From assembly GCF_014196455.1 (NCBI RefSeq), contig NZ_JACIDS010000001.1, positions 744,001-808,000 on the forward strand: 64,000 bases of DNA, read 5' to 3'. This document shows positions 1 through 64,000 of the stretch, piece by piece (position 1 is the first letter of the stretch; each line of letters starts with the position of its first letter). A model generated the notes under the pieces. The model did not search any database. It was not told the DNA's origin and was given only the letters and a program-made list of their open reading frames with translations. The stretch comes from Kaistia hirudinis (GTDB lineage Bacteria > Pseudomonadota > Alphaproteobacteria > Rhizobiales > Kaistiaceae). A program made the position numbers and the translations under genes.

Positions 1-1
1 C

Positions 2-1156
2 GGCTGCGAGGACATCAACCCGCTCGAGCGCGTGCGCAACCTGCCGCTGTCGCGCCGGCAGATGGTCGAGATCGCCAAGGCGCTGGGCCGCGATCCGAAG
101 CTGCTCATCCTCGACGAGGCGACCTCCGCCCTCACCGCCTCGGATGTCGAGCGCGTCTACGAGATCCTGCACAAGCTTCGCCGCGACGGGCTGACGCTGC
201 TCTACATCTCGCACCGCATGCACGAGATCCAGGAACTCGCCGACACGATCTCCGTGTTCCGCAACGGCCGCTACGTCTCGAGCTTCGCCACCGGCGACAA
301 GACCGAGGACGAGGTCGTGCAGATGATGATCGGCCGCGAGGTCACGAGCGTCTATCCGCCGAAGCCCGTCCGCACCGCGCCGGTCAAGCCTGCCCTCGAA
401 GTGAAGAACCTTTCCTGGACGGACCGGCTGAAGAACATCTCCTTCGGCGTCGGCCCCGGCGAGATCGTCGGCCTCGGCGGTCTCGACGGCCAGGGCCAGC
501 GCGAACTGCTGCTGGCGCTGTTCGGCGTGCTGAAGAGCGTCGAAGGCCAGGTGACGGTGAATGGCCGCAACGCCAAGGTCTCGAGCCCGCGCGCCGCGAC
601 GCGGTCCTCCGTCGGCATGGCGCTGATCCCCGAGGACCGCAAGACCGAGGGCCTGATGCTGCCCATGTCGATCGGCGACAACATCTCGCTGACGATCCTC
701 GGACGCATCGCGAAGGGCTTCGTGATCGATCGCTCGGAAGAGGCGAAGCGCATCGCCGAGATGATCCAGAAGATGCAGATCAAGATCGGCGCCGTCGGCG
801 ACGCCGTCGGTACGCTCTCGGGCGGCAACCAGCAGAAGGTCGTCATCGCCAAATGGCTGCTGACCGGCGCCAAGATCCTGCTGCTCAACGATCCGACGCG
901 CGGCATCGATGTCGGCACCAAGCAGGAGATCTATCGCCTGTTGCGGAACCTCGCCGACGCCGGCACTGCGATCGTGCTCTATTCGACCGATTATGACGAG
1001 CTCATCGGCTGCTGCGACCGCGTGCTGATGCTCTATGACGGCTCGATCGTGCGCACGCTCGAAGGCGACGCGATCTCCGAAACCAACATCCTCGCCAGTT
1101 CGTTCAACTTGTCCGTCGGGGCAAAGACCTCCGGACGGGAGCCCGTCTCCGCATGA
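2..1156 (+). CDS. Sugar ABC transporter ATP-binding protein (RbsA/MglA type), 5' end outside window
   Basis: Partial gene: the frame is open from the first bases, and 384 residues remain of a family usually about 500 long. It energises import of a sugar across the inner membrane. The visible part starts inside the first ATPase domain, with the LSRRQ signature at about residue 17 and Walker B LLILDEATSAL just after. The second domain has a degenerate P-loop region (GLGGLDGQGQRELL), the signature LSGGNQQK and a Walker B ending NDPTRGID. Two unequal ATPase halves in one chain are typical of the carbohydrate CUT2 family. The stop overlaps the start of the next permease gene (ATGA), so the genes are translationally coupled. 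The binding protein should lie upstream, outside the window. The substrate is not shown by the sequence; neighbours suggest a deoxysugar. Confidence 0.93.
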   Translation, partial: GCEDINPLERVRNLPLSRRQMVEIAKALGRDPKLLILDEATSALTASDVERVYEILHKLRRDGLTLLYISHRMHEIQELADTISVFRNGRYVSSFATGDKTEDEVVQMMIGREVTSVYPPKPVRTAPVKPALEVKNLSWTDRLKNISFGVGPGEIVGLGGLDGQGQRELLLALFGVLKSVEGQVTVNGRNAKVSSPRAATRSSVGMALIPEDRKTEGLMLPMSIGDNISLTILGRIAKGFVIDRSEEAKRIAEMIQKMQIKIGAVGDAVGTLSGGNQQKVVIAKWLLTGAKILLLNDPTRGIDVGTKQEIYRLLRNLADAGTAIVLYSTDYDELIGCCDRVLMLYDGSIVRTLEGDAISETNILASSFNLSVGAKTSGREPVSA

Positions 1157-2217
1157 AAGACCTGAAGCTTCGCATCACGCAGAATATCGGCCCGATCCTG
1201 GCGCTGATCCTGTTCCTGATCCTCTACGTCTTCTATTCGAGCCTGCATCCGCGCGGCTTCACCTCAGACCTGTTCGTCCAGAACTCGAACGAGGCGCTGA
1301 CGCTGATCCTGCTCGGCATGGCGCAGACGCTGCCCGTGCTGCTCGGCGGCATCGACCTGTCGGTCGGCCCGCTGATGACGCTGGTCAACTCGCTCGCCTC
1401 GCACCTCGTCTCCGGCTCGGCGGTCGAGATCGTCGCCGGCATGATCGCCTGCCTCGTGGTCGGCGCGCTCGGCGGCCTGCTGAACGGCCTGATCGTCGTC
1501 TATGGCCGGCTGCAGCCGATCGTGGTGACGCTGGCGACCGGCGCCGTCTTCTCCGGCATCGCGCTGTTCCTCCGCCCGACGCCGGGCGGCACGGTCGACC
1601 CGGACCTCAACTGGGTCGCGACCAACGCGCTCGCCGAACTGCCGGCCACCTATGGCTGGTGGCCCAATGGCTCGCCCGCCTGGTTCCAGTTCATCCAGGG
1701 CATCCCGATGCCGATCATCATCCTCGTCGTGATCGTGCTCGTGGTCTGGATCCCGTTCCGTCGCTCCGAGACGGGCCGCGCCTGCTATGCGGTCGGCTCG
1801 AATGAGGGCGCGGCCTATATGTCGGGCGTCAAGATCGAGCGGGCCAAGCTCGCGGCCTATACGCTGGGCGGCCTCTTCGCGGGCCTCGCCGGGCTCTATT
1901 TCGCGATCCAGACGGGCAGCGGCAATGCCGATCCGATCCAGGCCGGCACCTATACGCTGAACTCGATCGCCGCCGTGGTGATCGGCGGAACCTCGCTCTT
2001 CGGCGGCGCCGGCGGCGTCATCGGCACGATCTTCGGCGTCGCGGTGCTGCGCTCGATCACCTTCTGCTTCCGCGTCGTCGATTCCGACTCGGCGATCGGC
2101 TTCCTCGCCAATCCGCTGCTGCAGCCGATGTTCGAGGGCCTGATCCTCCTGCTCGCCGTTTCGATCGGCGCGGCCGGAATATTCCGCATGAAGAACCGTC
2201 TCTCGATATTCAGGTAG
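1153..2217 (+). CDS. Sugar ABC transporter permease 1 (RbsC-like)
   Basis: A 354-residue inner-membrane permease of the BPD_transp_2/RbsC family, made almost entirely of hydrophobic segments. A conserved-looking block is LLGGIDLSVGPLM at about residues 58-70, the region typical of RbsC/AraH permeases. The C-terminal half has the family's glycine-rich AAVVIGGTSLFGGAGG segment. It overlaps the ATPase gene by four bases and is followed by a second, different permease after only five bases. This implies a heteromeric channel of the kind seen in transporters such as LsrCD or YtfT-YjfF. Substrate unknown. Confidence 0.92.
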   Translation: MKDLKLRITQNIGPILALILFLILYVFYSSLHPRGFTSDLFVQNSNEALTLILLGMAQTLPVLLGGIDLSVGPLMTLVNSLASHLVSGSAVEIVAGMIACLVVGALGGLLNGLIVVYGRLQPIVVTLATGAVFSGIALFLRPTPGGTVDPDLNWVATNALAELPATYGWWPNGSPAWFQFIQGIPMPIIILVVIVLVVWIPFRRSETGRACYAVGSNEGAAYMSGVKIERAKLAAYTLGGLFAGLAGLYFAIQTGSGNADPIQAGTYTLNSIAAVVIGGTSLFGGAGGVIGTIFGVAVLRSITFCFRVVDSDSAIGFLANPLLQPMFEGLILLLAVSIGAAGIFRMKNRLSIFR

Positions 2218-2222
2218 GCACC

Positions 2223-3188
2223 GTGGCAAACACTTCGCTTTCCGCGGTCGTCCGCTCGATCGACAAGCCCCTGCTCTTCGCGGGCGCCTTCATCATCGCG
2301 ATCCTCGTCGTCGGTTCCGTCTATACGATGGTCACCGCCGGCACGCTGACGCTGCTCTCGCCGACCTATCTGCTGCTGCAATTGAAGGTCGCGTCGTTCC
2401 TCGGCATCGTCGCCTGCGGCATGATGCTGGTCGTGCTGCTCGGCCATATCGACCTGTCGGTGCCGTGGACCATGGCGGCATCGGCCATGATCGCGGCCGC
2501 CGTCGGGGGTCCCTGGGCCATGCCGATCGGCCTCGGCGTCGGGCTGCTGATCGGCATCGTCAACGGCATCGGCGTCGCGTATCTGCGCGTGCCGTCGATG
2601 ATCTTCACGCTCGGCGTCAATGTCGTGCTGCGCGGGCTGATGGTCATGCTGACCGGCGGCTTCTCGCCGTCGAGCCAGCCGACCGATCTGATGCTGTTCC
2701 TGTCGAAGAACGACGTGCTCGGCGTGCCGAACCCGGTCATCATCTGGGCGCTGGTCTGCTTCGCCGTCGCCTTCATGCTGAAGCGCACGCCGCTCGGCCG
2801 CTACATCTATGCGATCGGCAACCGCGAGTCGGCCGTCTATCTCTCCGGCATCAACACCCGCCTCGTGCTGGTGGCGAGCTTCGCGCTCTGCTCGATGCTG
2901 GCGGCGCTCGCCGGCATGCTGCTCGCCGGCTATTCCTCGAAGGCCTTCCAGGCGATGGGCGATCCCTATCTCCTGCCGGCCATCGCGGCGGTCGTCATCG
3001 GCGGCACCAACATTCTCGGCGGCTCCGGCAAATTGTCGGGCACGGTGGTGGGCACGATCCTGATCGTCTTGCTGCAGAGCGTGCTCTCGGTGATGCAGAT
3101 GCCCGAGGCCGGGCGGCAGATCATCTATGGCGTCGTGATCATCGCCATGCTGCTCGCCTATGGCCGCGGCGGCCGCTTGAGGCTGTGA
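2223..3188 (+). CDS. Sugar ABC transporter permease 2 (RbsC-like)
   Basis: A 321-residue permease paralogous to the preceding one, with the same family blocks (LLGHIDLSVPWTM near residue 75 and AAVVIGGTNILGGSG near residue 257). It begins with GTG five bases after the previous stop; AGG in the bases before it is the only visible ribosome-binding signal. It is predicted to pair with the first permease and the shared ATPase. It is the last gene of the transporter operon: downstream there is only an extragenic palindromic repeat and then a gene on the other strand. Confidence 0.9.
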   Translation: MANTSLSAVVRSIDKPLLFAGAFIIAILVVGSVYTMVTAGTLTLLSPTYLLLQLKVASFLGIVACGMMLVVLLGHIDLSVPWTMAASAMIAAAVGGPWAMPIGLGVGLLIGIVNGIGVAYLRVPSMIFTLGVNVVLRGLMVMLTGGFSPSSQPTDLMLFLSKNDVLGVPNPVIIWALVCFAVAFMLKRTPLGRYIYAIGNRESAVYLSGINTRLVLVASFALCSMLAALAGMLLAGYSSKAFQAMGDPYLLPAIAAVVIGGTNILGGSGKLSGTVVGTILIVLLQSVLSVMQMPEAGRQIIYGVVIIAMLLAYGRGGRLRL

Positions 3189-3247
3189 GGCGGCGCGGGA
3201 AAGCGAGGAGAAGGATGGCGCGGCGGGCGCAGCTGCCGCGCCGTTCC

Positions 3248-3373
3248 TTCACCTCTCCCAGAGGGAGAGGTCGGACCGGAGGTCCGGGTGAGGGGTTACG
3301 GCCCTTTCCGGAGAATTCCCTAACCCCTCACCCGCCGGCTTCGCCGTCGACCTCTCCCTATGGGAGAGGTGAA
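3248..3373. repeat. Extragenic palindromic repeat (long hairpin, CCTCTCCC family)
   Basis: A nested inverted repeat. The outer arms are TTCACCTCTCCC at 3248-3259 and its complement at 3362-3373. The inner arms GGGTGAGGGGTTA at 3286-3298 pair with 3321-3333, and each outer arm also folds on itself. It sits between convergent genes (permease and rraA-like). It looks like the dispersed REP-type repeats common in Hyphomicrobiales, and it could also help stop transcription from both sides. A related short element is at 6547-6575. Confidence 0.8.
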
Positions 3374-3394
3374 CGATCGAGCCGCCACCCGCCC

Positions 3395-4084
3395 CTACTC
3401 CACCTCCACCACGCGATCCGAATCCAGCACCGCCTGGACGAAGTCCGGCAGCGTCAGCCCGGCCTTCACCTTGGCGTCGAGGCTCGCCTCGGCAGCCTTG
3501 ACGGCTTCGAGGCGGGCGATGACCTCGCCGGCGCGGCGACGCGGGATCACCACCACGCCGTCCTCGTCGCCCACGATGATGTCACCGGAGGCGACCGGCA
3601 CGCCGCCGACGACGATCGGCAGGCCGACCGTCCCGGGGCCGCTCCGTGCCGGGGAATTCGGCGTCAGCCCGGCCGCGAAGGTCGGCAGGCCGACGGCGCG
3701 AATGCCGACGAGATCGCGGATCAGCCCGTCGGTGACGAAGGCAGTGACGCCGCGGTTCTTCGCCATGCCGAGCAGCAGATCGCCCGTCACCGCGGTCGCC
3801 GTGAAGCCATCCGTCGCCGCGACGAGCACGTCGCCGGGACCGGAGATGGCGAGCGCGCCGAACAGCGCCAGATTGTCGGCCGGCCCGCAATCGCAGGTCA
3901 CCGCCACGCCGAGCACCGGCCCGGCGAGGGGGATCATCGGCTTGATGCGATAATCGAGCCCGCCGCGCCCGCCCATGGTGTCGACGACGAAGCCGGTCGG
4001 AACGCCGGCCAGCGCCGCCAGTTCGGCTGCATCCGGCCGATCGAACTTCCGGCGGATCGTCAGCACCGGCGGGTCCTTGATCAT
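3395..4084 (-). CDS. RraA-family aldolase/decarboxylase-like protein
   Basis: A 229-residue protein of the RraA/dimethylmenaquinone methyltransferase-like family. Catalytic members are class II 4-hydroxy-4-methyl-2-oxoglutarate aldolases that split hydroxy-acid substrates with a divalent metal. The metal/pyruvate-binding motif VTDGLIRDL is visible at about residues 118-126, with the Arg-Asp pair expected of catalytic members. The ATG start is preceded by a strong GGGAGG at the right distance. It is transcribed away from the hydroxy-acid dehydrogenase gene, and the 101-base gap between them must hold both promoters. In this context an aldol cleavage or decarboxylation step in sugar-acid catabolism is likely. 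The RNase E inhibitor role of E. coli RraA is less likely here. Confidence 0.82.
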   Translation of the reverse strand: MIKDPPVLTIRRKFDRPDAAELAALAGVPTGFVVDTMGGRGGLDYRIKPMIPLAGPVLGVAVTCDCGPADNLALFGALAISGPGDVLVAATDGFTATAVTGDLLLGMAKNRGVTAFVTDGLIRDLVGIRAVGLPTFAAGLTPNSPARSGPGTVGLPIVVGGVPVASGDIIVGDEDGVVVIPRRRAGEVIARLEAVKAAEASLDAKVKAGLTLPDFVQAVLDSDRVVEVE

Positions 4085-4185
4085 CGTATCCTCCCTCGTC
4101 GGCCGACGCTTTCGATCGGCGCGCCGGCTCCACTCCCTTGCGTTTCCTTATTGCCGATCGCACGCGGATTGGCGAGGCTCCGGGC

Positions 4186-5340
4186 ATGAGCGAGCGCTGG
4201 AAGAAACAGGCCTTCTCGATCGCCGACATGCGGCGGCTGGCGAAGCGTGCCCTGCCCCGCCCCGTGTTCGATTTCGCGGATGGCGCGGCCGAGGACGAGG
4301 TGACGCTCGCCCGCAACGAGGCGGCGTTCGGCGACTGGAGCTTCGTGCCCCGCCCGCTCGATGGTCCGGCGACGCGCGACCTCTCGGTCGAGCTCTTCGG
4401 CCAGCGTCTCGCTTTGCCCGTGATGATCGGCCCGACCGGGCTCTCGGGCCTCTTCGCCGTCGATGGCGAGCGCGCGGCGGCCCGCGCCGCTGCCGCCGCC
4501 GGCACCGCCTTCTGTCTCTCGCACGCCTCCGTCTGCACCATCGAGCAACTGGCAGAAACCGGCATCGCGCCGCGCTGGATGCAGATCTTCGTCTATCGCG
4601 AGCGCGCGTTCACGCAGTGGTTCGTCGAGCGCGCCGCGGCGTCGGACTATGACGCGCTGGTGCTGACCGTCGACAACCAGCTTCTCGGCAACCGCGAACG
4701 GGACCTCCGCAACGGCTTCACGATCCCGCCGACTTTCTCGCTGCCCGACATGGTGGCGATGCTCGGCAAGCTGCCCTGGCTGCTCGCCATGCGGCGCGAA
4801 CTGCCCAAGATCACCTTCGCCAACTATATCCGCCCCGGCGAGGCGGCCGACCTCGCCTCGCTTTCGAAACGCATGGCCGGACTGCTCGATCCCGGCCTCT
4901 CCTGGCGCGATGTCGACTGGCTGCGCGGGCTCTGGACGAAGCCGCTGATCCTCAAGGGCATCTTGAGCCCGATCGAGGCGCGGCGCGCGGTCGAGGCCGG
5001 CGTGGACGGCATCATCGTCTCCAACCATGGCGGGCGCCAGCTCGACGGCGCGATCTCCGCGCTCGATGCGCTGCCGGCCATCGTCGAGGCGGTGGATGGC
5101 CGCATTCCCGTGCTGCTGGATGGCGGTGTGCGACGGGGCGGCGACGTCGTCAAGGCGCTCTGCCTCGGCGCCGCCTGCTGCCTGATCGGCCGGCCGCAGC
5201 TCTTCGGTCTCGCGGTCGGCGGCGAAGCCGGCGTCGCCCATGTGCTCGACATCTACCGCCGCGAGATCGACCGAACCATGGGCCTCCTCGGGGCCGCCCG
5301 CATCGCCGACCTCGAACGCGGCCATCTCGTGAAACAATAG
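4186..5340 (+). CDS. FMN-dependent alpha-hydroxy-acid dehydrogenase (L-lactate dehydrogenase/LldD-like)
   Basis: A 384-residue member of the FMN alpha-hydroxy-acid dehydrogenase family (lactate, glycolate or mandelate oxidisers). The N-terminal FDFADGAAEDEVT block and the C-terminal active-site block VSNHGGRQLDGAIS (about residues 281-294, catalytic His in SNHGGRQ) are plain, followed by the phosphate-binding LLDGGVRRGGDVVKAL. I chose the ATG at 4186 because GGCGAGG lies eight bases upstream; an in-frame TTG at 4138 is less convincing. L-lactate is one end product of non-phosphorylative L-fucose or L-rhamnose breakdown, so an L-lactate dehydrogenase next to a sugar-lactonase makes sense. The exact substrate is an inference. 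Confidence 0.88.
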   Translation: MSERWKKQAFSIADMRRLAKRALPRPVFDFADGAAEDEVTLARNEAAFGDWSFVPRPLDGPATRDLSVELFGQRLALPVMIGPTGLSGLFAVDGERAAARAAAAAGTAFCLSHASVCTIEQLAETGIAPRWMQIFVYRERAFTQWFVERAAASDYDALVLTVDNQLLGNRERDLRNGFTIPPTFSLPDMVAMLGKLPWLLAMRRELPKITFANYIRPGEAADLASLSKRMAGLLDPGLSWRDVDWLRGLWTKPLILKGILSPIEARRAVEAGVDGIIVSNHGGRQLDGAISALDALPAIVEAVDGRIPVLLDGGVRRGGDVVKALCLGAACCLIGRPQLFGLAVGGEAGVAHVLDIYRREIDRTMGLLGAARIADLERGHLVKQ

Positions 5341-5361
5341 AAACGACAAGAGGGACAGGAC

Positions 5362-6213
5362 ATGCCCGAGTTTCCCATCATCGACAGCCACGTCCATCTC
5401 TATGACGTGCAGCGCCTTTCCTATGGCTGGCTCGCCAATGTGCCGAAGATCGACCGCAGCTTCGATCTCGCCGATTTCGACGCGGCGCGCGGCCCCGTCG
5501 ATGTCGAGAAGCTGGTCTTCGCCGAGGTCGCCGTCGATCCGGGCCTCCACATCGACGAGGCCGAATTCATCCAGCACATGGCCGATGCCGACCCGCGCCT
5601 CGCCGCCTCCGTCGCGCACGCGCCGCTCGAGAAAGGCGCGCGCGTCGAGGCCGACCTCGAGAAGCTCGCCGCCCTGCCGACCGTGCGCGGCATTCGCCGC
5701 CTGATCGAGACCGAACGCGATCCGTCCTTCGTGCTGGCGCCGGGCTTCCTCGAAGGGCTGCGCCTGCTGCCGAAATTCGGCTTCACCTTCGATATCTGCG
5801 TCAAGCACTGGGCGCTGACCTATGGCATCGAGCTCGCCCGCCGCTGCCCGGAGGTTTCCTTCGTGCTCGACCATATCGGCAAGCCCGACATCAAGAACGG
5901 CCTCCGCGAGCCCTGGTGGAGCCAGATGGTGGAGCTCGCCGCGCTGCCGAATGTCGTCTGCAAGATCTCCGGCGTGATCACCGAGGCCGACCACCAGACC
6001 TGGAAGGCCGAGGACGTGAAGCCCTATGTCGCGCACGCGATCGAGGTCTTCGGCTTCGACCGCGTCATGTATGGCAGCGACTGGACCGTCTCCGAGCTGA
6101 CCCACCGCTATCCCGACTGGGTCGCGATCCTCGACGACGTCGTCGCAGGCGCCAGCGAGAGCGAGCGGAGGAAGCTCTATCGGGATACCGTGACGCGGGT
6201 TTACCGGCTGTAG
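5362..6213 (+). CDS. Amidohydrolase-family sugar lactonase (L-fuconolactonase/L-rhamnonolactonase-like)
   Basis: A 283-residue TIM-barrel metal-dependent hydrolase of the amidohydrolase-2 family. Visible metal or catalytic motifs are the N-terminal DSHVHLYD (HxH, residues 8-15), the central LDHIGKP (His) and YGSDW near residue 237 (Asp). Its length and motif set fit the L-fucono-/L-rhamnono-1,4-lactone hydrolases (COG3618), which open the lactone made by sugar dehydrogenases. It follows the hydroxy-acid dehydrogenase by 21 bases with a good GAGGGACAGG site, so the two are co-transcribed. Other COG3618 members act on different carboxylic substrates, so the sugar assignment rests on the neighbouring transporter and dehydrogenase. 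Confidence 0.82.
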   Translation: MPEFPIIDSHVHLYDVQRLSYGWLANVPKIDRSFDLADFDAARGPVDVEKLVFAEVAVDPGLHIDEAEFIQHMADADPRLAASVAHAPLEKGARVEADLEKLAALPTVRGIRRLIETERDPSFVLAPGFLEGLRLLPKFGFTFDICVKHWALTYGIELARRCPEVSFVLDHIGKPDIKNGLREPWWSQMVELAALPNVVCKISGVITEADHQTWKAEDVKPYVAHAIEVFGFDRVMYGSDWTVSELTHRYPDWVAILDDVVAGASESERRKLYRDTVTRVYRL

Positions 6214-6282
6214 GAGAGCGGGACGCCAGCGCGTCTACCGGCCTCCGACTGAAGCCCGCAGGGCAGGCAAGGCGCCCGAGCC

Positions 6283-6312
6283 GTCCCCTCTCCCGCGAAG
6301 CGGGGGAGTCAG
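6283..6312. repeat. Short palindromic repeat (CTCCCGC-GAA-GCGGGGGAG)
   Basis: A GC-rich hairpin just after the lactonase gene, with arms CTCCCGC and GCGGGGGAG around a GAA loop. It resembles the other CCTCTCCC-type extragenic repeats in this window and may double as a terminator for the lactonase operon. Confidence 0.6.
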
Positions 6313-6410
6313 GGAGGGGGCTGCAGCCGTGACGCCAGGGCGTCACCGCATGGCGACCCGCACGATGGCACGCCGACCCGGACGCTCGCCGCGATCGCCC
6401 CACGCACTGC

Positions 6411-6505
6411 CGTCATCCCGGGCTCGACCCGGGATGCCTGCAGCCGAAGCGCCAGACGCGGAAACGCCTCAGGCTGGATGGATCCCGACTTGCGTCGGGA
6501 TGACG
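6411..6505. repeat. REP-type composite palindrome (CGTCATCCCG family)
   Basis: The outer arms CGTCATCCCG (6411-6420) and CGGGATGACG (6496-6505) are perfect complements. Each is followed by its own small hairpin: CCCGGGCTCGACCCGGG on the left and ATCCCGACTTGCGTCGGGAT on the right. The same architecture recurs at 52656-52767, so this is a dispersed repeat and not a local terminator. Confidence 0.8.
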
Positions 6506-6546
6506 GAGATTTCGCGGTTAGGAGCGTGCTCCACGCCGGACCCGAA

Positions 6547-6575
6547 TCCTCTCCCCTTGCGGGGAGGGAGAAGAG
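6547..6575. repeat. Short palindromic repeat (CCTCTCCCC-TTGCGGGGAGGG)
   Basis: A hairpin CTCCCC-TTGC-GGGGAG immediately downstream of the cysS stop. It is related in sequence to the arms of the element at 3248-3373 and is placed where it could act as a terminator-like barrier for cysS. Confidence 0.6.
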
Positions 6576-6587
6576 GGCGCCCTCGCC

Positions 6588-8171
6588 TCAGCGCTTCACT
6601 TCCCAGGTCGTGACAATCTCGCCCGTCCCCGGATCCTTGGCGTCCTTGAGCGCGATGCCCATCGCGTCGAGTTCGTTCCGGATACGGTCGGCCTCGGCGA
6701 AGTTCTTCGCCTTGCGGGCATCGAGGCGGGCAGTGATGAGGTCTTCAACCGCGCCGATATTGATGCCCTGCTCAGTTGCGCTGCTCGTCTGCTCGCGTTC
6801 TTCAATCGCAGCAAAGGCGCTCTCAAGACTCAACTCGATATCGCGCTGGTGATCAATCGCGACCTTCGCAGCATCGTCAACTAGATCGTCGAAGCCGAGC
6901 AACTTCAGCGAGGCCGCGAGTTGGCCACCAGCTTCTATCGCACGGGCGCGATTTGAATAGTTGCGAGCGTCGCGCACCAGCTGCCAGACTGCAGCGAGGG
7001 CAGCAGGCGTATTGAGATCATCAGCGAGAGCACTCACAACGTCGTCCGAAGGGTACGTGGGGACAGCGAGCCGGATCCCCCTGCGAAGCCCCTCGATCTC
7101 GGCCGCTGACTCCATCAGCCCCTTCTCGGTCCAATCAATCGGCTGGCGATAATGCGCCTTCAGCATGTTCAGCCGGGCGATTGAACCCGGATAGCTCCAG
7201 TTCTTCAGCCGATCGAGAACCTCCCTGATCGTCACGAAATTCCCGAGGCTCTTGCTCATCTTCTCGCCTTCGACTTGCAGGAAGCCGTTGTGCATCCAGA
7301 TCGAGGCCATGCGGGGGGAGTTGAAGGCGCAGCAGGATTGGGCGATTTCGTTTTCGTGGTGCGGGAAGACGAGGTCGATGCCGCCGCCATGGATATCGAA
7401 TGTGTTCTTCGTCGGGTCGTCGCAATTGAGCCCGCCGCCGAAGGGCTCCAGCAGCTTCGCCATCGACATGGCCGAGCATTCGATATGCCAGCCGGGCCGG
7501 CCCCTGCCCGCGATGCCGGCCGGTGACGGCCAGCCGGGCTCGTTGTCGGCGGACGGCTTCCACAGCACGAAATCGGTCGCGTCGCGCTTATAGGGCGCCA
7601 CGTCGACGCGCGCGCCGGCGATCATCTCGTCGAGCGAGCGGCGCGCCAGCGCGCCATAGCGCGGCAGCACGCCATCGAGCGCGTCCATCGCCGCCGGCGA
7701 GAACAGCACATGCCCTTCCGCGACATAGGCGACGCCGCGCTGCACCAGCCGCTCGATCATCGCCTTCATGCCGTCGATGTGCTCGGTCGCGCGCGGCTGC
7801 TCGCTCGGCGGCAGGCAGCCGAGCGCCGTCACGTCGGCCTGGAACTGCGTGTTGGTCTTCTCGGTGACGCGGCGGATGGCCTCGTTGAGCGGCAGATCGG
7901 GATAATCGACCGCGGCGCGCGCGTTGATCTTGTCGTCCACGTCCGTGATGTTGCGGACATAGGTGACGTGATCCGGCCCGTAGAGATGGCGCAGCAGGCG
8001 GAAGAGCACGTCGAAGACGATGACGGGCCGCGCATTGCCGATATGGGCGAAGTCATAGACCGTGGGGCCGCAGACATACATGCGCACATGCGGCTTGCCG
8101 TCGGCGTCGTGGAAGAGCGGCTTGAGCTCGTCCTTTTCCTTCGTCAGCGTGTTGTAAAGGCGAAGCGTCAT
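6588..8171 (-). CDS. cysS: Cysteinyl-tRNA synthetase
   Basis: Charges tRNA-Cys with cysteine in the cytoplasm; 527 residues, longer than the common 460-480. Zinc and active-site motifs are clear: the CGPTVYD block with its zinc Cys, the HIGH-like [24 protein letters not shown] and the KMSKS loop [10 protein letters not shown]. The ATG at 8171 gives the family-typical start [14 protein letters not shown]; upstream in-frame codons would add an arginine/proline-rich tail. The C-terminal part carries an unusual stretch of about 40 residues, [16 protein letters not shown] to [13 protein letters not shown], before the conserved [17 protein letters not shown] helix. The DNA there is visibly less G+C rich than the rest of the gene (see findings). 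Confidence 0.96.
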
Positions 8172-8505
8172 CGTCGACCCCGAAGTGAGGAACCCATCAG
8201 GCGGGGCGCACTTCTCGGGATGGATCGGGCCGAGACGGAGCGCCCGGCCAGCTTGCGCTAACCGGCCAGGACGTCGCGACAGAGGCAGAGAAGGGCGCGT
8301 CGGCAAGCCATCATGCGGGGGTGATCGCCGATTTCCACAGCGCGGTCAAGACACTGTGAACTGTGACCGGATCGTGGCCGATACTTCCAATTTTAATCAA
8401 ATCGCAATCAATCCGAACGATATCTGAATGCGTGTTTCAGGGCTCGTTCAGCGCCGAAAAGCGAGAGTTCGAGCGGGTCCTGTCGACAAGTTGGAGTATC
8501 AAGTC
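8172..8505. other. Divergent intergenic region between cysS and a small membrane-protein gene
   Basis: A 334-base gap with no convincing gene. An A+T-rich patch at about 8381-8430 is the likely promoter area for the small gene that starts at 8506; I could not pick a clear -35/-10 pair. The first 100 bases upstream of cysS contain no strong ribosome-binding site, only weak GGGG. Confidence 0.5.
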
Positions 8506-8691
8506 ATGGCCACGCGTTCCTTTCTGGTCGTTACCCTGTTCGCCACAATCTTCGGCATCGGCATGGCCGAGCTGGTCCGCCCCTCCCTGCATCGCGATCT
8601 GGCCGATGGACGCAATTCGATGCTGGGCCTGTGCCTGAAGAGCGGCATCGGCTGCGGCGTCGTTCCCGGCGGGCCGGTTCGCAACCTCTGA
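8506..8691 (+). CDS. Small membrane-anchored or exported protein, unknown function
   Basis: A 61-residue protein of no recognised family. Residues 5-22 form one hydrophobic segment (FLVVTLFATIFGIGM), either a membrane anchor or an uncleaved signal. The rest is short and contains two cysteines (C43, C50) and a Gly-rich tail ending GGPVRNL. I chose the ATG at 8506 because GGAG lies nine bases upstream; an in-frame ATG at 8428 would add a charged 26-residue leader before the hydrophobic segment. It stands alone between divergent cysS and the malic enzyme gene, with a promoter-like A+T-rich patch upstream. Confidence 0.55.
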   Translation: MATRSFLVVTLFATIFGIGMAELVRPSLHRDLADGRNSMLGLCLKSGIGCGVVPGGPVRNL

Positions 8692-8772
8692 GCCTCGCGC
8701 GGGCGCGGTCGATGTTGTAGGAGAGGTCGAGCCGCCAGATCGCGCGGCGACCTTTCAGACGGCAGGCAGAAC

Positions 8773-11058
8773 ATGACCGAAAGAGGCCGGACGGACGCCG
8801 ATCTCGACCAGAGCGCCCTCTACTACCACCAGTTCCCGGAGCCCGGTAAACTCGAGATCCGCGCGACCAAGCCGCTGGGCAACCAGCGCGATCTGGCACT
8901 CGCTTATTCCCCCGGCGTCGCCGCGCCCTGCCTCGCCATCGCGGACGATCCTGCCAAGGCCTTCGACTATACGTCCCGCGGCAACCTCGTCGCCGTGATC
9001 TCCAATGGCACGGCGGTGCTCGGCCTCGGCGCGATCGGCGCGCTGGCCGGCAAGCCGGTCATGGAAGGCAAGGCCGTCCTGTTCAAGAAGTTCGCCGGCA
9101 TCGATGTATTCGACATCGAAGTCGACGAGCGCGAGATCGACAAGTTCGTCGATGTGGTGGCGGCGCTGGAGCCGACGTTCGGCGGCATCAATCTCGAAGA
9201 CATCAAGGCGCCCGAGTGCTTCGACATCGAGACGAAGCTCCGCGCACGCATGAAGATCCCGGTCTTCCACGACGACCAGCACGGCACGGCGATCATCGTC
9301 GGCGCCGCGGTCACCAATGCGCTCGGCATCAAGAACAAGCCGATCGAGGAGGCGAAGATCGTCGCCTCCGGCGCGGGTGCGGCCGCCCTCGCCTGCCTCA
9401 ACATGCTCGTCTCGCTCGGCGCGAAGCTCGAAAACATCACCGTCTGCGACATCGAGGGCGTGGTCTATGAGGGCCGCACCACGCTGATGGACCGCTGGAA
9501 ATCCGCCTTCGCGCGGAAGACCGACAAGCGGACGCTCGGCGAGGTCATCGACGGCGCGGACATCTTCCTCGGCCTCTCGGCGGCCGGCGTGCTGAAGGCC
9601 GACATGGTCCAGCGCATGGCGGATCATCCGCTGATCCTCGCGCTCGCCAACCCGACGCCGGAGATCATGCCCGAGATCGCGCGCGCGGCGCGGCCGGACG
9701 CGATGATCTGCACCGGCCGTTCCGACTTCCCCAATCAAGTCAATAACGTCCTCTGCTTTCCTTACATCTTCCGCGGCGCGCTCGATGTCGGCGCGACGAC
9801 GATCAACGAGGAGATGAAGCATGCGGCGGTGCGCGCCATCGCGGCGCTCGCCCAGGAGGAGCCGTCGGATGTCGTGGCGCAGGCCTATGGCGGCGTCGAG
9901 CGAACCTTCGGACCGGATTTCCTGATCCCCTCGCCTTTCGACCAGCGGCTGATCCTGCGCATCGCGCCGGCCGTGGCGAAGGCGGCGATGGAATCGGGCG
10001 TCGCGACGCGCCCGATCGCCGATTTCGACGCCTATATGGACCGCCTGACGCGTTTCGTCTTCAAGTCGGGCCTCGTGATGAAGCCGCTCGTCGCGGCGGC
10101 GAAGAAGGACGTGAAGCGCGTCATCTATGCCGATGGCGAGGATGAGCGCGTGCTCCGCGCCGCGCAGGTCGCGATCGAGGACGGCCTCGCCGCCCCGATC
10201 CTCGTCGGCCGTCCCTCGGTCATCGCGACGCGGTTGAAGCGCTTCGGCCTCAAGATCCGGCCCGATGCCGATTTCGAGGTGATCAATCCCGAGGACGATC
10301 CGCGCTATCGCGACTATGTCGACCTTCTGCTCGAAAAGGTCGGCCGGCGCGGCGTCACGCCCGACGCCGCGCGCACCATGGTGCGCACCTCGACGACGGC
10401 GATTGCGGCACTCGCGCTGGAGCGCGGCGAGGCCGATGCGATGCTGTGCGGGCTCGAGGGGCAGTTCCGCACCCATTTCAAGATGATCCGCGAGGTCATT
10501 GGCCTGCGACCCGGCAGCCGGCGCTTTGCGGCGATGAGCCTGCTCATCTCCTCGGAGTCGACGACCTTCCTCACGGATACCTATGTGAATGTCGATCCGT
10601 CGGCGGACGAGATCGCGGAGCTGACCTGCCTTGCCGCGGACCAGGTCCGCCGCTTCGGCATCGTGCCCAAGGCGGCGCTGCTGTCGCATTCGAACTTCGG
10701 CTCGCACGACACGCCGTCGAGCCGCAAGATGCGCGACGCGGTCGAGCTGCTGTGGCAGCGGGCGCCGGAGCTCGAGGTCGATGGCGAGATGCATGGCGAC
10801 TCGGCGCTGTCCGAGACGCTGCGCCAGCGCGCCATGCCGAAATCGCGGCTGACGGGTGAAGCGAACCTGCTGATCTTCCCGAATATCGACGCGGCCAACA
10901 TCACGCTCAACGTCGTCAAGGTGATGACCGATGCGCTGCATGTCGGCCCGATCCTGCTCGGCGCGGCCAAGCCGGCGCATATTCTCACCCCCTCCGTCAC
11001 GTCGCGCGGCGTCGCCAACATGACGACGCTGGCCGCCGTCGAGGCACAGGCGAGCTGA
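8773..11058 (+). CDS. maeB: NADP-dependent malic enzyme fused to a phosphotransacetylase domain
   Basis: Oxidatively decarboxylates malate to pyruvate, giving NADPH; 761 residues, the usual length of the bacterial two-domain MaeB. The N-terminal malic domain runs to about residue 160 ([12 protein letters not shown]), followed by the [10 protein letters not shown] block at about 166 and the dinucleotide fold [13 protein letters not shown] at about 197. From about residue 430 the chain is a phosphate acetyl/butyryl-transferase domain ([14 protein letters not shown], later [10 protein letters not shown]). In this family that domain is thought to be regulatory, binding acetyl-CoA, rather than catalytic. 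The next gene starts 13 bases downstream on the same strand. Confidence 0.95.
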
Positions 11059-11071
11059 GGAGCAGCGCGGC

Positions 11072-11662
11072 ATGACGGCTCGCGACGACAGCACGGCGAG
11101 CGATCCGCATGCCGTGTCGCTCTATCTGAGCGACATCCACAATTTCTTCCAGACGCCGGAGCTCGACCCCTTCCTCGGCGAGAACCTGGAAGATTCCGGC
11201 ATCGAGCAGTTGATGGACACGCTGAAGGCGCGGCCCGGCCTCGCGGCCCGCGTCACGCGGATCGTGATCCATCTGCCGGAAGCGAAGATCGAGCCCGGCC
11301 TGATCGGCAAGACGCGGGCGGCGATCATCGCCTATTGCAACGCGCAGATCCGCGTCTGCCAGCAGCGCAAGCGCGACATCCATCTGCAGGCCCGCCGGGC
11401 GCTGCCGATCGGCTTCGTGTTCTGGACGGTCTGCTTCGTGCTCTCGCTGTTCTTCGAGCAGGTGCTCGGCTCCGAGACGGCGCTCGGCCGCGTCTTCAGC
11501 GAGGGCTTCATCATCGCCGGCTGGGTCGGCCTCTGGCATCCGGCGGAGCTGCTGCTCTACGAATGGCGCCCCTATGCGCGCTCGATCCGCCTCTATGAGC
11601 AGATCCGCACCATGGACGTCGCGATCGTGTCGTGGGCGGAGAAAAGCGCAGTGGCGGGCTGA
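11072..11662 (+). CDS. Uncharacterised membrane protein with two hydrophobic segments
   Basis: 196 residues that I do not recognise. The N-terminal 105 residues are soluble and mildly charged. Two hydrophobic stretches follow: ALPIGFVFWTVCFVLSLFF (about 110-128) and a weaker FIIAGWVGLWHPAELLLY (about 147-164). The C-terminal tail is basic and ends cytoplasm-like. GAGGAG lies just upstream of the ATG. It starts 13 bases after the malic enzyme gene and is followed by the cation-efflux gene 23 bases on, so all three probably share a transcript. No enzymatic motif is visible. Confidence 0.7.
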   Translation: MTARDDSTASDPHAVSLYLSDIHNFFQTPELDPFLGENLEDSGIEQLMDTLKARPGLAARVTRIVIHLPEAKIEPGLIGKTRAAIIAYCNAQIRVCQQRKRDIHLQARRALPIGFVFWTVCFVLSLFFEQVLGSETALGRVFSEGFIIAGWVGLWHPAELLLYEWRPYARSIRLYEQIRTMDVAIVSWAEKSAVAG

Positions 11663-11685
11663 ACCACACGAGGCCGGCAGCGACG

Positions 11686-12636
11686 ATGAACGTGAAACAC
11701 CATCTCGGCTTCGATAGCGAACAGGCGGTGTTGCGCACGTCGATCGCCGTGACCACGGTTGTCGCCGGGTTCGGCATCGCCTTTGGCATCCTGTCGGGAT
11801 CGTTCTCGATCGCCTTCGACGGCATCTATTCGCTCGCCGATGCGAGCATGAGCGTGCTGGCGCTGGTCGTCTCCAGGCTCATCGCGCTGTCCGCCGATAG
11901 CTCGCAAATGTCGGGCAAGCTGCGCGACCGGTTCACCATGGGCTTCTGGCATCTGGAACCCATCGTGCTCAGCCTGAACGTCACGCTGCTGATGGGTGTC
12001 TCGATCTATGCGCTCGTCAATGCGATCGGCAGCCTGCTGGCCGGCGGGCGCGTGCTGGAGTTCGATTTCGCGATCCTCTACGCCGTCGTGACGCTCATCA
12101 CCTGCGCGACGATGGCGATCCTGGAAACACGCGCGGGCAAAAGGCTGCGGTCCGATTTCGTGAAGCTCGACGCGAAGTCCTGGGTGATGTCGGGTAGCAT
12201 CACGGCGGCCCTGCTGATCGCGTTCTGCTTCGGCTATGCCGTCGAGGGCACGCGGCACGCCTGGATCGCGCCCTATATCGATCCCGCCGTCCTCGCCATC
12301 GTCTGCGTCGTGATCATTCCGCTCCCCATCGCCACGCTGAAGCGGTCCCTGTCGGATATCCTGCTCGTCACGCCGCAATCCCTGAAGCGGCATGTCGACG
12401 AGGTCGCGGCCGCGACCGTCGCGAGGCACGGCTTCCTGTCCTATCGCGCCTATCTCGCGCGCGTCGGGCGGTTCAAGCAGATCGAGCTCTATTTCATCGT
12501 CGCGGCGGACACGCCGGCGCGGAATATCGGCGACTGGGACCGGATCCGCGATGAGATCGGCGAGGCCATCGGCGGCGAGGGCAATGATCGCTGGCTGACG
12601 ATCGTCTTCACCGGCGACATCGAGTGGGCCAGCTGA
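11686..12636 (+). CDS. Cation diffusion facilitator family transporter
   Basis: A 316-residue inner-membrane protein of the cation-efflux (CDF) type. These exchange divalent metal ions such as Zn, Fe or Mn for protons. Six hydrophobic segments are recognisable. The first metal-site motif is in FSIAFDGIYSLADASM (about residues 38-53, Asp pairs four apart) and the second in KLDAKSWVMSG (about 160-170). A cytoplasmic C-terminal domain of about 95 residues follows. I chose ATG 11686 over the in-frame GTG 11632, which would overlap the preceding gene. Metal specificity cannot be read: the usual His of zinc exporters is Asp here, which fits iron- or manganese-type members. Confidence 0.8.
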   Translation: MNVKHHLGFDSEQAVLRTSIAVTTVVAGFGIAFGILSGSFSIAFDGIYSLADASMSVLALVVSRLIALSADSSQMSGKLRDRFTMGFWHLEPIVLSLNVTLLMGVSIYALVNAIGSLLAGGRVLEFDFAILYAVVTLITCATMAILETRAGKRLRSDFVKLDAKSWVMSGSITAALLIAFCFGYAVEGTRHAWIAPYIDPAVLAIVCVVIIPLPIATLKRSLSDILLVTPQSLKRHVDEVAAATVARHGFLSYRAYLARVGRFKQIELYFIVAADTPARNIGDWDRIRDEIGEAIGGEGNDRWLTIVFTGDIEWAS

Positions 12637-12673
12637 TCACAGGCAGCAGCGCCGCGCGCGGGCGCCCCGCCCG

Positions 12674-14059
12674 TCAGCTGGCGGCGCGGGCGTCCGGGAA
12701 TTCCACGTGGAAGGCGGTTTCGTGCTTCTCGGGAACGCGGATGGAGATGCGGGTGGTCCCGTCCTCCTCGTCGTGCCGCTCCATAACCTCGCCGAGCTCG
12801 TAGAGGCGATGCAGCTTCGATAGCGCGGCGTCGGCAAGCCTGACCTCGAAGGTCAAGCGGTCCTTGTTCAGCCGGTCCTCGATGAGCTGCAGCAGCGCCG
12901 GGATGCCCTCGCCGGTGAGCGCCGAGATGGGGACGATCGCCGGACGGCCCTTCTCCGCCGTCAGGCGGTCCATCGGGCGCGCGTCGGGCGGCAGCAGGTC
13001 GATCTTGTTCCAGACCTCGATGAGCCGTTCGCTGTCGCCGATCTCGATGCCGAGTTGCTCCAGCACCTTCATCACGTCCTCGGACTGCGCCTCGCTGTCC
13101 TCATGCGCGATGTCGCGCACATGCAGGATGAGCGACGCCTCAACCACCTCTTCGAGCGTGGCACGGAAGGCAGCGACGAGATGCGTCGGCAGGTCCGAGA
13201 TGAAGCCCACCGTGTCGGACAGGATGACCTCGGTGCCGTGTGGCAGGACGAGCCGGCGCAGCGTCGGATCGAGCGTCGCGAAGAGCAGGTCCTTGGCGAG
13301 GATGCCGGCATTGGTCAGCGTATTGAACAGCGTCGACTTGCCGGCATTGGTGTAGCCGACCAGCGCGACGATGGGATGCGGCACCTTGCGGCGGCTCTCG
13401 CGCTGCAGGCGACGCGTGCGGACGACGGTTTCGAGCTCATGCTCGATGCGCGAGATGCGCTCCTGCAGCGCGCGCCGGTCCGCCTCGATCTGCGTCTCGC
13501 CGGGGCCGCCGAGAAAGCCGAAGCCGCCGCGCTGGCGCTCAAGGTGGGTCCAGGAGCGGACGAGCCGGCTCTTCTGATAATTGAGATGGGCGAGTTCGAC
13601 CTGAAGGCGGCCTTCGCGGGTCTGCGCGCGCTCGCCGAAGATTTCCAGGATCAGGCCGGTGCGGTCGATGACCTTGGCATTCCAGGCCTTTTCGAGATTG
13701 CGCTGCTGCACGGGCGACAGAGCGTGATCGACGACCACGAGACCTGCCCCGCGCTCGGCCACGATCGCGGCGATCTCGTCGACCTTGCCGCTACCGAACA
13801 ACGTCGCCGGCCGCGGCGCGGAAAGCGGTACCGTTTCGGCGCCGACAATGTCGAGGTCGATCGCGGCCGCGAGGCCGACGGCCTCGTCGAGCCGCGCCTT
13901 GCCGCCACGCTCGTTCAGGCGGGCATCTGCCGAACCTCGCCGATGGCGCGCGCTGCGCAACGGCACGAGGACGAGCGCCTTGTCGGCATCCCGCTCCACG
14001 GCCTCGTCTTCGGTGTCCGGATGCTCGGCGTCATCCGGAAACTCCGTTTCCTCGATCAT
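12674..14059 (-). CDS. hflX: GTPase HflX
   Basis: A ribosome-associated GTPase implicated in ribosome splitting under stress; 461 residues. The N-terminal HflX domain is followed by the Gly-rich linker [14 protein letters not shown], then the G domain: G1 [10 protein letters not shown]3 [10 protein letters not shown] and G4 NKID. A C-terminal extension reaches EFPDARAAS. The start codon overlaps the hfq stop by one base, so expression is coupled to hfq, the conserved hfq-hflX order in proteobacteria. The 40-residue acidic N-terminal leader ([20 protein letters not shown]) is longer than in E. coli. Confidence 0.96.
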
Positions 14060-14313
14060 CAGGCTCCCGATCGGTCGCCGTCTTCGCCGGGCTCAAAGAG
14101 CTGGACCGGCGCGCCCGGCATGATCGTCGAGATCGCGTGCTTGTAGACGAGCTGCGAATGTCCGTCGCGCCGCAGGAGGACGCAGAAATTGTCGAACCAG
14201 GTGACGATGCCCTGCAGCTTCACGCCGTTGACCAGGAAGATCGTCAGCGGGGTCTTGCTCTTACGGACATGGTTCAGGAACGTGTCTTGAAGGTTCTGTG
14301 CGCGGTCCGCCAT
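14059..14313 (-). CDS. hfq: RNA chaperone Hfq
   Basis: An 84-residue Sm-like RNA chaperone that forms a hexamer and matches small RNAs with their mRNAs. Sm1 covers [21 protein letters not shown]; Sm2 contains the signature [10 protein letters not shown] at about residues 57-66. Conserved RNA-binding residues Q8, D9 and F39/F42-type positions are in place (AQNLQDTF near the N-terminus). It is first in the operon with hflX. A perfect 18-base palindrome lies about 50 bases upstream of its start (see the regulatory feature). Confidence 0.98.
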
Positions 14314-14363
14314 TCGTGTCTCTCACGCCTCGACTTTGTTGGGGACGACAGTCCCGACGGTCG

Positions 14364-14381
14364 CGCAGGTCGCGACCTGCG
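14364..14381. promoter_or_regulatory. Perfect 18-bp palindrome upstream of hfq
   Basis: CGCAGGTCGCGACCTGCG, an uninterrupted perfect inverted repeat, centred about 60 bases upstream of the hfq start in the only gap between hfq and the transaminase gene. Its position fits an operator for a dimeric repressor or activator of hfq-hflX. I do not recognise the binding protein. Confidence 0.5.
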
Positions 14382-14460
14382 AAACAGTTTGCCCGCTTAA
14401 TGGGCGCACGTCACCCCGGAAATGCAATGCAGCACTGATTTTGCAGTGCAGTATGGCGTC

Positions 14461-15336
14461 TCAGCCATGCGACCAGCGCGGCGCACGCTCGGCGGAATCG
14501 TGAAATGCCTTGCGCAATGCGGTCGCGACGCTGCCGGGCGCGCCATTGCCGATCACCTGATCGTCGATCTTGACGACCGGCGTCACGATGGTCGTGGCGC
14601 CCGTGATGAAGGCCTCACGCGCACGCTTCGCCTCCTCCACGCTGAACTTGCGCTCCTCGACCTTGACGCCGAGTCGCGCGGCGACCTCCATCAGAACCGT
14701 GCGCGTGATGCCGCGCAGGATCCCATGCTCGGCCGGCCGCGTCACGAGCGTCCCGTCCGCCGTCACGATCCAGGCATTGGTCGAAGAACCCTCGGTGACG
14801 TTGCCATCCGCGTCGTAGAGCCAGGCCTCATACACCCCCGCATCACGCGCGGCCTGCTTGGCGAGCACGTTGGGCAGCAGGCCGACCGTCTTGATGTCGA
14901 CGCGGTCCCAGCGATTGTCGGGCAGCGTGATGACGGCGATCCCCGTCTCGGCCGAATGGTCATGGACGCTGCGCGGCACCGACTTCGCCGTCACGACGAG
15001 CGCCGGCTCGGTCTCCGGCGAAGGGAACGGATGGTTGCGCGGCGCGACGCCGCGCGTGATCTGGAGATAGACGAGCCCGTCGCGCACATGGTTGCGGCGC
15101 ACGACCTCGCGCAGCACGACGCCGAGCGCGGCGCGGCTCATCGGCATGCGGATGCGAAGTTCGGCGAGCGAGCGAATCAGGCGGTCGATGTGGCGGCGCT
15201 CGTCGGTGAGGAAACCGTCCCGGATCTCGCACACCTCATAGACGCCATCGGCGAACTGATAGCCGCGATCCTCGACATGGACGGCAGCTTCGGCGTGGCG
15301 GACATAGCGGCCGTTGACATAGGCGATACGGGACAT
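14461..15336 (-). CDS. D-amino-acid transaminase-like class IV aminotransferase
   Basis: A 291-residue PLP enzyme of the branched-chain/D-alanine aminotransferase fold type IV, closest in look to D-amino-acid transaminase. Motifs: the N-terminal YVNGRYVRHAEAAVHVEDRGYQFADGVYEV; LPDNRWDRVDIKTVGLLPNVLAKQAARDAG with the PLP lysine in IKTVGLLPN; and EGSSTNAWIV, which binds the cofactor phosphate. The ATG at 15336 matches the family start; the upstream in-frame extension is unlikely. It lies between hfq and the ntr genes on the same strand. 4-Amino-4-deoxychorismate lyase is an alternative within the same family. Confidence 0.87.
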   Translation of the reverse strand: MSRIAYVNGRYVRHAEAAVHVEDRGYQFADGVYEVCEIRDGFLTDERRHIDRLIRSLAELRIRMPMSRAALGVVLREVVRRNHVRDGLVYLQITRGVAPRNHPFPSPETEPALVVTAKSVPRSVHDHSAETGIAVITLPDNRWDRVDIKTVGLLPNVLAKQAARDAGVYEAWLYDADGNVTEGSSTNAWIVTADGTLVTRPAEHGILRGITRTVLMEVAARLGVKVEERKFSVEEAKRAREAFITGATTIVTPVVKIDDQVIGNGAPGSVATALRKAFHDSAERAPRWSHG

Positions 15337-15437
15337 GATGAGGCCTGAGAGCGGAGTGGAATAGTGCGGGCGAAGCATAGCCGCGTTCGCGCGGTTTTGC
15401 GAAGCGCCCGGGATGACGCCGGCGTGCCGGATGCCGA

Positions 15438-16802
15438 TCAGCCGACGCCGAGCGACTTGAGCTTGCGGTGAAGTGCCGAGCGCTCCATGCCGACGAATTC
15501 CGCCGTGCGCGAGATGTTGCCGCCGAAGCGGTTCACCTGCGCCGTAAGATATTCGCGCTCGAAGATCTCGCGCGCATCGCGCAGCGGCAGCGACATCAAA
15601 TGCTCGCCGCCCCGATTGGGCGTCGTCGGCAGCAATTCGCCGACCTCCGGAGGCAGCATATCGGCCGTGATGAGCTGGTTCTCGTCGCCGCGCGCCAGTA
15701 TCAGCAGCCGTTCGATATTGTTGCGCAGCTGGCGGATATTGCCCGGCCAGTCATGCGCCTGGAGCACGGCCAGCGCATCGTCGCCGACCTTGCGCACCGG
15801 CAGCCCGGTGGTCACCGAGATCTGCTGGATGAAGTGCTGCACCAGCGAGGGAATGTCGTCGCGGCGTTCGGCCAGAGCCGGCACGCGGAGCGGCACCACC
15901 GACAGGCGGTGGAAGAGATCCTCGCGGAAGCTGCCCTCCTGGATCTCCCGCTCGAGGTCACGCGCGGTCGAGGAGATGATGCGCACATCGACATTGACGC
16001 GGGTCGTGCCGCCGACGCGCAGGAAGTTCTGCTCGATCAGGACGCGCAGGATCTTGCCCTGCGTCTCGCGCGGCATGTCAGCGACTTCGTCGAGATAGAG
16101 CGTGCCGCCATGCGCCTCTTCGAGCGCGCCGATCTTGCGCGGACCGCCATCGACATTCTCGGTGCCGAACAGCTCGTGCTCCATCCGGTCCGGCGTGATC
16201 GCCGCGGCATTGAGGACGATGAAGGGACCGGACGCGCGATGCGACGCCTCGTGGATCGTGCGCGCCACCGTTTCCTTGCCGGCGCCGGACGAGCCCGAGA
16301 TCATGATGCGGCTGTTGGTGGGCGCGACGCGCTCGATCGTCTGGCGGAGATGGTTCATCGCCACCGACGAGCCGATCAGCGCCGAGGTATCGCCCGCCCG
16401 CTGGCGCAGTTCCTTCACCTCGCGGCGAAGCTTCGAGGCTTCGAGCGCGCGCTCGGCGACGAGCACCAGCCGATCGGCCTTGAACGGCTTCTCGATATAG
16501 TCATAGGCGCCGCGTTTGATGGCGGAGACCGCCGTCTCGACATTGCCGTGACCGGAGATCATGACCACGGGCACGTCGGGATATTGCGCCTTGATCGTGT
16601 CGAGCAGGGTGAGGCCGTCAATGCGGCTGCCGGTCAGCCAGATGTCGAGAAATACCAGATTGGGCCGGCGCATCTCGATCTCGGCCAGCGCCTTGTCCGT
16701 GTCGCCGGCGGTGCGGGTGCCGTGGCCTTCATCCTCCAGGATGCCGGCAACCAGTCCGCGGATATCGGCTTCGTCGTCAATGATCAAAATATCAGAAGGC
16801 AT
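15438..16802 (-). CDS. ntrX: Nitrogen-regulation response regulator NtrX
   Basis: A 454-residue NtrC-class regulator, partner of the sensor NtrY encoded immediately upstream (12-base gap). The receiver domain has phospho-acceptor D53 in LVFLDIWLTG. The AAA+ domain has an altered Walker A, SGSSGAGKET, and Walker B GGTLYLDEVADMP. The C-terminal Fis-type helix-turn-helix is GGNISRTAEFVGMERSALHRK. The loop where sigma-54 activators carry GAFTGA reads GTENVDGGPRKIG instead, so direct sigma-54 activation is doubtful. It controls nitrogen metabolism and, in several alphaproteobacteria, envelope or redox functions. Confidence 0.95.
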   Translation of the reverse strand: MPSDILIIDDEADIRGLVAGILEDEGHGTRTAGDTDKALAEIEMRRPNLVFLDIWLTGSRIDGLTLLDTIKAQYPDVPVVMISGHGNVETAVSAIKRGAYDYIEKPFKADRLVLVAERALEASKLRREVKELRQRAGDTSALIGSSVAMNHLRQTIERVAPTNSRIMISGSSGAGKETVARTIHEASHRASGPFIVLNAAAITPDRMEHELFGTENVDGGPRKIGALEEAHGGTLYLDEVADMPRETQGKILRVLIEQNFLRVGGTTRVNVDVRIISSTARDLEREIQEGSFREDLFHRLSVVPLRVPALAERRDDIPSLVQHFIQQISVTTGLPVRKVGDDALAVLQAHDWPGNIRQLRNNIERLLILARGDENQLITADMLPPEVGELLPTTPNRGGEHLMSLPLRDAREIFEREYLTAQVNRFGGNISRTAEFVGMERSALHRKLKSLGVG

Positions 16803-16814
16803 GGTTCTGCTTCT

Positions 16815-19085
16815 TCAGTTTGGCGCCGTAGCGGCAGCTTCCGGCACGACGGTCCGATCAGCCGGATCGGCGATCGGCTCGACGCGCGGTAGCGAAATGC
16901 GGATCATGGCGCCCCTCCCTCCGGCCGCCACGGCGGGTGAATCGAGGAGTTCCAGCGTTCCGCCGTGCTCCTCGATGATCTTGCTGACGATGGCGAGACC
17001 GAGCCCCGTGCCCTTCTCGCGCGTCGTCATATAGGGCTCCAGCAGCCGGTGGCGATTCTCCACCGGCAGGCCGATGCCCGTATCGATGACCTCGATGATG
17101 TTGCGCTCGCCCTCGACCCGGCCGAGCACGGTGATGCTGGCGCCGGCTTGATCTTCGGGCGGCAGCGCCGCGATCGCCTCCGTCGCGTTCTTCACGACAT
17201 TGGTGAACACCTGCGACACCAGCCGAGGATCGAACTGCCCCATCATGGGCTCATAGGGCAAGTCCGTGCGGAAAGTGATTTCCGGATGCGCGACTTCCTG
17301 CAGGAACACCGCCTCGCGCACGGCCTCGCCGAGATTGCGCTTCTCCATGGTCGGCTTCGGCATACGGGCGAAGGACGAGAACTCGTCCACCATGCGCCCG
17401 ATATCGCCGACCTGCCGGATGATCGTGTCCGTGCACTGGTCGAACACGTCCTTGCCCTCGGTCACGGTCTTGCCGAAACGGCGTTTCAGCCGCTCGGCGG
17501 AGAGCTGGATCGGGGTCAGCGGGTTCTTGATCTCATGCGCGATGCGCCGCGCGACGTCGGCCCAGGCGGAGCTCCGCTGGGCGGCCACGAGGTCGGTGAT
17601 GTCGTCGAGCGTGATGACGTAGCCGTGCTGGCTCGATTCCGCCGCCTCGGTCGTGACGCGGACATTGATGATGCGCTCGCGCCCGTCGCGCACGATCGTC
17701 ACCTGATCGCGGTGCTCGGCGCGATAGGCATCGCCGAGCGTCGCTTCCATGACGCCGTGGAGCTCCGGCGCGACTTCGAAGATCGACCGGCCGACAATGT
17801 CGCCGGAGCCGAGCACGCGCAGCGCGCCGCGATTGATGATCGTGACCGTGCCCTGCGCATCCGTGCCGATGACGCCGGCGCTGACGCCGGCGAGCACCGC
17901 TTCCGAGAAGCGGCGGCGCGCGTCGATCTGGGCGCTCGCGGCCATCAGCTCGGCGCGCTGGCTGCGCAGCTCCGCCGTCATGGTGTTGAAGGTCGCGCCG
18001 AGCGCGCCGAGATCGCCATCCGCGCTGCGGAACGGCACGGTGACCTCGAGATTGCCGCGGCCGATCTCGTCGGCCGCATCAATGAGGCGGCGGATCGGCG
18101 AGACGAGGCGGTTGGCAAGGCCGATGCCGAGCCAGATCGCCGAGAGTAGGAGAACGAGGGCGAGGCCGAGATACAGCACGCCAAACGCGATCTGGACGCC
18201 GAGGCGCGTCGCGGCGAGGCTCTTATATTCGTCGACGCTGGCGCTCGTTTTGGCGATATAGGCGAGGACCTTGGGATCGATCTCGCGGGCGATGTAGAGG
18301 AACACATCGTTGTAATTGTCGAGGCGAACCACGCCGCCGATGACATTGGTTTGCCCCGGCGGGATCAGCACCGGCTGGCTCCCCGGCTTCGCCGCCTGAT
18401 CCATGGCGTCTTGGGGCGGGGGCGGAAAATCGGCCGAGAACTGGTAGTCGGACTGGGCGATCATCTCGCCATTCGGCTTCACCAGATAGACGCCGGGCAC
18501 GCCGCGCAGCGCCGCGATCGAGTTCATGAACTTCTGGAACTGGTCCGGATCATTGACGAGCAGCGTCTGCGCGCGCTCGAAATCCGTCTTGAGGCTCATG
18601 ATGTCGACCTTGAGCGCACGCGTATGGTCGTCCGCATAGGCCTGGGCGATCTGCAGCGAGGTGTCGACGATCGAGCGCGTTCGCTCCGAGAACCAGTGGT
18701 CGAGCCCCCGGTTGAGCGTCACCGACGCGACGATCGCCATGATGATCGCAGGCACCACCGCGACGATCGAGAACAGGCCGACAATGCGGATATGCAGCCG
18801 CGCTGCGGCACGGCCGCGCCTCCGGGCGCGTATCAGCACGCCGACCTCGATCGCGGTTTCCACGACCAGCAGCGCCGTGAGCAGGCCGTTCACGACCAGC
18901 GCCCAGAAGACGACCTGCTCCGTCGGCTCGATGGGCGTGAGACCCATCAGGAGGAAGAGCGAGGCGCCGGCGCTCGACAGGGCGAGCACCACGGTCACGT
19001 AGCCGGCACCGCGCACGGTCAGGCGCCGGCGCTTCGGCTCCTGCTCGGTAGAGATCGGGGCTTGGGTATCTGCGACGGCCGTCAC
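16815..19085 (-). CDS. ntrY: Sensor histidine kinase NtrY
   Basis: A 756-residue membrane sensor that phosphorylates NtrX. Three to four hydrophobic segments occur in the first 120 residues, with a periplasmic/extracytoplasmic region and a further membrane segment near 290-315 (LYLGLALVLLLSAIWLGIGL). Next come HAMP (NRLVSPIRRLIDAADEIGRG), PAS (about 385-490), HisKA with phospho-acceptor His in [16 protein letters not shown] (about 511) and HATPase (TREKGTGLGLAIV). The start is GTG. It is located between ntrC and ntrX in the usual alphaproteobacterial order, with a 116-base gap after ntrC. Confidence 0.95.
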   Translation of the reverse strand: MTAVADTQAPISTEQEPKRRRLTVRGAGYVTVVLALSSAGASLFLLMGLTPIEPTEQVVFWALVVNGLLTALLVVETAIEVGVLIRARRRGRAAARLHIRIVGLFSIVAVVPAIIMAIVASVTLNRGLDHWFSERTRSIVDTSLQIAQAYADDHTRALKVDIMSLKTDFERAQTLLVNDPDQFQKFMNSIAALRGVPGVYLVKPNGEMIAQSDYQFSADFPPPPQDAMDQAAKPGSQPVLIPPGQTNVIGGVVRLDNYNDVFLYIAREIDPKVLAYIAKTSASVDEYKSLAATRLGVQIAFGVLYLGLALVLLLSAIWLGIGLANRLVSPIRRLIDAADEIGRGNLEVTVPFRSADGDLGALGATFNTMTAELRSQRAELMAASAQIDARRRFSEAVLAGVSAGVIGTDAQGTVTIINRGALRVLGSGDIVGRSIFEVAPELHGVMEATLGDAYRAEHRDQVTIVRDGRERIINVRVTTEAAESSQHGYVITLDDITDLVAAQRSSAWADVARRIAHEIKNPLTPIQLSAERLKRRFGKTVTEGKDVFDQCTDTIIRQVGDIGRMVDEFSSFARMPKPTMEKRNLGEAVREAVFLQEVAHPEITFRTDLPYEPMMGQFDPRLVSQVFTNVVKNATEAIAALPPEDQAGASITVLGRVEGERNIIEVIDTGIGLPVENRHRLLEPYMTTREKGTGLGLAIVSKIIEEHGGTLELLDSPAVAAGGRGAMIRISLPRVEPIADPADRTVVPEAAATAPN

Positions 19086-19201
19086 GAAAGGTGCCCTCTC
19101 GTCCGGCGCGTCACGGTTGGTCTCGAATCCGACATGCGCCGAAGCTGAGACCGAATTGCAACATCATTGTGGCGAAGCGGCAACAGCCGCCTCACTTATC
19201 C

Positions 19202-20645
<1,444 letters not shown>

Positions 20646-20653
<8 letters not shown>

Positions 20654-21773
20654 CCTTGTCGGTGGGGAGCGCGCCCGGATAGGCCGGCATCAGCACGCGG
20701 AATGTCGTTCTGTTCTGTTGCGACTCGCATTCGATCACGCCGCCATGGTCGCCGATGATCTTGGCGACCAGCGCGAGGCCGAGGCCCGTGCCATTGGTCT
20801 TGGTCGTGACGAAGGGATCGAACAGATGCGGGAGGATCTCGGGCGGCACGCCGGGGCCGTTGTCGCGCACGGAGAATTCGAGCGGCAGCGTGACGCGATT
20901 GGCCGAGCCCGGAACCGAGAGACGGATGCCGGGCCGAAACGCCGTCGTCAGAAGGATCTCGCCGTCGATATCGTCACCGATGGCCTCGGCGGCATTCTTG
21001 ACCAGATTGAGGAAGACCTGGATCAGCTGGTCGCGGTTGGCGAAGACCGGCGGCAGCGACGGATCATATTCCTCGATGATGCGGATGTTGCGGGCAAAGC
21101 CGGATTGGGCGAGCCGCTTCACATGCTCGAGCACCACATGGATGTTGACGGGCTCACGCTCGATCGGCCGCTCGTCGGAGAAGACTTCCATGCGGTCGAC
21201 CAGCTTCACGATGCGATCGGCCTCGTCGGTGATCAGCCGCGTCAGCGCGCGGTCATTGTCGTCGACCGAGGATTCGAGCAGCTGCGCGGCGCCGCGAATG
21301 CCCGAGAGCGGGTTCTTGATCTCATGCGCCAGCATCGCGGCGAGGCCGGTGACGGAGCGCGCCGCGCCGCGATGGGTCAGCTGGCGATCGATCTTCTCCG
21401 CCATGGTGCGCTCCTGCAGCATGACGACGACGGCGTTGGGGCGCTCCAGGATCGGCGAGGCATAGATGTCGACGATCCGTTCGGAGCCATTGCGCGGCGT
21501 TCCGACATCGACGCGATATTCATTCACCGCCGAGCCGCGCATGCGCACCTGCTCGATCAAAGCGAGCAGCGGGCTGCCGAAGGGCACGAAATTGGCCAGC
21601 GGCTGCCGGCGCAGCATCGCAATCGACACCTGGAAGAAATCCTCGGCGGCGCTGTTCGCCTCGCTGACATGGCCGTCGGCATCGACGAGGAGCACCGGAT
21701 GCGGCAGTGCGTCGAGCAACAGCGCGGCGCTGTTTTCGGTCGCCTTGCGTGCCGCGGGTGTGGGTACGCTCAT
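20646..21773 (-). CDS. ntrB: Nitrogen-regulation histidine kinase/phosphatase NtrB
   Basis: A 375-residue soluble sensor. An N-terminal PAS domain ([30 protein letters not shown] is split by its core) is followed by HisKA with phospho-acceptor His at about 149 in [15 protein letters not shown] and a HATPase domain (NDGNGPGVP-type N box, [14 protein letters not shown] box). It receives nitrogen status through PII proteins and controls NtrC phosphorylation. Its ATG overlaps the dusB stop by four bases, so dusB-ntrB-ntrC form a coupled operon. Confidence 0.95.
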
Positions 21774-22798
21774 GCCGCCCTCCGGAGCGACTCGGCGCTC
21801 AAATGGTTGCCGAGCAGCGCGACGACCCGCGCCGGACGCTTCTCGGTCAGGATCGCCAGCCGTGCCGCCTCGTCGAGGCTTCCGGCCGGCAGGCGTTCGA
21901 TGGTCCAGGCGAGATGCTTGCGGGCCTGGCGCACGCCGACGATCGGCCCGTAGAGCTCCACCATCTCCTCGAACTGCGCGATGAGCAGTTCGACAAGCGC
22001 GTCGCCCGTCGGCGCCTCCGGCATCGTCCCGGTCCGGCAATAGGCCGCGACATGGCCGGGCAGCCATGGACGGCCATAGGCGCCGCGGCCGATCATGACG
22101 CCGTCAGCGCCGGAGCGCGCGAGCGCCGTCGCGGCGTCCTCGACCGATTCGATGTCGCCATTCACGATCAGCGGAATCGAGATCGCCTCCCGGACGGCGC
22201 GCACCTTCGACCAGTCTGCCGAGCCCTTGTAGAACTGGCAGCGCGTGCGGCCATGGACCGTGACCATCGCGACCCCGGCGGCCTCGGCGCGGCGGGCGAG
22301 TTCCGGCGCATTGATGGAGGCATCGTCCCAGCCGAGCCGCATCTTGAGCGTCACGGTGACCGGGCTCGCGGCGATCGTCGCCTCGATCAGCGTCAACGCA
22401 TGGTCGAGATCGCGCATCAGCGCCGAGCCGGAATAGCCCGTCGTGACCCGCTTGGCGGGGCAGCCCATATTGATGTCGATGATATCCGCGCCGGAATCGG
22501 CTGCGGCGCGGGCGCCCTCGGCCATCCAGTGCGCCTCGCGCCCGGCGAGTTGCACGACATGAAGCGCATTGCCCGTTGCCTCGGCGCGGAGCAGCGTCTC
22601 CGGGCTGCCGATGGCAAGCTCTTCGCTCGCCACCATTTCGGACACCACGAGCCCGGCACCGGCATCGGCGGCGATGCGCCGGAACGGACGATCCGACACG
22701 CCGGACATCGGCGCGAGGATCACGCGATTGCCGATCTCGACATCCCCGATGCGCAGCGGCTGCGCCAGCTGGCGCAGCAGGGTTGAGTTTTCGATCAA
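21770..22798 (-). CDS. dusB: tRNA-dihydrouridine synthase DusB
   Basis: A 342-residue FMN enzyme that reduces uridines in the tRNA D-loop. The N-terminal [16 protein letters not shown] block, the catalytic cysteine in [20 protein letters not shown] (about residue 110) and [18 protein letters not shown] are characteristic. The only start codon before the conserved region is TTG at 22798, with a TAG in frame shortly upstream; its ribosome-binding site is weak. It is the first gene of the coupled dusB-ntrB-ntrC set, the arrangement also seen in E. coli as dusB-fis and in alphaproteobacteria as nifR3-ntrBC. Confidence 0.94.
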
Positions 22799-22943
22799 TT
22801 GACTACCGAATAGGCATGGCTATGGCTGCCCACATATTAGTCAGGGATTGCGGCGCGGCAAGAGTCTTGTTGCACGCCCAGCCGAAATCTCCGATCCATG
22901 CGCGGCAAGCGGTCCAGATACACAGGCACGACGGAAGCAAGCC

Positions 22944-24140
22944 ATGCCAAAAGCCGATCCCGAACGTGTCGTCGCGCTCATTGTCGCGGCCGGACGGGGT
23001 GTGCGCGCGGGCGGCGGAATACCGAAGCAGTATAGGGCCGTCGCAGGCAAGGCCATAATCCGGCACACGGCGGAACGATTTGCCGCGCATCCGCGGATCG
23101 ATGCCGTGGCCGTGGTCATCCATCCCGACGACCGCGCGCTCTATGACGAGGCCCTGGCCGGCCTCGAAGGGCTCGCCGCGCCGGTCGCCGGCGGCGCCAG
23201 CCGGCAGGAATCGGTTCTCGCCGGGCTCGAGGCGCTCGCTGGCTTGTCGCCCGACCGGGTGCTGATTCACGATGCAGTGCGCCCCTTCGCCTCGCATGGG
23301 CTGATCGACCGCGTCATCGATGCGCTCGACGAGGCCGAAGCCGCGCTGGCCGCCTCGCCGGTCACGGACACACTGAAGCGCGGCGCGGAAGACATCGTCG
23401 CCGACACGGTGCCGCGCGAAGGCCTGTTCGCCGCGGAAACACCGCAGGGCTTTCGTTTCGCCGCGATCCTCGATGCGCACAGGCGCGCGGCCGAAGCGGG
23501 CATCCCCGTCACCGACGATGCCAGCATCGCCGAATGGGCGGGGATCGCGGTCCGCCTGGTTCCGGGCGAGCGCGGCAATGCGAAGCTCACCACGCCGGAG
23601 GATATCGCCATGGCCGAGGAGCGGCTGAATCCGTCGCTGCCGCGCGAGACGCGGGTCGGCACCGGCTATGACGTGCATCCCTTCACCGATGGCGATGCCG
23701 TCTGGCTCGGCGGTATCCGCATTCCCTATGGCAAGCGCCTCGCGGGCCATTCGGACGCCGACGTCGCGCTGCACGCTCTAACAGACGCGGTGCTCGGCGC
23801 GATCGCGGAAGGCGATATTGGCACGCATTTCCCGCCTTCAGACCCGCAGTGGCGCGGCGCCTCGTCCGACCGCTTCCTGGCGCATGCGGTCAAGCTGCTG
23901 CGCGCGCGCGGCGGGCGGATCCTCAATCTCGACCTCGCCATCGTCGCGGAAGGACCGAAGGTCGGCCCGCACCGGGACGCGATGCGCGCCCGCATCGCGG
24001 AGATCGCCGGGGTCGGCATCGGCCGCGTCGCGGTCAAGGCGACGACGAACGAGAAGCTCGGCTTTGTCGGCCGCGGCGAGGGCATCGCCGCAATTGGCAC
24101 GGCGAGCGTGAGCCTGCCCGCCTCGGAGGATGAATCATGA
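22944..24140 (+). CDS. ispDF: Bifunctional IspD/IspF (MEP isoprenoid pathway)
   Basis: 398 residues joining 2-C-methyl-D-erythritol 4-phosphate cytidylyltransferase (IspD, about 1-230) to 2-C-methyl-D-erythritol 2,4-cyclodiphosphate synthase (IspF, about 235-398). IspD motifs: IVAAGRGVRAGGGIPKQY for the CTP loop and LIHDAVRPF. IspF motifs: VGTGYDVHPF and GHSDADVALHALTDAVLGA with metal ligands. The fused gene is common in alphaproteobacteria. The ATG at 22944 has GGAAG upstream and gives the proper N-terminus. It is divergent from dusB, and the 145-base gap holds both promoters. The stop overlaps the next start (ATGA). Confidence 0.97.
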   Translation: MPKADPERVVALIVAAGRGVRAGGGIPKQYRAVAGKAIIRHTAERFAAHPRIDAVAVVIHPDDRALYDEALAGLEGLAAPVAGGASRQESVLAGLEALAGLSPDRVLIHDAVRPFASHGLIDRVIDALDEAEAALAASPVTDTLKRGAEDIVADTVPREGLFAAETPQGFRFAAILDAHRRAAEAGIPVTDDASIAEWAGIAVRLVPGERGNAKLTTPEDIAMAEERLNPSLPRETRVGTGYDVHPFTDGDAVWLGGIRIPYGKRLAGHSDADVALHALTDAVLGAIAEGDIGTHFPPSDPQWRGASSDRFLAHAVKLLRARGGRILNLDLAIVAEGPKVGPHRDAMRARIAEIAGVGIGRVAVKATTNEKLGFVGRGEGIAAIGTASVSLPASEDES

Positions 24141-24631
24141 CCGACCTGACGCCGCTGCTGCCCGCCGCCGAGGCGCTGATCCGGCGCTGCACCGCGTCGG
24201 GACTGATGATCGCGACGGCCGAATCCTGCACCGGCGGGCTGATCGCCGGAACGCTGACCGAGGTGTCCGGCTCGTCATCCGTCGTCGATCGCGGCTTCGT
24301 CACCTATTCGAACGCAGCCAAGACGGCGATGCTCGGCGTGCCCGCGGACCTCATCGAGCAGGTCGGCGCGGTCAGCCGCGAGGTCGCGCTCGCGATGGTG
24401 GAAGGCGCCCTCGTCCGCTCGCAGGCGGATCTCGCCGTCGCCGTGACCGGGATCGCCGGCCCCAATGGCGGATCGGCCGAGAAGCCGGTCGGCCTCGTCC
24501 ATTTCGGCGTCATCCGCAAGGGGCGTAGCGCCCGGCACGCCGTGCATGTCTTCGCCGGTCTCGACCGCTCGGGTGTCCGCCGCGCGACGATCGAGAGGGC
24601 GCTGGCCCTGCTCGCGGAAGAGGCCGGCTGA
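24137..24631 (+). CDS. CinA-type nicotinamide-nucleotide amidase (PncC domain only)
   Basis: A 164-residue stand-alone CinA C-terminal domain, which deamidates nicotinamide mononucleotide to nicotinate mononucleotide in NAD salvage. ATAESCTGGLIAG (about 29-41) with the catalytic Ser, VDRGFVTYSNAAKTAMLGVP and AVTGIAGPNGGS are diagnostic. The N-terminal MoaB-like domain of full CinA is absent, as is usual for this short form. Its start overlaps the ispDF stop by four bases, so it is translated with ispDF. Confidence 0.93.
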   Translation: MTDLTPLLPAAEALIRRCTASGLMIATAESCTGGLIAGTLTEVSGSSSVVDRGFVTYSNAAKTAMLGVPADLIEQVGAVSREVALAMVEGALVRSQADLAVAVTGIAGPNGGSAEKPVGLVHFGVIRKGRSARHAVHVFAGLDRSGVRRATIERALALLAEEAG

Positions 24632-24638
24632 CGCCGCC

Positions 24639-24956
24639 TCAGAGCCCGCCGCGCACCATCAGAGCGCCGGCGATCGAGAGCCGCTCGGCCGGCAGATCCC
24701 CTGCCCCTTCCGCCTCTCCAGCCTGGCGATACCAGTAGCGCGCATTCCAGTCGTCGCCCTCGGCGCGATGCAGATGCGCATGCACCCAGGCCGAGGCACG
24801 GTCCTCACCGTGCTGGACGAGCTCATGCGCGCCGTTCCAGTCGCCCTTCTCGGCGAGAAACAACGCCCGCAGCGGCGCCGGCCAGTGTCTGGGCGGCTCC
24901 TGGGCGGCCAGCGCATCCGAAAAGACGTCCGTGGCGGCTTGCTTGGTGTCGGGCAT
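24639..24956 (-). CDS. Conserved-looking small hypothetical protein
   Basis: A 105-residue, Trp- and Ala-rich soluble protein (LRALFLAEKGDWNGAHELVQH, ASAWVHAHLHRAEGDDWNARYWYRQAG) that looks helical, like a short TPR/Sel1-type repeat pair. I do not assign a function. The ATG at 24956 has an excellent GGGAGGAACC site before it; an in-frame start further up (24980) would lose that spacing. It is convergent with the cinA-type gene, with only seven bases between the two stops. Confidence 0.75.
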   Translation of the reverse strand: MPDTKQAATDVFSDALAAQEPPRHWPAPLRALFLAEKGDWNGAHELVQHGEDRASAWVHAHLHRAEGDDWNARYWYRQAGEAEGAGDLPAERLSIAGALMVRGGL

Positions 24957-25063
24957 CGGTTCCTCCCGTTGCTGCCGCAAACCTTGCGCTTCCAGCGCGG
25001 GGTCGCTATCTCAATCGCGTCCCATAGGAGCGTGGATGTCAAGTTCGACTGAGGCCCGGTGAA

Positions 25064-25121
25064 CCCTGCCCGTGATGGGCAGGGAAGAAAGCCCGCGATG
25101 CAACGCGTCGCGGCCCGCTTT
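25064..25121. promoter_or_regulatory. Two consecutive hairpins upstream of the yjhX-like gene
   Basis: Hairpin 1: CCCTGCCC-GTGAT-GGGCAGGG at 25064-25084, a perfect 8-bp stem. Hairpin 2: AAAGC..CCGCGA at 25088-25098 pairs with TCGCGG..GCTTT at 25108-25121. They lie 38-95 bases before the yjhX-like start. They could be a structured 5' leader, a terminator region or a small RNA. Purely structural evidence. Confidence 0.4.
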
Positions 25122-25158
25122 GTTGCGGCTTTCTGCTACCGGATTTCCGACGGACATC

Positions 25159-25416
25159 ATGAACATCTCACGATGCGAGCAGCGCGTGCTGCACGCCTTG
25201 GCCCAGGGCGGCCAGATCAACCATATCCGTGACACGAAGGGCGCCATCGTCGCCGTCGACTGCATGACGCGCGACGGCTTTCGGCTGGTCGACGGAACGA
25301 TCGAACTCTTCAAGCGCCTGAAACGGCGGCGCCTCATCGCATCCCGCGGCGGCGCGCCCTACCGGATCACCCGCCTCGGCCTCGAGGCGGTCCGCGCACA
25401 ACTCGACAACCGTTGA
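25159..25416 (+). CDS. YjhX-family toxin-like protein
   Basis: An 85-residue protein with the typical YjhX outline: the N-terminus [20 protein letters not shown], a middle [28 protein letters not shown] and the end [19 protein letters not shown]. It is winged-helix-like. E. coli YjhX is described as a topoisomerase-I-targeting toxin neutralised by the acetyltransferase-like YjhQ. No YjhQ-like gene is adjacent here: the neighbours are a small unknown gene and the hybrid kinase gene, both on the other strand. I chose ATG 25159 because it gives exactly the family N-terminus; an upstream in-frame start would add 29 unrelated residues. The ribosome-binding site is weak. Confidence 0.87.
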
Positions 25417-25509
25417 CGAATAACGAGGGCGGCCGGATGACGGCCGCCCTCGGCAAGAAGATCGCCATCCGCCACGCCGATACCCGCCAGGGGCCCGACG
25501 GGCCAAAGC

Positions 25510-27432
25510 CTAGGGCGAATCGAGGATTTCGCGGAGGCGCAGGGCGAGTTCGCGCGCCGTATAGGGCTTCTTGAGCCAGCTCTCGTCCTGCGACAGTTCC
25601 CGGCCGGCGATGCTCGGTTCGGCATAGCCGGAGGTGAAGAGCACCTTGATGTCCGGCCGCATTTTCCGCGCCTCGCGCGCGAGCTCGTCGCCCGTCATGC
25701 CGCCCGGCATGATGACATCCGTGAAGAGCAGGCGGATCCGCGGCAGCGCGCGCAGCAATTCCAGCGCTTCCGCGCCGGTGCCGGCCTCGACTACCTCGTA
25801 GCCATTGTTCTGCAGCCGCGCGACGGCAACCCGGCGCACGCGCACATCGTCCTCGACCACGAGGATCAGTTCGTCGCCGCCCGGCAGCGCCTCGGGCTCC
25901 GCACCCGCCTGGCCGGCCGGCCCCGCCTTCTGCACGCCGGTGCTGGGCAGGAACAGCCGCACGCTGGTCCCCTGCCCCGGCTCGCTATAGAGTTGGACGT
26001 GGCCGCCCGACTGCTTGACGAAGCCATAGACCATGCTGAGGCCGAGACCGGTTCCCGAGCTGACGCCCTTGGTCGTGAAGAAGGGCTCGAAGGCGCGCTG
26101 CTTGACCTCCGCGGTCATGCCGCTGCCGGTGTCGGTCACCGAGACCAGCACGAAGGAGCCGCTGCGCACGCCCGGATACATTTCCGCATAGTCCCGGTCG
26201 AGCACGCTGCGCGAAACCTCGACCGTCAGCCGACCGCCCCTCGGCATCGCGTCGCGGGCGTTCAGGACCAGGTTGAGCAGGGCATTCTGCAGCTGCGAGC
26301 CGTCGATCAGCGCGAGATGCGAGCTTCCCGTCACCACGGTGCGCAATTCGACCGTCTCGCCGAGCGTCCGCCGCAGCAGGCCGGCGAAATTGGTGACGAG
26401 CTGCGCGACGTCGGTCGGCTTCGGATTGAGCGGCTGGCGGCGCCCGAAAGCGAGAAGCTGGCCCGTGAGCTTGGCGCCGTCGTCGGCCGCATCCTGCGCC
26501 TCGCGGAGCAGTTCGAGGATCTGGGGATCGGCCACGCGGCTCTCGATCATCTCCAGATTGCCGCTGATGACGGTCAGCAGATTGTTGAAGTCATGCGCGA
26601 TGCCGCCCGTGAGCTGCCCGACCGCCTCCATCTTCTGCGACTGGCGGAGCTCCTCCTCCATGCGGTGGCGGCTGGTCAGGTCGCGGATGAAGCCGGTGAA
26701 GATGCGCCGGCCCTGCGAGATCGCCTCGCCGACCGCGAGCTCCATCGGGAAGGTCGAGCCGTCCTTCTTGCGCCCCGTGACGACGCGGCCATAGCCGATG
26801 ATCCGCCGCTCGCCGGTGGTGAGGTAGCGATGGATATACTCGTCATGCCGTTCGCGATCGGGCGAGGGCATGAGAATGCGGACATTCTTGCCGCAGACTT
26901 CGGGGGCGCGGAAGCCGAACAGCCGTTCCGCAGCAACGCTGAAGGATGTCACGGTGCCGCTGTCGTCGACGACGATCATCGCCTCCGGCACGGTCTCGAG
27001 AATGGAGCGCAGATGCGCCTCGCGGCTCGCAAGATCGGCCTGCGCCTCGCGCAGACTGGAAATGTCGCTGTTCGTCTCGAGAAAGGCTGGCTGTTCGCCG
27101 TCCGCGACCGGCAGGGGAAGCCATCGACTCGCGACCCAGATTTCGCCACCGTCGCGATGGTGGTGGAGCAATTCGCCTTCCCAGGCGCCGAATTCCCGGA
27201 CGGCGTCGAAAATGGCTTGCGGCGGCTCCGGATAGACGGTCGACAACAACTCGTCGACGTTTCGGCCCAAGGCCTCATCGCGCTTCCAGCCATAGAGCAG
27301 CTCGGCGCCGCTCGACCAGGCGCGGATACGCCCCTCGCGGCCATGAATGACGATGTTGGCGCCATCGAGAAGGCGGGCTACCTCATCGACGAGCGGACGG
27401 CCAGCATCAGCTGGCGCGGCTCTCTCGGACAC
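25510..27432 (-). CDS. FixL-like heme-PAS hybrid histidine kinase (hFixL-type)
   Basis: 640 residues without membrane segments: PAS1 (about 15-130), PAS2 (about 140-255), HisKA with H280 in TGGIAHDFNNLL, HATPase (about 380-505, SSGTGLGLSMVYG) and a C-terminal receiver (about 520-638, Asp in LLFTDVIMPGG). PAS2 closely follows FixL heme PAS domains: ERHDEYIHRYLTTGERRIIG has H196 at the proximal heme-ligand place, and GRVVTG has R216 at the place of the distal oxygen-sensing arginine (R220 of Bradyrhizobium FixL). It is therefore a predicted oxygen sensor. The start is GTG with AGAGGTG upstream, 21 bases after the fixK-like gene, so the two form an operon. The hybrid layout matches hFixL of some rhizobia. 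Heme binding is inferred from motif match only. Confidence 0.86.
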   Translation of the reverse strand: MSERAAPADAGRPLVDEVARLLDGANIVIHGREGRIRAWSSGAELLYGWKRDEALGRNVDELLSTVYPEPPQAIFDAVREFGAWEGELLHHHRDGGEIWVASRWLPLPVADGEQPAFLETNSDISSLREAQADLASREAHLRSILETVPEAMIVVDDSGTVTSFSVAAERLFGFRAPEVCGKNVRILMPSPDRERHDEYIHRYLTTGERRIIGYGRVVTGRKKDGSTFPMELAVGEAISQGRRIFTGFIRDLTSRHRMEEELRQSQKMEAVGQLTGGIAHDFNNLLTVISGNLEMIESRVADPQILELLREAQDAADDGAKLTGQLLAFGRRQPLNPKPTDVAQLVTNFAGLLRRTLGETVELRTVVTGSSHLALIDGSQLQNALLNLVLNARDAMPRGGRLTVEVSRSVLDRDYAEMYPGVRSGSFVLVSVTDTGSGMTAEVKQRAFEPFFTTKGVSSGTGLGLSMVYGFVKQSGGHVQLYSEPGQGTSVRLFLPSTGVQKAGPAGQAGAEPEALPGGDELILVVEDDVRVRRVAVARLQNNGYEVVEAGTGAEALELLRALPRIRLLFTDVIMPGGMTGDELAREARKMRPDIKVLFTSGYAEPSIAGRELSQDESWLKKPYTARELALRLREILDSP

Positions 27433-27453
27433 GGCGCGTCACCTCTTCAAGCG

Positions 27454-28203
27454 TCAGTTCGGCCAAACCGCCTGATGGGTGTAGGCGGCGGAAGGGTTAT
27501 GGTCCGCTTCGACTTCGCCTGCAAGGGTCGTCAACTTGTCGCTCTTGCGCACGATGATCGCGTGCCGGCCGCTCGGCGAAATGACGCCGCGGCTGGTCAG
27601 ACGCGTCATGATGCGGGACACGGTCTCGATGGTGAGGCCGAGATAGTCGGCCATGTCCAGCCGCGTCATCGGCACCTCGACGACGCGCAGCGCCTGCCCG
27701 TCGCGATCGAGGCGCCGGGAGATCAGGAGGAGGAAGCTGCACACCCGCTCCTCGGCGCTCTTGCGGGCGAGAAGGACCATCTGGTCCTGCGCCGCGGCCA
27801 TCTCGTCGCAAAGCCGCGCGAAGAGCTGGGGACGAAGCTCCGGGGAGCGGTTGATCTCCTCCTGGAAGCGCTGGCGCGCGAAGCGGCGAACCTGGATGCG
27901 GGTGACCGCTTCGGCGGTATAGAGGTAGCGATCCTTCAGCGAGACGCCGATCAGGTCGCCTGGATACATGAAGCCCGTGATGACGCGCCGGCCATCGCCG
28001 AGGATCTTGTAGATGCGCAGCACGCCCTCGACGACCTCGAAGACATGATCGGCCTCGTCGCCTTCCCAGAACACCGCCGTGCCGGCCTCGAACTTCTCGA
28101 TGGGCTGGCGGCTGAACAGCCCCTGGAGCGTCGGACGCTCGGCCTCGCAGGGGACCTGCCGGACGAAGTGGTTGACCGCAGCGATCGAATCTTGGGACAG
28201 CAT
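27454..28203 (-). CDS. FixK/FNR-family transcription regulator
   Basis: A 249-residue Crp/Fnr regulator: cyclic-nucleotide-type beta roll (about 20-140), dimer helix, winged helix. The recognition helix TIETVSRIMTRL has the E-x-x-S-R pattern (E193, S196, R197) that reads TTGAT half-sites. The N-terminal four-cysteine cluster of FNR is absent: only C19, C132 and C155 are present. It is therefore FixK-like and oxygen-insensitive itself; C155 sits in ERVCSF, where some FixK2 proteins have a redox cysteine. The ATG at 28203 has GGAG seven bases upstream. A K-box-like repeat is 90 bases upstream, and the downstream gene encodes the heme-PAS kinase. Likely target: the anaerobox at hemN. Confidence 0.88.
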   Translation of the reverse strand: MLSQDSIAAVNHFVRQVPCEAERPTLQGLFSRQPIEKFEAGTAVFWEGDEADHVFEVVEGVLRIYKILGDGRRVITGFMYPGDLIGVSLKDRYLYTAEAVTRIQVRRFARQRFQEEINRSPELRPQLFARLCDEMAAAQDQMVLLARKSAEERVCSFLLLISRRLDRDGQALRVVEVPMTRLDMADYLGLTIETVSRIMTRLTSRGVISPSGRHAIIVRKSDKLTTLAGEVEADHNPSAAYTHQAVWPN

Positions 28204-28292
28204 GATGGGGCTCCACATCGGGTCGCGATGCAGCCATTTGTGGTCCTCCGCGTGACGACAGATCGATGCGCGTGTTAGCGTGAGTGCCAATT

Positions 28293-28308
28293 TGTGACGG
28301 ACTGTAAC
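28293..28308 (-). promoter_or_regulatory. K-box-like direct repeat between fixK-like and response-regulator genes
   Basis: Read on the minus strand, GTTACA-GTCC-GTCACA is a direct repeat of six with a four-base spacer. It matches the GTTACA-N4-GTTACA K-box that I recall for FxkR control of fixK in Rhizobium etli, with one mismatch. It lies 90 bases upstream of the fixK-like ATG and 36 bases before the response-regulator ATG, so it could serve both promoters. It also reads as the imperfect palindrome TTGTGAC-N5-GTAACAA. Confidence 0.6.
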
Positions 28309-28343
28309 AAGGCGTGCCGGAACGACCCGGCCAGATACGGCGC

Positions 28344-29078
28344 ATGAGCGACGCAGCTGAACGCACGGAGCACATCCTGGTGGTCGATGACGACCCCAGG
28401 ATCCGCCAGATGCTCGTGCGTTATTTCGAAGGGGAATCGTATCGCGTGACCGCCGTCGCCGACGGCAAGGCCATGCGCGAGGCGCTGCGCGAGCGTGCGA
28501 TCGACGCGATCCTGCTCGATCTCGTGCTTGGCGGCGGCGAAGACGGGCTCGAACTCGCGCGCGAAGTGCGCAGCCGTTCCGATGTGCCGATCATCATGCT
28601 CACCGGGCGCGACGACGTCGTCGATCGCATTGTCGGCCTGGAGATAGGCGCCGACGACTACATCGCCAAGCCGTTTCACCTGCGCGAAGTGCTCGCGCGG
28701 CTGCGCACCATCCTCCGGCGTCGCCGTCCCCGTCCCCTAGCCGAGCCAGAGGCGCGGCCCGGCGACGTGATCCAGTTCGATGGCTGGCGGCTCGATGTCG
28801 GCCGGCGCGAACTGCACGACGCCGCCGGCGAGGCGATCGCGCTCACCACGGGCGAGTTCGACATCCTGATGGTGCTCGCGCGCCAGCCGGGCCATGTCTT
28901 CTCGCGCGAGACGCTCATGGACCTCACGCGCAGCCGCTCTCTCGAGGCGTTCGACCGCACGATCGACGCGCAGATCGCGCGGCTGCGCAAGAAGATCGAG
29001 CGCGATCCGGCCAATCCGAAGCTCGTCAAATCGGTGCGCGGGATCGGGTATGTGTTCACCGGACAGGCCGACGACTGA
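28344..29078 (+). CDS. OmpR/PhoB-type response regulator (FxkR-like by context)
   Basis: A 244-residue two-domain regulator. The receiver has acidic pocket VVDDD (14-18), phospho-acceptor D59 in ILLDLVLGG and K109 in IAKPF. The C-terminal winged helix is of the OmpR type (LTTGEFDILMVLARQ and SLEAFDRTIDAQIARLRKKIE, ending GIGYVFTG). It is not FixJ-like. It is divergent from fixK and the hybrid FixL-like kinase, with no histidine kinase gene of its own nearby, so the hybrid kinase is the obvious partner. This is the arrangement of FxkR. An in-frame GTG at 28314 is an alternative start. Confidence 0.85.
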   Translation: MSDAAERTEHILVVDDDPRIRQMLVRYFEGESYRVTAVADGKAMREALRERAIDAILLDLVLGGGEDGLELAREVRSRSDVPIIMLTGRDDVVDRIVGLEIGADDYIAKPFHLREVLARLRTILRRRRPRPLAEPEARPGDVIQFDGWRLDVGRRELHDAAGEAIALTTGEFDILMVLARQPGHVFSRETLMDLTRSRSLEAFDRTIDAQIARLRKKIERDPANPKLVKSVRGIGYVFTGQADD

Positions 29079-29085
29079 GGCCGAA

Positions 29086-29574
29086 CTATCGGGGCGCTGA
29101 CGCCGACCGCGCCGGCGGGGCGCCGCCGCTGTCCGGCAGCCTGACCTTGGGCGTCGCCCGCAGCAGGAAGTTCACCTCCTCGGGGGCCGCATCGGCCGAC
29201 AGGGTCTGCTCGGAATCGTCGGCGAAATGGATGTGGATCGACGGGCAGCCAGCCTGCCGCGCGCAGTCGGCAACATAGCGAAAGAGCTCCTGCCCCACGC
29301 CCACGTCGTCCGCGGCGCTCGCGACGACGAAACAGGGAACTTCCAGCGCGTCGTGCCGCAGAAAATGCCCCGGCCGCACGATAATCGCGAGGCCCTGGAC
29401 GTAGCCGCGCGTATTGGAGACGACGGCGATCTCGCCAGCGCCGTGCCACCGCGAGCGCAGACAGCGATCGCGCCACCCCTCCAGATCGAGGCCCGGCTCG
29501 GACAGCCGCGCAAGCACAAAGGCGCCCTCGATCTGTTCCTCCGCGATGGGATGAGTTTCATACGCCTTGGCCAT
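29086..29574 (-). CDS. Hypothetical protein, possibly GNAT-like
   Basis: 162 residues, not confidently recognised. The centre (IAVVSNTRGYVQGLAIIVRPGHF, then VPCFVVASAADDVGVGQELFRYVADCARQAGCPSIHIHF) has the strand-helix rhythm of GNAT acetyltransferases, but no clear acetyl-CoA loop. The C-terminal 25 residues are low-complexity (Pro/Ala/Ser/Arg). It is convergent with the response-regulator gene (seven-base gap) and lies downstream of hemN on the same strand, 105 bases past hemN's upstream neighbour region. It may belong to the oxygen-regulated patch, but no anaerobox precedes it. Confidence 0.6.
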   Translation of the reverse strand: MAKAYETHPIAEEQIEGAFVLARLSEPGLDLEGWRDRCLRSRWHGAGEIAVVSNTRGYVQGLAIIVRPGHFLRHDALEVPCFVVASAADDVGVGQELFRYVADCARQAGCPSIHIHFADDSEQTLSADAAPEEVNFLLRATPKVRLPDSGGAPPARSASAPR

Positions 29575-29679
29575 GTGCCGTTCCCTCGCCGCTGCGCCGC
29601 GATCCGGTGTCTGTTTCGTTGCCGACTTCCCGCATGGGCAGGCGCCGGGGCATGATGGGCGCTCTCGGCGCCGCTCGCT

Positions 29680-31080
29680 CTAGATGCTGCGGCTGTGCCG
29701 GCCGGCGCTGCGATCGAGATAGCGATCGAAGACGGCGCAGACCGAGCGCACGAATGGCCGTCCCCGCTCCGTCACCGACACACGTCCGTCACGCAGCACC
29801 ACCAGCCCGTCATCCACGAACGCCCGCAGATTCTGGATCTCCGTGTCGAACGCTCCTTCCCGCAGCCCGAAGCGGGCGGCGATCTCGCCGAGATCGACCC
29901 GGAAGCTGCACATCAACGTTTCGATGATGGTCCTGCGCATCCGGTCGTCGTCCGAGACAGCGATGCCGCGCGCGACGGGCAGGCGTCCTTCCGCCAGCGC
30001 GTCGCGCCATTCGGGGATCCGCGTCGCATTCTGGATATAGCCGCCATCGAGCCGGCCGATGGACGAAGCGCCGAGTCCGACCAGCGCCTCGGCCTCGTCG
30101 GTCGTATAGCCCTGGAAATTGCGATGCAGACGCCCATCGCCAGACGAAACCGCGAGCTGGTCCTCGCGCGATGCGAAATGATCGAGCCCGATCTGGACGT
30201 AGCCCGCCTCGACGATCAGCGCCGCCGCGACGGACTGCTGGGTGAAGCGCTCCGCCGCATCCGGAAGGGACGCATCGGCGATGAGCTTCTGGGCCGGCTT
30301 CATCCAAGGCACATGCGCATAGCCGAAGAGCGCGAAACGATCGGCGCGGAGCGGCAGCACATCGGCGATCGTGCGGGCGATCGTCTCGGTCGTCTGGTGC
30401 GGCAGGCCATACATCAGGTCGAGATTGATCGAGTCGACTCCGGCCTTGCGGAGGCGTTCGACAGCGCGTTCCGTCAGCGCGAAGGGCTGGATCCGGTTGA
30501 TCGCCGCCTGAACGCGCGGATCGAGGTCCTGGACGCCGAGGCTGGCCCGGTTGAGGCCGTTCGCCACCGCGACGTCGACCCATTCGCCTTCGAGGACGCG
30601 CGGATCGATCTCCGCGGCGATCTCGCAAGCCGCGTCGATCGAGAACTGGCGGCGGAGGGCCACGAGGATGCGTTCGAGATCACGAGGGGACAGCGCATTG
30701 GGCGTGCCACCGCCGAAATGGATCGACGAAACGCGCGCGGCATGGCCGATGGCGTGGCGCACCAACGCCATCTCGCCGAGTAGCGCATCGACATAGTCCG
30801 AGAGCGCGCTGGAGCGGTTGGTCACCTGCGTATTGCAGCCGCAGTACCAGCACAGCTGCTTGCAGAACGGGATGTGGAGATAGAGCGAGATCGGTTTGTC
30901 ACGGTCTATGGCGGCAAGCCAGTTCCGATAATCGCCCTCACCTATGCCGGCGTGGAAATGCGGCGCGGTCGGATAGCTCGTGTAACGCGGCACGCGCGCA
31001 TCATATTTTTCGAGGAGGACCGCATCGGGCGCAGGGCTCCAACGGATGCAATCGCTCTTCAATTCGCAGGCCGCCTTCAT
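29680..31080 (-). CDS. hemN: Oxygen-independent coproporphyrinogen III oxidase
   Basis: A 466-residue radical-SAM enzyme that converts coproporphyrinogen III to protoporphyrinogen IX without oxygen, for heme synthesis at low oxygen. The 4Fe-4S motif is PFCKQLCWYCGC with C73, C77 and C80, followed by the SAM-binding HFGGGTPNALS. The length fits true HemN (about 455) rather than the shorter HemW. A perfect FNR/FixK box lies 54 bases upstream of the ATG, so microoxic induction by the nearby FixK-like regulator is expected. Confidence 0.96.
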   Translation of the reverse strand: MKAACELKSDCIRWSPAPDAVLLEKYDARVPRYTSYPTAPHFHAGIGEGDYRNWLAAIDRDKPISLYLHIPFCKQLCWYCGCNTQVTNRSSALSDYVDALLGEMALVRHAIGHAARVSSIHFGGGTPNALSPRDLERILVALRRQFSIDAACEIAAEIDPRVLEGEWVDVAVANGLNRASLGVQDLDPRVQAAINRIQPFALTERAVERLRKAGVDSINLDLMYGLPHQTTETIARTIADVLPLRADRFALFGYAHVPWMKPAQKLIADASLPDAAERFTQQSVAAALIVEAGYVQIGLDHFASREDQLAVSSGDGRLHRNFQGYTTDEAEALVGLGASSIGRLDGGYIQNATRIPEWRDALAEGRLPVARGIAVSDDDRMRRTIIETLMCSFRVDLGEIAARFGLREGAFDTEIQNLRAFVDDGLVVLRDGRVSVTERGRPFVRSVCAVFDRYLDRSAGRHSRSI

Positions 31081-31133
31081 ATCAAATACCTCGTGAGGAC
31101 ATCGATATGCTTGGCGATTACGGGAATTTTGCC

Positions 31134-31147
31134 TTGATCCGGATCAA
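31134..31147. promoter_or_regulatory. FNR/FixK anaerobox for hemN
   Basis: TTGATCCGGATCAA, a perfect TTGAT-N4-ATCAA site and a full 14-base palindrome. It is centred about 60 bases before the hemN start, and the gtrA-like gene on the far side reads away. A textbook position for activation by FixK/FnrL at hemN. Confidence 0.88.
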
Positions 31148-31203
31148 GCGGCCGATGTTTGCCACCGTTCGCGCTCTGCGACGACAGGCGGCAAGACGCG
31201 CGG

Positions 31204-31617
31204 CTAAGGCTGCCGACCGTCCTGACGGGCCCGGAAGATGAAGGTCCTGGAGATGTAGTAGTTAAGCACGAGCGTGACGCACATCGCGACGAAGATGCGC
31301 CCGCAATCCCAATAGAACCCGGCAGGCGTCACCAGCGCCGCCACCGTCACCACGACATAGCGCACGGGCAGCAGGAAGGCGCAGTTGAGCGCGAACTGAA
31401 GGAAACTGCGCCAGGTCGGCCGGACCCCGAAGGTCCAGAACGCCTGGGCGAGATAGCCGATCCCGAGCCCTGCGGACCAGCCAGCCGCCAGCGCGATGGG
31501 CAAGGCCGCGCCGAAATAGAGCGCCGTCGTGGTGCCGAGAAAATCGATGCCGGCGCCCATGGCACTGACGATCACGAACCGCAGCGCCCGTACCCACCGT
31601 CGAACGAAGGCGATCAA
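31204..31617 (-). CDS. GtrA-family membrane protein
   Basis: 137 residues with four hydrophobic segments and the GtrA pattern: FVIVSAMGAGIDFLGTTTAL, an inner GLGIGYLAQAFWTFG and the final VLNYYISRTFIF. GtrA proteins are thought to move or assist polyprenyl-phosphate-linked sugars across the membrane for glycan decoration. The first usable start is TTG. It lies 69 bases after a family 2 glycosyltransferase on the same strand, the usual partner. Confidence 0.85.
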   Translation of the reverse strand: MIAFVRRWVRALRFVIVSAMGAGIDFLGTTTALYFGAALPIALAAGWSAGLGIGYLAQAFWTFGVRPTWRSFLQFALNCAFLLPVRYVVVTVAALVTPAGFYWDCGRIFVAMCVTLVLNYYISRTFIFRARQDGRQP

Positions 31618-31686
31618 GGACGTTCCGCCAGATCGAACCTGTCCATTCCACCCCGCCCTACCAATCGTGCCGGCACCGCGACGCTT

Positions 31687-32772
31687 TCAATCACGATTCG
31701 AATCCATCCGATGACGCTCGAAATTCAGCGTCTCCTCGACGATGAAGCGGGGGCGACGCTTGCTCTCCATATAGATCTTGCCGATGTATTCGCCGATGAC
31801 GCCGATCGACAGCAACTGAATGCCGCCGAGAAAATAGAGCGGAATGACGGTCGACGCCCATCCCGGCACGGCGAAATTCAGCGAGTGCGACACCAACGCC
31901 CAAGCGGCCAGTAGGAATGAGAGAGCCGAGATCACGAGCCCGGCGATGCTGATCCAGCGCAGCGGGCGCGTCGAGAACGACGTGATGCCGTCGATGGCGA
32001 GGCCAAGCATCCGGCGGAGCGGATATTTCGATTCGCCGGCGAGGCGGGGCTTGCGGTCATATTCGACCTTGGCCGTCCTGAAGCCCAACTGCGGAATGAT
32101 GCCGCGCAGGAAGAGGTTCACCTCGCCGAATTCGCGCAGCGCCTCGACGGCGCGTCGGCTCATCAATCGATAGTCGGCGTGGTTGAAGATGATGTCGACG
32201 CCGAGAGCGTGCAGAAGCCGATAATAGCCCTCGGCGGTGAGGCGCTTGAACTGCGTGTCCGAATCGCGCGCGCCCCGAACGCCATAGACGATGTCGGCGC
32301 CCTCGCGGTTCGCCTCGATCATCCCGCGGATCGCGCCGAGATCGTCCTGCAGATCGGCGTCGATCGTGATCGTCAGATCGCCTGGCGCGGTCAGGATGCC
32401 GGCGAGCACGGCGTTCTGGTGGCCCCGGTTCCCGGAGAGCTTCAGGCCCGACAAGAGGCGATCGCCGCGCGCCAGCTGGGCAATGAGGGACCAGGTGCGG
32501 TCGCGCGAGCCGTCATCGATGAATAGGATCCGGCTTTCCTCGGCGACCAACCGCTCGGCGATCAGATCCTGCAACAGGGATTTCAGCGCTGACGACGCCG
32601 CCGGCAGAACCTCTTCCTCATTGTAGCAGGGCACGATGATGGTCAGAGCCGGCGGCGGCTGGCCGGACCCTCCCTGAAACGGATTGCCCTCTCCAGATAG
32701 ATCAGGTTTCACGTCATCCCGCGCCACAACGCCCACCACGCACAACCCCGACAAGATTCCCCGTTGCCTCAT
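31687..32772 (-). CDS. Family 2 glycosyltransferase, GtrB/DPM1-like, membrane-anchored
   Basis: 361 residues. The GT-A domain has LTIIVPCYNEEEVLP (about 43-57), the metal site in ITIDADLQDD and the acceptor block GVRGARDSDTQFKRL. Two C-terminal hydrophobic segments (about 265-330) anchor it in the inner membrane. It is predicted to make a polyprenyl-phosphate sugar for transfer after flipping by the GtrA-like neighbour. The first 40 residues are poorly conserved-looking and the true start may lie further in. Confidence 0.88.
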   Translation of the reverse strand: MRQRGILSGLCVVGVVARDDVKPDLSGEGNPFQGGSGQPPPALTIIVPCYNEEEVLPAASSALKSLLQDLIAERLVAEESRILFIDDGSRDRTWSLIAQLARGDRLLSGLKLSGNRGHQNAVLAGILTAPGDLTITIDADLQDDLGAIRGMIEANREGADIVYGVRGARDSDTQFKRLTAEGYYRLLHALGVDIIFNHADYRLMSRRAVEALREFGEVNLFLRGIIPQLGFRTAKVEYDRKPRLAGESKYPLRRMLGLAIDGITSFSTRPLRWISIAGLVISALSFLLAAWALVSHSLNFAVPGWASTVIPLYFLGGIQLLSIGVIGEYIGKIYMESKRRPRFIVEETLNFERHRMDSNRD

Positions 32773-32875
32773 ACTACAGAAGCGAGCGGCGAACAGTATG
32801 CGGGTGAGTGGTGCCGAGGCCGATCGATATGCATCGGCCGCATTGAAGAGCTGGTGCGGAGCGAATGGCCCTGGA

Positions 32876-32971
32876 TCAGGAAATGACCATCGCGCCAGCG
32901 GCGAGCGTGGTGCCGATGATGCTGCCGAACATCAGAGCGATAATAAGAGCGAATGTCGTGCGCATGATCAT
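32876..32971 (-). CDS. Very small hydrophobic protein (31 residues), tentative
   Basis: ATG ATC ATG then an open frame to TGA: 31 residues, one hydrophobic stretch (TTFALIIALMFGSIIGTTLAAG), no charged tail. GGGGT lies a few bases before the second ATG. It sits in the 436-base gap between the glycosyltransferase and VOC genes. It could be a small membrane protein or a chance frame. Just upstream is a 13-base direct repeat. Confidence 0.35.
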   Translation of the reverse strand: MIMRTTFALIIALMFGSIIGTTLAAGAMVIS

Positions 32972-32975
32972 GACC

Positions 32976-33007
32976 CCAAGTCTCGCGCGTCAATCCAAGT
33001 CTCGCGC
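32976..33007. repeat. 13-bp direct repeat, 19-bp period
   Basis: CCAAGTCTCGCGC occurs at 32976-32988 and 32995-33007 with six bases between, directly upstream of the tentative 31-residue gene. It could be a tandem operator half-site pair or simple duplication. Confidence 0.5.
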
Positions 33008-33208
33008 TTCGTGAGAAGAGGTGTAGACCCGCTCGCAACCTTCGGCAGTGAACGCCGTCACCATGATTTCGCCACACGCCTTAAGCGTCCGTATCGACGG
33101 AACCTGCGCTTGCGCTCGGCCGTTCCAGACGAGAGGATCGATGTCCGGTGAAGCCGATCGTGACGGTGCCTGGGCAGGGCTCCCGTCGCGTCACCCTGGA
33201 GAAGAGCC

Positions 33209-33616
33209 ATGACCGATCGATCGCGGCTGTTTCCGTGCCTTCGCTATCGCAACCCACGCCCGGCCATCGATTTCCTCGTGGCTGCGTTCGGATTCGCGAT
33301 CCATTCCATTCACGAGGGTCCCGACGGCACCATCGCGCATGCGGAACTGCGCTTCGGCAATGGGTTGCTGATGCTCGGCGGATTCGATGCCGATGCCGTC
33401 GCCGCCGGGCGCACCGTGACAGGCGGCGCCGGCAGCATCTATGTCTGCGTACCCTATGTCGACGCGCATCACGACAAGGCAGCTGCCGCCGGCGCCGTGA
33501 TCGCACGGCCGCCGGAGGACACGCCCTACGGTTCGAGGGAATATTCCTGCCGCGATATCGAGGGCTATGAGTGGCACTTCGGCAGCTACGATCCGCTCGC
33601 CGCCGACGAAAGCTGA
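33209..33616 (+). CDS. VOC (glyoxalase-fold) superfamily protein
   Basis: 135 residues with the VOC fold: PCLRYRNPRPAIDFLVAAFGF at the start, IAHAELRFGNGLLMLGG in the middle and YSCRDIEGYEWHFGSYDP at the end. This looks like the PhnB/uncharacterised glyoxalase branch and not a proven lyase. GGAGAAGAG lies upstream of the ATG. It is a solitary gene convergent with gabD (nine-base gap). Substrate unknown. Confidence 0.82.
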   Translation: MTDRSRLFPCLRYRNPRPAIDFLVAAFGFAIHSIHEGPDGTIAHAELRFGNGLLMLGGFDADAVAAGRTVTGGAGSIYVCVPYVDAHHDKAAAAGAVIARPPEDTPYGSREYSCRDIEGYEWHFGSYDPLAADES

Positions 33617-33625
33617 GCAACTGCC

Positions 33626-35098
33626 TCAGCGATCGAGGCCGGCGACGAGAAGGTATTTCTTCTCGACGAACTCGTCGATGCCGTGATGCGAGCCCTCGCG
33701 GCCGTTGCCGCTCTCCTTCACGCCGCCGAAGGGCGCAAGTTCCGTCGAGATCAGGCCGGAATTGATGCCGACCATGCCGTATTCCAGCTGCTCGCCGACG
33801 CGGAAGATCCGGCCGATGTCGCGCGAATAGAAATAGGCGGCGAGGCCGAATTCCGTATCGTTGGCCGCGTGGATCACTTCCGCCTCGGTTTCGAAGCGGA
33901 AGACGGGCGCGATCGGCCCGAACGTCTCTTCGCGCGCCAGGATCATGTCGGCGCGGGCGCCCGCGAGCACCGTCGGCTCGAAGAACGAGCCGCCGAGCGC
34001 ATGGCGATGTCCGCCGAGCACCACGCGCCCGCCCTTGGCGATGGCGTCCTTGAGGTGCTCCTCGACCTTGGCGATCGCCTTGTCGTTGATCAACGGGCCC
34101 TGCGTCACGCCATCGGCCGTGCCGTCGCCGACCTTCAGCTTCGCGACGGCGGCGGTGAGCTTCTCGACGAAGGCGTCGTAGATCCCGGACTGCGCATAGA
34201 GGCGGTTAGCGCAGACGCAGGTCTGGCCCATGTTGCGGAATTTCGAGACCATCGCGCCCTCGACCGCCGCATCGAGATCGGCGTCGTCGAACACGATGAA
34301 CGGCGCATTGCCGCCGAGTTCCAGCGCGACCTTCTTCACCGTGCCGGCCGCCTGGCGCATCAGCGTCTTGCCGACCTCGGTCGAGCCGGTGAAATTCACG
34401 AGACGGATGGCGGGATGCGAGGTCAGCACGCCGCCGATCGCCCGCGACTCGCCGGTGACGACGTTGAAGACGCCCTTGGGGATCCCTGCCCGGTCGGCGA
34501 GTTCGGCAAGCGCCAAAGCCGTGAGCGGCGTCTCGCCAGCCGGCTTGAGCACCACCGTGCAGCCCGCCGCCAGCGCCGGTGCCGCCTTGCGCGTGATCAT
34601 GGCCGCCGGGAAATTCCAGGGCGTGATGGCGCCGACCACGCCGGTCGGCTGGCGCAGCACGAGGATGCGCGCATCGGCGCGGTGGCTCGGCAGCGTCTCG
34701 CCGGCGATCCGCTTCGCCTCCTCGGCGTAAAACTCGATATAGGACGCGGCATAATCGATCTCGCCAAGCGCTTCGGCGAGCGGCTTACCCTGCTCGGACG
34801 TGAGGATCAGCGCGAGATCGTCGCGATGCGCCATGATCCGCTCATACCACTGGCGGATCAGCTTGGAGCGCTCCTTGGCCGTCTTCGCGCCCCAGGGCTT
34901 GAACGCGGCGGCGGCGGCATCCACGGCCTTGGTCGTCTCGTCCGCGCCGAAGCGGGGCACGCGCCCGATTACCGCGCCGCTCGCCGGATTGGTGACGTCG
35001 ATCTCGCCCTCGCCGACCCAGGCGCCATCGACATAGCAGCGCGACTTGAGCAGCGTTGGATCGACGAGGTTCAGTTCGGTAACGACGGCTTTGTCCAT
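33626..35098 (-). CDS. gabD: NAD(P)-dependent succinate-semialdehyde dehydrogenase
   Basis: A 490-residue aldehyde dehydrogenase closest in motifs to GabD: VGAITPWNFPAAMITRKAAPALAAGCTVVLKPA, FTGSTEVGKTLM, the catalytic-glutamate block KVALELGGNAPF, the nucleophile Cys in NMGQTCVCANRLY (about 295) and GGVKESGNGREGSHHGIDEF at the end. It oxidises succinate semialdehyde (GABA or tyramine catabolism) to succinate. It stands alone. A partner gabT is not in the window, so a related semialdehyde cannot be ruled out. Confidence 0.9.
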   Translation of the reverse strand: MDKAVVTELNLVDPTLLKSRCYVDGAWVGEGEIDVTNPASGAVIGRVPRFGADETTKAVDAAAAAFKPWGAKTAKERSKLIRQWYERIMAHRDDLALILTSEQGKPLAEALGEIDYAASYIEFYAEEAKRIAGETLPSHRADARILVLRQPTGVVGAITPWNFPAAMITRKAAPALAAGCTVVLKPAGETPLTALALAELADRAGIPKGVFNVVTGESRAIGGVLTSHPAIRLVNFTGSTEVGKTLMRQAAGTVKKVALELGGNAPFIVFDDADLDAAVEGAMVSKFRNMGQTCVCANRLYAQSGIYDAFVEKLTAAVAKLKVGDGTADGVTQGPLINDKAIAKVEEHLKDAIAKGGRVVLGGHRHALGGSFFEPTVLAGARADMILAREETFGPIAPVFRFETEAEVIHAANDTEFGLAAYFYSRDIGRIFRVGEQLEYGMVGINSGLISTELAPFGGVKESGNGREGSHHGIDEFVEKKYLLVAGLDR

Positions 35099-35203
35099 GG
35101 CGGGTTCCTCGATCTGGTCCGGGCGCGGGTCAGCCTTCGGGCACGACCGTGCATCGGCGCTGTAGATAGCGTGCCGCGCCGGCCGGCGCCACCGAAGGCG
35201 GCG

Positions 35204-35911
35204 CTAAAGCGCCTGATGCGCGAGGAGGTCCGGAAGTTCCATGATGGAGGCGATCACGTGGTCGGCATGCGGCGCCATCGCCTCTTCCGACAGATAGCCG
35301 CTGGTCACGCCGATCGCGAGGACGCCGGCCGCGCGCGCGGCGTCGAGATCGTGCATCGTGTCGCCGATCAGCGCAGCCTCGGCCGGGCCAACGCCGAAAC
35401 GGTCAAGAAACGCATGGATCTGGCCGGGATCGGGCTTCCGGCCATGGCCGGAATCGTAGCCGATGATCGCGTCGAACAGATGATCGAGGCCGAGCTTCTC
35501 GGCCTGGGCCCGCGCACCGGATTCGGTGTCGTTGGTGATGATGCCGAGCAGATAGCCCTCGGCCTTGAGCAGTGTCAGCAGGCTGTGCGGATCGCCGATC
35601 GGCGCGACCGAGGCGAGCGCGCCGGCGTTGAACAGCGCCGAAAGCCGCACGGCGAGCGCCTCGGGATCGTCGTCGCCGAGCGCCGGGGCGAACTCGACCG
35701 CGATGTCGTCGACGGTGCTGCCCACGAATGGCGAGGTCGGCATGATCGTGGCGCTCGCGCGATCGAAATGCAGGATGCCGGCGAGCCGCGTGTGCAAACC
35801 ATCATCGTCGCCAGCCAAAGTCGCCAGGACGGACGCCGCGGCGCCGTTCCATGTCAGCGCGAAATCGACCAGCGTCCCGTCCTTGTCGAACAGCAGCGCG
35901 CGCAAAGCCAT
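35204..35911 (-). CDS. HAD-family phosphatase (phosphoglycolate phosphatase-like)
   Basis: 235 residues of the HAD superfamily, Gph-like. Motif I is LLFDKDGTLVDF with D9 as nucleophile and D11 as acid/base; motif II is IITNDTESGA (Thr); the Lys is in GRKPDPGQI; motif IV is ALIGDTMHDLDAARAAG. A helical cap domain falls between motifs I and II. Its ATG is one base past the stop of the upstream ThDP enzyme, so both are co-expressed. Substrate unknown. Confidence 0.85.
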   Translation of the reverse strand: MALRALLFDKDGTLVDFALTWNGAAASVLATLAGDDDGLHTRLAGILHFDRASATIMPTSPFVGSTVDDIAVEFAPALGDDDPEALAVRLSALFNAGALASVAPIGDPHSLLTLLKAEGYLLGIITNDTESGARAQAEKLGLDHLFDAIIGYDSGHGRKPDPGQIHAFLDRFGVGPAEAALIGDTMHDLDAARAAGVLAIGVTSGYLSEEAMAPHADHVIASIMELPDLLAHQAL

Positions 35912-35912
35912 G

Positions 35913-37469
35913 TCAGATCACCGCCTCGATCAGGAAGGGGCCACGCCGCCCGAGCGCGGCCTTGAACAGATCGCGAAAGGCCTCGGCGGTCTCGGCCCGC
36001 GCCGCCTCGACGCCCATGCCGCGCGCCAGGCTGACCCAATCCAGCGCCGGCGCGTCGATGTCGAGCATGCGCTCGGCGTTGCGGCCAAAATGCCCCGCCC
36101 CGACATTCTGCATCTCAAGGCGCAGGATCGCGTAGGCGCGGTTCGAATAGATCACTGTCACCACGTCGAGCCCTTCGCGCGCCTGCGTCCACAGCCCCTG
36201 CACCGTGTACATCGCGCTGCCATCCGCCTGCAGGGCGACGACCTTGCGATCCGGACACGCGATCGCGGCGCCGGTCGCCATCGGGATGCCATTGCCGATC
36301 GCGCCGCCGGGGATCATCAGATAGTCGTGCGGCGCCGCCGAGGCGGAGAGCGACCAGAAGCTGCGCCCCGATGTCAGACCCTCGTCGGCGAGAATGGCAT
36401 TCTCGGGCAGCAGCGCGGCGACGACGCGCGTGATCGCGTCGTCGGTGAGCGGTCCCGCGAGCCCCTCGATCAAGGCCGGCGGGGCGGCGACGGGCACGGC
36501 AGCCGCCTGCGCCGGCGCATCGAGCGCCTCGGCGAGCGCCGCCAGCGCCCCGGCTTCGTCCTCGCCGACGGCGGCCAGCGTCTCGACGCGGCAGGATTCG
36601 GGCAGGATGCGGCTCGGCTTGCCGGGATAGGCGAAGAAGGCCACGGGCTCCTGCCCGCCGACCAGGATCATCACATCGAGATCCTTCAGCGCGGCAAGCG
36701 CCAGATCGATCGGATAGGGGATGCGCTCGAGCGGCACCCTGCCCCGGCCCCGTGCCGTTCGGGCGCTCAGGACTTCGCCGAACAGGCGCGCACCGGTCGC
36801 CGCGGCGATGCGGCCGGCCGTCTCCAGCGCGGCGCCATAGGACGACCGGCCGGCGAGGACGATACCGGCCCGCGTACCATGCGCACGCAAGGCGGCGGCG
36901 ACACGTTCGATCGTCGGGGCATCGGGAAGCGGCGGCACCGGCCACGCGATCGGCGTGACGGGCGCGGCCTCGACGGGCCCCCAAGCGGAATCGGCCGGCA
37001 GGATCATGGTCGAGACGCCCCTCCCCGTCTCGGCCGCGCGAATCGCCGCCTCGGCGGTCGCGCCGACGCTCTCCGGTCCGCTCGCCCGGCCGACCCAGTG
37101 CGACATCGGCCGCGCGAGGCTCTCTATGTCGGTGGTCAGCGGCGCATCGAAGGCGAGGTGATGGCTCGCATGGTCGCCGACGACCGTGACGATCGGCGTG
37201 TGCGCGCGGCGGGCATTGTGCAGATTGGCGAGGCCGTTCGCGAGACCCGGTCCGGTATGCAGCAGCACGGCGGCTGGCTTCTCGGCCATGCGGCCATAGC
37301 CATCGGCCGCCCCGGTCGCGACACCCTCGAACAGGCCGAGCACGCAGCGCATGGCGGGCTTTCGATCCAGCGCCGCCACGAAATGCATCTCCGACGTGCC
37401 GGGATTGGCGAAGGTGACGTCGATCCCGTTGGCGAGAAGCACATCGCAAAGCCTGTCGGCACCGTTCAT
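35913..37469 (-). CDS. Thiamine-diphosphate enzyme, acetolactate-synthase-large-subunit-like
   Basis: A 518-residue ThDP enzyme of the IlvB/BFD class: pyrimidine domain (DVTFANPGTSEMHFVAAL with the catalytic glutamate later in CVLGLFEGVATGAADGYGRM), middle domain and pyrophosphate domain (LQADGSAMYTVQGLWTQAREG, the GDG-type motif). It is shorter than biosynthetic IlvB, and no ilvN small subunit follows, so it is probably a catabolic carboligase or decarboxylase. I chose ATG 37469 (MNGADRLCDVLLANG) with AAGGACG upstream; the longer frame upstream is arginine-rich and unlikely. Operon with the HAD phosphatase. Substrate unknown. Confidence 0.82.
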   Translation of the reverse strand: MNGADRLCDVLLANGIDVTFANPGTSEMHFVAALDRKPAMRCVLGLFEGVATGAADGYGRMAEKPAAVLLHTGPGLANGLANLHNARRAHTPIVTVVGDHASHHLAFDAPLTTDIESLARPMSHWVGRASGPESVGATAEAAIRAAETGRGVSTMILPADSAWGPVEAAPVTPIAWPVPPLPDAPTIERVAAALRAHGTRAGIVLAGRSSYGAALETAGRIAAATGARLFGEVLSARTARGRGRVPLERIPYPIDLALAALKDLDVMILVGGQEPVAFFAYPGKPSRILPESCRVETLAAVGEDEAGALAALAEALDAPAQAAAVPVAAPPALIEGLAGPLTDDAITRVVAALLPENAILADEGLTSGRSFWSLSASAAPHDYLMIPGGAIGNGIPMATGAAIACPDRKVVALQADGSAMYTVQGLWTQAREGLDVVTVIYSNRAYAILRLEMQNVGAGHFGRNAERMLDIDAPALDWVSLARGMGVEAARAETAEAFRDLFKAALGRRGPFLIEAVI

Positions 37470-37542
37470 GTCGTCCGTCCTTCGAGGGTGGCAGCGGCAA
37501 ACTATCGGCCCCCGAGGGCAAGTCAACGCGGCGCCGCGCGCT

Positions 37543-39351
37543 TCAGATTCGCGGCGGCTCCGCGGCGTCGAGAATGCGGAAGCTCGCCTGACGGCGCCCC
37601 TGCCAATGATCAATGCCCAGCATGCCGGCAAAATGGAGCGGCAGGCCGCGGCGCTCCAGCATGGCCCGGCCGAGATCGGTGTCCGCAGCGCGGAACGCGA
37701 TCGCCTTCAAATTGTGGTCTCCGGTCGACAGCGAGGCGCGGACATGGCCGTTGCCGACCACCTCCGCATAGGCGATGCGGTGGGAGGGCAAGGCGAAGAC
37801 CGGCTCCGGGTGACCGGCGCCGAAGGGCCCGGCCCGCTCGATCGAATCGATCAGTTCCGCCGTCGCCGCGCGCCCCGTCAGCGCCCCGTCGATCCGCAGC
37901 ACATGCTCCTCGCGCGCCGCGCGCGAGGCTTCGGCCGCATTCGCCTCGAGGAAGGCGCGAAAATCGCCGAGCCGCGACATCTCGATGGTGAGTCCCGCCG
38001 CCATCGCGTGCCCGCCGCCCTTGACGAGCAGGCCCTCGGCGACGGCGCGGCGCACCAGCGCTCCGAGATCGACGCCGGAGACCGAGCGGCCCGACCCCGT
38101 CCCCGTCCCGTTGGCGTGGAAGGCGATGGCGAAGGCGGGCCGCCGGAAGCGCTCCTTGAGACGCGCCGCGATCAGGCCGACGATACCCGGATGCCAGCGC
38201 GGATTGGCGGTTACCAGAACGGCCGGGCCTTCCGAGCTGCCGATCTCCGCATCCGCCTCGGCGACAGCCTCCTCCAGCATCGCGGTCTCGATCGCCTGGC
38301 GCTGGCGGTTCAGATCGTCGAGCGTCGCCGCGACGATCTCGGCCTCGGCTTCATCGTCGAGCGATAGAAGCTTCGCGCCGAGCGCCGCGTCGCCAATGCG
38401 CCCGCCGGCATTGATGCGGGGGCCGAGCAGGAAACCGAGATGATAGGGCGAGAGCGGACCATCGACGCGGGCGAGGCGCGCCAGCACCGCGAGCCCCGGA
38501 TTGCCGGCCTGGCGCAGGATCGCCAGTCCGCGCACGACGAAGGCCCGGTTCAACCCGACGAGCGGGACGACATCGCAGACCGTACCGAGCGCCACGAGAT
38601 CGAGCCACTGCATCAGATCGGGTTCGCGCCGCGCCTCGCCATACCAGCCGCGCCGCCGCAATTCGCGGTTCACCGCGACGATCGCCATGAAGGTCACCCC
38701 GACGGCGGCCAGATAGCCGAGACCGGAGAGATCGTCCGGACGATTGGGATTGACCAGCGCGCGGGATGGCGGCCGCTCTTCCGACATCTGGTGATGGTCG
38801 AGCACCACGACATCGCAGCCGAGCGACTCGGCGAGGGCGAGCGATTCGAAGCTGGTCGAGCCGCAGTCGACGGTCACGATCAGCCGCGCGCCCTCGGCGA
38901 TCAGGCTGCGGATCGCTTCCGGATTGGGGCCGTAGCCCTCGAAGATGCGGTCGGGAATATAGATGCGCGCCTCGATGCCCTGCGCGCGCAGGAACCGCGC
39001 CAGGAGCGCCGAGGACGAGGCGCCGTCGACGTCGTAGTCGCCGAAGATCGCGACGCTTTCGCCGGCGGTCACGGCGTCGGCGATGCGCGCCGCGGCGGCG
39101 TCCATGTCGGTCAGCGTCGAGGGATCGGGCATGAGCGCACGGAGGCTCGGCGCGAGAAAGCCGGCCGCATCCTCGATCGCCACGCCCCGTCCCGCCATGA
39201 CGCGGGCGACGAGTTCGGAAATGCCGTCGCGCTGCGCCATCGCGCTGGCCGCAAGCGACCCCGCCTCGTCGAGCCGTTCCGTCCAGACGCGGCCGGTCAG
39301 CGAATGCTCGACACCCAGGAAGCGCCGCCGCGCGGGACCGGCTTCCGTCAC
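37543..39351 (-). CDS. recJ: Single-stranded-DNA exonuclease RecJ
   Basis: 602 residues; 5'-3' ssDNA exonuclease of recombination and mismatch repair. DHH domain: AIFGDYDVDGASSSALL (about 98-114), TVDCGSTSFE and the DHH-type VLDHHQ. DHHA1/OB region: SGRSVSGVDLGALVRRAV and KGGGHAMAAGLT. It starts with GTG four bases after glpX, so both are on one message with hom further up, a conserved order in Hyphomicrobiales. Confidence 0.95.
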   Translation of the reverse strand: MTEAGPARRRFLGVEHSLTGRVWTERLDEAGSLAASAMAQRDGISELVARVMAGRGVAIEDAAGFLAPSLRALMPDPSTLTDMDAAAARIADAVTAGESVAIFGDYDVDGASSSALLARFLRAQGIEARIYIPDRIFEGYGPNPEAIRSLIAEGARLIVTVDCGSTSFESLALAESLGCDVVVLDHHQMSEERPPSRALVNPNRPDDLSGLGYLAAVGVTFMAIVAVNRELRRRGWYGEARREPDLMQWLDLVALGTVCDVVPLVGLNRAFVVRGLAILRQAGNPGLAVLARLARVDGPLSPYHLGFLLGPRINAGGRIGDAALGAKLLSLDDEAEAEIVAATLDDLNRQRQAIETAMLEEAVAEADAEIGSSEGPAVLVTANPRWHPGIVGLIAARLKERFRRPAFAIAFHANGTGTGSGRSVSGVDLGALVRRAVAEGLLVKGGGHAMAAGLTIEMSRLGDFRAFLEANAAEASRAAREEHVLRIDGALTGRAATAELIDSIERAGPFGAGHPEPVFALPSHRIAYAEVVGNGHVRASLSTGDHNLKAIAFRAADTDLGRAMLERRGLPLHFAGMLGIDHWQGRRQASFRILDAAEPPRI

Positions 39352-39355
39352 AGTC

Positions 39356-40354
39356 TCAGCCGGGAAGGTCGAATTTGGAATGATCGCGATGCGTCGCCTT
39401 GATCCAGCGGATCGTGCCGGTGGAGGAGCGCATCACCACCGTATCGGTGGTGATCTCGCCGGAACGGGCGAAACGGACGCCGGCCAGCAGATTGCCATCG
39501 GTCACGCCCGTCGCGGCGAAGAGCACGTCGCCGCGCGCCATCTCGCGGTGCGTGTATTTCCGGTCGACATCCTTGATGCCCATGGCGAGCGCGCGGGCGC
39601 GCTGCGACTCGGACTGGATCATGAGACGGCCCTGCATCTCGCCGCCCGTGCAGCGCAGCGCCGCCGCCGCGAGGACGCCTTCCGGTGCGCCGCCGCTGCC
39701 GAGATAGATATCAATGCCGGTCTCGTCCGGATTGGCGACATGGATCACGCCCGCGACGTCGCCATCGCCGATCAGGCGGACAGCCGCGCCGGTCTCGCGG
39801 ACGGCCTCGATCAGCGCCGCATGGCGCGGCCGGTCGAGGATGCAGACGGTGATCTCATTGACGGGCACGCCCTTGGCCTTGGCAAGCGCCGTGATGTTCT
39901 CGGCCGGCGAGCGGTCGAGATCGACCGTACCCGGCGGATAGCCGGGCCCGATGGCGATCTTCTGCATGTAGATGTCGGGGGCGTTGAGCAGGCTGCCGGC
40001 TTCTGCGATCGCGATCACGGCGAGCGAATTCGGCTGGTTCTTGGCGCAGATCGTCGTGCCTTCGAGCGGGTCGAGCGCGACATCGACCTGCGGACCGGCA
40101 CCATTGCCCACGGTCTCGCCGATGAAGAGCATCGGCGCCTGATCCCGCTCGCCTTCGCCGATGACGACCGTGCCCTGGATCGGAAGGCGGTTGAGTTCCT
40201 TGCGCATCGCATCGACGGCCGCCTGGTCCGCGGCTCTCTCGTCGCCGCGGCCGCGCCACCTGGCCGCCGCGACGGCGGCTCGCTCGGTAACCCGGACGAT
40301 CTCCATCGTGAGGATGCGGTCGAGCCCCGCCTTCTTCTCCACCGTGATCGCCAT
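39356..40354 (-). CDS. glpX: Class II fructose-1,6-bisphosphatase
   Basis: 332 residues; hydrolyses fructose 1,6-bisphosphate in gluconeogenesis, metal-dependent and lithium-sensitive in this family. GlpX motifs: GTVVIGEGERDQAPMLFIGE, VALDPLEGTTICAKN (metal ligands) and the C-terminal GGAPEGVLAAAALRCTGGEMQGRL. It lies 14 bases downstream of hom and four upstream of recJ. Confidence 0.95.
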   Translation of the reverse strand: MAITVEKKAGLDRILTMEIVRVTERAAVAAARWRGRGDERAADQAAVDAMRKELNRLPIQGTVVIGEGERDQAPMLFIGETVGNGAGPQVDVALDPLEGTTICAKNQPNSLAVIAIAEAGSLLNAPDIYMQKIAIGPGYPPGTVDLDRSPAENITALAKAKGVPVNEITVCILDRPRHAALIEAVRETGAAVRLIGDGDVAGVIHVANPDETGIDIYLGSGGAPEGVLAAAALRCTGGEMQGRLMIQSESQRARALAMGIKDVDRKYTHREMARGDVLFAATGVTDGNLLAGVRFARSGEITTDTVVMRSSTGTIRWIKATHRDHSKFDLPG

Positions 40355-40368
40355 GACGCGGCCCCGCC

Positions 40369-41694
40369 CTATGCCAGTTGTTCTATCCGTATCATCTGCG
40401 GATGCTCGGCGATGTGTCCATCTGTCGAAATCCGCTCCAACGCCGCCTTCACCTGCGCTTCGGTCGTATCATAGGTGATGAGGATGACGGGTTGCGGCTC
40501 GAGCGGCTGCGGATGATCCGGCGCATCGGCCTTCGGCGCACGCCGGCGCTGCACGATGGATTCGAGCGAGATGCCCTGTTCCGCCATCCGCGTGGTGATC
40601 GCGGCGAGCGCGCCGGGCCGATCGAAGACCGCGAGGCGGAGATAATAGCCGCCGGCATGCGACTGGATGGTCGCCCGCTGGTAGGGCCGCATAGCCGAGG
40701 CCGGACGGCCGAACGTGCCGACAACATCGCCGCGCGCGATATCGGCGATATCGCTCACCACCGAGGACGCCGTGGCATCGCCGCCGGCACCCGGACCCGC
40801 GAGCACGAGGCGACCGACGAAATCGGCCTCCACGGCAACCGCATTGGTCACGCCGTCGACGCGCGCGATGGGCGAGGATTTCGGCAACATGGTCGGGTGG
40901 ACGCGCTGCTCGATGCCGCTCTCGGAACGGGTCGCGACGCCGAGCAGCTTGATGCGATAGCCGAGCTCGTCCGCAGCCTCGATATCCGCCGTGGTGATCG
41001 AGCGGATGCCTTCGACATAGATCGCGCCGGCGTCGATCTCGGTACCGAAGGCGATCGCGGTCAGGATCGACAGCTTGTGCGCGGTGTCGAAGCCGTCGAC
41101 ATCGAAGGTCGGGTCCGCCTCGGCATAGCCGAGCCGCTGCGCATCGGCGAGGCAGGCGTCGAAGGACAGGCCCTCGCGCTCCATCCGCGTCAGGATGTAA
41201 TTGCAGGTGCCGTTCAGGATGCCATAGATCCGCGTCACCGCATTGCCGGCGAGCGACTCGCGCAGCACCTTGATGATCGGAATGCCGCCGGCGGCCGCGG
41301 CCTCGAAGTTCAGCGAGACGCCGCGGCTTTCGGCCAGAGCGGCGAGCTCCGCGCCATGATGGGCGAGCAGCGCCTTGTTGGCCGTGACCACATGCTTGCC
41401 AGCCTCGAGCGCCGCACGAACGGCGGCGTTCGCCGCGCCCTCTGCGCCACCGATCAGCTCGACGAAGACGTCGATATCAGCCGACTGGGCGAGTGCGATC
41501 GGATCGTCGAACCAGGCGAAGCGGGAGACGTCGACGCCGCGATCGCGGCTGCGATCGCGCGCCGATACGGCCACGATCTCGACCGTTCGTCCGGAGCGCG
41601 CCGAGAGTTCTGCGCCATGACGATCGACGAGTCGCACCAGCGACGCGCCGACCGTGCCGAGGCCGGCAACACCGAGCCTGAGAGAAGAAACCAT
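40369..41694 (-). CDS. hom: Homoserine dehydrogenase
   Basis: 441 residues; reduces aspartate semialdehyde to homoserine on the way to threonine and methionine. The N-terminal dinucleotide fold is VAGLGTVGASLVRLV; the catalytic block GILNGTCNYILTRMEREGLSFDACLADAQRLGYAEADPTFDVDG holds the active lysine region; a C-terminal ACT domain (about 355-435) should mediate threonine feedback. It begins 40 bases after the aminotransferase gene. Confidence 0.96.
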   Translation of the reverse strand: MVSSLRLGVAGLGTVGASLVRLVDRHGAELSARSGRTVEIVAVSARDRSRDRGVDVSRFAWFDDPIALAQSADIDVFVELIGGAEGAANAAVRAALEAGKHVVTANKALLAHHGAELAALAESRGVSLNFEAAAAGGIPIIKVLRESLAGNAVTRIYGILNGTCNYILTRMEREGLSFDACLADAQRLGYAEADPTFDVDGFDTAHKLSILTAIAFGTEIDAGAIYVEGIRSITTADIEAADELGYRIKLLGVATRSESGIEQRVHPTMLPKSSPIARVDGVTNAVAVEADFVGRLVLAGPGAGGDATASSVVSDIADIARGDVVGTFGRPASAMRPYQRATIQSHAGGYYLRLAVFDRPGALAAITTRMAEQGISLESIVQRRRAPKADAPDHPQPLEPQPVILITYDTTEAQVKAALERISTDGHIAEHPQMIRIEQLA

Positions 41695-41734
41695 AAGCCG
41701 CCCCTAGGGGGCCCGGTGCGAGACGGGAGGGCCT

Positions 41735-42955
41735 CTACCGCCGGGCGCTGCTGATCGGGACGACGTTGTGCAATGTTTTGTCGGCCGATTCAAGGAAGCG
41801 GCGGATGTTGCGCGCAGCCTGGCGAATACGCTGCTCGTTTTCGACCAACGCGATGCGGACATAGTCGTCGCCATGCTCGCCGAAGCCGACGCCCGGCGCG
41901 ACCGCGACATCGGCCTTCTCGATCAGCAGCTTGGAGAATTCGAGGCTGCCGAGCGCCTTGAACTCTTCGGGGATCGGCACCCAGGCGAACATCGACGCCT
42001 TCGGTGCCGGGATCTGCCAGCCGGCGCGCGAGAAGCTCTCGACCATCACGTCGCGGCGGTGCTTGTAGGTCGCGCGCATCTCCGCGATGCAATCCTGCGG
42101 GCCGTTGAGCGCCGCCGTCGCCGCCACCTGGATCGGCGTGTAGGCGCCGTAGTCGAGATAGGACTTCACGCGGCCGAGCGCGGCGATCAGCCGCTCGTTG
42201 CCGACCGCGAATCCCATGCGCCAGCCGGCCATGGAGAAGGTCTTCGACATCGAGGTGAACTCGACCGCGACATCCATCGCGCCCGGCACCTGCAGGACCG
42301 ACGGAGGCGGATCGCCCTCGAAATAGATCTCCGAGTAAGCGAGATCGGACAGGATGAAGAGCTCATGCCGGCGCGCGAAGGAGACGACGTCGCGATAGAA
42401 ATCGAGATCGGCGACATGCGCCGTCGGGTTCGACGGGTAGCACAGCACGACGGCGAGCGGCTTCGGGATGGAGTGCATCACGGCACGCTCCATCGCGCGG
42501 AAGAACTCCGGCCCCGGCTCGACCGGCACGGAACGGATCACGCCGCCGGCCATCAGGAAGCCGAAGGCATGGATCGGATAGCTCGGATTCGGCACGAGCA
42601 CGACATCGCCCGGCGCCGTGATGGCCTGCGCCATATTGGCGAAGCCTTCCTTGGAACCGATCGTGGCGACGATCTGCGTGTTCGGATCGAGCTTCACGCC
42701 GAAGCGGCGGTCGTAGTACGCCGCCTGCGCCTTGCGCAGGCCATTGATGCCGCGCGAGGCGGAATAGCCGTGCACATCCGGGCGCGCGGCAGTCTCGGCG
42801 AGCTTCTGAACGATGTGCTGCGGCGTCGGCAGGTCGGGATTGCCCATGCCGAGGTCGATGATGTCGGCGCCGGCGGCCCGAGCGCTCGCCTTAAGCCGGT
42901 TAACCTGCTCGAAGACGTATTGCGGCAGACGCCGCACGCTGTGGAACTCGCTCAT
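41735..42955 (-). CDS. Class I/II aminotransferase (AlaC/LL-diaminopimelate-type)
   Basis: 406 residues, PLP fold type I. FSRVRRLPQYVF-like start (EFHSVRRLPQYVFEQVNRLK), DLGMGNPDLPTP for substrate carboxylate, LSDLAYSEIYF with the PLP-ring aspartate and SMSKTFSMAGWRMGF with PLP Lys near 238. It is placed directly before hom and most like the alanine-forming/valine-linked AlaC group or YfbQ-like enzymes annotated as LL-diaminopimelate aminotransferases. Exact amino-donor specificity is unknown. Confidence 0.88.
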   Translation of the reverse strand: MSEFHSVRRLPQYVFEQVNRLKASARAAGADIIDLGMGNPDLPTPQHIVQKLAETAARPDVHGYSASRGINGLRKAQAAYYDRRFGVKLDPNTQIVATIGSKEGFANMAQAITAPGDVVLVPNPSYPIHAFGFLMAGGVIRSVPVEPGPEFFRAMERAVMHSIPKPLAVVLCYPSNPTAHVADLDFYRDVVSFARRHELFILSDLAYSEIYFEGDPPPSVLQVPGAMDVAVEFTSMSKTFSMAGWRMGFAVGNERLIAALGRVKSYLDYGAYTPIQVAATAALNGPQDCIAEMRATYKHRRDVMVESFSRAGWQIPAPKASMFAWVPIPEEFKALGSLEFSKLLIEKADVAVAPGVGFGEHGDDYVRIALVENEQRIRQAARNIRRFLESADKTLHNVVPISSARR

Positions 42956-43049
42956 GGCTCGGAACCTGTTGTTTTCGTTTCCTCGGACGCGTCACATCCC
43001 GTGGCGCGCGCAGCGCATTTAGCACTCGAACGGTGGCGAGACGAGGCCT

Positions 43050-43448
43050 CTATTGCGGGCATTTCGTGGCGTCGGCCGCCGTGCCCGAATCGCACCCCGA
43101 CTGAATCTCCTGGATCGTCTTCTCGCCATGCGTCTTGGCGAGGTTCTCGAGGTCCTGCGCCGACGCTGCACTTTGCTGCTGCGCCGTGGCGCCGACGGCC
43201 GCGCTGGTCTGCTTCGCCTTCGCCTCGAGCGCGGCCTTGGCCTGTTCCTGCTGCTCGGGCGTCAGAGCCTTGCCGACCGGCTGCTTGCCGGCCTCGTTGA
43301 TGTTCGGAAAGCCGCCCTGCTGAAGATTCGGATCGGATGAGAAATCCAGCGTCCGCGACACGGTCGAACAACCGGCGACCAGCGAAAGGGCCAGCGTCAA
43401 GCCAATGATGGCAGCGGAGCGGCATCGCAACGTTCCAGACTGAGACAT
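43050..43448 (-). CDS. Small putative lipoprotein
   Basis: A 132-residue exported protein. The lipobox LVAGC puts the lipidated cysteine at C27 after a hydrophobic signal (AAIIGLTLALSLVAG). The mature part is Gln/Ala-rich and helical (LTPEQQEQAKAALEAKAKQTSAAVGATAQQQSA split across a coiled region). It ends CDSGTAADATKCPQ with two cysteines that could pair. I chose ATG 43448 over GTG 43460. It is divergent from phaC. Function unknown. Confidence 0.75.
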   Translation of the reverse strand: MSQSGTLRCRSAAIIGLTLALSLVAGCSTVSRTLDFSSDPNLQQGGFPNINEAGKQPVGKALTPEQQEQAKAALEAKAKQTSAAVGATAQQQSAASAQDLENLAKTHGEKTIQEIQSGCDSGTAADATKCPQ

Positions 43449-43587
43449 CCGCTTCGCCACTCTCCGCCCTCAGGGTAAGCATCTCGTAAACACACGAGCC
43501 ATATGCCACGAGAGCCGAAGCTATTACACTCCCCGTGTTGGGGAAAGCCGGACGCATCCGATCCGGCTCGCGAGATTGGGAGCGAGA

Positions 43588-45408
43588 ATGCCGGCGAATG
43601 GCGGGGCCGATCAGAATAGCGGCGCAATCCCCTTCTTCGTGAAGGACCCGGAACTCCTGGCGAAGAACATCGCCTTGATCATCGAGGGCGCGACTCGCGC
43701 CGCGCGGGCCTTCCTGAAGCCGCGCGAAGAAGGCGCGGTTTCGACCGATCTCGCCGACGAGATCGCGCAGATCGTCCGCACGCTCTCCAAGGTGATCGAA
43801 TACTGGCGCTCCGAGCCAGCCCGCGCCGTCGAGGCACAGAGCAAGCTTTACGGCCGCTATTTCGCGCTCTGGACGGCGATGATGCAGCGCATGTCCGGCC
43901 TCAGCGTGAAGCCGATCGCCGAGCCGGAGGCCCGCGACAAGCGCTTTCGCGATCCGCAGTGGAGCGAGAGCATCTATTTCGACTTCTTCAAGCAGATCTA
44001 CCTGATCACGGTCCAATGGGCCGAGGAGATGGTCGACAAGGCCGACGGGCTCGACCCGCACACCCAGCTGCAGGCCCGATTCTATGTCCGCCAGATTGCC
44101 AACGCGATCTCGCCGTCGAATTTCCCGCTCACCAATCCGGAGGTGATGCGCGACACGGTCGATTCGAGCGCCGAGAACCTGGTGCGCGGCGTCAACATGC
44201 TGGCCGACGACATCACGGCCGGCGACGGCGAATTGCGCATTCGCCAGTCCGACCTCTCCGCTTTCGAGATCGGCCGCAATCTCGCGCTGACGCCGGGCAA
44301 GGTCGTGCACCAGAACGACGTCTGCCAGTTGATCCAGTACAAGCCGACCACCGAGACGGTGCTGAAGCGGCCGCTGCTGATCGTGCCGCCCTGGATCAAC
44401 AAGTTCTACATCCTCGACCTGACGCCCGAGAAATCCTTCATCAAATGGGCGGTCGAGCAGGGCCATACCGTGTTCGTCGTGTCCTGGGTCAATCCGGACG
44501 AGCGGCAGGCGGAGAAGGCGTTCGAGAATTACATGCGCGAGGGTATCCTCGCCTCGCTCGACGTGATCCAGAAGATCACGCGCGAGGATGAGGTGAACGC
44601 GATCGGCTATTGCGTCGGCGGGACGCTGCTGTCCTTCACCCTCGCCTATATGGCGGCCACGGGCGACACGCGCATCGCCGCCACCACGCTGTTCGCGACG
44701 CAGGTGGATTTCACGTTCGCCGGCGACCTCAAGGTGTTCATCGACGAGAGCCAGGTCGAGGCGATCGAGAAGAAGATGAGCGTGCGCGGCTATCTCGAAG
44801 GGAGGAACATGGCCGCCTCCTTCAACATGCTGCGCTCCAACGAGCTGATCTGGTCCTATGTCGTGAACAATTATTTCCGCGGCAAGGAACCGATCCCGTT
44901 CGACCTGCTCTATTGGAATTCAGACGCCACGCGAATGCCGGCCGCCAACCACTCGTTTTATTTGAGGAATTGCTATCTCGACAACAAGCTCTCCAAGGGA
45001 GAGCTGTCGGTCGGCGACACGAAGATCTCGCTCGGGGACGTCAAGATCCCGATCTACAATCTCGCCGCCCGCGAGGATCACATCGCGCCGCCGCGCTCGG
45101 TCTTCTACGGGTCGAGCTTCTTCGGCGGCGACGTGACCTTCGTACTCTCCGGCTCGGGCCACATCGCCGGCGTCGTCAATCCGCCCGCGCGGCGCAAATA
45201 TCAGTACTGGACCGGTCCGGCGCCGAAGGGCGACGGATTCGAGGCCTGGGTCGACAAGGCCGACGAGCATCCGGGCTCCTGGTGGCCGCACTGGCAGGCC
45301 TGGATCGAAAAGCAGGATAATCGCCGCGTGAAGGCGCGCGTTCCGGGCGGTCGGCGGGTCAAGACGATCGAGGATGCGCCGGGCAGCTACGTCAAGGTCA
45401 TGTCTTGA
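43588..45408 (+). CDS. phaC: Class I poly(3-hydroxyalkanoate) synthase
   Basis: 606 residues; polymerises hydroxyacyl-CoA into storage PHA on granules. The N-terminal PhaC domain leads to an alpha/beta-hydrolase fold with lipase-like box GYCVGG (catalytic Cys about 341), Asp in AAREDHIAPP and His in GSGHIAGVVNPP; WTGPAPKGDGFEAWVDKA is typical of class I enzymes. The ATG at 43588 has GGGAG; an in-frame TTG at 43576 is less likely. No phaA/phaB nearby. Its last bases overlap the next gene's TTG start. Confidence 0.96.
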   Translation: MPANGGADQNSGAIPFFVKDPELLAKNIALIIEGATRAARAFLKPREEGAVSTDLADEIAQIVRTLSKVIEYWRSEPARAVEAQSKLYGRYFALWTAMMQRMSGLSVKPIAEPEARDKRFRDPQWSESIYFDFFKQIYLITVQWAEEMVDKADGLDPHTQLQARFYVRQIANAISPSNFPLTNPEVMRDTVDSSAENLVRGVNMLADDITAGDGELRIRQSDLSAFEIGRNLALTPGKVVHQNDVCQLIQYKPTTETVLKRPLLIVPPWINKFYILDLTPEKSFIKWAVEQGHTVFVVSWVNPDERQAEKAFENYMREGILASLDVIQKITREDEVNAIGYCVGGTLLSFTLAYMAATGDTRIAATTLFATQVDFTFAGDLKVFIDESQVEAIEKKMSVRGYLEGRNMAASFNMLRSNELIWSYVVNNYFRGKEPIPFDLLYWNSDATRMPAANHSFYLRNCYLDNKLSKGELSVGDTKISLGDVKIPIYNLAAREDHIAPPRSVFYGSSFFGGDVTFVLSGSGHIAGVVNPPARRKYQYWTGPAPKGDGFEAWVDKADEHPGSWWPHWQAWIEKQDNRRVKARVPGGRRVKTIEDAPGSYVKVMS

Positions 45409-46358
45409 GCCGACCGCTGCGGATCGCGCTCGTTTGCGGGCGCGCCCTCCCCGTCTCGCTCTATGGCGGCACAGAACGCGTCGTCGAATGGCTGGCGCGC
45501 GAGTTGCTGCGCCGCGGCCATGCCGTGACGCTGGTCGGACCCAAGGGCACCTATCTGCCCGGCGTGCGCGTCGTCATGGCGAGCGATGCCGTCAGCGCCG
45601 CGGCGAACCTGCCCGCCGATATCGACATTGTGCATGCGCATGGCTGGACCGGCGCCCGCTTCGCCGTCCCCTCGCTCTGGACGATGCATGGCAACGCCCC
45701 CGGCTATGGCTTCGAGGGCAACTGGAACTTCATCTCGGCCGATCACGCGGCCCGGCACGGCCGCAGGACCTTCGTCTATAACGGCATCCCGCCGGAGGAC
45801 GTCTATTTCTCGGCGGAGAAGAGCGACCGACACCTGTTCTTCTCGCGCATCAACCGCGCCGGCAAGAACGTGACGCAGGCGATCGATCTGGCGCGCCGCT
45901 TCAAGCTGAAGCTGGATCTGGCCGGCGGCGCCCGCATCGAGCTACTGACGCGCAGCGCCGTCCGACGCGAGGGCGTGTTCTTCCGCTCCTTCGGCGAGCA
46001 GTTCCGCTTCCACGGCATGGTCGGCGGGTGGGAGAAGGCGCGGCTCTTCGCGCAGGCCCGCTCGCTGCTGTTTCCGATTCGCTGGGACGAGCCGTTCGGC
46101 CTGGTGGTGATTGAGGCGCTGCTCGCCGGCACGCCGGTGATCGCAGCCGCCCGCGGCGCGGTGCCGGAACTGCTCACGCCTGAAGTCGGTTTCCTGTGCG
46201 AAAGCACGGACGACTATGGCCGCGCTTTCGCGGAGGTCGGCGCGATCGATCCGGCGCGGTGCCGCGACTATGCGGCGTCCAACTTCTCGGCGGCGCAGAT
46301 GGCCGAGGGCTATCTGGCGCTCTATCGGCGCATTCTCGACGGCGAAACGCTCGATTGA
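45405..46358 (+). CDS. Family 4-type glycosyltransferase (GT-B)
   Basis: 317 residues with a GT-B fold: IALVCGRALPVSLYGGTERVVEWLARELLRRGH at the start (donor-side Gly-rich loop) and the C-terminal nucleotide-sugar block FPIRWDEPFGLVVIEALLAGTPVIAAARGAVPELL with the E-x7-E pattern. It starts with TTG overlapping the phaC stop (TTGA), so translation is coupled. Acceptor unknown; the coupling with phaC is unexplained. Confidence 0.85.
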   Translation: MSRPLRIALVCGRALPVSLYGGTERVVEWLARELLRRGHAVTLVGPKGTYLPGVRVVMASDAVSAAANLPADIDIVHAHGWTGARFAVPSLWTMHGNAPGYGFEGNWNFISADHAARHGRRTFVYNGIPPEDVYFSAEKSDRHLFFSRINRAGKNVTQAIDLARRFKLKLDLAGGARIELLTRSAVRREGVFFRSFGEQFRFHGMVGGWEKARLFAQARSLLFPIRWDEPFGLVVIEALLAGTPVIAAARGAVPELLTPEVGFLCESTDDYGRAFAEVGAIDPARCRDYAASNFSAAQMAEGYLALYRRILDGETLD

Positions 46359-46360
46359 AG

Positions 46361-46385
46361 GTCCGGGGCGCTGGACGCGCCCCGG
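46361..46385. terminator. Bidirectional hairpin between convergent genes
   Basis: TCCGGGGCG (46361-46369) and CGCCCCGGA (46377-46385) form a perfect 9-bp stem with a 7-base loop, between the glycosyltransferase stop and the metY-like stop. No U-tract is visible on either side, so termination is likely but not textbook. Confidence 0.55.
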
Positions 46386-46400
46386 AGCACCGTCGATGCC

Positions 46401-47681
46401 TCAGGCAAGCGCCTGCTGCAGATCGGCGATGATGTCTTCCTTGTCCTCGATGCCGACCGAGAGGCGAACGACATCCGGCCCGGCCCCCGCCGCGATCTTC
46501 TGCGCGTCGGTGAGCTGGCGATGCGTCGTGGACGCCGGGTGGATCACCAGCGAACGCGTGTCGCCGATATTGGCGAGATGCGAGAACAGCTTGACCGACG
46601 AAACGAGCTTCACGCCCGCGTCATAGCCGCCGGCGAGCCCGAAGGTGAGAACCGCACCGGCGCCCTTGGGCACATAGTGGCGCCCGAGATTGTAGTAGCG
46701 GTCGCCCGGCAGGCCGGCATAGCTGACCCACGACACCGCGGGATGATCGGCCAGGAATTCGGCGACCGCCTTCGCATTGTCGGAGTGCTTCTGCATGCGC
46801 AGCGGCAGCGTCTCGATGCCGTTCAGGATCAGGAACGAGTTGAAGGGCGAGATGGCCGGGCCGAGATCGCGGAGACCGAGGACGCGCGCGGCGATTGCGA
46901 AGGCGAAATTGCCGAAGGTCTCGCCGAGGACCATGCCGTTATATTCCGGCAGCGGCTGCGACAGCTTCGGATAGCGCCCCTCGCGCAGCCAGTTGAACCG
47001 GCCGCCGTCGACGAGGATGCCGCCGATCGAATTGCCGTGCCCGCCGAGGAACTTGGTGAGCGAATGCACGACGATATCGGCGCCATGCTCGATCGGGCGG
47101 CAGAGATAGGGCGTCGCCAGCGTATTGTCGACGATCAGCGGCACGCCGGCGCGCTTGGCCACGGCAGCGATGGCCGCGATGTCGGTGACGATGCCGCCCG
47201 GATTGGCGATCGATTCGATGAAGATCGCCTTGGTCTTTGGCGTGATCGCGCGCTCGAACGAGGCGATGTCGTCCGGATCGGCCCAGACGACGTTCCAGCC
47301 GAAGCTCTTGAACGAATTGTTGAACTGGTTGATCGAGCCGCCATAGAGCTTGTTGGAGGCGACGAACTCGTCGCCCGGCGACAGGAGCGTGTGGAAGACG
47401 AGCAACTGCGCGGCGTGGCCCGAGGCCGTCGCCAGCGCTGCGGTGCCACCTTCGAGCGCTGCGACACGCTCCTCCAGCACGCCGGTCGTCGGGTTGGTGA
47501 TGCGCGTATAGATGTTGCCGAAGGCCTGCAGGCCGAACAGCGACGCGGCGTGCTCCGCGTCCTCGAAGACGAACGACGTCGTCTGGTAGATGGGGGTCGC
47601 CCGCGCGCCCGTCGTCGGATCGGGCTGCGCGCCGGCGTGAACCGCCTGCGTCGCGAACCCCGGAAGCCTCTCGTCGGTCAT
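46401..47681 (-). CDS. O-acetylhomoserine sulfhydrylase (MetY-like)
   Basis: 426 residues of the Cys/Met-metabolism PLP family. TQAVHAGAQPDPTTGARATPIYQTTSFVF opens the chain; PLP Lys near 208 lies in SLTKFLGGHG; RNTNPTTGVLEERVAALEGG-like (RITNPTTGVLEERVAALEGG) is the MetY-type spacing. The length over 420 fits O-acetylhomoserine aminocarboxypropyltransferase (sulfide or methanethiol plus OAH) rather than the shorter MetB/MetC. A 130-base gap precedes it; I found no clear SAM riboswitch there. Confidence 0.92.
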   Translation of the reverse strand: MTDERLPGFATQAVHAGAQPDPTTGARATPIYQTTSFVFEDAEHAASLFGLQAFGNIYTRITNPTTGVLEERVAALEGGTAALATASGHAAQLLVFHTLLSPGDEFVASNKLYGGSINQFNNSFKSFGWNVVWADPDDIASFERAITPKTKAIFIESIANPGGIVTDIAAIAAVAKRAGVPLIVDNTLATPYLCRPIEHGADIVVHSLTKFLGGHGNSIGGILVDGGRFNWLREGRYPKLSQPLPEYNGMVLGETFGNFAFAIAARVLGLRDLGPAISPFNSFLILNGIETLPLRMQKHSDNAKAVAEFLADHPAVSWVSYAGLPGDRYYNLGRHYVPKGAGAVLTFGLAGGYDAGVKLVSSVKLFSHLANIGDTRSLVIHPASTTHRQLTDAQKIAAGAGPDVVRLSVGIEDKEDIIADLQQALA

Positions 47682-47811
47682 TTCATCCTCCCAGCTTTCT
47701 GTGCCGTTACCTATCGATATCGCGACCGTCGACAGGGCAGCAAAGCAAATCGTTCCGCAAGCGGCGGCCGTGGAGGTAGAAAATGCTGCGTGGGGTCGGT
47801 CGGCGCGGAGT

Positions 47812-48243
47812 TCAGGCGCCGAGGAGGCGCGGCCGCTCGATCGCCGGGCAGCGGTTCATGACCACGTCGATGCCCGCCGCCTCGAGGCTGGCCGCGGCCG
47901 CGTCGTTGCGAATGCCGAGCTGCAGCCAGACGACCTTGGGCAGCGGCGCGAGCTGCAGGACCTCCTCCGCGAGCGCGGGGATCGCATCGGAATTGCGGAA
48001 TACGTCGACCATGTCGATCGGCACGGGCACATCGGCAAGGCGGGCATAGACCTGCCGGCCGAACAGCGCCTGTCCGGCGAGACCCGGATGGATCGGATAG
48101 GTCTCGTAGCCGCAGCGCGTCAGATAGCCGAGCACGCCATGGCTCGGCCGCGAGGCGTTGGCGCTGGCGCCGACGACGGCGATCGTGCGCACGCTCGTCA
48201 GGATGCCGCTGAGATAGGCGTCGTCATAATGGTCGTGGTTCAT
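47812..48243 (-). CDS. CoA-binding domain protein (YccU-like)
   Basis: A 143-residue single Rossmann-like CoA-binding domain: TIAVVGASANASRPSHGVLGYLTRCGYETYPIHPG, then VDMVDVFRNSD-type (IDMVDVFRNSDAIPALAEE) and VVMNRCPAIE near the end. The start ATG 48243 has GGAAGG upstream. It is third in a coupled minus-strand group with the SH3 and VOC genes. Function not established for the family. Confidence 0.85.
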   Translation of the reverse strand: MNHDHYDDAYLSGILTSVRTIAVVGASANASRPSHGVLGYLTRCGYETYPIHPGLAGQALFGRQVYARLADVPVPIDMVDVFRNSDAIPALAEEVLQLAPLPKVVWLQLGIRNDAAAASLEAAGIDVVMNRCPAIERPRLLGA

Positions 48244-48256
48244 CGGAACCTTCCTG

Positions 48257-49066
48257 TCAGACGCCCGGCACGATGACGGCGGTGACCGCCCAGTGATCCT
48301 CGACCTTGCCGTAGCAGACGGAAACGGCCTGGAAGGCGAGCGACGAATCATTGGCGCCATAGCCGACCTTGCCCGACGGCAGGACGACCGAATACCAGTC
48401 CTCGTCGCTCTGCTCGGCCGAATTGTCCTCGACCGACCCTTCCAGGAACGGGACGATCGTGCCGGCCGGAAGCGTCTCCAGCACCGGCGAAGAAGTCGTC
48501 GGCTTCTCGTGGAACGCCGTCTGCTCGGACAGGATCCAGAGATTGCCGGGCGGAACATCCGCCGCCGTCGCGATGTCGAGCGCCTTCTGACGGTCGAAGA
48601 TCGCCTCGGCCGGCGAGCACAGCGCGTTTTCGGCCGTCGGCGACTTTCCGATCGTCTTCGGCTGCAGCGCCATGCCGAAGAGATCGACGATGAGGCTATC
48701 GAGATCCTCGCGGGAATAATCCGTATCCGCCGATGTCGTCAGCGCGGCGGCCTGGTCGAGACGCTCGTCGCCGGGGCGCTTGTCGGGATTGGCGAGCGCC
48801 GGCGACGCCTTCTCCTCCGGAAAACCGATCAGCGGCGTATAGATCTTGAGATCGGGCGCGACGGCGGCCTTCAGCGTGGCGACATCGTTCGAATCGACGG
48901 CGTCCTGCAGCGACTGGATGAATGTCTTCAGTTCCGGATCATTGGCGCCCGCGGCGTCATAGGTCACGGTCAAGGGCTGATAGGGCTTGGGATCGGCTGC
49001 TGCGGCAGTGGCCCCGAAGGCGAGCAGGGGTGCCAGGGCAAGGACGAAAGTGCAGGAACGGATCAT
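48257..49066 (-). CDS. Exported protein with bacterial SH3-like domain
   Basis: 269 residues. A signal peptide (MIRSCTFVLALAPLLAFGATAAAA) is probably cut after AAA about residue 24. The C-terminal third has an SH3-like core (LWILSEQTAFHEKPTTSSPVLETLPAGTIVPFLEG and DWYSVVLPSGKVGYG). The middle is not recognised. Periplasmic, possibly wall-binding. Its ATG overlaps the VOC gene stop by four bases (ATGA). Function unknown. Confidence 0.78.
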   Translation of the reverse strand: MIRSCTFVLALAPLLAFGATAAAADPKPYQPLTVTYDAAGANDPELKTFIQSLQDAVDSNDVATLKAAVAPDLKIYTPLIGFPEEKASPALANPDKRPGDERLDQAAALTTSADTDYSREDLDSLIVDLFGMALQPKTIGKSPTAENALCSPAEAIFDRQKALDIATAADVPPGNLWILSEQTAFHEKPTTSSPVLETLPAGTIVPFLEGSVEDNSAEQSDEDWYSVVLPSGKVGYGANDSSLAFQAVSVCYGKVEDHWAVTAVIVPGV

Positions 49067-49518
49067 GACGCGAGCTCGGGTGGAGGAAGCTGGAGACGGC
49101 CTTGGCCGTCGAGAGACGTGAAGGGGTTGTGCGCGACCTCCCAGAGGTGGCCGTCGGGATCGGAGAAATAGCCCGAATAACCGCCCCAGAAGACCTTGGA
49201 GGCCGGCTTCACGATGCGCGCGCCCGAGCGCTCCGCATGGGCCAGCGCCGCATCGACCTCGGCATCGCTCTCGACATTGTGCGCGAGCGTCACGGCGCGG
49301 AAGCCGTCCCCCGCCGGGGCGACCGTCGCATCATCTGCCAGATTTTCGCGGTTGAAGAGCGCCAGGACCACACCACCCAGATCGAAGAAGGCGATCGAAT
49401 CGCGGCTGGCCGACGAGGCCCGCCAGCCGAGCGCTTCGTAGAAGGCGCGCGACTTCTGAACATTCGCCACCCCGAGTGTGACGATGTTGAGGCGCGGCGC
49501 GAGTCCTGTGGCAGCCAT
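49063..49518 (-). CDS. VOC (glyoxalase-fold) superfamily protein
   Basis: 151 residues, single VOC module: LNIVTLGVANVQKSRAFYEALGW, ALFNRENLADDA and YFSDPDGHLWEVAHNPF with metal-type Glu/His. The ATG at 49518 has an excellent GGAGG five bases before it. It is the first gene of the VOC-SH3-CoA-binding group. Substrate unknown. Confidence 0.85.
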   Translation of the reverse strand: MAATGLAPRLNIVTLGVANVQKSRAFYEALGWRASSASRDSIAFFDLGGVVLALFNRENLADDATVAPAGDGFRAVTLAHNVESDAEVDAALAHAERSGARIVKPASKVFWGGYSGYFSDPDGHLWEVAHNPFTSLDGQGRLQLPPPELAS

Positions 49519-49826
49519 GGAAACCTCCGTTCGCGGGCGGCGCAGCATATCCGATCGGACCGCCCGGTACAGGGCGTAGGACGGTCCGACCGCGCCCAGC
49601 ATGGACCGGAATTGTCGCAGGCGATGCGGTATTATGATACCACTCTTCACAAGCCACTGTTTTTATTGGATTTACGATCGATCGAGAGCGGAATATCAAC
49701 TTGACGCGAGGGGGCGTGGCGGTTACAAGCCGCTCCAAAGTCCGGTCCTCGGTCCGGATGCTTCCGCCCCTCACCTTCCGCCCCGGAGCGCTCGTCGCTT
49801 CAGGGCTAACGGAAACGAGTTTCGCA
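49519..49826. other. Divergent promoter region of rplM
   Basis: A 308-base gap with no gene. The left part has the VOC promoter (not identified). The right part holds the rplM promoter listed next and a leader of about 97 bases with GC-rich self-complementary segments, but no leader motif I can name. Confidence 0.6.
49701..49729 (+). promoter_or_regulatory. Sigma-70-type promoter for rplM-rpsI
   Basis: TTGACG at 49701-49706 and TACAAG at 49724-49729 with exactly 17 bases between, the only good -35/-10 pair before rplM. It implies a 5' leader of about 90 bases. Confidence 0.7.
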
Positions 49827-50291
49827 ATGAGCACCATTTCCACCAAGCCGGCGGACGTCGAGAAGAAGTGGATTCTGATCGACGCCGAAGGCCTTGTCGT
49901 CGGCCGGCTCGCCTCCATCGTGGCGAACCGTCTGCGCGGCAAGCACAAGGCCTCCTTCACGCCGCATGTCGATGATGGCGACAACGTCATCATCATCAAT
50001 GCCGAGAAGGCCGTCTTCACCGGCGCCAAGTACTCCGACAAGGTCTACTACTGGCACACCGGCTATATCGGCGGCATCAAGCAGCGCACCGCGCGCCAGA
50101 TCTTCGAGGGCCGCTTCCCGGAGCGCGTCATCGAGAAGGCCGTCGAGCGCATGCTCCCCGAAGGCCCGCTCGGCCGTCGCCAGTTCGGCAATCTCCGCGT
50201 TTACGCCGGCACGAGCCACCCGCATGAAGCCCAGCAGCCCGAAGTCCTCGACGTCGCCGCGCTGAACCCGAAGAACAAGAGGATTGCCTGA
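49827..50291 (+). CDS. rplM: 50S ribosomal protein L13
   Basis: A 154-residue early-assembly protein of the large subunit. [45 protein letters not shown], the [15 protein letters not shown] block and [20 protein letters not shown] are characteristic. The ATG at 49827 has GGAAACGAG upstream. rpsI follows after two bases, the universal pairing. Confidence 0.98.
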
Positions 50292-50293
50292 AC

Positions 50294-50764
50294 ATGGCTG
50301 ATCTCCAGTCCCTCCAGGGCCTCGTCGCGGCTTCGGCCGAGGACGCCGCTCCCGTCCATGTCCAGAAGCTCGATGCGCAGGGCCGTGCCTATGCGACCGG
50401 CAAGCGCAAGGACGCGATCGCCCGCGTCTGGATCCGTCCGGGCACCGGCAAGATCGTCGTGAACGACAAGGACTTCTCGGCTTATTTCGCGCGCCCCGTC
50501 CTTCAGATGCTCGTCCGCCAGCCGATCGGCGTCGCCAATCGCAATGGCCAGTACGACATCCACGCGACGGTCGCCGGCGGCGGTCTCTCGGGTCAGGCCG
50601 GCGCGCTGCGTCACGGCATCTCGAAGGCGCTCACCTATTACGAGCCGGAGCTGCGCGGCGCCCTCAAGAAGGGCGGCTTCCTGACGCGCGACAGCCGCGT
50701 CGTCGAGCGCAAGAAGTACGGCCGCGCCAAGGCCCGCCGTTCGTTCCAGTTCTCGAAGCGCTGA
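50294..50764 (+). CDS. rpsI: 30S ribosomal protein S9
   Basis: 156 residues with a short N-terminal extension typical of alphaproteobacteria. [27 protein letters not shown] and the C-terminal [27 protein letters not shown], whose tail reaches the ribosomal P site, are diagnostic. Followed by a strong terminator. Confidence 0.98.
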
Positions 50765-50788
50765 TCGCGTCTCAACCACGCTGTTCGG

Positions 50789-50825
50789 AAAGGGCGCTTC
50801 GGGAAACCGGGCGCCCTTTTCTTTT
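50789..50825 (+). terminator. Rho-independent terminator after rplM-rpsI
   Basis: AAAGGGCGC (50789-50797) pairs with GCGCCCTTT (50811-50819), a 9-bp stem with a 13-base loop, followed by TTTCTTTT. It separates the ribosomal operon from argC. Confidence 0.88.
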
Positions 50826-50903
50826 GATCCGTCACAACCACTTGATGATCCGCATGCGAGGCTCGCCGCTCAATCGGCGCACGCATGGCTTACGGAGGCG
50901 TAC

Positions 50904-51884
50904 ATGGTATCCAAGGTCTTCATCGACGGCGAAGCCGGCACGACCGGGCTGCAGATCCGCCAGCGCCTCGAGGGCCGGCACGACATCGAGTTGCTTTCGA
51001 TTGCGCCGGAGCGGCGCAAGGAAGCCGCGGCGCGCGCCGAGATCATCAATTCCGCCGACGCGGTCATCCTCTGCCTTCCCGACGACGCCGCGCGCGAAGC
51101 GGTCGCGCTCGTCGCGAACGACCATGTGAAGGTCATCGACGCCTCGACGGCGCACCGCGTGTCGCCCGGCTGGGCCTATGGCTTTGCCGAGCTTGCCAAG
51201 GGCCAGCGCGAGGCAATCGCGGCGGCAAATCGGATCGGCAATCCCGGCTGCTACGCCACCGGCGCGATCGCGCTGCTGCGCCCGCTGGTCGATGCCGGCC
51301 TCCTTCCGCCCGACGAGCCGATCGTCGTCAACGGCGTCTCGGGCTATTCCGGCGGCGGCAAGGGGCTGATCGCCGAGTTCGAGCAGCAAGACGTTCCGGC
51401 GGGCACGCATGATGCGTTCCGCCCCTATGGCCTGACGCTCCAGCACAAGCACCTGCCGGAAATCCGCGCCTATGCCGGCCTCGCCGAGGCGCCGCTGTTC
51501 ATGCCGTCCGTCGGCCGCTTTGCGCAGGGCATGATCATCGAGGTGCCGCTGCATCTGCACCGCCTGCCGGGCCGACCGGGCGTGGTCGATCTCGAACACG
51601 CCTATCTCGCCCACTACGAGGGCGAGCACTTCATCGAGGTGGTCAGCCCGCGCGACGCCGCCGTGCTGAAGGAGGCGCGCGCAGGCGCCGCCGGCTATCA
51701 GAGCCTCGTCGACCCGGAAAGCCTCAACGGCACGAACCGGCTCCGCGTGATGGTGGTCGGCAACGAGCGGACCGGGCAGGCGATTGCGATCGCGATCCTC
51801 GACAATCTCGGCAAGGGCGCCTCGGGCGCCGCCGTCCAGAACCTCAACCTCGCGCTCGGCCTCGACGAGTCCGCAGGGCTCTGA
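50904..51884 (+). CDS. argC: N-acetyl-gamma-glutamyl-phosphate reductase (type 2)
   Basis: 326 residues; third step of arginine synthesis, making N-acetylglutamate semialdehyde. The short N-terminus [18 protein letters not shown] and [20 protein letters not shown] with catalytic Cys near 116 identify the shorter ArgC type 2, usual in alphaproteobacteria. A good GGAGG lies before the ATG. The gene after rplM-rpsI in this clade is typically argC. Confidence 0.95.
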
Positions 51885-51987
51885 GCCTCCGGCTCTCCCG
51901 ATTCGGTCATAGGCCCCGCGCCGGATCGGGAGTAGCTTCGTTGTCGCCCGCGCCAACGGGAAACGACAACGAAGGAGAGGAACGATC

Positions 51988-52563
51988 ATGTCCGAAGGGG
52001 TACGGCTGCACCCGGCCATCGATGGCGGCATCCGCCAGGGCTCCGATACATTCGCAGGCGGTACGCTCGTCTGCCATTGCCTCGACAAGCCGGTTAAGGT
52101 GCGGATCGAAGGGCAGGTCGTGCACAATCACGCCTGCGGCTGCACCAAGTGCTGGAAGCCCGAAGGCGCGACCTTCTCGATCGTCGCCGTCGCGCCAACT
52201 GACAAGGTGAAGGTAACCGAGAACGGCGACAAGCTCGCCGTCGTCGATCCCAGCGCCCTCATCCAGCGCCATGCCTGCAAGGTCTGCGGCGTGCACATGC
52301 ACGGCCCCGTCGAGCGCGACCACGCCTTCAAGGGCCTGACCTTCGTCCACACCGAGCTTTCGCGCGAGACCGGCTGGCAGGCGCCGCAATTCGCCGCCTT
52401 CGTCTCGTCCGTCATCGAAGGCGGGGTTCATCCGAGCCGGATGGGCGCCATCCGCGGCCGCATCCGCGAGATCGGCCTCGAACCCTATGACTGCCTCTCC
52501 CCGCCCCTCATGGACGCCCTCGCCACCTTCGCGGCACGGAAGTCAGGCGTGTTGAAGGATTAG
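51988..52563 (+). CDS. gfa: S-(hydroxymethyl)glutathione synthase (Gfa)
   Basis: 191 residues. The zinc-binding GFA fold has [24 protein letters not shown] and [12 protein letters not shown] with the cysteine pattern of glutathione-dependent formaldehyde-activating enzyme. The C-terminal extension after residue 120 ([19 protein letters not shown]) separates true Gfa from shorter GFA proteins. It speeds formation of hydroxymethyl-glutathione in formaldehyde detoxification. AAGGAGAGG lies upstream. No adhI partner in the window. Confidence 0.92.
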
Positions 52564-52655
52564 CGACAGCAGTTCGACCGCCGGCCTTGGCCGGATAGAA
52601 GGTCCTCGTTGGCCCCGCTGGTCGGTCTGCGACCGCTCTGCCCGCTTCATGAAGG

Positions 52656-52767
52656 CGTCATCCCGGCGAAAGCCGGGATCCATCCAACAGCGGTGCAGGG
52701 ACAGGTGTGCTCACGCGAGGCATTGCAGCCCCGGACTGCATGGACTCCGGCGTCCTCCGTGGTGACG
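52656..52767. repeat. REP-type composite palindrome (CGTCATCCCG family), second copy
   Basis: The left arm from CGTCATCCCGGC with hairpin CCGGCGAAAGCCGG, and the right arm TGGACTCCGGCG...GGTGACG at 52741-52767, form an imperfect inverted repeat. The left arm plainly belongs to the same family as 6411-6505. Situated between convergent gfa and the flavoprotein gene in a 247-base gap with nothing else. Confidence 0.75.
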
Positions 52768-52810
52768 GCAGCGGGTCGATCGCCTGCGGCCTGCCATTTG
52801 TCCATTGGAC

Positions 52811-53995
52811 TCACACCGCCTGACCAGCGCACCAGCCGGATGCCCAGGCCCATTGGAAATTATAGCCGCCGAGCCAGCCGGTGACGTCGACCACCTCGCC
52901 GATGAAATGGAGGCCCGGCACCGCCTTGGCCTCCATCGTCTTCGAGTCGAGCGCGCGCGTATCGACGCCGCCGAGCGTCACTTCCGCCGTGCGATAGCCT
53001 TCCGGGCCGGCGGGACGAACCTCCCAATGGTTCACTGCCGCATCGACGGCGTGCAGCGCCTTGTCGGAGAAATCGGCCATGCGCCGGTCGGCGCCATGGC
53101 TTTCGGCGACGAGCAGCGCGAGGCGGCGGGGCAGATGCTCGGCGAGAAGCGTGCCGAGGCTCTGGCGTCCCCGCTCAGTCCGCGCGCGGCGCAGCGTCTC
53201 GCAGAGGTCGGCACCGGGCGCCATCGCAATCTCGATCGTACCGCCTTCACGCCAATAGGACGAGATCTGCAGGATTGCGGGCCCGCTCAACCCGCGATGC
53301 GTGAACAGCATCGCCTCGTCGAAGCGCGTCTTGCCGCTTTTGACGGATGCGTCGACCGAAACGCCGGCGAGCGGTTGCAGGCGCTCCAGAAGATCGGGCG
53401 CCAGCGTGAGCGGCACCAATCCTGGTCGCGTCGCCACGATCGGCAGACCGAATTGCCGCGCGATGTCGTGACCGAGGCCGGTCGCGCCCATTTTGGGGAT
53501 CGACAGCCCGCCGCTCGCCACGACGAGCGACCGGCACATGATCGTCCCGCCGGAGGTCTCGACCGCGAAGCCCTCATCCGTCTTCGCGACCGACACCACC
53601 GCGGTCTGCAGACGCAGCTCGGCACCGACGGCCTGCATCTCGGCCAGCAGCATATCGACGATCTGCCGCGCCGACCCGTCACAGAAAAGCTGGCCGAGCG
53701 TCTTCTCGTGCCAGGCGATGCCATGGCGTTCGACCAGCGCGATGAAATCCTTCGGCTGGTAGCGGCTGAGTGCGGAGATGCAGAAATGCGGATTGTCTGA
53801 GAGGAAGTTCTTCGGCGCGGCGTTCAGATTGGTGAAATTGCAGCGCCCGCCGCCCGAGATGCGGATCTTTTCGCCCGCCGCCTTGGCGTGATCGACGACC
53901 AGAACGCGGCGGCCGCGCTTTCCCGCCTCGATCGCGCACATCAGCCCGGCAGCGCCGGCGCCGATCACGACGACGTCGAACGCCGCGCCCTTCAT
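52811..53995 (-). CDS. HI0933-family flavoprotein (NAD(P)/FAD-dependent)
   Basis: 394 residues of the HI0933/YhiN family. FAD-binding DVVVIGAGAAGLMCAIEAGKRGRRVLVVD opens the chain; KIRISGGGRCNFTN is the family signature; GGVDTRALDSKTMEAKAVPGLHFIGEVVDVTGWLGGYNFQ-type end (in parts) closes the FAD site. Physiological role unsettled in the family. Its start overlaps the pseudouridine synthase gene by four bases. Confidence 0.9.
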   Translation of the reverse strand: MKGAAFDVVVIGAGAAGLMCAIEAGKRGRRVLVVDHAKAAGEKIRISGGGRCNFTNLNAAPKNFLSDNPHFCISALSRYQPKDFIALVERHGIAWHEKTLGQLFCDGSARQIVDMLLAEMQAVGAELRLQTAVVSVAKTDEGFAVETSGGTIMCRSLVVASGGLSIPKMGATGLGHDIARQFGLPIVATRPGLVPLTLAPDLLERLQPLAGVSVDASVKSGKTRFDEAMLFTHRGLSGPAILQISSYWREGGTIEIAMAPGADLCETLRRARTERGRQSLGTLLAEHLPRRLALLVAESHGADRRMADFSDKALHAVDAAVNHWEVRPAGPEGYRTAEVTLGGVDTRALDSKTMEAKAVPGLHFIGEVVDVTGWLGGYNFQWAWASGWCAGQAV

Positions 53996-54741
53996 GGGCG
54001 CGCGCCGAAGATCGTCGCGATCTCGGCCTCGCCGAGCAGGCGGTATGCGCCGGGCTCGAGGTCCGCCGGTAGGTCGAGCGCGCCGACGCGATCGCGATGC
54101 AGCGCGGTCACATGATTGCCGAGCGCCGCGAACATGCGCCGAACCTGATGATAGCGGCCCTCGTCGAGCACGACGAACGCCTCCTTCGGTCCCAGAACCT
54201 CCATGGCGACGGGCAGCAGCGGCTTGTCCTCGCCTTCCAGCATCAGCGTCCCGGCGCCCAGGATCGCCGCCTCGTTGCCGGCGAGCGGCCGATCGAGCAC
54301 GACGTGGTAGCGCTTCGGCACATGGCTTTTCGGCGAGATGATCCGGTGCAGCAGCGCGCCGTCATCGGTCATCAGCAACAGGCCGGAGGTTTCCTTGTCC
54401 AGCCGCCCGACGGTCGAGATCGCCGGATCGCGACGGCGCCAGCGGTCGGGCAGCAGCGAATAGACGAGCGCGCCCTGCTCCTTGTGCGAGCAGGTGACGC
54501 CGAGCGGCTTGTTGAGCATGAGCACGAGCAGGCCCGGCGGCGGATCCAGCGGAACGCCGGCGACCGTCATGCGCTGCGCGAGGTCAGCCTTCACATAGAC
54601 CCGCTGATCGGGATCGCGCTCCGCCTCGCCGTCGAGCACGACGCGGCCGGACTGGATCAGGCCCTGCACCTCCTTGCGCGAGCCATAGCCGAGATTGGCG
54701 AGCAGACGGTCGAGCCGCAGCGTCGGGATCGTCTTGCTCAT
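53992..54741 (-). CDS. 16S/23S rRNA pseudouridine synthase (RsuA-like)
   Basis: 249 residues: an N-terminal S4 domain (LRLDRLLANLGYGSRKEVQGLIQSGRVVLDG) and the RsuA/RluB/E/F catalytic domain with Asp in VGRLDKETSGLLLMT. It converts a specific rRNA uridine to pseudouridine; exact site not readable. Coupled by four-base overlaps to the methyltransferase upstream and the flavoprotein downstream. Confidence 0.9.
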   Translation of the reverse strand: MSKTIPTLRLDRLLANLGYGSRKEVQGLIQSGRVVLDGEAERDPDQRVYVKADLAQRMTVAGVPLDPPPGLLVLMLNKPLGVTCSHKEQGALVYSLLPDRWRRRDPAISTVGRLDKETSGLLLMTDDGALLHRIISPKSHVPKRYHVVLDRPLAGNEAAILGAGTLMLEGEDKPLLPVAMEVLGPKEAFVVLDEGRYHQVRRMFAALGNHVTALHRDRVGALDLPADLEPGAYRLLGEAEIATIFGARP

Positions 54742-55652
54742 CGAACGGCCTCGTAAATCTTGTAGCCGCCCTGCTCGGCGACGAGCCGGACGCGGGCGAA
54801 GGAGCGGCGCAGCGTCTCCTCATAGGGAAGATGGCGATTGGCGACCAGCCAGAGCGAGCCGCCTTTTCGAAGGCTCGTCGCCGCCTCCTCGATGAAGGCG
54901 CGGCCGAGCGCCCGGTCCTCAGCGCCACCATCATGGAAGGGCGGGTTGGTGACGATGAAATCAAGGCCGGCCGGCACGGCGCCGCCCTTGCGGATATCGG
55001 CCCAGACGAACCGGGCCCGGGGATCGACGACGTTGTGCTCGGCGCAAGCCACCGCGCGACGATCGATGTCGATCAGCGTCAGCTCTGTCACGCCCGGCGC
55101 CATCAGCACGGCGCGCGAGAGAAATCCGATACCGCAGCCGAAATCGGCGCCGCGCCCCGCCGGCACCGGCAGCGTGTCGATGAGCAGACGCGTGCCGGGG
55201 TCCATCCGGTCGAACGCGAAGACGCCGGGCTGCGACCAGAGACCGAAATCGGGCAGGATGCGCGGCGCTCCCTCCTCGAGAGCCTCGTTGATTCCGCTGA
55301 GCTTTTCCGGTCGCGTCGCGGTGCAGATGCGGTGATGACGCTTGGAGACCTCGTTCGCCGCGACGCCGAAGGCGGCCAACTCGCCAGCGAGGCGCGCGCC
55401 GCCCTTGTCCTTGGGCGCCAGCGCGATCAGCTCGCCGCCGGGTTGGAGGGCGCGCAAGGCTGCCGCCAGCGCAGAGCGGCGCTCGACGGTGCCGGGCGGT
55501 GCCAGCATGACCAGCGAGGCGACCGTTCCCTGCTCCTTCTCCAGCACCTGGGAGCCGGGGATGAGCGGCGAGAACTGCACCGCGCCGGTCGGCACGGTTG
55601 CGAGTTCGGCGGGCGGCGTCCCGTAGACGCCATGGATTTCCGGGCTTTTCAT
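54738..55652 (-). CDS. RsmC-like class I SAM methyltransferase
   Basis: 304 residues. The C-terminal half is a class I methyltransferase: GRGADFGCGIGFLSRAVLMAPG for SAM and the target-base motif IVTNPPFHDGGAE, as in RsmC/RsmD/RlmG-type guanine-N2 methylases. The N-terminal half is a degenerate MTase-like domain as in RsmC. ATG 55652 chosen; the upstream frame extension is not credible. First gene of the coupled methyltransferase-RsuA-flavoprotein operon, divergent from recG. Confidence 0.85.
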   Translation of the reverse strand: MKSPEIHGVYGTPPAELATVPTGAVQFSPLIPGSQVLEKEQGTVASLVMLAPPGTVERRSALAAALRALQPGGELIALAPKDKGGARLAGELAAFGVAANEVSKRHHRICTATRPEKLSGINEALEEGAPRILPDFGLWSQPGVFAFDRMDPGTRLLIDTLPVPAGRGADFGCGIGFLSRAVLMAPGVTELTLIDIDRRAVACAEHNVVDPRARFVWADIRKGGAVPAGLDFIVTNPPFHDGGAEDRALGRAFIEEAATSLRKGGSLWLVANRHLPYEETLRRSFARVRLVAEQGGYKIYEAVR

Positions 55653-55737
55653 GGGAGACGTTCCTAATGCGGCCGCCGCGCTGGCGAAAGGGCCGACCGC
55701 TGCTAGTCTCGCCTCCCGAGGAGAATCAGAAGCCGCA

Positions 55738-57837
55738 ATGCGTCCCGAGATCCTGAATCCGCTTTTCCGGCCGGTGACGAGCCTGCCCGGCGTCGGGCCG
55801 AAGACCGGCGAGACGATCGGCCGCCTGCTTGGGACCGAGGAAGAGGCGCGAGTCGTCGATCTCCTGTTCCATCTGCCCGTCGGGCTGATCGACCGGCGGA
55901 ACCAGCCGGGGATCGCGCTTTCGCCGGAGGGGGCGATCGTCACGCTGGAGGTGCGGATCGACCGCCACCAGCCCTCCCCGCCTGGCAACCGCAAGGTGCC
56001 CTATCGCGTCTATGCCCATGACGATACAGGGGAAATCGCGCTCGTCTTCTTCCATGCCGAGCGCGCCTTCCTGGAGCGGACCATGCCGGTCGGCGAGACA
56101 CGTTTCGTTTCGGGGCGGGTCGAGTGGTTCAACGGTCGCCCGCAGATGGTCCATCCGGACCATGTCGTCGATCGCGAGGCCTTCGACCAACTGCCCAAGG
56201 TCGAGCCCGTCTACCCGATGACCGCGGGGCTCGCCCGCAAGACGCTCGCCAAGGCGATCTCCGGCGCGCTGGCGAGCTGCCCGGACCTTCCGGAATGGCT
56301 CGATCCCGCGCTTTTTCGCCAGGAGAAATGGCCGACCTTCAAGGATGCCCTGACGCGGGCGCACCATCCGGCCGAGCCGGCGGAGCTCGATCCGGCCGGT
56401 CCGGCGATCGCGCGGCTTGCCTATGACGAATTACTCGCCAACCAGCTGGCGCTCGCGCTGACGCGGGCAAACCTCCGCCGGACCGCCGGCAAGACGCGGA
56501 TCGGCGACGGTCGGATGCGGCGGGCGATCGCGGACGCCCTGCCCTTCAGCCTGACGATGAGTCAGCAGGCCGCCATTGGCGAAATCGAACACGATCTCGC
56601 CTCCGACGATCGCATGCTCCGCCTGCTCCAGGGCGATGTCGGCTCGGGCAAGACGCTGGTCGGCCTGATGGCGGCCGCCATCGTGATCGAGAGCGGGGCG
56701 CAGGCGGCGATGATGGCGCCAACCGAACTCCTCGCCCGCCAGCACGCCAAGACGATCGCCCCGCTCGCCGCAGCGGCCGGGATGAGCATGGCGATCCTGA
56801 CCGGCCGCGAGAAGGGCCGCGAGCGCGACACGGTGCTCGCCGGTCTCGCCGACGGGACGATCGATCTCGTGGTCGGAACACATGCGGTGTTTCAGGAGGG
56901 CGTCGCGTTCCGCGACCTCGGCCTCGCGATCGTCGACGAGCAGCACCGCTTCGGCGTGCATCAGCGCCTGGCGCTGGCCGGCAAGGGCGCGGCGGTGGAT
57001 GTGCTGGTCATGACGGCGACACCGATCCCGCGCACGCTGGTGCTGACGGCGTTCGGCGACATGGATGTTTCCCGCCTCACGGAGAAGCCGGCCGGCCGTC
57101 GGCCGATCGAGACGCGCACCATTCCGCTCGAGCGGCTCGGCGAGGTGGTCGAGCGCATCGGCCAGGCGGTCCGCGGCGGCGCGCAGGCCTATTGGGTCTG
57201 CCCGCTGGTCGAGGAGTCGGAAGAAGTCGACGCGGCGGCGGCGGCCGAGCGCTTCGGCGCGCTGCAGAAATCGCTCGGACCCCTGGTCGGGCTGGTGCAT
57301 GGGCGAATGAAGGCGGCGGAGAAGGACGAGGCGATGCGCCGCTTCCAGAGCGGAGAAACGCGCGTCCTCGTCGCCACCACGGTGATCGAGGTCGGCGTCG
57401 ACGTTCCGGATGCCACCATCATGGTCATCGAGCATGCCGAGCGCTTCGGCCTCGCGCAGTTGCACCAGCTGCGCGGACGGGTTGGCCGCGGCTCGAAGCC
57501 CTCGACCTGCCTGCTGCTCTATCGCGGGCCGCTCGGCAAGGTCGCGCATGACCGCCTCGCCATCTTGCGCGAAAGCGAGGACGGCTTCCGCATCGCGGAG
57601 GAGGATCTGCGCCTGCGCGGTGAGGGCGAGCTGCTCGGCACGCGCCAGTCCGGCATGCCGGGCTTCACCATTGCGCGCTTCGAGCATCACCAGCGGCTGC
57701 TCGAAATCGCGCGCAGCGATGCGCGCCTGCTCGTCGAGACCGATCCGGCCCTGCGCACGGAACGCGGCGCCGCTTTGCGCCTGCTGCTCTATCTTTTCCG
57801 CCGCGACGCCGCGATCCGGCTGCTTCGGGCCGGATGA
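55738..57837 (+). CDS. recG: ATP-dependent DNA helicase RecG
   Basis: 699 residues; reverses and rescues stalled forks. Wedge/OB domain (about 60-240), then helicase motifs: Walker A LLQGDVGSGKTLVGL (about 297), DEQHRFG motif II (about 400), MTATPIPRTL motif III and the TRG-region QLHQLRGRVGRG. ATG 55738 has GAGGAG upstream. Its stop overlaps the ClC gene start by four bases. Confidence 0.97.
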   Translation: MRPEILNPLFRPVTSLPGVGPKTGETIGRLLGTEEEARVVDLLFHLPVGLIDRRNQPGIALSPEGAIVTLEVRIDRHQPSPPGNRKVPYRVYAHDDTGEIALVFFHAERAFLERTMPVGETRFVSGRVEWFNGRPQMVHPDHVVDREAFDQLPKVEPVYPMTAGLARKTLAKAISGALASCPDLPEWLDPALFRQEKWPTFKDALTRAHHPAEPAELDPAGPAIARLAYDELLANQLALALTRANLRRTAGKTRIGDGRMRRAIADALPFSLTMSQQAAIGEIEHDLASDDRMLRLLQGDVGSGKTLVGLMAAAIVIESGAQAAMMAPTELLARQHAKTIAPLAAAAGMSMAILTGREKGRERDTVLAGLADGTIDLVVGTHAVFQEGVAFRDLGLAIVDEQHRFGVHQRLALAGKGAAVDVLVMTATPIPRTLVLTAFGDMDVSRLTEKPAGRRPIETRTIPLERLGEVVERIGQAVRGGAQAYWVCPLVEESEEVDAAAAAERFGALQKSLGPLVGLVHGRMKAAEKDEAMRRFQSGETRVLVATTVIEVGVDVPDATIMVIEHAERFGLAQLHQLRGRVGRGSKPSTCLLLYRGPLGKVAHDRLAILRESEDGFRIAEEDLRLRGEGELLGTRQSGMPGFTIARFEHHQRLLEIARSDARLLVETDPALRTERGAALRLLLYLFRRDAAIRLLRAG

Positions 57838-59663
57838 GCGCCTCGCTTCCGTCACCCAGAGGCGATAACGAGGAGATGCGCCCACCTCTCCCTCCGCGAC
57901 CCGCCATGCACCCCAATCCGCTCCTGAACCGACTGATGCAGCGCATTCGCTCGCTGGCGCGTTCCAGCGAGCCCTCGTTCATCGTCGTCGCCGCAGTCAT
58001 CGGCGTGATGTCCGGGGCGATCGTCGCGCTGATCGGCTCGCTGACGCAGGCCATGCACGTCCTGCTCTTCGCCATTCCGCTGGACGAGCGCCTGTCAGCC
58101 GTTTCGATGCTGGAACCGACCTGGCGTTACGCGGTCCCGCTGGCCGGCGGGCTTCTGCTCGGCGTCATCCTCTATATCTTCCGCAAGCCGCGCCCGCCGA
58201 TCGTCGACCCGATCGAGGCCAATGCGCTGCATGGCGGACGCATGTCGCTGAAGGACAGCCTGCGCGTCGGGCTGGAGAACATCGTCTCCAACGGCTTCGG
58301 CGCCTCCGTCGGCCTCGAGGCCGGCTATACGCAGGTGTCGAGCGGCGTCGCCTCGGCGATCGGCATGCGGCTCGGCCTGCGCCGTCCCGATCTGCGCCTC
58401 GTCGTCGGCTGCGGCTCGGCAGCGGCGATCGCCGCCGCCTTCGGCGCACCGCTGGCCGGCGCCTTCTACGGGTTCGAACTGATCATCGGCGTCTATTCGA
58501 TCGCGACCGTCGCGCCGGTGATGACGGCGGCGCTCTGCGGCTATCTGACGGCCCGCAGCCTCGGCATGACGCCGCATGCGGTCTCGATCCCCGGCGCGTT
58601 CCATGTCGAGGCCGCCGACTATGTGCCCTATCTGCTGCTCGGGATCCTGCTCGGCCTCGTCGCCATCGGCATCATGCGCCTCATGACTCTGGTCGAGCGC
58701 GGCTTCCAGAAAAGCGGCCTGCCCCGCTTCGCGCGGCCGGCCATCGGCGGAGTCGCCGTCGGCCTGCTCGCGCTCGCCACGCCGCAATCCCTCTCCGCCG
58801 GCCATGGCGCGCTCTATCTCAACCTCGCGGCCGAGAGCTCCATCGGCGTGCTGGTGCTGGTCATCCTCGCCAAAGTCGCGGCAAGCGCGGTATCGATTGG
58901 CTCCGGCTTTCGCGGCGGCATGTTCTTCGCCTCGCTGTTCCTGGGCGTGCTCTGCGGCAAGCTGTTCGCACTGGTCGTTGCGACGCTCGCCCCGGAACAC
59001 GCGATCGACCCGACCGTCACGGCCATCGTGGGCATGAGCGCGCTCTCCGTCGGCGTGATTGGCGGCCCGCTGACCATGACCTTCCTGGCGCTGGAGGCGA
59101 CGGGCGACCTGGGACTGACAGGGATCGTCCTCGCCGCCTCCATCCTCTCGGCGCTCACCGTGCGCCGGCTCTTCGGCTATTCCTTCTCGACCTGGCGGCT
59201 GCACCTGCGCGGCGAGACCATCCGCAGCGCGCATGATGTCGGCCTGCTGCGCGACCTCACGGTCGGCCGCATGATGCGGACGGATGTCCGCACAGTGCTA
59301 TCGACGCTGCGCCTCGATGCCTTCCGCAGCCTGTTTCCGCTCGGCTCGACGCAGCGCGTCGTCGTCGTCGATCCGGATGCGCACTATTTCGGCATCGTCG
59401 TGGTCGCCGAAGCGCATGCGCGGCGCGGCGCCGAGGACGAGACCGTCGCCGAACTCAGCCGCTATGGCACGGATATGCTGCTGCCGCAGATGGATGCGCG
59501 CGAGGCAGCGACCTTGTTCGACAAGGCGGAAAGCGAGGAGCTGGTGGTCGTCGACGACCCGCAGAGCCGCCGCGTGATCGGTCTCTTGACCGAAACCCAT
59601 TTGCTGCGCCGCTATGCCGAGGAACTCGACCGCTCCCGTCGCGATCTCGCCGGCGAAGTCTGA
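57834..59663 (+). CDS. ClC-family anion channel/antiporter with C-terminal CBS pair
   Basis: 609 residues: about ten hydrophobic helices (30-460) and a regulatory CBS pair (about 475-600). The filter segment GASVGLEAGYTQ keeps the gating-type glutamate after Gly, but the GSGIP motif is replaced by DPIEANALHGG and the third motif is GFRGGMFFASLF. This is a divergent bacterial subgroup. It may move chloride, fluoride or another anion; I cannot tell. The start overlaps recG (ATGA); in-frame ATGs at 57876 or 57906 are alternatives. Confidence 0.85.
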   Translation: MSASLPSPRGDNEEMRPPLPPRPAMHPNPLLNRLMQRIRSLARSSEPSFIVVAAVIGVMSGAIVALIGSLTQAMHVLLFAIPLDERLSAVSMLEPTWRYAVPLAGGLLLGVILYIFRKPRPPIVDPIEANALHGGRMSLKDSLRVGLENIVSNGFGASVGLEAGYTQVSSGVASAIGMRLGLRRPDLRLVVGCGSAAAIAAAFGAPLAGAFYGFELIIGVYSIATVAPVMTAALCGYLTARSLGMTPHAVSIPGAFHVEAADYVPYLLLGILLGLVAIGIMRLMTLVERGFQKSGLPRFARPAIGGVAVGLLALATPQSLSAGHGALYLNLAAESSIGVLVLVILAKVAASAVSIGSGFRGGMFFASLFLGVLCGKLFALVVATLAPEHAIDPTVTAIVGMSALSVGVIGGPLTMTFLALEATGDLGLTGIVLAASILSALTVRRLFGYSFSTWRLHLRGETIRSAHDVGLLRDLTVGRMMRTDVRTVLSTLRLDAFRSLFPLGSTQRVVVVDPDAHYFGIVVVAEAHARRGAEDETVAELSRYGTDMLLPQMDAREAATLFDKAESEELVVVDDPQSRRVIGLLTETHLLRRYAEELDRSRRDLAGEV

Positions 59664-59775
59664 GAGGCGCTGCCGGCGCCTCCGCGCGGGTGACGACGGC
59701 GGCCACAACGTTAGCCCACCTGCCCGCGCTCGGGCACGGCGAAGGTGCGGCCCACAACCTCCGGCTACATCTTCA

Positions 59776-59804
59776 TTGTATGCAAATCTTATAAGTTGTA
59801 TCAT
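59776..59804 (+). promoter_or_regulatory. Putative promoter of the M15 peptidase gene in an A+T-rich patch
   Basis: TTGTAT (59776-59781) and TATCAT (59799-59804) with 17 bases between, inside a 60-base patch (59761-59820) that is 35% G+C by my count. The start codon follows about 30 bases later. Confidence 0.55.
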
Positions 59805-59833
59805 TCATTCCCTCAATCATGGAGGGAATGCGC

Positions 59834-60388
59834 ATGGCCGCCGATCTGAAGCCGCTGGTGCCCGAGTTCCGCAAGAAGGTTGAGGCGCTCATCGCCAACT
59901 GCGCCAAGCGCGGGATCGAGATGCGGCCGAACGAGGCGCTGCGCGACCCCTGGCGCCAGGCGCGGTTGTGGCGGCAGAGCAGCGCGATCCAGGAGATCGC
60001 CGTCGCCGTCGAAAAACTCCAGAGCGAAGGGGCGCCATACCTGGCAGGTATCCTGACCGCGGTCGGACCGCAGCATGGTCCCCACGTCACCAATTCGCTG
60101 CCCGGCTTCAGCTGGCACCAGTGGGGCGAGGCCTGCGACTGCTTCTGGGTGGTCGACGGCCATGCCGAGTGGAGCACCACGAAGAAGATCAATGGCCAGA
60201 ATGGCTATCAGGTCTATGCGGCGGAAGCCGGACAGCTCGGTCTCGACGCCGGCGGCCTCTGGTCCAAATTCAAGGACTGGCCGCATGTGCAGTTCCAGAC
60301 TGCAGCCTCCCCGCGCAAGCTCTTCAGCGTCGCGCAGATCGACGCGAAGATGAAAGAGCGCTGGGGCACCACGCCGCCGAAGGACTGA
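59834..60388 (+). CDS. M15-family peptidase (endolysin/VanY-type)
   Basis: 184 residues with the M15 zinc site: SWHQWGEACD gives H95-x6-D102, and DWPHVQF gives catalytic D148 and zinc ligand H151. This is the layout of L-alanyl-D-glutamate or D-Ala-D-Ala peptidases such as the phage T5 endolysin. No signal peptide, no wall-binding repeat. ATG 59834 chosen because GGAGG is eight bases upstream. It stands alone behind an A+T-rich promoter. It could be a domesticated phage lysin, a remnant, or a cytoplasmic cell-wall recycling enzyme. No other phage gene is nearby. Confidence 0.85.
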   Translation: MAADLKPLVPEFRKKVEALIANCAKRGIEMRPNEALRDPWRQARLWRQSSAIQEIAVAVEKLQSEGAPYLAGILTAVGPQHGPHVTNSLPGFSWHQWGEACDCFWVVDGHAEWSTTKKINGQNGYQVYAAEAGQLGLDAGGLWSKFKDWPHVQFQTAASPRKLFSVAQIDAKMKERWGTTPPKD

Positions 60389-60571
60389 GACGCCGGAAGG
60401 CCGCCCCGCAGGGCGACCGGCATTCGGCACTCGCCGTGGTGACGACAGGACGCGGTGAGAGTGTGGGATGACGATCAAGGCCGGATCGTCCCGGGCGGCC
60501 CTCATCGAGGGCGGCATACGGCGCCGGCAGAAGCAGGCGCTCATCCGGACCTGTGGCCGGCAACTCCAGAG

Positions 60572-60602
60572 CGGATCCGGCCGCGCAAGGCGGCCGGATC
60601 CG
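60572..60602 (-). terminator. Strong hairpin just after the cyclophilin gene
   Basis: A perfect 13-bp stem, CGGATCCGGCCGC (60572-60584) with its complement (60590-60602) and a 5-base loop, six bases beyond the stop of the minus-strand cyclophilin gene. No U-run follows on that strand. It also faces the end of the peptidase gene region. Confidence 0.6.
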
Positions 60603-60608
60603 AATGCG

Positions 60609-61082
60609 TCACGCCGCGTCGGCGGCGACCTTCATCGAGATGATCTTGTCGGGGTCCTGGACGGGCTCGCCTCGCTTGATCTTGTCGATGTTGTCCATGC
60701 CTTCGACGACCTTGCCCCAGACGGTGTACTGGCCATCGAGGAAGCGGGCATCGCCGAAGCAGAGGAAGAACTGGCTGTCGCCCGAATCCGGGTTCTGCGC
60801 GCGCGCCATCGAGGCGGTGCCGCGCACATGCGGCTCGCGCGAGAATTCGGCCTTGAGCTTCTTGCCCGAGCCGCCCATGCCGGTGCCGGTCGGATCGCCG
60901 GTCTGGGCCATGAAGCCCTCGATCACGCGATGGAAGACGATGCCGTCATAGAAGCCCTGGCGGGCCAGTTCCTTGATGCGGGCGACATGGCCGGGCGCCA
61001 GGTCCGGGCGCAGCTCGATGATCGCCGTGCCCTTGGTCGTTTCCAGGATGAGCGTGTTCTCTGGGTCCTTGATATCGGCCAC
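60609..61082 (-). CDS. ppiB: Cytoplasmic peptidyl-prolyl isomerase (cyclophilin)
   Basis: A 157-residue cyclophilin: IELRPDLAPGHVARIKELARQGFYDGIVFHRVIEGFMAQTGDPTGTG is the core (shown in parts) with catalytic Arg in FHRVI, then GTASMARAQNPDSGDSQFFLCF. No signal peptide. GTG start with AGGAG. It is downstream of the exported paralogue (46 bases), giving a tandem pair after coaD as in many Hyphomicrobiales. Confidence 0.94.
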   Translation of the reverse strand: MADIKDPENTLILETTKGTAIIELRPDLAPGHVARIKELARQGFYDGIVFHRVIEGFMAQTGDPTGTGMGGSGKKLKAEFSREPHVRGTASMARAQNPDSGDSQFFLCFGDARFLDGQYTVWGKVVEGMDNIDKIKRGEPVQDPDKIISMKVAADAA

Positions 61083-61128
61083 GGGGGTCTCCTTTTTCAG
61101 ATGGGTTGGTTTGGATCGGGCGCCGGCG

Positions 61129-61677
<549 letters not shown>

Positions 61678-61720
61678 GGATCTCTCCGGAGTCTGGCTGG
61701 CCGCGGGAAGCGCGGCGGGC

Positions 61721-62215
61721 TCAGGAAGCGAATTTTTGTGTCAGCTTTCGGGCGACATGGGGCGGGACGAAGGGCGAGACGTCACCGCCGAGCCGCGCGA
61801 TCTGGCGCACCAGCGTCGCCGTGATCGGCCGCGTCTGCGGCGAGGCCGGCAGGAAGACGGTGCGGATGGAGGGGGCGAGCTGGCCGTTCATGCCGGCGAG
61901 CTGCATCTCATAGTCGAAGTCGGTTCCATCGCGCAGGCCCCGGATCAGCAGCGTCGCGCCATGGGTGCGGGCAGCATCGACCGTGAGCCCTTCGAAGGCG
62001 ACGACATCGATCCGCTCGGCGGCGCCGGGCTCGCTCGCCGCGGCCTCACGGATCATCGCGACGCGTTCCTCAAAGGTGAACAGCGGCGTCTTGCCAGGAT
62101 GAACGCCGATCGCCACGATCAGACGGTCAGCGATGGCCAGGGCGGAATGCACCATCTCGACATGGCCGTTGGTCGGCGGATCGAAAGATCCGGGGAAGAA
62201 GGCGATGCGAGTCAT
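61721..62215 (-). CDS. coaD: Phosphopantetheine adenylyltransferase
   Basis: 164 residues; penultimate step of coenzyme A synthesis. The nucleotidyltransferase site [17 protein letters not shown] has the T/HxGH-type NGH, and [21 protein letters not shown] is the CoaD signature. The usual ISSTLVRE is ITATLVRQ here. Heads the coaD-ppiA-ppiB unit, divergent from a small exported-protein gene. Confidence 0.96.
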
Positions 62216-62402
62216 GCCGGATGTAAACGCCGTATCGCGAAAGTGTTACCGGACGCCGGTTGGAATCTTGGGGGAACCAACTGGCAGGAAAGGCATTGAT
62301 TAACCACCTGAACAAGTAGTGGACGGCGCGTTGTGATGCCGTTCATAGCCGTTAAAGCAGTTTGTGTCCAAGTTCAATCCGAACAAGACACGGAGTTCGG
62401 TC

Positions 62403-62630
62403 ATGACCACGTGGTTTCATGCAGCGATCCTGGCGACTGGTGTCGTAGCGACGGCCGCGGTCGGACTGGCCAGCGCGAGCGCCTACAAGGACGAGCACTT
62501 CCCGCTGGCCCAGAAGACCGACCGTCTGGCCTATGTCGCGAGCAGCGCCGCCTCGAATGAAATAACCATCGAGAAACGTATCGACGGTATCTCGATCCTG
62601 ACCCGCGTACCGACACCGGTCGCGGACTGA
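62403..62630 (+). CDS. Small exported protein, unknown
   Basis: 75 residues. A signal-like N-terminus (HAAILATGVVATAAVGLASASA) is probably cut after ASA about residue 27. The mature part is about 48 residues, hydrophilic (YKDEHFPLAQKTDRLAYVASS), no cysteines. ATG 62403 has GGAG seven bases upstream. A textbook terminator follows 27 bases after the stop, so this is an independent unit. I recognise no family. Confidence 0.68.
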   Translation: MTTWFHAAILATGVVATAAVGLASASAYKDEHFPLAQKTDRLAYVASSAASNEITIEKRIDGISILTRVPTPVAD

Positions 62631-62657
62631 CCTCAAGACCCCACCCCCTCGACCTCC

Positions 62658-62687
62658 AAGCGCCGGCCTCTGGCCGGCGCTTTTTTA
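62658..62687 (+). terminator. Rho-independent terminator of the small exported-protein gene
   Basis: AAGCGCCGGCC (62658-62668), loop TCT, GGCCGGCGCTT (62672-62682), then a run of T. A perfect 11-bp stem with U-tract. It also lies at the end of the convergent GFA gene. Confidence 0.92.
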
Positions 62688-62763
62688 TTGGCACCGCCAT
62701 CCTTCGGATGCCCATAAGCCTGAAAGCGTGTGCTTTCGCATGCCGGTCTTCGAAGCAGCCCGC

Positions 62764-63156
62764 CTAGTCTTCGAAGCGCCCGGCGCCTTCCCGATCGCGC
62801 TCATAGTGCCGTGCCAGCTCGAATGGCGGCAGCCAGGATTCCCGGCGGATAGTCCAGTTCTCATAGGTGGGCGCAAGCTGGTTCGGGGCATCGAGCGAAC
62901 CGAGATTGACCTCGATCTCGTCATCGGAACGCGAGAACACCGAGGAGCCGCAGCGAGGGCAGAAGAACCGACCTGCATAATCCCGCGTCTCGCCGGCGAT
63001 CGTCACCGCATCCTCAGGGAAGATCGCCGAAGCGTGGAACAGCGCCCCATGATGCTTGCGGCAATCGAGACAATGGCAGAGACCGACCCGATAGGGGCGT
63101 CCGGATGCCACAACGCGGACGTTGCCGCACACGCAGCCGCCTTCGAATCGATCCAC
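62764..63156 (-). CDS. GFA-family zinc protein (Gfa-like domain)
   Basis: 130 residues, short GFA/Mss4-like: GGCVCGNVRVVASG, CHCLDCRKHHGA and FFCPRCGSSVFSR carry three Cys pairs or triplets for zinc. It lacks the C-terminal extension of the true Gfa at 51988, so the glutathione reaction is unproven. GTG start, only four bases after the gyrA stop, so it is read from the gyrA transcript. Confidence 0.85.
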   Translation of the reverse strand: MDRFEGGCVCGNVRVVASGRPYRVGLCHCLDCRKHHGALFHASAIFPEDAVTIAGETRDYAGRFFCPRCGSSVFSRSDDEIEVNLGSLDAPNQLAPTYENWTIRRESWLPPFELARHYERDREGAGRFED

Positions 63157-63160
63157 GCCC

Positions 63161-64000
63161 CTACCCTTCCGCGCCCGCCTCGCCCTCGGTCTCCGCCTCG
63201 CTCAGCCGATCGACCGACACGACCTTCTCGCCCTCGTTGGTATCGAAGACGATCACGCCCTGCGAGCCGCGGCTGACGATGCGGACCGGCTTGTCGCCAC
63301 CCACCGGCATGCGGATCGTCTGGCCACCATCGGTGACCAGCATGATCTGGTCGCTATCCTCGACCGGGAACGACGCGACGAGGCGGCCATTGCGCTCATT
63401 GACCGCCATGGCGACGATGCCCTTGCCGCCGCGATTGGTGATCCGGTACTCGAACGACGAGGTCCGCTTGCCGTAGCCATTCTCGGAAATCGTGAGCACG
63501 AACTGCTCGGCGAGGCTCATGGCGATGTAGCGATCCTGCGGCAACTGCTCGTTGCCGCTGACGGCCTCGGCATCGCTCTCGACGCCGGCTTCCTCTGTCT
63601 CGGCCTCGCCGCGCACCGCACGGCTCATCTTGAGATAGGCCGAGCGTTCGTCGCCGGAGGCATCGAAATGGCGCAGGATCGCCATCGAGATGACCTCGTC
63701 GCCCTCAGCGAGCTGGATACCACGCACGCCCGTCGAATCGCGGCCCTTGAAGACGCGCACGTCGGTGGTCGCGAAGCGGATGCACTGGCCGGCCGCCGTG
63801 GTCAGCAGCACGTCGTCGCTTTCCGAGCAGAGCTGGACGTCGACGATCGCGTCGCCCTCCTCGTCGAACTTCATCGCAATCTTGCCATTGCGGTTGACGT
63901 TGACGAAGTCGGACAGCTTGTTGCGGCGGACCGTGCCGCGCGTCGTCGCGAACATGACGTCGAGCGTCGACCAGCTCTCCTCGTCCTCGGGCAGGAGGAG
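63161..64000 (-). CDS. gyrA: DNA gyrase subunit A, C-terminal part (5' end outside window)
   Basis: The frame is open to the window edge (LLPEDEESWSTLDV then FATTRGTVRRNKLSDF). About 279 residues of the beta-pinwheel DNA-wrapping domain are visible, with repeated blades such as VFKGRDSTGVRGIQL and ITNRGGKGIVAM. Gyrase adds negative supercoils. Between blades is an acidic insert (RGEAETEEAGVESDAEAVSG) and the tail is acidic. The GyrA box and breakage-reunion domain are outside. GyrA is favoured over ParC by the RGGKG-type blade and length of the pinwheel. Confidence 0.93.
   Translation of the reverse strand, partial: LLLPEDEESWSTLDVMFATTRGTVRRNKLSDFVNVNRNGKIAMKFDEEGDAIVDVQLCSESDDVLLTTAAGQCIRFATTDVRVFKGRDSTGVRGIQLAEGDEVISMAILRHFDASGDERSAYLKMSRAVRGEAETEEAGVESDAEAVSGNEQLPQDRYIAMSLAEQFVLTISENGYGKRTSSFEYRITNRGGKGIVAMAVNERNGRLVASFPVEDSDQIMLVTDGGQTIRMPVGGDKPVRIVSRGSQGVIVFDTNEGEKVVSVDRLSEAETEGEAGAEG

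Follow-up and report, generated by a model that had tools for sequence, protein, structure and literature searches.

A compact hFixL–FxkR–FixK-type locus in Kaistia hirudinis, a predicted oxygen-response module outside the Rhizobiaceae

Described systems and the Kaistia locus

Modules made up of a heme sensor, its DNA-binding partner, a second regulator and a control site are already known from root-nodule rhizobia; the closest to the locus analysed here are those of Rlv 3841 (pRL9) and R. etli CFN42 (p42f, with FixKf). According to PMC7888657, the Rlv module switches on fnrN and has a part in symbiosis. The same paper describes a three-gene cluster on the R. leguminosarum chromosome, fxkRc and fixKc-hfixLc, the latter two an apparent operon, and reports it to be without a K-box or anaerobox.

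We analysed a stretch of 64,000 nucleotides from Kaistia hirudinis (the window), and consider it very likely that it carries a complete hFixL–FxkR–FixK oxygen-response module, the biochemical steps and the response to oxygen being predicted from sequence. The original prediction had placed a cascade of this type here, with a FixL-like-PAS hybrid kinase, a FixK-like regulator, a divergent OmpR-type regulator and a GTTACA-N4-GTCACA repeat between fixK and fxkR. Every element was recovered at its expected place (Table 1), and domains, key residues, the FxkR tree, the K-box and the 62–63% identity of hFixL to its R. etli and Rlv counterparts (over 626–635 aa) agree with that assignment.

Table 1. 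Features of the locus, in window coordinates (protein domains in residues)
Feature	Position	Strand	Basis or remark
hfixL, hybrid histidine kinase, 640 aa	25510..27432	-	ORF and domain calls
hFixL domains	PAS 26-128; FixL-like PAS 140-251; HisKA 272-333; HATPase 377-497; receiver 523-632		domain search
fixK, Crp/Fnr-type regulator, 249 aa	27454..28203	-	ATG at 28203; frame opens upstream at 28290
GTCAC-like element, offset +52 from K-box start	28251..28256	-	pattern in 30 related promoters
Candidate fourth half-site CTAACA, 20 bp past half-site 2	28273..28278	-	pattern in 30 related promoters
Candidate third half-site GGCACT, 10 bp past half-site 2	28283..28288	-	pattern in 30 related promoters
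K-box GTTACA-GTCC-GTCACA (half-sites 1 and 2), predicted FxkR site	28293..28308	-	motif search
fxkR, OmpR-type response regulator, receiver Asp59, winged helix	28344..29078	+	divergent from fixK
162-aa protein between fxkR and hemN	29086..29574	-	homologues adjoin fxkR in G004 and G107
hemN, oxygen-independent coproporphyrinogen III oxidase, predicted FixK target	29680..31080	-
Anaerobox TTGATCCGGATCAA	31134..31147	.	54 bp upstream of hemN

Like the pRL9 and p42f systems, the window holds orthologous kinase, regulator and FixK, a K-box upstream of fixK, the order fixK then hfixL, and hemN a few kilobases away; an anaerobox between fixN and fixK is listed among the shared features. It differs from them in its compact layout as a single locus of a 1.09-Mb contig, in belonging to a genome outside the Rhizobiaceae, and in the box itself, which reads GTTACA/GTCACA. 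The R. leguminosarum chromosomal cluster has the same three genes and differs from the window locus in its reported absence of a K-box. Like the FixLJ–FixK circuit of congeners that carry FixLJ, the locus pairs a FixL-type heme-PAS sensor with an adjoining FixK (theirs 36–39% identical to the window protein), but its regulator is of the OmpR type where theirs is FixJ.

A gap of 21 bp separates fixK from hfixL, the second gene of the pair, and the two probably form one operon. The intergenic stretch between fixK and fxkR is 140 bp, fxkR has an alternative in-frame GTG start at 28314, and the divergent arrangement is identical in the window genome and five module-bearing congeners. The 162-aa protein has no Pfam or NCBIfam match.

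Sensor, regulator and predicted targets

The window hFixL is 62–68% identical to Rhizobium hFixL across almost its whole length. Its PAS domain aligns with solved FixL heme domains and carries His196 and Arg216, which we take from FixL to be the heme residues; all 37 aligned FixL/hFixL sequences have this His and Arg, as does the window protein. With HisKA His280 and a C-terminal receiver whose phospho-acceptor is Asp572, the protein has the predicted make-up of a hybrid FixL-type heme-PAS kinase. Its highest 19-residue hydropathy mean is 1.04, whereas three congener FixL proteins, each with a strongly hydrophobic N-terminal stretch that hFixL lacks, reach 2.31–2.35, so that by simple hydropathy only hFixL appears, unlike FixL, to have no transmembrane segment.

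FxkR combines a receiver (PF00072) with a winged helix (PF00486). Many alphaproteobacterial OmpR regulators are 40–50% identical to it (among the matches listed), and the domain match alone is therefore little proof of kinship. A hybrid kinase of the FixL type might then simply have an ordinary OmpR regulator as its neighbour by chance, with another signal and other targets and no FxkR pathway; three FxkR-like matches in the class sample (G604, G676 and G753) show neither an hFixL nor a FixK match in the DNA examined. We regard this as highly improbable, and the tree rejects it: 29 FxkR proteins, including those of R. etli p42f and Rlv3841 pRL9, separate from 14 other OmpR regulators at 100/97, and the three lone matches fall outside. 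FxkR and hFixL, moreover, co-occur in the same six of 14 genomes of the genus, and the K-box is retained at related fixK promoters. Clustering with other OmpR families had been named beforehand as the outcome that would count against an FxkR-type regulator, and it was not seen; the window protein groups with the characterised FxkR, as its sequence had suggested. The tree was built without the long rows L008 and L095. A generic OmpR-pattern scan of the genome contigs named at least 80 loci, a sample rather than a census, of which 24 had their neighbours inspected and 17 entered trees.

FixK was expected to be a FixK-like regulator without the FNR Fe-S cluster, and Pfam and the cysteine count bear this out: its predicted Crp/Fnr fold contains only three Cys (residues 19, 132 and 155), and so lacks the N-terminal cluster of FNR. 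The recognition helix reads ETVSR, and the best solved relative is FixK2 (4i2o). Each module genome has one FixK/FNR-like protein at E<=1e-20 and no second at that threshold, in which the window genome differs from Rlv and R. etli.

Anaeroboxes stand at respiratory genes, as predicted sites for FixK. The one upstream of hemN, TTGATCCGGATCAA, also precedes hemN in G004, and an anaerobox lies upstream of the unlinked ccoN in all six module genomes. At ccoN the pattern TTGAY-N4-RTCAA is found in 6/6 module genomes vs 0/5 FixLJ congeners; the contrast is weak, because against TTGAT-N4-ATCAA the module copies have no mismatch in two cases and one in four, and a single mismatch is likewise seen in three of the other five. 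A cydA-like gene, a narK-type gene and a phosphoketolase are probably also putative targets.

We propose that, when oxygen runs low, O2 would leave the heme-PAS of hFixL and the kinase would be released, and that FxkR would be phosphorylated directly or via the hFixL receiver. Phosphorylated FxkR would bind the K-box region in the intergenic stretch, turn on fixK-hfixL and perhaps damp its own gene. FixK would then bind the anaeroboxes at the adjacent hemN and at other genes including ccoN, and thereby promote microaerobic respiration. The circuit is drawn from domains, residues, orthology, operator, layout, target boxes, the absence of FixJ over its cut-off and the absence of a second FNR-like protein.

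The predicted control site upstream of fixK

The published K-box consensus is GTTACA-N4-GTTACA, 16 bp long. The window K-box is one mismatch from it and lies 90–105 bases upstream of the fixK ATG; the pattern GTYACA-N4-GTYACA occurs once in the whole genome of 5,259,388 bp, at this site. Shuffling the window 100 times gave no match to the box, and when the 330 bp upstream of fixK were put through 200 simple shuffles, none matched as well. We predict that this box, at the fixK promoter, is the site at which FxkR activates fixK, and its position possibly also allows FxkR to repress fxkR.

Among 30 related fixK promoters (a set that excludes L056, where the FixK match starts inside the gene, L055 and L048, with no FixK match, and L008), the best K-box carries one mismatch or none in 22 promoters, two in six and three in the remaining two; shuffle controls, made for 20 of the 30, equalled the three-mismatch boxes of L042 and L045 in 7 and 16 of 200 cases. 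At +20, +30 and +52 these promoters repeatedly show weaker half-sites, half-site scores omitting seven of the 30 promoters as near-copies. The K-box may thus form just the strongest stretch of a longer operator, which would extend the search beyond the strict consensus, matched by only seven of the 30. There is a substantial chance, if one below even, that the elements at +20, +30 and +52 instead reflect shared promoter descent and promoter elements. The promoters are kin, and shuffles leave that relatedness in place; several rows (e.g. L035, L047, L050, L061) match badly at the later half-sites, and the +52 element lies inside the predicted promoter, off the 10-bp register. Against this, +20 and +30 hold the register and an A-C core while adjacent columns vary.

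Module and FixLJ across the genus and family

Fourteen genomes of the genus were compared, the window genome (G000) included. Since the NifH and FixJ models give sub-cut-off matches in all 14, a match was counted only when it scored over the curated cut-off; the best FixJ match in the window genome is 198.9 bits, below the cut-off of 255, and G008 has both a true FixJ at 303.7 bits and paralogues at 198–207 bits. The module is present in six genomes (G000, G004, G001, G005, G007 and G013), none with FixJ over the cut-off. The other eight have no module and all have FixJ (seven over the cut-off; a contig-edge fragment in G006). Such a clean 6-to-8 split makes the genus a natural comparison for the set-point, speed and output of oxygen control.

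The six module genomes form one clade (97/97, midpoint root), with the FixJ-bearing G008 as its sister under that rooting. Among family members outside the genus, 12 of 14 have FixJ over the cut-off, and hFixL at E<=1e-150 is absent from nine such genomes; in this genus, the module occurs in place of the FixJ that most of the family has. The ccoN of the six is 78–86% identical to Rhizobium fixN and only 57–63% identical to ccoN of five FixLJ congeners. This pattern fits replacement of a resident FixLJ–FixK circuit, and one clade appears to have exchanged both circuit and oxidase. The fullest version of this reading is that a Rhizobium-like circuit, with its operator and an unlinked cbb3 oxidase, replaced FixLJ–FixK and its own oxidase, and that the operator is an array of 10-bp half-sites, four in all with a further one at +52, the 16-bp K-box being no more than the strongest two; taken as a whole, we hold it tentatively, at just short of an even chance.

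If the module and FixLJ had instead both been old in the genus and lost reciprocally, no transfer would be needed. The two states are indeed complementary, taking the G006 fragment as FixJ, and some relatives carry both: of the 21 extra-genus genomes that carry the module wholly or in part, seven have FixJ over the cut-off, six of the seven being Rhizobiaceae. We nevertheless think reciprocal loss unlikely, given the distribution of FixJ and hFixL in the rest of the family, FixJ in the sister G008, and a module-clade ccoN nearer to Rhizobium than to congeners.

Replacement may also have involved two entries into the genus, one giving the window genome and G004, the other G001, G005, G007 and G013. 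The hFixL tree (which left out seven congener FixL rows, L008, L043 and the second G522 row) leaves the six ununited, the window protein not being tightly grouped with those of four of the five module-bearing congeners. Between the subclades hFixL is 62–63% identical, with that of Rhizobium or Bosea at least as close, and ccoN is 75–78% identical, each subclade being closer to Rhizobium. The six are, however, united in the FxkR (79/83) and FixK (91/84) trees, and a single hFixL clade is not rejected by the AU test (p 0.161); two entries are a real possibility, though on balance we doubt them.

It had been proposed that, should the organism be a non-symbiont, the module predates or is independent of symbiosis. 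As to the premise, nifH, the only nitrogenase gene scored, is over the family cut-off in none of the 14 genus genomes (controls, 3 of 14). Nitrogenase genes in the same genome, which a regulator of symbiotic nitrogen fixation would lead one to expect, thus appear to be missing by this measure, in which the genus differs from Rlv and R. etli. The conclusion is supported in its weaker form, the module being found in several groups outside the Rhizobiaceae and the Rhizobiaceae proteins forming one nested clade within the FxkR tree. Complete modules without FixJ over the cut-off occur in the six members of the genus, G028, G107, G228, G487, G599, a Bosea MAG and isolate AFS080716. Together with the nifH result, this suggests that the module is a general microaerobic switch and not a symbiosis device.

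An FxkR clade restricted to the genus and the Rhizobiaceae, a grouping chosen after inspection of the tree, was rejected (AU p 0.006). G046 is identical letter for letter to Rhizobium ecuadorense across 16,717 bases.

The hFixL–FxkR–FixK locus and its proteins

The original prediction placed a hybrid kinase with a FixL-like PAS, a FixK-like regulator and a divergent OmpR-type response regulator at 25510–29078, and all three open reading frames, with their domains, are present there (see table). fixK and hfixL run in the same direction, separated by a 21-base gap, with fxkR divergent from both. By function, the locus is a member of a known module, which the original prediction recognised well; the surprise lies in its location and in what it appears to have replaced.

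Features of the module and its predicted sites
Feature	Position	Strand	Basis or remark
hfixL, hybrid kinase PAS-PAS-HisKA-HATPase-receiver	25510–27432	−	ORF and domain matches
fixK, Crp/Fnr-type regulator	27454–28203	−	ORF and domain matches
GTTACA-GTCC-GTCACA repeat	28293–28308	−	90–105 bases upstream of fixK ATG
fxkR, OmpR-type response regulator	28344–29078	+	ORF and domain matches
Perfect anaerobox TTGATCCGGATCAA	31134–31147		54 bp before hemN

The hFixL of the window is 63.1% identical to that of Rlv3841 pRL9 (626 aa), 62.4% identical to that of R. etli p42f (635 aa), and up to 68% identical to other Rhizobium plasmid copies. Its His196 and Arg216 correspond to the heme His/Arg of FixL and are kept in all 37 aligned FixL/hFixL sequences; alignment also gives His280 as the phospho-His and Asp572 as the receiver Asp. 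A hydrophobic stretch like that of FixL is absent from hFixL (hydropathy 1.04, against 2.31–2.35 in three congener FixL). In FixK, Cys stands at residues 19, 132 and 155 only, and the recognition helix is ETVSR; its closest solved structure is FixK2 (4i2o), a Bradyrhizobium protein.

The predicted kinship of the response regulator with FxkR was borne out by a tree of 43 regulators, in which 29 FxkR are set apart from 14 other OmpR regulators (100/97 support). These 29 include three whose partner genes were unseen in the stretch read (L046, L055, L061) and two whose partners were seen in part only (L048, L057). The 11 FxkR from Rhizobiaceae group as a single clade (98/89) inside the diversity of the remainder. 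Over 235 aa, the FxkR of the window and Rlv FxkR9 share 64.7% identity; in Rlv, deletion of FxkR9 lowers induction of fixNOQP and fnrN (PMC7888657).

A 162-aa protein without Pfam or NCBIfam match is encoded at 29086–29574 (−); homologues adjoin fxkR in the congener G004 (51%) and in G107, from another family (39%), and it is possibly an accessory of the module. Directly past the hfixL end, 25072–25416 (+) encodes a YjhX_toxin family protein (Pfam PF09857).

Distribution of the module, FixLJ and the cbb3 oxidase

Within the genus, hFixL was found at E ≤ 1e-120 in 6 of 14 genomes (the window's own, G000, where the window is C1:744001–808000, and G001, G004, G005, G007 and G013), and FxkR, at ≥ 69% identity, in the same six. 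FixJ exceeded its cut-off in seven congeners (G002, G003, G008–G012) and in none of the six module genomes, where matches to the FixJ model stay at 125–213 bits; the FixJ-bearing congeners too have such below-cut-off matches, beside true FixJ. In the remaining genome, G006, which is assembled in 720 contigs, a fragment of FixJ sits at the edge of a contig (175.8 bits, model 85–201), followed by a further receiver-domain match as in the other FixLJ congeners. Examples of this further match after fixJ are at G003:C20:175260, G009:C1:631305 and G006:C83:496.

In the window's family (f1), FixJ exceeded the cut-off in 19 of 28 genomes, the other nine being the six module genomes, G006, G016 and G024. 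This family is not Rhizobiaceae, because f23 is: over 16,717 bp, G046 (f23) matches the Rhizobium ecuadorense record of L055 without a difference. In a midpoint-rooted species tree built on NtrX, NtrY, NtrC and NtrB, the six module genomes form one clade (97/97), with a FixLJ species, G008, as sister. Taken together, the distribution of FixJ in genus and family and the species tree favour FixLJ as the older state in the genus. nifH over cut-off was found in none of the 14 genus genomes.

ccoN exceeded its cut-off in 11 of the 14, with none in G002, G008 and G011. Copies from the six module genomes share 78–86% identity with four fixN from Rhizobiaceae (Rlv3841, R. etli as a partial match, the R. 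ecuadorense genome and one further Rhizobiaceae), against 57–63% with those of five FixLJ congeners. In G000, ccoN lies on a different contig from the regulators. Module and FixLJ congeners thus differ in the oxidase as well as in sensor, regulator and FixK. TTGAY-N4-RTCAA occurs within ~180 bp upstream of ccoN in all six module copies and in none of the five others; nevertheless, the boxes do not cleanly split the two classes, since four of the six and three of the five are equally one mismatch away from TTGAT-N4-ATCAA.

The module may have entered the genus either once or twice. Between the two module subclades hFixL is 62–63% and ccoN 75–78% identical, as far apart as from Rhizobium or Bosea; moreover, the six genomes do not come together in the hFixL tree. 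These observations speak against a single simple event, but a single hFixL clade for the six is not rejected (p 0.161), and the FxkR (79/83) and FixK (91/84) trees do unite them.

Beyond the genus, all three genes occur together in G028, G107 and G228 (other families of the same order), in a Bosea MAG and Rhizobiales isolate AFS080716 and, in more divergent form, in three genomes from other orders of the class (G599, G487, G522). G741, G767, a Centralia MAG and Microvirga terricola have a partial module, cut in some by contig ends. FixJ exceeds its cut-off in seven of the 21 extra-genus genomes with a whole or partial module, of which six are Rhizobiaceae and the seventh is G522; that of G046 falls narrowly under (252.8 vs 255). 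In a sample of the order, 21 of 397 genomes have hFixL at E ≤ 1e-150, and in one of the class 9 of 385, G000 included, have FxkR at E ≤ 1e-75. Among those 21 genomes of the order, the proteins of six (G148, G201, G223, G242, G260, G296) match hFixL from about residue 119 onward only (50–57%) and may not be hFixL; in G201, the one neighbourhood read among these, no FixK or FxkR match occurs in the stretch read. Three of the nine regulators from the class sample (G604, G676 and G753) have no partner gene in the stretch read beside them and fall outside the FxkR clade. hFixL–FxkR orthologues have been reported in R. etli and R. leguminosarum (PMC4999443). A limited literature search found no paper title on the module outside rhizobia, although published work on it may still exist.

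The K-box and a possible longer operator

The GTTACA-N4-GTCACA repeat of the original prediction indeed lies between fixK and fxkR; the published FxkR site, or K-box, is GTTACA-N4-GTTACA. The window repeat is the only GTYACA-N4-GTYACA match in the genome (5,259,388 bp; reversed control pattern, 0). Since about one match is expected by chance in a genome of this size, by a rough base-composition estimate, its weight comes from place and conservation, not uniqueness. Among 30 related fixK promoters, the best box has no mismatch to the K-box in 7, one in 15, two in 6 and three in 2. With 200 shuffles for each of 20 of these promoters, none was as good in 17; L035 gave 1, L042 7 and L045 16.

When the promoters are aligned on the box, the half-site core A and C recur at +20 (24/30 and 29/30), +30 (22/30 and 28/30) and +52 (26/30 and 27/30). 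Scored with a matrix built from the K-box itself, mean half-site scores in 23 non-redundant promoters reach 1.1 at +52, 0.05 at +30 and −4.9 at +20 (highest of 1000 shuffles, −6.4). These results do no more than suggest an operator extended by the three half-sites: the promoters have a common ancestry that shuffling does not take into account, and in some rows the later half-sites match poorly. The available parts of PMC4999443 and PMC7888657 describe no motif beyond one of 16 or 17 bp. Arithmetic from the Rlv fixK9b start (PMC7888657) puts the window fixK transcription start at ~28231.

The best K-box of R. jaguaris fixK (L028) is GTGACA-N4-GTTACA, which a strict search would miss. R. leguminosarum fixKc is reported to be without a K-box (PMC7888657); this absence may deserve a second look.

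Predicted FixK targets

The genome has 28 TTGAY-N4-RTCAA sites, against one for the reversed control pattern; a share of the 28 is probably due to chance. Neighbours were read for 22 sites and nine neighbouring proteins named, three of them without a match on annotation. The neighbours with a respiratory or metabolic role are hemN, ccoN together with a divergent phosphoketolase, a transporter of the NarK family, and a cydA-like gene whose score of 744 bits is below its curated cut-off (968). hemN of G004 is preceded by the same anaerobox as that of the window. At L171 (G000:C2:295800-301000), two anaeroboxes are common to ccoN and the divergent phosphoketolase, which, from this arrangement, could be under FixK control. 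FixK/FNR-like proteins at E ≤ 1e-20 number one each in 13 of the 14 congeneric genomes and two in G006; a separate FnrN is unlikely in G000, because this search gave a single protein there.

L184 (G000:C6:91300-96300) encodes a double transporter of the NarK family. Divergent from it is an FtrB-like Crp regulator, scoring 200 bits against a cut-off of 211, and an anaerobox lies at the start of this regulator.
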